DNA from: a virus
Length of the DNA: 20,268 bases
IMG/VR virus record: IMGVR_UViG_3300042555_001895
Coordinates: 1-20,268 of that record
Strand: one strand, 5' to 3'
Numbering within the stretch: position 1 is the stretch's first letter; each line of letters opens with the position of its first letter. A model generated the notes under the pieces. That model was not told where the DNA came from, did no database searches, and was given only the letters and a program-made list of their open reading frames with translations. Shown one piece after another: positions 1 through 20,268 of the stretch. Position numbers and translations under genes: made by a program.

Positions 1-56
1 TCTTTTTTAAGGGGAGATTTTTTGGATGGTTGGGTTGGTGGTTGTGTGGTGCTCAT
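1..56 (-). CDS. N-terminus of a phage gene cut by the window edge, probably terminase large subunit
   Basis: An ATG at 56-54 on the minus strand opens a frame that stays open for 18 codons to the window edge. The product begins MSTTQPPTQP and then becomes lysine- and serine-rich. It starts 26 bases after the stop of the terminase-small-subunit-like gene and runs in the same direction. In most tailed phages the next gene would be the packaging ATPase (TerL), so that identity is inferred from position alone. No Walker motif is visible because only the first residues are in the window. It could equally be another small gene between TerS and TerL. Confidence 0.45.
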   Translation of the reverse strand, partial: MSTTQPPTQPSKKSPLKK

Positions 57-82
57 TTTAGTGAAAATTTTCCGTGAATGGA

Positions 83-1054
83 TCAATGCCCCCCGGACAC
101 CCGGCGTGATTTTGCGGACCCCCTCCCCCCCTCTGTCCGCGGCCCGGGCGCCTGCTCACGCTCGCCGGTCGTCGTCGTCGCCTCATGGGTCGTCCCGGCA
201 TCCTCGACGCGCTGGGCGGGCTCCTGAGTCGCTGGCTTGGCATCCTCGACCGCCTCGAAACTGGCTGAAGGTGTATCAGAAAGTGTAGCAGGCTGGGCCG
301 TTACAGAGTCGGAACCTGTCAAATAACCTGATTGCTCATCAGGTGTTGATTGATTCTCAGGGGATCCAGTGGGAAACTCTGCATGATGAGAGACACCAGG
401 GAGGAGAGCCATGCCGGCAGCCGGGGCGGCCACCTCGAGGGGCACGGCCTGCACCGCGGCGGGCTCGGCCTGCACCGCGGCACCCGGATCGGCGCTCTTT
501 TGGGCAACTTCTCCCCCCTGAAAACCGATAGCCGGGATGATCTCCGCCTCGATGACCTTTCCGGAGATCATCCGGATATAATCCTCGTGAGTCGGGCCGC
601 TTTCCGTGTGCTCGATCCTGGACGTTGCGCCACCGGCCAGCAGCTCCGCCTTCTCCACCGCGATCCCGAGAGCGATAGGGAGGGACTGAATCGGGATCTG
701 GTCCACCTCATCGAGGAGGCGATCAGCGGCCAGCCGTCCAAAGGTCCGCAACACGGAAACAGTTCTTTCTTTAAGTGTGGCTACAGCGTGAGATTCACGA
801 GCCATGACAGCCGCGACGGTGTGATGGGACACCCGATATGCCCGGCAGAGTTGCCGGACACCGAGACCTTGCCCGAGACCATCGACAAGCGCCCGGTATA
901 TAGTCGGACGGGATTCCATCAGCCGTTCCGCCGTGAACTCTCCACGACGCTCCATCTCCTGATTCCCTTCCTCTTCAGTGTTCACCAAAAAAAGAGAAGG
1001 GGCGGCGGCCTCGTCGGCGGCCACCTGATCCAGAAGTGAGGGACGCTTTGCCAT
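83..1054 (-). CDS. Terminase small subunit-like HTH protein with a long disordered tail
   Basis: A 323-residue protein. Residues about 64-87 form a helix-turn-helix (GVRQLCRAYRVSHHTVAAVM), followed by helices containing IALGIAVEKAELLAGGATSR, a layout common in phage TerS-like DNA-recognition proteins. In that family this subunit binds the packaging site and hands DNA to TerL. Residues after about 180 are rich in Ala, Pro, Thr, Glu and Gln, and look disordered. I chose the ATG at 1054, which follows the preceding TAA by one base and suggests coupled translation. A TTG at 1063 would add three residues and overlap the upstream gene. The next gene downstream is the candidate TerL. TerS proteins diverge greatly, so this remains a structural-style match; a general phage DNA-binding protein is the alternative. 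Confidence 0.6.
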   Translation of the reverse strand: MAKRPSLLDQVAADEAAAPSLFLVNTEEEGNQEMERRGEFTAERLMESRPTIYRALVDGLGQGLGVRQLCRAYRVSHHTVAAVMARESHAVATLKERTVSVLRTFGRLAADRLLDEVDQIPIQSLPIALGIAVEKAELLAGGATSRIEHTESGPTHEDYIRMISGKVIEAEIIPAIGFQGGEVAQKSADPGAAVQAEPAAVQAVPLEVAAPAAGMALLPGVSHHAEFPTGSPENQSTPDEQSGYLTGSDSVTAQPATLSDTPSASFEAVEDAKPATQEPAQRVEDAGTTHEATTTTGEREQAPGPRTEGGRGSAKSRRVSGGH

Positions 1055-1055
1055 G

Positions 1056-1253
1056 TTATCCAACTAGGCGGCGAGCGATGAACGCATCCAGGGCAGTCTC
1101 AGAGATCCGCCTATCCTTCCGGGATAGAAACAAGACCTTGCCGAACTCACCAGCCGAGACATAGCGGGCCAGCGTGTTCAGGTGGATCCCGAGGCGGTCG
1201 CACACCTCGCGGGAAGTCAGCCATCGGGCCGGGGTGGAGGTGCTGGCGCTCAT
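1056..1253 (-). CDS. Excisionase/MerR-type HTH protein, 65 aa
   Basis: This small protein reads RWLTSREVCDRLGIHLNTLA, then a wing with R-K-D-R-R-I and an alpha-helical end. That is the compact winged-HTH pattern of excisionase and MerR-like domains (HTH_17 type). Its ATG shares an ATGA with the stop of the upstream 73-residue gene, which fixes the start and implies translational coupling. The frame is open far upstream, to an ATG at 1553, but the extra 100 residues are low-complexity and overlap two better genes. It could direct excision, although it is not beside the integrase. The lambda packaging subunit gpNu1 has a similar winged HTH and this gene abuts TerS/TerL-like genes, so a packaging or regulatory role is equally possible. 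Confidence 0.72.
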   Translation of the reverse strand: MSASTSTPARWLTSREVCDRLGIHLNTLARYVSAGEFGKVLFLSRKDRRISETALDAFIARRLVG

Positions 1254-1471
1254 ACGGTCACAGCCCAGCGGCAGCAGTCCCGAAAAGCAGCCCGAGCCCG
1301 CAGCGGGTCCGGCGTGCAGGTCCGCATCTCCCCGTTCAGAGTCACCCTGTAAAAAAAAGAAGCGGGGGCGAGCGCCGCGAGAAGGGCGCCAGGTTGGAAC
1401 TTCTCGAGCGTCACCCGATCCCGGCGGGTTGGCCTCACCTCCAGCCGGACCAGTTCCCCGGCCGTGATCAT
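1250..1471 (-). CDS. Small protein of unknown function, 73 aa
   Basis: I do not recognise the family. The protein is basic, starts MITAGELVRLEVRPTRRDRV, and contains the segment ASFFYRVTLNGEMRTC, which could be beta strands. Three cysteines lie in the C-terminal third. The start is supported by a GGAGG eleven bases upstream and by an ATGA overlap with the 44-residue peptide gene before it. The stop overlaps the HTH gene after it in the same way. The gene is thus locked into the leftward operon between an RHH regulator and the terminase-like gene. It carries one of two copies of a 17-base string with a T8 run in the coding strand. An accessory packaging or regulatory role is possible but nothing in the sequence demonstrates it. 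Confidence 0.6.
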   Translation of the reverse strand: MITAGELVRLEVRPTRRDRVTLEKFQPGALLAALAPASFFYRVTLNGEMRTCTPDPLRARAAFRDCCRWAVTV

Positions 1472-1602
1472 TTCCGGATCCTCCGGTTACGGTTGCCGTA
1501 AAAAAAAGAAGCGGCCGCGGAGGCGAGGGGGCCGGAGAGCGCCGCCAGGACAAGGAGCCCGGAGAGGCAAACGACGAGAGAGCAGAATGCAGGTGCGCTC
1601 AT
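1468..1602 (-). CDS. Small hydrophobic (membrane or secreted) peptide, 44 aa
   Basis: This short frame encodes MSAPAFCSLVVCLSGLLVLA, continues through a hydrophobic stretch to about residue 29, and ends in a basic tail (N-R-N-R-R-I-R-K). That is one membrane segment or an uncleaved signal peptide, with a positive C-terminus. An excellent AGGAGG lies eight bases before the ATG, the best ribosome binding site in the window. The ATG overlaps the stop of the RHH gene, and its own stop overlaps the ATG of the 73-residue gene. A holin, a superinfection-exclusion peptide or a small regulatory membrane protein are all possible; I cannot choose. The frame contains a T8 run near its 3' end where slippage would shift it into the frame of the downstream HTH gene. 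Confidence 0.6.
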   Translation of the reverse strand: MSAPAFCSLVVCLSGLLVLAALSGPLASAAASFFYGNRNRRIRK

Positions 1603-1760
1603 TTTGCTGCCTCCTGTTTCTCATTCTGGCGGACATGCTCCGCGATGATGCGGCGGACAACAGCGGCGGCGGAAATGAGCTCACGATCTGCCTCCCGCTT
1701 GATTTCATCAGCGATTTCAGCCGGGAGCTGGACGCTGAATATTGCTTTCTCCTTAGTCAT
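1599..1760 (-). CDS. Arc-sized ribbon-helix-helix regulator, 53 aa
   Basis: The product begins MTKEKAIFSVQLPAEIADEI and continues with a helix ending A-A-A-V-V-R-R-I-I-A-E-H-V. A short beta strand (AIFSVQL), a helix, a turn and a second helix are the RHH fold of the Arc/MetJ/CopG families, which bind DNA as dimers through the strand. It has 53 residues, the same length as P22 Arc. It is the first gene of the leftward operon. Its start lies two bases from a nested TCTA/TAGA dyad, so autoregulation is likely (inference). Its stop overlaps the next gene's start by ATGA. No Shine-Dalgarno precedes the ATG at 1760, so the leader may be very short. Confidence 0.72.
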   Translation of the reverse strand: MTKEKAIFSVQLPAEIADEIKREADRELISAAAVVRRIIAEHVRQNEKQEAAK

Positions 1761-1761
1761 A

Positions 1762-1789
1762 TCTAAGCGTTCTAACTAGAATAACTAGA
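1762..1789. promoter_or_regulatory. Nested dyad operator in the divergent RHH-RHH control region
   Basis: The sequence reads TCTA-N5-TCTA-AC-TAGA-N5-TAGA, with both pairs of half-sites sharing one symmetry centre at 1775.5. It lies in the AT-rich gap between two divergent RHH genes. RHH proteins bind paired half-sites, and P22 Arc recognises TAGA-type subsites, so this is a good candidate operator. On the minus strand TATTCT (1783-1778) could serve as a -10 element inside it, but I find no convincing -35 for either direction. Confidence 0.62.
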
Positions 1790-1839
1790 CTATGCAACAA
1801 AAAGTTTGAAAATCTTTTTGAGCGGGTCGAATGTGCAGC

Positions 1840-2115
1840 ATGAGCAAGTCCGAACACCCTCACGGAAAGGGGAAAACCAGCATATCGACGACGATCCCCA
1901 ACGAGGTCTTGGAGGCGCTGGATTACCTCGCCACTAAGTCCGGAGTCACCCGGTCCACCTATGCCAGGGAGGCGATCATTGCGAGCGTCAGGGCAGGGCG
2001 GACTGTATCAGCCCAGGAACTCATGCAACGCCGCTACAACACCCCCGAAGTCATCAGCCTCCGAGCCGCCGAAAACCCCAACAAGGCCACGCCTCACCGA
2101 TCCTCTGGCGCGTAG
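1840..2115 (+). CDS. Ribbon-helix-helix DNA-binding protein (first paralogue), 91 aa
   Basis: A basic N-terminus (HGKGK) leads into TSISTTIPNEVLEALDYLAT and a second helix S-T-Y-A-R-E-A-I-I-A-S-V. This strand-helix-helix pattern is that of CopG/Arc-type RHH proteins, which act as dimeric transcription regulators. The C-terminal 35 residues are polar and probably flexible. I chose the ATG at 1840 rather than 1831 because it aligns with the start of the paralogue at 2428, and both then have 91 residues. Neither start has a clear ribosome binding site. It is the first gene of the rightward early operon and faces the 53-residue RHH gene across the dyad. The pair is likely to form a regulatory switch (inference). 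Confidence 0.72.
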   Translation: MSKSEHPHGKGKTSISTTIPNEVLEALDYLATKSGVTRSTYAREAIIASVRAGRTVSAQELMQRRYNTPEVISLRAAENPNKATPHRSSGA

Positions 2116-2149
2116 ACCAGGACAACCCCAAAATAATCCACCTATTACA

Positions 2150-2431
2150 ATGAGCCGTTCCCTGTATCTGATAGCGCCAGCACTGGCAATAACACTCGCC
2201 GCTTGTAAGCCTCCACCTCGTTATACACTCCATGAAGGCACTGACCCGCTAACCGGACGGCCTGCGACAATGAAATTGAACGTGGAAACCGGAGAGGTTT
2301 ATCAGTTGTCGACTATAAACACGCCGCATGGGCAATGGGGCGCCTGGACTTGCTACCTGAGCGGCCATGATGCTTATAAAGCGGCCTCGCAGCTTTCCGG
2401 TCGCACTCAAACCAACAACCCACGCCCATGA
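2150..2431 (+). CDS. Small lipoprotein, 93 aa
   Basis: The N-terminus is a lipoprotein signal: a short basic start, a hydrophobic core (LYLIAPALAIT) and a lipobox L16-A17-A18-C19. The mature protein begins CKPPPRYTLHEGTDPLTGRP and has a mixed beta-type sequence of about 75 residues. It should be anchored in a membrane on the periplasmic side. I do not recognise a family. It sits between two paralogous RHH genes and its stop overlaps the second by ATGA, so it is expressed early, possibly in the lysogen. Phage lipoproteins in such positions often alter the host surface or block superinfection; here that is only a suggestion. The frame is open upstream, but the residues before this ATG look non-coding. 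Confidence 0.65.
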   Translation: MSRSLYLIAPALAITLAACKPPPRYTLHEGTDPLTGRPATMKLNVETGEVYQLSTINTPHGQWGAWTCYLSGHDAYKAASQLSGRTQTNNPRP

Positions 2432-2703
2432 CCAAGCACAAAGAAACCACCGGACACGGACCCGGCCGCGGGAAGCACTCCATCAGCTCCACCGTCTCCC
2501 TTGAGGTCATTGAGGCGCTCGACTACCTCGCCACCCGCTCAGGACTCACCCGCGGGGGCTACGTCTCCGAGGCTGTCACCGCCGCCGTGATTGCCGGGAC
2601 CACCTTCCCCAGGGCAACGGCAACCGTCCAGTTACCCGCTGAGACCGCCCGAAAAGTCCGCCAGTCAGTGAGCAGGGAGAAGCGCGGCGGCCCGCGCAGC
2701 TAG
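2428..2703 (+). CDS. Ribbon-helix-helix DNA-binding protein (second paralogue), 91 aa
   Basis: The core H-S-I-S-S-T-V-S-L-E-V-I-E-A-L-D-Y-L-A-T aligns without gaps to the RHH gene at 1840 and shares EALDYLAT, S-G-[VL]-T-R and a following helix. The N-terminus is likewise basic (GPGRGK). Residues after about 55 differ from the paralogue and include a basic end (SREKRGGPRS), possibly a second DNA-contacting region. The start overlaps the lipoprotein stop by ATGA. A 131-base gap with a palindrome follows, so this gene ends the first early unit. The protein may repress the downstream promoter or titrate the first paralogue. The direction of control cannot be read from sequence. Confidence 0.7.
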   Translation: MTKHKETTGHGPGRGKHSISSTVSLEVIEALDYLATRSGLTRGGYVSEAVTAAVIAGTTFPRATATVQLPAETARKVRQSVSREKRGGPRS

Positions 2704-2750
2704 ATTCCAAGCCGTTCCGCAGGACATAAAAGATTTCTAAAACTTTTCTG

Positions 2751-2779
2751 TTGACTTCCCACGGGAACCCGTGAGAAGG
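2751..2779 (+). promoter_or_regulatory. Candidate promoter with palindromic operator ahead of the RadC-like operon
   Basis: TTGACT at 2751-2756 is a good -35 element. Directly behind it is a perfect palindrome CACGGG-AA-CCCGTG at 2760-2773, where the spacer would lie. The -10 region is weak: AGAAGG falls at 17-base spacing and TAGAAG further on. A repressor bound to the palindrome would block polymerase, so this looks like a controlled promoter for the genes from 2835. The binding protein is unknown; the RHH proteins just upstream are candidates. Confidence 0.5.
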
Positions 2780-2834
2780 TAGAAGCCGAACAAGAAACCG
2801 GAAGAGCCAACCGACCAAACGGGCAAATGATGAA

Positions 2835-3305
2835 ATGCAGACGCAAGAAACCACCTACGAGATCCGGGTGAGCCGGATCAACGAGACACCAGGCACAGCA
2901 AAGATCGACCGCGCTGGCGTGGCCTTTGAATACTGGAATAGCAAAATCGCCGCCGCTCCCTGGTATGACGGCGACAAGGAAATGCTTGTCGTTCTGCTTC
3001 TCGATACCCGGCACAACGTCATCGCTCACAACCTCGTCAGCCTTGGCAGCCTGAATGAGTCGATTGCCCAGCCGAGAGAGATATTCCGCCCGGCCATTGT
3101 GGCGGCCGCATACGCGATCGTGATCATGCACAACCACCCATCGGGAGACCCACAACCGAGCGAGGCGGATCGCAGACTCACCCGCAAGATCGCAGAAGCG
3201 GGAACCCTGCTAAACATGCCCCTGGTTGATCACGTCATTGCCGGGAAGCAGCGCAACCCCGAGCAGCCTCCATATTTCAGCTTTCGCGAGGCCGGACTTC
3301 TCTAA
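2835..3305 (+). CDS. RadC-family JAMM/MPN domain protein
   Basis: This 156-residue protein has the RadC/JAB metalloprotease-fold signature IVIMHNHPSGDPQPSEAD at about 94-112. The putative zinc ligands are H99, H101 and D112, with the upstream acidic residue E49 in GDKEM. Cellular RadC is about 220 residues and carries an N-terminal helix-hairpin-helix part; here only the MPN domain remains, as is common in phages and mobile elements. The biochemical role of this family is not settled; isopeptidase-like activity is inferred from the fold. It opens a run of small early genes and lies downstream of a palindrome-bearing promoter. The ATG at 2835 gives the best N-terminus; two nearby ATGs are in another frame that soon stops. 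Confidence 0.88.
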   Translation: MQTQETTYEIRVSRINETPGTAKIDRAGVAFEYWNSKIAAAPWYDGDKEMLVVLLLDTRHNVIAHNLVSLGSLNESIAQPREIFRPAIVAAAYAIVIMHNHPSGDPQPSEADRRLTRKIAEAGTLLNMPLVDHVIAGKQRNPEQPPYFSFREAGLL

Positions 3306-3325
3306 CCCCTAACCAACACCACACC

Positions 3326-3514
3326 ATGACAACAACACAGCACACGCCGGACCTATTTCCAGCCGACTCTATTCCATTCAACTTGGCTGGTGAAGTCTTG
3401 CCCGAAATGACCACTAAAGAATGGGAAAATTACTGCCGGACTATTGCGGAACAAAATCGGCGGAATATCCGAGAATCACACGCAAACAGAAACTCAACAG
3501 CACCTTGGAACTAA
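3326..3514 (+). CDS. Small early protein sharing a motif with the giant internal protein, 62 aa
   Basis: The product begins MTTTQHTPDLFPADSIPFNL and then has a charged helical part. No family is recognised. Its section DLFPADSIPFNLAGEV resembles residues 951-965 of the 2315-residue protein (NLFTPADMPFSLTGQV), so the two proteins may share a binding motif. A D-L-F core also recalls short motifs that bind the sliding clamp, though the usual preceding Gln is missing here. The start has no Shine-Dalgarno but an A/C-rich leader (ACCACACC), as in neighbouring genes. The gene lies between the RadC-like gene and a paralogous pair of small proteins in the rightward operon. Confidence 0.55.
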   Translation: MTTTQHTPDLFPADSIPFNLAGEVLPEMTTKEWENYCRTIAEQNRRNIRESHANRNSTAPWN

Positions 3515-3518
3515 AACC

Positions 3519-3824
3519 ATGAAAGCCATCAAACCAAAATACAACAGCGTCACAGCAAACCAGAACCGCGACGGGTCAATCAACGTCGTCGCTTGGTATC
3601 AAAGCAACCGACGGCTCAGTTTCGACATGATCCCGGTTTACTCTCATCCCGAGCGCCACAGATTGGAACAAGCAGCGCCGCAAATGCTCTCCGCTCTACA
3701 GGCAGCACTCGAAGCCATCGGCAACACCTACGACGCCAGGGACAGCGACGACGAAGGGGAATCAATCCGTGACATCATCACCGCCGCAATCGCCAAGGCC
3801 ACCGGAGAGGAGGTGCAGGGATGA
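3519..3824 (+). CDS. Small early protein, longer member of a paralogous pair, 101 aa
   Basis: Residues 6-40 (KYNSVTANQNRDGSINVVAW, then Y-Q-S-N-R-R-L-S-F-D-M-I-P) align with the gene at 4219, with about 23 of 34 positions identical by eye. The alternating hydrophobic pattern suggests a small beta domain. The remaining 60 residues, absent from the paralogue, look helical and acidic (DARDSDDEGES). No known family is recognised. The ATG at 3519 matches the paralogue start; an in-frame ATG at 3444 would overlap the previous gene and adds unconvincing sequence. The stop overlaps the next gene by ATGA. Early phage operons of this type often carry host-takeover or anti-defence proteins, which here is only context. 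Confidence 0.65.
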   Translation: MKAIKPKYNSVTANQNRDGSINVVAWYQSNRRLSFDMIPVYSHPERHRLEQAAPQMLSALQAALEAIGNTYDARDSDDEGESIRDIITAAIAKATGEEVQG

Positions 3825-4012
3825 ACGCAACAAACCTCCGGCAAGGAAAGGTCGTCCGAATCAAACCCGAATGGGATGGAGATTCTTCCCTCTTCGTGAT
3901 CACCGAATGGAACGGAGACCGCGGATACATCGCCCCAGTCGAGTGGACCCATGGCGAGATTCGGCCCCAGGAGCTCGTCAGGCAGGAAATGATTGAGGAG
4001 GTGCAGCCATGA
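3821..4012 (+). CDS. Small early protein of unknown function, 63 aa
   Basis: The product begins MNATNLRQGKVVRIKPEWDG and continues with S-L-F-V-I-T-E-W-N-G-D-R-G-Y-I-A-P-V-E-W. Its even spacing of hydrophobic residues and glycine turns suggests a small beta-barrel, resembling SH3/KOW-like folds that open with a K-V-V-R-I-K strand. I cannot assign a family. The C-terminus is an acidic helix (RQEMIEEVQ). Both ends overlap neighbours by ATGA, so translation is coupled through the cluster and both starts are well fixed. Confidence 0.65.
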   Translation: MNATNLRQGKVVRIKPEWDGDSSLFVITEWNGDRGYIAPVEWTHGEIRPQELVRQEMIEEVQP

Positions 4013-4197
4013 ACCTCCGCCGAGTCCAGAACTTGAACCGACGCGCCATAGTCCGGCGCCTCGCCGACCTGAGCCGGGAACAGGAAACCGCCATGCCCGC
4101 CGCGTGGTGGATCCTCCGGGCCCTCGAACAAGGCGAGCGCCGCACCCTGGCCGACCGCCGAACAACTAGACAACAAGCCAACAACGCCACACACTAA
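4009..4197 (+). CDS. Small basic helical protein, 62 aa
   Basis: The product begins MNLRRVQNLNRRAIVRRLAD and is very rich in arginine (about 13 of 62). Helices flank an A-W-W-I-L-R-A-L segment, and the tail is polar. It could bind nucleic acid or a protein partner, but no motif is recognised. The ATG overlaps the previous stop. A gap of 21 bases with an A/C-rich leader follows before the next gene. Coding status rests on this tight packing and a plausible amphipathic sequence. Confidence 0.55.
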   Translation: MNLRRVQNLNRRAIVRRLADLSREQETAMPAAWWILRALEQGERRTLADRRTTRQQANNATH

Positions 4198-4218
4198 CCA
4201 CACCACCAACCCACACCG

Positions 4219-4404
4219 ATGAAAACCAAGGCTAAATACGAATCAATAACCGCTAATATGAATGACGACGGATCCATCCAAATAGTTGCATGGTATCGAG
4301 AAAATCGGCAGCTCCGATTTGACATGATACCACTGCGAGGCCAAAAGCCCGGAGAGACCGTTAGATTGATAACAGGATACACCACCGAGAAAGCACAAGC
4401 ATGA
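4219..4404 (+). CDS. Small early protein, shorter member of the paralogous pair, 61 aa
   Basis: The sequence from residue 5 (KYESITANMNDDGSIQIVAW, then Y-R-E-N-R-Q-L-R-F-D-M-I-P) matches the protein encoded at 3519 nearly throughout the shared domain. The nucleotide sequences have drifted much further than the proteins, which argues for selection on the protein and an old duplication. Unlike its partner it stops about 20 residues after the domain. The family is unknown. Base composition is visibly more AT-rich than the neighbours. The stop overlaps the next ATG by ATGA. Confidence 0.65.
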   Translation: MKTKAKYESITANMNDDGSIQIVAWYRENRQLRFDMIPLRGQKPGETVRLITGYTTEKAQA

Positions 4405-4667
4405 GCCACCAGGAACCCAACACCATGACAACCGCAACAAAAGTTAAGAGCAAAACGATAGACGCCTGGAGGATCGAAAGAGACGGGGTGCAGCTTGGCT
4501 TCGTCATCGAGGGCAGAAACGATTGGAGCGCCGTCCTGACCTCAAAGAGGTCCGTTCCGGCAAGATACATGTCGGCGGCCTACAAGACCAAAGAGGCCGC
4601 CATCGCACACCTTGAGACCACCAAGGAATCGCTGATCGAAATGATCAACAGCAGCCTGCAACAATGA
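4401..4667 (+). CDS. Small early protein of unknown function, 88 aa
   Basis: The product starts MSHQEPNTMTTATKVKSKTI. The first eight residues may be dispensable, because a second ATG at 4425 preceded by ACACC would give an 80-residue protein. The centre (D-A-W-R-I-E-R-D-G-V-Q-L-G-F-V-I-E-G-R-N-D-W-S-A) looks like a three-strand sheet. It is followed by a helix with AAYKTKEAAIAHLETTKESL. The layout resembles small single-domain alpha/beta phage proteins, but I do not recognise it. Both ends overlap neighbours by ATGA. Confidence 0.62.
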   Translation: MSHQEPNTMTTATKVKSKTIDAWRIERDGVQLGFVIEGRNDWSAVLTSKRSVPARYMSAAYKTKEAAIAHLETTKESLIEMINSSLQQ

Positions 4668-4858
4668 GCCACCAAGAAGCAAAAGCAATCGCCGCCCAGG
4701 TCATCCGAGACCTACTGGCAAAACATCCGCCCGGCCTCGTCGTCATGGTGATCCGGGCACTGACCAGGATGCAGCGAGCCAGCAAGGACATCACCAGCAT
4801 CGCCGAGCCCCAGAAACCCGGCGCCACACCGCCCGAGAAACACCCACCGCGTGAATAA
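4664..4858 (+). CDS. Small helical protein, last gene before the attachment site, 64 aa
   Basis: The product begins MSHQEAKAIAAQVIRDLLAK and is helical to about residue 48, with a Pro-rich tail (EKHPPRE). It shares the opening MSHQE with the previous gene, perhaps because the overlapping ATGAGCCACCA string is repeated. No family is recognised. It ends about 30 bases before the first direct-repeat pair of the attachment region, so in an integrated prophage it would be the gene nearest that junction. Confidence 0.55.
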   Translation: MSHQEAKAIAAQVIRDLLAKHPPGLVVMVIRALTRMQRASKDITSIAEPQKPGATPPEKHPPRE

Positions 4859-4883
4859 ACTACCAGCCCCGCCAGCCTCAAAA

Positions 4884-4905
4884 AGGTGTAGCAAACCGCG
4901 TAGCA
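4884..4905 (+). repeat. Left arm-type direct-repeat pair of the attachment region
   Basis: Two 10-base repeats, AGGTGTAGCA (4884-4893) and CCGCGTAGCA (4896-4905), are set 12 bases apart. The right pair at 5075-5096 has the same orientation, the same 12-base period and the core CGTA-[GT]-CA. Pairs of short direct repeats on both sides of a core site are typical arm-type binding sites of tyrosine integrases. An excisionase or repressor could bind here instead. Confidence 0.6.
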
Positions 4906-4934
4906 CAAGACCCACGAAAGAGAGAGAGACACAT

Positions 4935-4972
4935 TTACAAATCAGGTGCTCTACCAGCTGAGCTATACCGGC
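4935..4972 (-). other. 5' half of tRNA-Thr(TGT): candidate attP core
   Basis: On the minus strand this reads as tRNA positions 1-38: an acceptor strand starting GCCGGTA, the D arm TAGCTCAGCTGGTAGAGCA, the anticodon-stem strand CCTGA and a loop with anticodon TGT at 4939-4937. From position 39 on (ATGTG) the sequence no longer pairs with CCTGA, and no T arm follows. It is therefore a fragment, not a working tRNA. It lies between two direct-repeat pairs and next to the integrase, which marks it as the attachment core with crossover at or near the anticodon loop. A remnant left by a past event is less likely. Confidence 0.78.
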
Positions 4973-5071
4973 TTTGAAAGTGTTGGTGACTGAAAACCCC
5001 TGATTTTACTCTGTTGCGGCGTCAAAATGCTTCCCACTAGAAACCACCAGACTCCACCATTGCAACCCTGC

Positions 5072-5100
5072 TTGACGCGTATCAAATCGCGTATCATGCT
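5072..5100 (+). promoter_or_regulatory. Right arm-type repeat pair inside a candidate integrase promoter
   Basis: The direct repeats ACGCGTATCA (5075-5084) and TCGCGTATCA (5087-5096) match the pair at 4884. They overlap a possible -35 TTGACG at 5072-5077 and fill the 17-base spacer to a weak -10 CATGCT (5095-5100), 25 bases before the integrase ATG. A protein bound to the repeats would therefore also block integrase transcription. The promoter call is tentative; the repeats themselves are clear. Confidence 0.5.
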
Positions 5101-5124
5101 AAGGCAGGAATACACGCCTGATAT

Positions 5125-6363
5125 ATGAGCACCGCAACGAGAACTGATATTGTCGTCAATCACAGGGGGAAAAGCTATACTCTATGGAGGAGGGGAGACA
5201 ACCTCTATCTCCGACTTCGGCGTGATAACCGGGCAATCTGGAAGACGCTCAAGACCAGCCTAAAGGACCAAGCCGTCAAGCAGGCCAAGACAGAGCTGGA
5301 CAAGCTAGAGCGCAACGACTGGAACCCCTCGCCCCAGAAAGCCGAGGCGACGACTACCGGCCTCGCCAATATCGGAGATATTCTGACGCGGCTGGAGAAG
5401 AGCGCCGAGGATACCGGGATAGCCCGCCGGTCAGTGCTCGACTACATCCACGGGCTTGAGAGGCTGGTCTCGGTCGTGACCAAGCGAGCGGACCCCCGCA
5501 AGGTCTCAAGCTCCATCCTCACCGAGGAGACGGCGCTCTGCTTCATCCGCCGATGCCGCACCACCGAGATCGTTGGGCCGGACGGGAGCAAGAAATACCG
5601 CTCCGATGCCTCGATCCGCAGCCACCTCATCCAGGCGCGGGCCGTCTTCACCAAGGATAAGATGGGCCTCTACAAGGGGCTCCGCCTTCCCGATCTGACG
5701 GGATTCAAGACCGCCACCCCGTCGCCCAAGTGGGCACCCGCGACCATGGGCTTCACCAGGTTCGAGAAGGAGAAGGCCATGAGCATGCTGGCCGGTGCCG
5801 AGGAGCTACGCCTTGCCAAGTCTCCCGTCTGGCCATGCTGGGCGCTCATGCACAATCTCGGCGTCCGGAACAAGATGGTGTATCAGGCGAAGTGGAGCGA
5901 CTTCCACGAGCAGGCTGGGGCGATCACCTTCACCACCCGCGGCGACTACCGGGAGGCCGTCACCATCCGCCTCACCGTCAGGCCCGAGCTATGGCAGCAG
6001 CTCTTGGAGTTTAAGAGCGCCACCCCGGTCGAGCAGGATGAGAATGCCGCCTACGTCATCCCGGCGAGGAACAAGACCGAGCGCAGGAAAATCTGCTACA
6101 ACCTGGTCAACCGCTTCTTTGAGAAGCACATCCCCACTCCGAAGGGGCACAAGAAAGCCTATCAGCTCCGGGGACAGGCCGCCTCGATCGCCTTCAAGTA
6201 TCACGGAATCAATGCCGCAATGCGGATGCTGGGACACAAGCACGCCAGCACCACTCTGAATAATTACGCGGAACACTTACGCGAAAGCGAAGGCATCGAC
6301 CCCGCCGACCATGCTAAGTTCTACGGTATCACCCATACAGAAACCACACCACCCACCCCATGA
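5125..6363 (+). CDS. int: Tyrosine recombinase (phage integrase)
   Basis: A 412-residue tyrosine recombinase that would insert the phage genome at a host tRNA-Thr gene. Residues about 78-185 form the core-binding helical domain and about 210-385 the catalytic domain. Visible catalytic motifs are R248 (HNLGVRNKMV), R349 (AYQLRGQAAS), H371 (MRMLGHKHAS) and the nucleophile Y381 (TTLNNYAEH). The usual His two residues before the leucine of box II is Tyr (Y346), and the residue after R349 is Gly, so the active site departs from the R-K-H-R-H-Y consensus. The N-terminal region (about 1-60) is a basic beta-rich arm-binding type domain. The start has only a weak ribosome site. The stop overlaps the next gene by ATGA. 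Confidence 0.93.
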   Translation: MSTATRTDIVVNHRGKSYTLWRRGDNLYLRLRRDNRAIWKTLKTSLKDQAVKQAKTELDKLERNDWNPSPQKAEATTTGLANIGDILTRLEKSAEDTGIARRSVLDYIHGLERLVSVVTKRADPRKVSSSILTEETALCFIRRCRTTEIVGPDGSKKYRSDASIRSHLIQARAVFTKDKMGLYKGLRLPDLTGFKTATPSPKWAPATMGFTRFEKEKAMSMLAGAEELRLAKSPVWPCWALMHNLGVRNKMVYQAKWSDFHEQAGAITFTTRGDYREAVTIRLTVRPELWQQLLEFKSATPVEQDENAAYVIPARNKTERRKICYNLVNRFFEKHIPTPKGHKKAYQLRGQAASIAFKYHGINAAMRMLGHKHASTTLNNYAEHLRESEGIDPADHAKFYGITHTETTPPTP

Positions 6364-6665
6364 AGACAACCACCACCATACTAGCCACCCTCATCCTTGC
6401 AGTTTCTGCAATGAATTGTTCAGCCCAGGACTGCGACCATGATCCCATGGCAGCCGTCGGCGCGGCCATGATCGTCAGCGGTCAGAGCACCGGCGTCGTC
6501 CCCCAGCAGGTCAATGACAATGGGCGGAATGCCTTCGTGGTCGGCGACGGGAACGGATCCGGCGTCATCTACCAGGATCGCGGACCCACCTATATTCAGA
6601 AAATCGGAGGGACCACCTTCATCGTCCCGACAGCGAACCCTCCCGCGGGCCAGCGGAACCGCTAG
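6360..6665 (+). CDS. Small secreted protein coupled to the integrase, 101 aa
   Basis: The product begins MKTTTTILATLILAVSAMNC and has a classic signal peptide, with likely cleavage after C-S-A at about residue 22. The cysteine has no lipobox, so it is probably soluble in the periplasm or outside. The mature part is glycine- and asparagine-rich (FVVGDGNGSGVIYQDRGPTY) and probably beta-structured. I recognise no family. Its start overlaps the integrase stop by ATGA, so it is expressed with the lysogeny module, and it converges on the virion block. That position suits a cargo (moron) gene acting on the lysogen's surface. This is inference. Confidence 0.7.
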   Translation: MKTTTTILATLILAVSAMNCSAQDCDHDPMAAVGAAMIVSGQSTGVVPQQVNDNGRNAFVVGDGNGSGVIYQDRGPTYIQKIGGTTFIVPTANPPAGQRNR

Positions 6666-6672
6666 CGCTAGG

Positions 6673-9600
6673 CTACCGGCTCTTAGCCCAGGCTGATTTC
6701 ATCCCGTCGGTGATCCCGTTGATCGTGCGGACGGCTCGGGCACCGGCGGCGACATCCCCCTTCTCGACGGCGGAGCGCATCGCCTCGATCTGCGGACGGT
6801 AGATCTGGCCGTTCCATTGCTTCAGCACAGCGTAGCGAAGCGTCTGCTGAGGGGTGCGGCGCTCGGCTAGCTTCTGGAGCCATGCGTATTCGCGGGTCGC
6901 GGCGCGGACATCCTCCGAGAGATCGACGCGGACCTGGGCGATCGCCTTCTCTTCACCGGCCACCTCATCGCGGGCACGCTCAGACTCACCGGCGTCGGTG
7001 ATCTTCAGGAACCGGTTGATCGGGGCGGTCGAGGAGACGGCGAACTCCGAGACCGTGTTGCTCTTCTCATCATAGCGCAGGAAGTTGGAGACACCCATCT
7101 TATCCAGGGAGTGAATGAGCATCTTCTTGGCAGCGGGCCAGCCTCCCGCCTTCAGCTCGTCATCGGTCAGGATCGAGCGACCGCGGTGCTCGTCGATCGG
7201 ATTCATCCCGGCGGCATAGGTGGCCCATTTGGCCGGGAGGGAGAGGAATGGGTTGAGCGAGGGCAGTTCCCCTTGAGGGACCGCCGCAATCTGGCCGAGG
7301 CCAATGCCCGTCTTCTCCCCCTTGATCTGGCGGAGCGTCGCGGTCAGACCGTAGTAGACCATCCCATTGATGGTGCGGTCCACCTCATCGACAGGCCAGC
7401 GGAAGTAGGCCGTCTTCGAGCCATAGTCCCCCGTGGTCGTGGTGCCCACCGGGATCGAGTGGTAGGCATAGACATCGCGGTCGGGGATCTTCCGGAAGAT
7501 GCCAGCCAGGTCATCCCCGAAGAATCCCTCCCGAGCCAGGACTGTCATCACCGTCGTCAGGAATCCGCCGAAGAACAGATAGCTCAGGAGATAGTCGGCC
7601 TGCGACTTGCGCCCCTTCTCCCGACCGGCGAGCAGCTTCATCGAGGACTCCCAGGAGCGCATCGTGATATTGATGAAGGGGAAGAGAATCCCCGGCGTCG
7701 AGATCCCGTTCCCCTTCTTCATGTAGTTAGGGACGCCCATGTAGTTGCGGACATAGGCGGCCGCCTCACGGGTCGGCCAGCCGAGATCCTTGGCCAGCAC
7801 CTTGTAGGCCGAGACCTTGGGGAGAGCCTCCATGATCTGCCCGGCAAACTGGATCGAGCGCAGATAGGAGAGGACCGGCTTGACGAACCACTTGCGGGCC
7901 CATGCCGGTTGATCCTCGGCCGGGAGCATGTTGTATTGGCGGAGAATGTCACCGAGGGCGCCATGGGAATCGGCCGTCGCGTAGAAGGACTCATGCGGCC
8001 CCACCATCGCTCCGTTCTGGAGCATCTCGATGAGGAGATCATCGGCCTGACCCGAGATCCGGTTGACCAGGGGAGAGGATCCGATGTTGACCGGGATCGC
8101 GGCGAGCAGCTTGCCGAGAGCCACGCCGATGGCGCTTCCGACATAGCTTCCCACCTGACCGGCGGCTGCGGCCGCGGCGGGTCCCCCGACGAATCCGATG
8201 GTCGATCCGACAGCGGTGCCGACGACGCCCCCGGCGGTCGTCGAGAGGGCCTCGCGCCCCTGCGGCTGGAGCATGGCGAGGGCGAGCTGATAGGCCTGCT
8301 GGCCGAGGATCCTCCCACGGGTCTTGTCCGGGGCATTCCGCATCGTGCGGAGCAGATCGCGCATGGGGGAGAGAGCGAGCTGGAAGGAGGGATTGTATTT
8401 GATGATCAGCGGATAGGCGGCCGAGGACCAGAGGAAGGAGAGCGCCTGCATCAGCCCGTCTTGGTGGGAGGGACTCATCGACTCAAAGACATCCGCATAG
8501 CGCTCCGGCAGGTGGACCCCGCGGAGCTTCCCATCCACGCGGTAGGTGAGCGTCTTCCATCCCACCTCACGGGTCGGCACCGGCACATTGCGACGGCCAT
8601 CCCAGCGCATCGAGGCATCCTGGATCAGACCGGAGAAGTTCTGCTTCATCCAGTTGAAGAATGTAGCTTTGGCTTGATTGGATTGGGCGGCGCGGCGCAT
8701 GGCCGCCATCTTCAGGACGGATTGCGTGTAGGGATTGGCGACCTGATCGAGCGTTCCCACCTGCTTCACGATCCCGGCGGGGACATAGCGGTCGGCATAC
8801 TTCAGCGGGGTGAAGGTGGCGTAGGCATCCTTGTTCGGGACCAGGAGCGTCTCGTAGATCTCCCGGGAGATGATCCCCGCATCGACAGCCTCCGAGAGGA
8901 CCGAGAAGATCTTATCATGGAATGCCTCGGCGGCCTGCTGGAGGGCGCTCCATTGCTCCGGAGACATATCGGCACGCTGCTGGTCTAGGAGAGCCTGGGC
9001 GATGACGGGGTCCTTGCCGTCCGGATTGGCAATGACCGTGCGGCCGGTGACTTCGATCTCACTCTCCTGCTCGCTGGCCTTCCCGACTTGGCGCTCCACC
9101 TCGATCCGCTCATTGGCGATGCGGTAGTTCTCCAGGTAGATGCCGAGATCATCATCGGTCAGGGCGACGGATTGCAGGATGGGGGAGACCTTGGCCGTGA
9201 TCTCCATGAGATCAGCCTGCACGCTGGAGTTGGCCAGCGGCATCTCCTCGAAGAGCCAGTCCATCCGATCCTCCGGCTTGAGCGGCTGGCCGGAGCGGCG
9301 CTTCTGGTGCATCAGCTCGATGGCTGGCTGCGCGTAGAAGTAATAGGTATCCTTGGCCCGCTCCCAGAGACGGATGGGAGACTTGGCCCATGCCTTCATG
9401 GCGGCGGAGCGGCGCTTGACCAGCTCGCTGGCCTTGGCATAGCCAGCCTTCGACTCGGCGAGCCGGGTCCGGTTGACGGCCTCGGGGCCCTTGGCTAGGA
9501 AGGTCTGGATTCCGGCGATGGCCTCCTTGATCTCCGGCTTGCGCTCCACGTTGAGCCAGAAGGCCTCCCAGAAGGAGGGCGCCCTCAGCTCCAGGTCGGC

Positions 9601-12600
9601 GGGGGAGTTGAATAGGACCGAGATTGCGTCGGCATAGAGTTCGGCGCTGCTCTTGCGATACTTCACATAGGAGGCAGGGGAGCGGAGCTCGTCAAAGGGC
9701 TTCCACCATTTGCTCAGTTCGATCAGTTCATCCCGGATCAGCTTCGCGCTGGCCAGATTGCGGCGTCGGTATTCCATCCGCATGGCTTGGTCGATGGCTG
9801 CCTTGAGTTCCTGCGGGGTGGGATTGCGACCGGAGGTGACGACATCTCGCTCGACCGTCTGCGTGCCGATCTGCTCCTGCTTGCCGAAGCGCTTGATCCG
9901 ATCATCGACGATTCCTTTCATGGCCGCCTTCACGATGGCCTTCTTGACGGTGGCGTCCTGCTTGGCGAACCAATCGTATAGCTCAGGCAGTTCCGTCCTG
10001 GCATTCAGGCCGAAGAGATTCTTCACGTCATCGGCTGAGATTCCGAGAGTGCGGTAGATGGGTTCCTCCACGATGACCTTCTCGATCACTTCACCGAGGG
10101 ATTCACGGAGAGCCTGCTCGGCATCGGTGGCGATCGTCCTGCGCTCCTCGGCGGTCAGGATCTTGCCAGAGAGCTCCGGCTCCGGGGAGGCACCCAGCGG
10201 CATCGTCTGCTTCAGATAGCTCAGGAGGGATCCGAGGCGGCCCAGGATATTGCCCCGCTTGAGTGACTCGTCGGGGAGATAGTCGATCCAGTGGCCGATC
10301 TCATGGGCGAGGGTCATGGCGACTGATTGGGGATTGGCAAAGAGAGAGGCCCGGAGAGCGATGCGTCCCTTGCCGATTCCACGAAAGAGGCCGAGTGATC
10401 CCATCCGGCGGCGGACCTCGGGTGACATGCCGGTGGCTTCGCGGAACCATCGGATCAGCTCGGGCATCTCGACGGGCAGCACGCGGTCGGTGGCCCCGAG
10501 GACCTCGGGCATCTCCCAGCCGGGGCCGCGTGACATGACCGTGGCCTCCTTGGGGATGGAGGGACCGGCGGCAGTGGCTCCACGCGATCCACCCTGCGGG
10601 CCGTAGTCGGCAGTGCCTGAGAATCCCCCCGAGAACATATCACCCTGATTGCGGTCGGCTTCCTCCTGGGCGAGGCGCTGGCGCTCGGCCTCGGCGATCT
10701 CGGCGGGGGTCGGTTCAGAAGCTACCTGACCGGTCAGGCTGAAGGGCATGTCGGCAGGAGTAAAGAGATTCCCCTCCCCATTGGTGGCGATGTTGGGGGT
10801 GGCAGCCGGTGCCGGGGGCGCCATCTCGGCGGCGGCCTGCTCGGTCGAGACGCCTGAGAGTTCGGCCATGATCTCCGGATCGGTGTAGAATGACTTGTAG
10901 CGGGCGGCGAGCCGCTGGAGTTCGGCGACGCGGTTGAGGATTCCCTCCGGGTCCTTGACATTGACGCCCAGCTTGGCGGCGGCCTCGGGTCTCTTGGCCG
11001 CGGACTGGACGGCGGCGATCTGCTCATTGATCTCGCGCACCTTGGAGGCGGCGGCGCGGGCGATTTCCTCGCCTCGCTGGAGGGCCGCGTCACTGGTTCC
11101 AAAGAGATCTCCTTGGGTTCCTTGGGCGGCCAGATCCTTGCTGGCCTTGATGTATCCGAGATAGCCCGTCAGGGCATCTCCTGAGAGCTTGCGATTGACC
11201 GCGGCTGAAATGCCAGCCCGCTGAAGCTCGGCATCTCCCGGGGCCGCCTGGGCAATCGTTACTGCTTGGCCTTCCTTGATTCCTCCGGCTTGATAGAGCG
11301 CGTAGAGATCATCGCTCGCACTTTTGCCAAGCGCCCAGCCGGAACGGCCCTTCGCTCTTGCCAAAAGGCCTCCCTCTTCTGCTCCTTGGAGAGTGATGTC
11401 GCTGTTTTTGAAGTAGGTTGCATAGTCGTTGACCTCACCTTGACCGTCGCGGATGTTGAGTTCCGCGTCCAGTGTCATTGCGTCCTGTTTGCTGAATCCC
11501 TCCGCCTCCCGGACGACTTGAGATGGGATGGATTTCTCACCCGTGCGTCGGGCCAGATCGAGCCGGTGGCGGCCGGAGATCACTTCCAGTGCTCCGTTAA
11601 GTCGCTGCCAGAGAACGATGTTCCCCGTGCCGAGCCGGTTGTATTTGCCTGCCAGTTCATTCCCTTGGACGACGCCGCTGGAGTCGCTGGCATTGTTCTT
11701 AAAATTGGGAACATCCTCCGAGAGGGTGATCTGATCGAGGGGCGTCTCGACCACGGGATACTCAGAGACCATCTCGCTGACCGAGGGGGTGCTTGAAACG
11801 ACGGGAGGAGCGGAGGGGTCCGGAGTGGCGCTGGCTGGAGTCAACTCAGCCAAGTCATCGGCCGTAGCTGGCGGCTTAGCGGCGGATTGTTGAGCAAACC
11901 ATTGTATATGCTCCCCTTTTCTAATTTGCGCTGGAGTAAATTCCATTACCGGCTTAGCGCCATTCGGTAATATAAATTCGTTTGGTGTTGCCGGAATTGA
12001 TCCTAGTCTGGAAAACACTCGAACAATACCTGAATCAGAACGCCCAGGATTCGGGGCTCCTATTGCTTGAGGTTGCTCTGCGTAATACGCTGCTGAATTT
12101 GGAAAGTCCGTTGCATAATTTGATGTCAACGAAGGATGCACTACTCCCGACAACAAAAATTGTTTGTTAAAATCCGCTTGCTCAGAGCTTATGGGATTGC
12201 CACCGCTTGATGTTGGCGGGCGGGTTCGAGTGCTTCTTCTCTCTTCCCCAGAGGTGGTAGGAAGGCCGGGGCTCGGGATTGGTCCGCCCATACTGATGAC
12301 ACCCTCCGGGACATTGGCCGGGGCATCCTCGATCGGGATCAGCTCACCCAGATCAGCAGGCGCGGCGGGTGACGCTGGCGCTGATCCTGCCGGAGCGTTC
12401 AGGTTTCCGGTTTCAGGTTTCAGGTTTCCATTCTCACCCATCGCCACCTCAGTCTTGAGCGCCTCGGGCTTGCCCAGGAAGGAGGTTCCCTGCATCCGCA
12501 TGGTGCCTCGGGCGTCGGGACCATACTCACCCCGGACAGCATCGGTGACGCGGAGCGCCGTGGAGACCGCCTCCTCATCCATGGGAGAAAGGGATTCACC

Positions 12601-13620
12601 GGCCTGCTTCTTGGCGACCAGTGACTGGATGTCGCCCATCTCATAGCGCTTGTTCTGGACCGTGAGGCCGGAGAGGAGCGCTCCCATGACGGCGGACTGG
12701 AAGGAGGACTGGAAGGTAGGCCCCTCGGGGGTCTCATCCCCGGAGGCGAGTGCCTGATCGGCCAGCCTCCAGGTGATGTCGGTGGCGGCACCGGTCCCGG
12801 CACCCAGGCCGACGACCTTGCCTGCGAACTTGGCGGCTTCGAGCGCACCCTTGGTCTCGCGCACAAGCTGGATCCCCTTGATCAGATTGTAGGGGGCGGC
12901 GGGAGCGGTGATGGCGATGGAGGCCAACTCACCGGCCGCATTGTATCCGGGCCGGGCTTGGCTGGCTGCGAGGTAGCTGGAGAACTCCGAGTCATTCTCG
13001 GCCAGTGTCTTGTAGAGAGCATCGTATCCCCTGCCTGCGGCATAGCCTCCCACGATGCCTCCGGCGGTTCCGGTGATCAGGGCGGCGGGACCGGCTGTCA
13101 TCCCGGCAACGGCGGGGATGGCGGCCCCTCCCAGGAATCCCATCGTGACGGCTCCACCCCGGCCGAGCCCGGTCAGGAAAGCCTTCCCCTCGGGGGAGGA
13201 TCCGGCCGTGGCCTCCAGATCGCGGCGGCGGCGTGCGCTCTCCTCGATCTTGGCGGCGTTGGGGGAGAGCTTGGAGAAGGTGGCCGGGTCGATCAACCCA
13301 TCGTCGTAAGCAGACTGGACACCGGCTCCGTAGCGGAGGGGATCGAGCTCGATGCCCGCGGATGTCACCTTATAGGGTGCCGACTTCTCATTCCAGCGAT
13401 TGGCCGGTGAGAGAGGATCGGTTCCCTCGGGGGCAGAGCCCGCCTTGGCCGGATCGAGGGGGCCGCCGGTGCGACCCACGGCGAGCAGGGGAGGATTTTC
13501 CCTGGCGTCGATAGGAGCCACAAACTCCAGCTCCGAGAGAGGATCGGGGGCTGATTGTGACGCCTCGATCGGCCCGACATAATCGAGCGCGGCCAGCTCG
13601 TCCTGCGCGGGAGCGGCCAT
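6673..13620 (-). CDS. Giant polyvalent internal virion/DNA-ejection protein, 2315 aa
   Basis: The largest gene in the window. Segments in order: two copies of a short motif (ALDYVGPIEA, LEFVAPIDA) at 11-40; a Gly/Ala hydrophobic stretch at 155-198; low-complexity Pro/Ala/Ser at 390-470; a part of different base composition at about 480-580; a ParB-like segment (I-S-G-R-H-R-L-D-L-A-R-R near 682); QGDLF at 836-840 and QGDMF at 992-996; a zinc metallopeptidase-like HEIGHWID at 1106-1113; long helical parts; a second Gly/Ala hydrophobic stretch at about 1785-1845; and a C-terminal LPD38-like region at about 1940-2130. Polyvalent proteins of this kind (the DarB-like group described by Iyer and colleagues) travel in the virion and enter the cell with the DNA. 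It is the last gene of the late block, four bases after the previous stop. Confidence 0.85.
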   Translation of the reverse strand: MAAPAQDELAALDYVGPIEASQSAPDPLSELEFVAPIDARENPPLLAVGRTGGPLDPAKAGSAPEGTDPLSPANRWNEKSAPYKVTSAGIELDPLRYGAGVQSAYDDGLIDPATFSKLSPNAAKIEESARRRRDLEATAGSSPEGKAFLTGLGRGGAVTMGFLGGAAIPAVAGMTAGPAALITGTAGGIVGGYAAGRGYDALYKTLAENDSEFSSYLAASQARPGYNAAGELASIAITAPAAPYNLIKGIQLVRETKGALEAAKFAGKVVGLGAGTGAATDITWRLADQALASGDETPEGPTFQSSFQSAVMGALLSGLTVQNKRYEMGDIQSLVAKKQAGESLSPMDEEAVSTALRVTDAVRGEYGPDARGTMRMQGTSFLGKPEALKTEVAMGENGNLKPETGNLNAPAGSAPASPAAPADLGELIPIEDAPANVPEGVISMGGPIPSPGLPTTSGEERRSTRTRPPTSSGGNPISSEQADFNKQFLLSGVVHPSLTSNYATDFPNSAAYYAEQPQAIGAPNPGRSDSGIVRVFSRLGSIPATPNEFILPNGAKPVMEFTPAQIRKGEHIQWFAQQSAAKPPATADDLAELTPASATPDPSAPPVVSSTPSVSEMVSEYPVVETPLDQITLSEDVPNFKNNASDSSGVVQGNELAGKYNRLGTGNIVLWQRLNGALEVISGRHRLDLARRTGEKSIPSQVVREAEGFSKQDAMTLDAELNIRDGQGEVNDYATYFKNSDITLQGAEEGGLLARAKGRSGWALGKSASDDLYALYQAGGIKEGQAVTIAQAAPGDAELQRAGISAAVNRKLSGDALTGYLGYIKASKDLAAQGTQGDLFGTSDAALQRGEEIARAAASKVREINEQIAAVQSAAKRPEAAAKLGVNVKDPEGILNRVAELQRLAARYKSFYTDPEIMAELSGVSTEQAAAEMAPPAPAATPNIATNGEGNLFTPADMPFSLTGQVASEPTPAEIAEAERQRLAQEEADRNQGDMFSGGFSGTADYGPQGGSRGATAAGPSIPKEATVMSRGPGWEMPEVLGATDRVLPVEMPELIRWFREATGMSPEVRRRMGSLGLFRGIGKGRIALRASLFANPQSVAMTLAHEIGHWIDYLPDESLKRGNILGRLGSLLSYLKQTMPLGASPEPELSGKILTAEERRTIATDAEQALRESLGEVIEKVIVEEPIYRTLGISADDVKNLFGLNARTELPELYDWFAKQDATVKKAIVKAAMKGIVDDRIKRFGKQEQIGTQTVERDVVTSGRNPTPQELKAAIDQAMRMEYRRRNLASAKLIRDELIELSKWWKPFDELRSPASYVKYRKSSAELYADAISVLFNSPADLELRAPSFWEAFWLNVERKPEIKEAIAGIQTFLAKGPEAVNRTRLAESKAGYAKASELVKRRSAAMKAWAKSPIRLWERAKDTYYFYAQPAIELMHQKRRSGQPLKPEDRMDWLFEEMPLANSSVQADLMEITAKVSPILQSVALTDDDLGIYLENYRIANERIEVERQVGKASEQESEIEVTGRTVIANPDGKDPVIAQALLDQQRADMSPEQWSALQQAAEAFHDKIFSVLSEAVDAGIISREIYETLLVPNKDAYATFTPLKYADRYVPAGIVKQVGTLDQVANPYTQSVLKMAAMRRAAQSNQAKATFFNWMKQNFSGLIQDASMRWDGRRNVPVPTREVGWKTLTYRVDGKLRGVHLPERYADVFESMSPSHQDGLMQALSFLWSSAAYPLIIKYNPSFQLALSPMRDLLRTMRNAPDKTRGRILGQQAYQLALAMLQPQGREALSTTAGGVVGTAVGSTIGFVGGPAAAAAAGQVGSYVGSAIGVALGKLLAAIPVNIGSSPLVNRISGQADDLLIEMLQNGAMVGPHESFYATADSHGALGDILRQYNMLPAEDQPAWARKWFVKPVLSYLRSIQFAGQIMEALPKVSAYKVLAKDLGWPTREAAAYVRNYMGVPNYMKKGNGISTPGILFPFINITMRSWESSMKLLAGREKGRKSQADYLLSYLFFGGFLTTVMTVLAREGFFGDDLAGIFRKIPDRDVYAYHSIPVGTTTTGDYGSKTAYFRWPVDEVDRTINGMVYYGLTATLRQIKGEKTGIGLGQIAAVPQGELPSLNPFLSLPAKWATYAAGMNPIDEHRGRSILTDDELKAGGWPAAKKMLIHSLDKMGVSNFLRYDEKSNTVSEFAVSSTAPINRFLKITDAGESERARDEVAGEEKAIAQVRVDLSEDVRAATREYAWLQKLAERRTPQQTLRYAVLKQWNGQIYRPQIEAMRSAVEKGDVAAGARAVRTINGITDGMKSAWAKSR
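11881..12180 (-). other. AT-richer island inside the giant ejection-protein gene
   Basis: By my count these 300 bases are about 44% GC, against well over 60% in the surrounding gene. The frame stays open and codes for about residues 480-580, including YATDFPNSAAYYAEQPQAIG and a beta-type stretch GIVRVFSRLGSIP. Codon use differs from the rest of the gene, as expected for a domain recently swapped in. I cannot identify the domain. Confidence 0.6.
12400..12427 (+). repeat. Heptamer tandem repeat (CAGGTTT)x4 inside the giant gene
   Basis: Four units (CAGGTTT, CCGGTTT, CAGGTTT, CAGGTTT) code in the minus strand for G-N-L-K-P-E-T-G-N-L at about residues 398-407. Seven-base units shift the frame each time, and three units restore it, so the peptide has a 7-residue period. 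Confidence 0.8.
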
Positions 13621-13624
13621 GTGA

Positions 13625-14416
13625 TTAGTCCGTGATCAGGACCTCGGCCCCGCTCTTGGTGCGATAGCGGCCGGGCTTCATGGCGCGGCCATACTTGGAC
13701 TGGTAATCAGCGGAGGACATGGAGAGAGGAGTCGGTGCGGGGGTTGGCTCCGGTGAGGGAGTCGGGGTCGGCGAGGAGAGATAGGCGCTGTCCGGGGTGG
13801 GGGACGCCTGCGGCGTAGGAACTGGAGTGGCAGAGGGGGAGGGGCTCGGCGAGGGAGCCGGGGCGCCAGCCATGACCGAGGAGGGATCCATCATTGCGGC
13901 AAGCTGGGCTTGTTTGATGGCGATGTCCTTCTGGTAGGACGTATCGGAGCGATACCATGGCGTTCCGGTAGCCTGCATCTTGGCAATGTCCTGCTGAAGC
14001 TGGGCCTGCTGCATAGCCACAACAGAGTCTTGCGTCTCCTTGGTGGCAGCTTTGATTGGAGTTCCGGTCTGCTCATCCCAAGCCGTGATGGTGCGGCCGG
14101 TGTTCTTGTCCATGAGCTTCACCGTCCCGTCGGCAGCCGTAATCCGCTCGGGAGCCCAAGCATCAGTGCTAGGAGCAAGCATTGCTGAATTGGCGGATGT
14201 CATCAGCATTGGCACCGTCCGCCCATCAGGAAAAGCGGCATTTACTCCAGTCGGCTGAAAGGAGGGGCGCATTTGCTTGATCGTCTCGTCCTGATACTTC
14301 TTGTAGAGGGCGATGTCGGCCGAGAGCTCCTGCTTGGTCGGCTTATATCCCGGCTGGCGGCCGAGCATCGTGCGGCCGAATGTCCGCAGGTCCATGATCT
14401 GAGGTTGGTCGGCCAT
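13625..14416 (-). CDS. Internal virion protein of unknown function with a Pro/Ser/Thr linker, 263 aa
   Basis: Residues 1-180 are mixed and mostly helical, with Gln-rich helices (AMQQAQLQQDIAKMQ). Residues about 184-230 are a Pro/Ser/Thr linker. The last 33 residues form a small conserved-looking end (SADYQSKYGRAMKPGRYRTK) that may be a binding tag. It lies between two other virion-type genes in the late block, so I infer a particle or ejection component, possibly a partner of the giant protein that follows four bases later. No catalytic motif is visible. The start has no Shine-Dalgarno; the junction reads CTAATCACCATGG. Confidence 0.65.
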   Translation of the reverse strand: MADQPQIMDLRTFGRTMLGRQPGYKPTKQELSADIALYKKYQDETIKQMRPSFQPTGVNAAFPDGRTVPMLMTSANSAMLAPSTDAWAPERITAADGTVKLMDKNTGRTITAWDEQTGTPIKAATKETQDSVVAMQQAQLQQDIAKMQATGTPWYRSDTSYQKDIAIKQAQLAAMMDPSSVMAGAPAPSPSPSPSATPVPTPQASPTPDSAYLSSPTPTPSPEPTPAPTPLSMSSADYQSKYGRAMKPGRYRTKSGAEVLITD

Positions 14417-14421
14417 GGTGA

Positions 14422-14817
14422 TTAGTAGGTGAAGCCGTCCATGGAGCCAACCCCGCCCGATCCAGCTCCTTTGATCTGCATCTGGGCGTTGGCGTAGTTC
14501 TGATACTTCTGTTGTTCGAGGTAGGGATTGACGACCGTGGCCTCGAATCCGGCCAGGATGCCGGTGGCCTTGCTCAGGCTTCCGCGGGTGATGTCACCGT
14601 AGGTCTTGTCATCCATGATCCCGGCAGAGCGATATTGGTCGGCCTTGCCCATGATCATGTCGAGGGTCTTGCGGTCCATGTCGGCCTTGCCCATGCCGTC
14701 GGCCACCGATCCCGCGGCCGTGTTGACTCCGTCGGTGATGCCCTTGGCCATGGCGAGGGTGCCAGCGGCGGTGATCTGGCCTGAGTTGTCGTTGACGGTG
14801 GGGTTGTAGGCGAACAT
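14422..14817 (-). CDS. Small putative internal virion protein, 131 aa
   Basis: The protein is Gly/Ala-rich with long amphipathic helices (GTLAMAKGITDGVNTAAGSV and a second helix near DRKTLDMIMGKADQ). It has an aromatic end (KYQNYANAQMQIKG) and a glycine-rich tail. Small helical, alanine-rich proteins of this size are common among ejection proteins of short-tailed phages, and its neighbours on both sides have the same character. I do not recognise the family. It is separated by five bases from the next gene and by six from the previous one, so it belongs to the same transcript. Confidence 0.65.
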   Translation of the reverse strand: MFAYNPTVNDNSGQITAAGTLAMAKGITDGVNTAAGSVADGMGKADMDRKTLDMIMGKADQYRSAGIMDDKTYGDITRGSLSKATGILAGFEATVVNPYLEQQKYQNYANAQMQIKGAGSGGVGSMDGFTY

Positions 14818-14823
14818 GGGAGG

Positions 14824-16368
14824 TTATGAGATGGAGGGGTTGGAAATTGAGAGCTCGGCGCGTCGGGCGTCCATCCACTTGCGGAGGCGGGCCTTCCAGC
14901 CGGGGCGGGTCGAGATATACTCGGCGATCTCTTCGCCGTGCTGGATATATCTTACGATTCGGCGGTAGCTGCCACGGGTGAGCAGCCAGTCGCGGAACTC
15001 CATCCAGGCCGGATTGCTCTCGCCATAGACCTCGCGGGCTACCCAGCAGAAAGCAGCGGCCGATCCGATCTTGCTGACGCCTCCGATCGCAGCACTTCCG
15101 AGCTGACCCCACATGGCGTTGTTCGCGGCGGAGGTAGCCGCGTTGTTATTGGCCCAGGAGTTGTAGCGTGAGTCGAGCATGTTGGCGTTGAAGGTGTCGA
15201 CGTTGCCTGCCATGCCGAGAGCCTGGTTGTAGGTATTGCCGATCATCTGGCCGGAGCTCCCCTGGATGCCGCTGCCGAGCTGGATGCCGGTGCCGAGCGC
15301 CCGCTGATAGGGATCGAGGTTCACCAGGGCATTGGCCCCGCCGAAGCCGAGCTGGGCGGCATTCTGATAGGCCCCGCCACCTTGGCCGTAGATGTTGGCG
15401 GTGTTGCCGAGCATCCCGAGTCCGTAGTTACCACGGCTGATCTGTGAGTTGTTGACGGCGTTGTTGGAGTTGATCAGGAAGTCGCGGTTGGCGGCGAGTT
15501 GCTGGAGGTTGGCTCCCTGATTCATCCCCTGTGCCTGCATACGCTGGGCATTCATGGTCTGATCGGCCGACTGATTGGCGAGCTGGGCCTGCATCCCGAC
15601 ACCCTGATTGGCAAGGGCGAACTGATTCCGGGCCCCAGTATTGGCCTGACGACGGGAGAGATCCTGGGCCTGCACGTTGGCGGCGAATGCAGCATCCTCG
15701 TTCATCCGCTGACGGGAGAAGGCCGAACGATTCAGGATCTCGGCGGCGGCGGCACCTGAGCCGACTCCGAGACCGCGGGCTGAGAAGGCGGCGCGGGCGC
15801 CCTGCGAGGCATTGCGGAGTTCCTCCTCAGAGAGCTGGCCGTTGGTGGCTAGGCGCGACTGGGCCGAGGCCATGAGCTGATCACCGAGAGCCCCGGAGCC
15901 GGTGGATTCCGCGCTTGCATTGAGTGCCGACACATTGCGGATCTGGTTCGGCATGGAGACCTGATCGGCGCGGGCGTTCAAGGCATTGGCACCGGCGGCA
16001 CCGATCTGCCTGTCAAGTGCGGTGGGTCCCTGGGCAAATCGGTAGGCCTGCTCACCGAGACCCTGTCCTAGTCCACCGAGATAGTTGATCCGATCACCCG
16101 TTCCGATCAGAGCATTGGCACCACGTTCCAAGGTCTGGTTGATGACCCCCTTGGCCTGGCGAGTGTAGTCATTGTTGAGATTGCCTGAGAGCTTGTTGAC
16201 CGTCCCGAGTTGGAGAGCCTCCAGCTTGGGATAGGCCTCGATCTGGGAGTTGAGCTGGGACTTGTAGGCCGCGGCGCTGGCCTTGGCCGATGCGGCCATC
16301 AGCGCATTATAGTCGAGAGGTTGTGCTTGTGGAGGGGGTGAACCGCCTCCGCCTTTGGATCCGCCCAT
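14824..16368 (-). CDS. Internal virion/ejection protein with C-terminal CWVAREVYG module, 514 aa
   Basis: After a Gly/Pro-rich start (MGGSKGGGGSPPPQAQPLDY), residues 20-400 are a long helical region extremely rich in Ala, Gln, Asn and Gly (for example AQLANQSADQTMNAQRMQAQ). Such composition is typical of internal or ejection proteins of short-tailed phages. Residues about 441-510 are quite different: CWVAREVYGESNPAWMEF followed by basic helices. I have seen this terminal module on several kinds of phage virion protein, where it follows a hydrophobic stretch. It is therefore probably an exchangeable tail. The gene sits upstream of two other internal proteins. No enzymatic motif was found. Confidence 0.75.
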   Translation of the reverse strand: MGGSKGGGGSPPPQAQPLDYNALMAASAKASAAAYKSQLNSQIEAYPKLEALQLGTVNKLSGNLNNDYTRQAKGVINQTLERGANALIGTGDRINYLGGLGQGLGEQAYRFAQGPTALDRQIGAAGANALNARADQVSMPNQIRNVSALNASAESTGSGALGDQLMASAQSRLATNGQLSEEELRNASQGARAAFSARGLGVGSGAAAAEILNRSAFSRQRMNEDAAFAANVQAQDLSRRQANTGARNQFALANQGVGMQAQLANQSADQTMNAQRMQAQGMNQGANLQQLAANRDFLINSNNAVNNSQISRGNYGLGMLGNTANIYGQGGGAYQNAAQLGFGGANALVNLDPYQRALGTGIQLGSGIQGSSGQMIGNTYNQALGMAGNVDTFNANMLDSRYNSWANNNAATSAANNAMWGQLGSAAIGGVSKIGSAAAFCWVAREVYGESNPAWMEFRDWLLTRGSYRRIVRYIQHGEEIAEYISTRPGWKARLRKWMDARRAELSISNPSIS

Positions 16369-16386
16369 GGTATTAGGTGATAGGGG

Positions 16387-16806
16387 TTAGGTGATGGGAG
16401 AGGGGAGAGACAAGGGTCGAGGGTCGAACGTCGAGAGATAGAAACCCTTTAGGCCTACTCGCCGGGCGAGGTGCGACCAACGGTAGGAATGGATGTCGTG
16501 CTTGCGACCCTTGGATTGTCTGCACCAGAGGACGAACGGAAGGGGGCGGGGAGCAATGCGGAGAAATTCTTTGACCGGATTGTGACAAGTGCCCGCGGCG
16601 AGTTCTACGAACCACGCATTTGGAATTTCTGATTTCTGATTTCTGATTTCTGATTTCTCTGCGTCCCAGTGACATTCCTGAGCAAGGAGGAAGACTTCCG
16701 GAGTGGAATGAACCAGACCGCACGAGAGATGAGCCCCGAGGATTTCCTCGAAGGGGGTCATGCAGTTGACCTCCTGCCATTGGCGTGCGATTTCCCATGC
16801 GAGCAT
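16387..16806 (-). CDS. Small phage protein interrupted by a heptamer repeat, 139 aa
   Basis: The conserved-looking core is MTPFEEILGAHLSCGLVHST, then E-V-F-L-L-A-Q-E-C-H-W-D-A-E, and later N-A-W-F-V-E-L-A-A-G and F-V-L-W-C-R-Q-S-K-G-R-K-H-D-I-H-S-Y-R-W. Proteins of this style occur beside phage fibre genes, but the function is not known to me. Between the two parts the (GATTTCT)n repeat codes for K-S-E-I-R-N-Q-K-S-E-I. The last ten or so residues (D-P-R-P-L-S-L-P-S-P) are coded by another repeat. The ATG overlaps the previous stop as TGATG. An internal ATG (MTPFEE, residue 16) is the alternative start. The other minus-strand frame here is an artefact of the repeats. Confidence 0.65.
   Translation of the reverse strand: MLAWEIARQWQEVNCMTPFEEILGAHLSCGLVHSTPEVFLLAQECHWDAEKSEIRNQKSEIPNAWFVELAAGTCHNPVKEFLRIAPRPLPFVLWCRQSKGRKHDIHSYRWSHLARRVGLKGFYLSTFDPRPLSLPSPIT
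16414..16434 (+). repeat. Heptamer repeat (GGGTCGA)x3 at a gene 3' end
   Basis: The units GGGTCGA, GGGTCGA and ACGTCGA lie in the last codons of the 139-residue gene and code for its F-D-P-R-P end. The same unit occurs at 16814-16848. A separate nine-base direct repeat TTAGGTGAT (near 16374 and 16387) covers the gene junction just to the left. Confidence 0.75.
16624..16658 (+). repeat. Heptamer repeat (GATTTCT)x5 inside a coding region
   Basis: Five consecutive units, the first imperfect (AATTTCT). The array lies between the two conserved-looking parts of the 139-residue protein and keeps the frame open. It is the most regular short tandem repeat in the window. Confidence 0.85.
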
Positions 16807-17234
16807 CAGGACTGAGTCGAGGGTCGAGGGTCTAGAGCCGAGGGCCAGACAGCCTTGATCTCTTCCAGTGTGTCGGGAAGCGGGGTCTTTGTGATGTCTC
16901 GCAGCTCCTGCTTCTCGGCTGCGATCTCGGCCTGCTTGGTTGCGTCGCCCTGCTCGACTGCTCGCATAAAGGCGACATCGAGTGCGGCGAGCTTTGGCGC
17001 ACGGGCAGCGCGGAATCTGTTCAGATGGATGTTCTTGCAGGCTGCCATGTCGGGAATCGCCTGACCGTCCGAGTAGATGAACCCGTCAAAGTAATCGTTG
17101 TCCACCCCGCCCAAGCTATCGACGATGGCGTATGGGGTATCGACCGGAACATCTTTGATGGCATCGTTCACGTCCCGCGTTGGGATGATGACGGCTAACT
17201 TATTATCCTGCTGAGGGTAGATAATGAATGGCAT
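16806..17234 (-). CDS. Tail-fibre-assembly-like protein, 142 aa
   Basis: An N-terminal beta part (MPFIIYPQQDNKLAVIIPTR) is followed by an acidic segment. A helical C-terminal half carries N-R-F-R-A-A-R-A-P-K-L-A-A-L-D-V-A-F, then R-A-V-E-Q-G-D-A, then LRDITKTPLP. The R-A-x-R-x-P-x-L-x-x-L-D pattern with a final L-R-D-x-T-x-x-P is common in small proteins encoded right after tail fibre genes, which serve as fibre chaperones or assembly factors. The gene lies directly downstream of the fibre gene, with one base between stop and ATG. The last eight residues (L-D-P-R-P-S-T-Q) are coded by heptamer repeats and may be dispensable. Function is inferred from pattern and position. Confidence 0.65.
   Translation of the reverse strand: MPFIIYPQQDNKLAVIIPTRDVNDAIKDVPVDTPYAIVDSLGGVDNDYFDGFIYSDGQAIPDMAACKNIHLNRFRAARAPKLAALDVAFMRAVEQGDATKQAEIAAEKQELRDITKTPLPDTLEEIKAVWPSALDPRPSTQS
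16814..16848 (+). repeat. Degenerate heptamer repeat (GRGTCGA)x5 at a gene junction
   Basis: The units GAGTCGA, GGGTCGA, GGGTCTA, GAGCCGA and GGGCCAG cover the 3' end of the fibre-assembly-like gene just before the TGATG junction. It is the same family as the array at 16414, with more divergence between units. Confidence 0.75.
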
Positions 17235-17235
17235 A

Positions 17236-18273
17236 TTAGTTTCCGAAAATGGTTACGCTTACATTGGCAGAGTCTTGTGCTGCAACGTTCCCGGCGGCCA
17301 CGGCCACCGCTCTAACGCCAACGCTAGTTGTGGTGGGCGCCCCCCCGCCCGAAACAATCTCATTCAGTTCAAGCCAACAGGTGTTTGTCGCGTCGTTAGA
17401 TGCTATGCCACTAACAGAATATCCCACTGCAATAGCCGACGAAAAGTTGACCCTATATGAGCCAGCAGAGGACTTGGTAACGCTGGATACGTTGTAGCTG
17501 GATCGGATTGCAGGGGTTCCAGTTCCGTTGAAGTTTACCCAGCATTTTGCAACCAAGTCCTGCTCCGTGCTTCCGAGCTTGGCAAGCGTGACGACGCCAT
17601 TGGCGATCTTGGCCGTGGTCGAGACGGCTCCGTCGGCAATCGCATTGGCCGTGGTGGCCGTGGTGGCCGTGGTCGCATTGCCGCTCAGGGGTCCGGAGAG
17701 GGACGTGGCCGTGATCGTGCCGGTCGTGTTGATCGCAGTCGTTCCTCCGATCGTTCCGGAGGTGATGGCGTTGCCACTCACCTTGCCTGCCGTCGAGATT
17801 GTGGCCAGCTTCGTGTCCACAATGCCTGCGGCGGCCGCGATGTTGAGATTATCAATCACGCCATTCCCGACCGCCAGGTTAAGAGCGACTGCCGCCGTCC
17901 CGTCGAAATTGATGGCTGAAACTGTCGTGACATCACCGATGGCAGAAAACGCTCTCGCATTTGCAAGTCTTGTTGCGGATGAGGCATTCCCTGTAACAGC
18001 CCCGCTCAGGGGTCCGGAGAGGGACGCGGCCGTGATCGTGCCGGTCGTGTTGATCGCAGTCGTTCCTCCGATCGTTCCGGAGGTGATGGCGTTGCCACTC
18101 ACCTTTCCAGCGGTGGCAATGGTTGCAAGCTTGGTGTCAGCAATCGCCGCCGTGGCCGAGATGTCGGCATTGACGATCTGGGTCACGGTCGCAAGGTCAA
18201 CCAGGTTGTTGAGCTTGGTAGGAGTGACGACTTCGCCTGAGACGAAGGTGTGGCCTTTGGTGACGGTTGCCAT
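17236..18273 (-). CDS. Tail fibre / receptor-binding protein with internal repeats, 345 aa
   Basis: The N-terminal segment MATVTKGHTFVSGEVVTPTK-L-N-N-L-V is a common start of phage fibres and probably attaches to the virion. The shaft, about 40-230, consists of low-complexity Thr/Ala/Gly/Ser repeats, including two copies of S-G-N-A-I-T-S-G-T-I-G-G-T-T-A-I-N-T-T-G exactly 107 residues apart. The last 110 residues (about 237-345) are less repetitive and AT-richer, and likely form the host-recognising tip. The neighbours are the nozzle-like gene upstream and a fibre-assembly-like gene downstream. No enzymatic (depolymerase) motif is visible. Its start has no Shine-Dalgarno, and the 135-base gap before it holds octamer repeats. 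Confidence 0.85.
   Translation of the reverse strand: MATVTKGHTFVSGEVVTPTKLNNLVDLATVTQIVNADISATAAIADTKLATIATAGKVSGNAITSGTIGGTTAINTTGTITAASLSGPLSGAVTGNASSATRLANARAFSAIGDVTTVSAINFDGTAAVALNLAVGNGVIDNLNIAAAAGIVDTKLATISTAGKVSGNAITSGTIGGTTAINTTGTITATSLSGPLSGNATTATTATTANAIADGAVSTTAKIANGVVTLAKLGSTEQDLVAKCWVNFNGTGTPAIRSSYNVSSVTKSSAGSYRVNFSSAIAVGYSVSGIASNDATNTCWLELNEIVSGGGAPTTTSVGVRAVAVAAGNVAAQDSANVSVTIFGN
17647..17673 (+). repeat. Nine-base tandem repeat (GGCCGTGGT)x3 in the fibre gene
   Basis: Three exact units code in the minus strand for the T-T-A-T-T-A-T-T-A stretch in the fibre shaft. Copy number could change without breaking the frame, altering shaft length by three residues per unit. Confidence 0.8.
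17681..17784 (-). repeat. 104-base direct repeat in the fibre gene, copy nearer the 3' end
   Basis: Matches 18002-18105 at all but one position by eye (the single difference gives Thr here in place of Ala). The offset is 321 bases, a whole number of codons. The region between the copies codes for 107 residues of shaft. Confidence 0.9.
18002..18105 (-). repeat. 104-base direct repeat in the fibre gene, copy nearer the 5' end
   Basis: Partner of 17681-17784. Near-identity at the DNA level, including silent positions, indicates a recent duplication or ongoing gene conversion rather than old shared ancestry of the two shaft segments. Confidence 0.9.
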
Positions 18274-18292
18274 GTAGATAGGTGTTGAGCGG

Positions 18293-18316
18293 TTTAGGCT
18301 GTTAGGCTGTTAGGTA
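18293..18316 (+). repeat. Octamer repeat (GTTAGGCT)x3 before the fibre gene
   Basis: The units TTTAGGCT, GTTAGGCT and GTTAGGTA lie in the 135-base gap between the nozzle-like and fibre genes. They belong to the short variable repeat class seen elsewhere in the late block. They could affect the fibre leader, because the fibre ATG is 20 bases away. Confidence 0.75.
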
Positions 18317-18368
18317 AGAAATGGGATCCAGTGGGAGATGGGATAAAAGGGGGTTGCTGGCTGTTTTG

Positions 18369-18400
18369 CTAATAGTCTAATAGTCCAACAGTCTAATAGC
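18369..18400 (+). repeat. Octamer repeat (CTAATAGT)x4 after the nozzle gene
   Basis: The units CTAATAGT, CTAATAGT, CCAACAGT and CTAATAGC lie in the same gap, nine bases beyond the nozzle-like stop. The third unit differs at two positions, as in the other arrays. No hairpin with a T-run, and so no clear terminator, is formed. Confidence 0.8.
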
Positions 18401-18408
18401 CTCCTGCA

Positions 18409-20268
18409 TCACTCTTCCGTCCTCGTGCCGGTCTTCGGCAGTCCGTCCACCGTGGCCTCGGCGGTGATGGCTCGCAGGATCGGCCTTCCTGATGTCGTCC
18501 TCCACCTGAGATCCAGCATGTTTGCATTCCTGCGGATCGGCCCCTTGACTGTGTAATCTTCCAGTGAGATCCCGTTATTTGTCAAGCTCAGGATCTGGAA
18601 ATCCGCGTCCGGATCGGTCGTGATCGCATCCATGGCGGCTCCGGCCCCTGCTGGCAGCACGACCGAGGCGACGGTCCGGGTCATCCGCTTCCCGGTGAGC
18701 GACCCGAATCCATACCGGCGGGTGAGGAGTTCCCCTTCCACGACATAGGTGCCGCTGCCGCTGGTCTGATCATCGAGCCCGCTCTCATATTCGTCCAGCA
18801 GGTAGAGCCTCCCGTTGCGGCTGGAGGCATAGAGTCGGCGCTCCGTGCCGTAGTCCGAGACCACGAGCTGATCGAGGTTGAAGGCATAGCTGTCCCGGCT
18901 CTCCCATGCCTCATTGAGCATGTTGTAGATGAAGAGCGTGTTGGGAGCGTCCGATGGCGTCCCATTGGCCAGCTTGGTCGGGACGGCCAGGTAGTAGCGG
19001 TTGTTGAAGAAGACCCCGTTGGAGAGCCCGACGGCCGGGACATTGATCTCGGAGAGCAGGTCGGCGATCGGGTCGGAAAGTGGCTTGGTGTTGCCTCGCA
19101 GCTTCAGGTCGAACTGATTGTCGAGCCGGTAGATCCCGCTGTCCGAGAGGAAGAAGACATAGACCCCCGCCGTGGCGATGGAGCGCCGGGCGCAGCAGCC
19201 GATTTCATTGGTCAGGAGCTGGAGCGAGGAGGCGGCCGGGTCGATCGAGATCCCGTCCGGCTTCATGACGGCGGTGGCCAGCCAGATCGACTTCCGGCAG
19301 AAGACCAGCACCTGCCCCTCGGCATAGGGATGGAGCGCCACGATCTGGTCATTGGATCCCGCATTCGCCCGGAAGGATTTCAGGAGCGGATCATAGGTCT
19401 CGGCATCGAGGACGTCTGAGATCAGCACCTCGTCACGGTTCCGGGCCAGCAGGAGCTGGTTGTTCGTGTAGGTGACGATGGAGCCCGAGGGCATCCGGGA
19501 GAAGGTTTCGCCCGCGGGATGGGTCCCGAGTCCCACGCGGGCAAAGTTCCCGCTTCCTCCATCCCAGACCAGGGGAGGGCAGACCCGCCGGGCAAAGGCC
19601 ACACCCGTCGAGGGGGTGACGGTTCCGGAGGGAACGGCAAAGGTGAAGGTCGTGGGCGTCGGGACGCTGGCAACCAGGAAGTCGGCGCCGTAGCCCGCCT
19701 GATCGCTTCCGAAGATCCTCACCACCTGACCGGCCACATAGCCATGGGCCGTCGGCGTGGTGGCGGTGGCGGTGCCTGTCGTCTGCGTGATCGAGGTGAG
19801 CCGGTATTCAGGTTCATCGCGCCAGCGCAGGAGATAGAGCCGGTCAAAGGCTTGGATCAGCGAGACATCATCACCTGGCAGGATCTGCTCGGAGACGGGA
19901 GAGGTGGGATAGCTCTTGGTGACAAGGCTGGCACCCTCCCGCCAGAGATAGGCGGCATCGGGACCAGTCAGCACGATGTATTCATTGGAGTCATCCAGGC
20001 GCGGCGAGGAGTAGAGACCGGCTGCAAAAACACCCCCCGAGTAGGTGGAGCGGACGATCGGACCCGTCACCTCATCACCCAGCGTGAAATCGAGGACCAG
20101 CTCCGTCTCACCGGCAGCGATGGCATCGGCCAGGCGCTTGGCCCCCTTGCGTGTCTGGGCCACGCCCCGGTCGAGCCTCATGTTGACCGCGAGCTGGACC
20201 ATCCCCTCCTTGAGCTGGAGAGGGTTGATGCGGGAGGCCATGCCGGTGAAGCCAGCATCGCCTTCGCG
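18409..20268 (-). CDS. Tail nozzle/stabilisation protein of a short-tailed phage (5' end outside window)
   Basis: The frame is open to the right edge. The nine codons before the first ATG (20241) read R-E-G-D-A-G-F-T-G, which looks like real protein, so the gene probably starts beyond the window. The N-terminal pattern INPLQLKEGMVQLAVNMRLD-R-G-x-A-x-x-R-K-G is typical of proteins of the tail nozzle and stabilisation group of podoviruses (P22 gp10-like and T7 gp12-like roles). The body is repeated beta strands with W-D, V-Y and Y-L-L-D-E motifs consistent with a propeller-type fold. It forms the lower part of the short tail and connects to fibres, and the fibre gene is its neighbour. The visible part is 619 residues. 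Confidence 0.75.
   Translation of the reverse strand, partial: REGDAGFTGMASRINPLQLKEGMVQLAVNMRLDRGVAQTRKGAKRLADAIAAGETELVLDFTLGDEVTGPIVRSTYSGGVFAAGLYSSPRLDDSNEYIVLTGPDAAYLWREGASLVTKSYPTSPVSEQILPGDDVSLIQAFDRLYLLRWRDEPEYRLTSITQTTGTATATTPTAHGYVAGQVVRIFGSDQAGYGADFLVASVPTPTTFTFAVPSGTVTPSTGVAFARRVCPPLVWDGGSGNFARVGLGTHPAGETFSRMPSGSIVTYTNNQLLLARNRDEVLISDVLDAETYDPLLKSFRANAGSNDQIVALHPYAEGQVLVFCRKSIWLATAVMKPDGISIDPAASSLQLLTNEIGCCARRSIATAGVYVFFLSDSGIYRLDNQFDLKLRGNTKPLSDPIADLLSEINVPAVGLSNGVFFNNRYYLAVPTKLANGTPSDAPNTLFIYNMLNEAWESRDSYAFNLDQLVVSDYGTERRLYASSRNGRLYLLDEYESGLDDQTSGSGTYVVEGELLTRRYGFGSLTGKRMTRTVASVVLPAGAGAAMDAITTDPDADFQILSLTNNGISLEDYTVKGPIRRNANMLDLRWRTTSGRPILRAITAEATVDGLPKTGTRTEE

Follow-up and report, generated by a model that had tools for sequence, protein, structure and literature searches.

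Two divergent RHH regulators and their candidate operator form an exchangeable cassette, a probable primary immunity switch in a group of presumably temperate phages

The DNA studied here is a 20,268-base IMG/VR virus record, referred to as the window throughout. Near its left end two small genes are transcribed away from each other and are separated by an A+T-rich gap of 79 bp (1761–1839), which was delimited by direct reading and by alignment with relatives. The leftward gene encodes RHH-A (1599–1760, minus strand), a protein of 53 amino acids. Its match to Pfam RHH_1 (E 5.6e-4, 20.2 bits) just misses the cut-off of 20.5 bits. The AlphaFold model of RHH-A (pLDDT 84) contains helices at residues 14–27 and 31–52 and is matched by RHH proteins in the PDB, mostly antitoxins and plasmid regulators. 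Arc is the top match in Foldseek without reaching significance (E 0.096), and other RHH structures match equally well or better. The rightward gene encodes RHH-B (1840–2115, plus strand), in which an RHH domain is followed by a C-terminal tail; it matches RHH_3 above the cut-off (E 3.2e-5). A mechanical call starts this open reading frame at ATG 1831 (94 aa). Since this codon is missing in relatives, we assigned the start to ATG 1840, giving a protein of 91 amino acids. The AlphaFold model of RHH-B shows two helices with a pLDDT of 62, too poor for fold searching, from which it was left out. RHH-A and RHH-B are thus members of the RHH superfamily, and the divergent genes for a 53- and a 91-residue RHH protein proposed in the original prediction were recovered by coordinates, by the RHH_1 and RHH_3 matches and, for RHH-A, by the AlphaFold model. 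A third RHH-like gene had been missed in that prediction: RHH-C (2428–2703, plus strand) is a 91-aa paralogue of RHH-B with 59% identity over 51 aa.

The gap contains a candidate operator, the nested dyad TCTA-N5-TCTA-AC-TAGA-N5-TAGA (1762–1789), composed of TCTA at 1762–1765 and 1771–1774 and TAGA at 1777–1780 and 1786–1789. As predicted the dyad has a single symmetry centre; it is perfect and unique in the window. Even when up to 3 mismatches are allowed the pattern has a single match in the 20-kb window (expected 0.01). When any 4-mer and any spacing were allowed, perfect nested dyads arose in 5 of 20,000 sequences obtained by dinucleotide shuffling of the gap. The real gap has one, which is also the only one in the whole window. 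The alignment of the gap in related phages, proposed earlier as a check, showed that 16 of 16 dyad letters are kept in L003 and 15 of 16 in L005, while the spacers drift. Across the window and these two relatives, 15 of 16 half-site letters are invariant versus 5 of 12 spacer letters (Fisher p 0.004). The TAGACTATGCAAnAnAAAGTTTGAA block adjoining the dyad is likewise conserved in these relatives. We also considered an RNA element in the gap. Folding of 1750–1845 was no better than that of shuffles (z -0.04) and an Rfam scan gave no match, and this reading was rejected.

Relatives were collected with the 318-aa protein encoded to the left of the RHH pair as search query, yielding ten contigs. 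Further scans contributed a fragment of the right-hand side that lacks the cassette, and a distant phage (L056) in which the counterpart of the 318-aa protein is 32% identical. The cassette comparison covers 11 related contigs. Among these, the gene pair of the window (type 1) is restricted to the window, the near-identical L003 and L004, and L005 as a second distinct relative. Six contigs (L018, L019, L022, L023, L024 and L025) carry an RHH pair of their own at the same place (type 2), with a leftward protein of about 62 aa and a rightward protein of 83–104 aa. In type 3 (L026) these lengths are 57 aa and 97 aa. For the rightward type-3 protein Pfam gives no RHH match, and it was assigned to RHH by profile comparison with RHH-B. 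The record of L003 (G001, also comprising L014 and L015; 44,118 bp) has ends that overlap by 2125 bp at 99.95% identity, indicating a complete genome of about 42 kb; it is classed as linear by IMG/VR, yet its ends overlap. The record of L005 (L016/L017) contains dispersed repeats of about 65–80 bp with CCTTCCCACCTTCCCACC in at least 7 copies, e.g. at L016 433–512; no copy was found in the window and its close relatives.

We scanned 84,980 genomes for related proviruses. RHH-B as query found nothing in the genome contigs, and the only match of the 318-aa protein was a 4509-bp contig (L028, LJOT01000296.1) of an Anabaena MAG. Since it matches the type-3 IMG/VR contig L026 at 100% identity, it gives no host; its filing under Anabaena is most likely a binning artefact. 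Apart from it, no prophage copy of these uncultured phages was found in the 84,980 genomes. Annotated phage records held no relative of the 318-aa protein, of RHH-B or of part of the long virion gene.

When comparing the contigs we found that the gene order is conserved on both sides of the RHH pair, the left and right neighbours being largely the same genes in all of them. The block RHH-A/gap/RHH-B (1599–2115) is exchangeable by DNA comparison and exists in three types, each characterised by a distinct RHH pair and a distinct palindromic word. Between the window and L018 the DNA identity is 86.3% over positions 1–1604 and breaks off at the stop codon of RHH-A. Positions 1605–2427 cannot be aligned except for a 50-base cross-match resembling RHH-C, and from 2428 on the identity is 88%. 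In the comparison of the window with the far more distant L005, an identity of 69% runs unbroken from 50 to 2002, through the cassette. Alignments of L003 with L022, L024 and L026 show the same left break, and homology restarts within the tail region of RHH-B. What moves together with the operator and RHH-A is hence its RHH domain, and the tail can stay with the backbone. This tail is common to the RHH-B proteins of the other cassette types and occurs in two forms that cut across the types, one ending in RSAGA or similar, the other containing PRIGFHAKK. At its position in types 2 and 3, RHH-A, which is conserved in L003 and L005, is replaced by other RHH proteins. Our argument for exchange relies on the DNA identity breaks and on the RHH-C flank, where a single clade of the three type-1 phages is rejected (p-AU 4e-59). 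The 318-aa gene rejects this clade weakly (p 0.016), a test made weak by the long branch of L005. Two regulators that are swapped together with their site between otherwise similar phages are a hallmark of heteroimmunity, and the observed pattern of identity breaks, as read from the DNA, is that of heteroimmune exchange. The joint exchange of operator and regulators between related phages, one of the features of an immunity region, can be read from these alignments together with the anatomy of the cassette.

The putative operators vary with the cassette type: the TCTA dyad is confined to type 1, TGTGGCACA is the word of type 2 and CTCATGAG that of type 3. All six type-2 cassettes contain 2–3 copies of TGTG[GC]CACA, which is absent elsewhere in the 9–17 kb of these loci. 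The gap holds two of the sites, about 54 bp apart; another lies some 170 bp away (169–171), close to where the leftward RHH gene ends. In the distant phage L056 three such sites occur with spacings of 55 and 171, compared to 54 and 169–171 in the others. Type 3 has two copies of CTCATGAG at a distance of 170 bp and none elsewhere in the locus. The 3’ end of the type-1 RHH-A gene was inspected for a site separated from the dyad by about 170 bp, the distance observed in the other two types; none was found. In total each cassette has 2–4 sites that are confined to it. Because the words were picked by inspection, chance values for single loci are only indicative; their recurrence across seven type-2 phages is stronger evidence than these values.

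We then assessed the position of these words relative to predicted promoters. The putative leftward promoter of the window (1769–1797, minus strand) consists of a -35 element TTGCAT (1797–1792), a 17-nt spacer and a -10 element TAGAAC (1774–1769) located 8 nt from the ATG of RHH-A. It is weak, with 7 of 12 consensus positions, and is arranged like its counterparts in types 2 and 3. Type-1 phages show TAGAAC or TATAAC as -10 element; the pair in L005 is TTGCAT/TATAAC. The dyad spans the region from just past the -35 element to the start codon. In type 2, TTGAC[AT] is followed by a 16-nt spacer holding TGTG[GC]CACA, by TACAA[AC] and by 6–8 nt to the ATG (TTGACA-TGTGGCACA...-TACAAA). The corresponding arrangement in type 3 is TTGACG, ACTCATGAGATACTCAT, TTTACT and 9 nt to the ATG (TTGACG-ACTCATGAG...-TTTACT). 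In both types the operator word is thus located between the -35 and -10 elements of the putative RHH-A promoter, directly after the -35. With the predicted -10 only 6–9 nt from the start codon, the mRNA would be nearly leaderless. A putative rightward promoter in type 1 (TAGTCA, 17 nt, TAGAAT; 9 of 12 positions; 1754–1782, plus strand) overlaps the dyad. It is uncertain; 0.4 promoter-like sites are expected in 2-kb shuffles, and neither type 2 nor type 3 showed a clear rightward promoter. Divergent regulators with operators over the early promoters, a further feature of immunity regions, are accordingly present in types 2 and 3 and less pronounced in type 1, as far as predicted promoters can tell.

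The two RHH genes head arms of different content. In G001 the leftward strand encodes an HTH_17 protein, the 318-aa protein, a DUF1376 protein, DnaB, terminase, capsid and portal, with the virion genes continuing on this strand at the opposite contig end. The main rightward block contains RHH-B, a lipoprotein, RHH-C, a RadC-like protein, small genes and the integrase. In the window, RHH-A is followed by a gene for a 44-aa membrane-like protein, which is not ant. The HTH_17 protein (1056–1253, minus strand; E 5e-11, phrog_66) is of the excisionase type and, like the 318–326-aa protein (83–1063, minus strand), is conserved across the cassette types. Directly downstream of RHH-B a small lipoprotein with the lipobox LAAC is encoded (2150–2431, plus strand), which varies between the phages. 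Its position suggests expression from the prophage, perhaps in superinfection exclusion. RHH-C is conserved across all cassette types and could be a further regulator. It is followed by a second control region (2751–2773, plus strand) with TTGACT and the palindrome CACGGGAACCCGTG. As it is kept in outline in all types, this region may be a site at which the conserved RHH-C acts. A tyrosine integrase (5125–6363, plus strand; phrog_1 E 7e-10, Pfam E 3e-4) is encoded towards the end of the rightward arm, and from it alone we infer a temperate life. Two integrase forms (70–92% or about 45% identical to that of the window) do not track the cassette types, so that attachment specificity may be exchanged separately.

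Searches for other repressors covered 11 records including the complete G001. None contained HTH_3, HTH_19 or S24 domains as expected for CI-type repressors, and control genomes were positive. The earlier statement that a CI-like repressor is lacking in the window could therefore be extended to 11 records, one of them complete.

The exchange of the block between related phages suggests that it is the main switch between dormancy and multiplication, built from RHH proteins instead of proteins of the CI/Cro type. We consider it likely that the RHH cassette with its two divergent regulators serves as the primary immunity switch of this temperate phage group. In the original prediction the gap had been proposed as a possible main lysis-lysogeny control; cassette exchange, co-varying operators, the lytic and integrase arms and the failure to detect a CI-type repressor in the 11 records all speak strongly for this role. 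We infer binding, the direction of repression and lysogeny as follows. RHH-B, heading the integrase arm, would be the lysogeny repressor which, bound to the dyad, prevents transcription from the leftward promoter. This promoter would drive RHH-A, the excisionase-like protein, replication (the DUF1376 primosomal protein and DnaB) and the late genes. RHH-A, as first gene of the lytic arm in a position like that of Cro or Arc, would bind the same operator, shut off RHH-B and temper its own promoter. As both proteins travel with the operator, heteroimmunity would be expected between phages that carry different blocks. More tentatively, it is quite possible that RHH-only divergent pairs are the primary immunity of the lineage with at least three specificities. 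In a change of specificity RHH-B would then keep its tail and exchange its RHH domain along with RHH-A and the operator; type 1 would have recruited this domain from RHH-C, the closest relative of the RHH domain of its RHH-B.

Several other explanations were weighed. The cassette might merely autoregulate early transcription while any lysogeny depends on some regulator not recognised as such, e.g. RHH-C, the HTH_17 protein or the 318-aa protein. For RHH-C, a conserved palindrome downstream and a position in the integrase arm are in line with this, and HTH_17 proteins can be both excisionase and regulator (phrog_66). Immunity determinants should however change along with their operators. This applies to RHH-A and RHH-B only, whereas these three proteins are conserved across the types; we regard this explanation as unlikely. 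That the symmetry of the dyad arose by chance, within a promoter or an RNA element, is very improbable: the dyad does overlap two putative promoters in an A+T-rich gap, but the shuffles, the conservation of half-sites over spacers, the folding and Rfam results and the fact that types 2 and 3 have other palindromes in this position all argue for a protein-binding site.

The RHH proteins could also be antitoxins or plasmid partition or copy-number proteins with the dyad as autoregulatory site, given that the structural matches of RHH-A are mostly of these classes. The neighbouring genes were read and scanned, and none is toxin-like, small genes of unassigned function being among them. No ParM or ParA partner was recognisable beside either RHH gene, PADLOC defence-system models matched neither protein, and a lytic and an integrase arm diverge from the gap. 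This leaves the antitoxin or plasmid reading with very little credence. Least probable is a true homologue of P22 immI, in which Arc/Mnt-type proteins govern an antirepressor. It would be in line with the divergent small RHH genes, the TAGA-type subsites, some PHROG matches to ‘Arc-like repressor’ (E ~0.002) and the Foldseek ranking of Arc. Nevertheless, the ANT domain (PF03374) gave no match in the 11 records at E up to 10 while positive controls matched, and the 44-aa membrane-like protein occupies the place of ant. There is also no primary CI/C2 repressor to antagonise. Pfam Arc (PF03869) matched neither RHH-A nor RHH-B, a PDB sequence search returned no Arc chain among its matches, and the closest sequence models are generic RHH models and not Arc/Mnt.

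P22 Arc has 53 residues and its operator contains TAGA-type words. The same length of RHH-A is coincidental, as the protein at its position in relatives has 54, 57 or 62 aa. TAGA-type subsites are indeed present in the dyad of the window, but they are not typical of the group, since the words of types 2 and 3 are different. The immI region of P22 comprises mnt, arc, sar and ant (PMC2629481). For a counterpart of the sar antisense RNA the analysis covered an Rfam scan, which gave no match. It governs the antirepressor beside the main repressor C2 (PMC2629481, PMC6550527) and is thus not the main control in P22. The system described here shares with it two small RHH repressors, TAGA-type words and divergent transcription from a common control region. 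It differs in that neither ant nor C2/CI is detectable and that the arms carry replication and virion genes and an integrase. It is therefore somewhat like immI and not a member, and the label given to it in the original prediction had to be dropped for the lack of Ant and of a main C2/CI alongside and for its generic RHH models.

A likeness to the lambdoid cI/cro immunity region can be seen in the divergent repressor pair, the shared operators, the block exchange and the opposition of a lytic arm and an integration side. Here, however, the folds are RHH instead of helix-turn-helix, no LexA-type cleavable repressor is present and the early promoter is putatively near-leaderless. A precedent for an RHH keeper of lysogeny is F55 of SSV1, a 55-aa RHH protein described as maintaining the lysogeny or carrier state and as binding ATAGATAGAGT with TAGA repeats (PMC9608457). 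SSV1 is an archaeal fusellovirus with a single regulator and several sites; in the parts of that report cited here F55 is called unique to SSV1 and no divergent RHH partner is mentioned (PMC9608457). In cluster A mycobacteriophages, too, repressor and stoperator motif have diverged in parallel and determine homo- or heteroimmunity (PMC6550527), with a single repressor and many genome-wide sites in contrast to the few sites within the cassette. RelB similarly places RHH dimers on four short repeats in one compact operator, relO (PMC2812701), but is an antitoxin with RelE as co-repressor, and no recognisable toxin exists here.

Searches of the open-access literature yielded no description of a bacterial phage whose primary immunity region consists of RHH regulators only. 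Primary immunity in well-studied bacterial phages usually depends on helix-turn-helix repressors, with RHH pairs as side circuits such as P22 immI. If the proposed role holds true, swappable RHH-only immunity would widen the range of lysogeny switches and explain temperate phages without a findable CI. It would also provide minimal repressor/operator sets (proteins of 53–62 and 83–112 aa) with predicted orthogonal specificities.

A minor observation concerns the leftward arm. The run TAAAAAAAAGAA (eight A) is found at 1351–1358 and 1500–1507, 149 bp apart, in adjacent leftward genes (73 and 44 aa) that both encode SFFY. It recurs at matching places in nearly all relatives and may represent a slippage site or else a shared motif.
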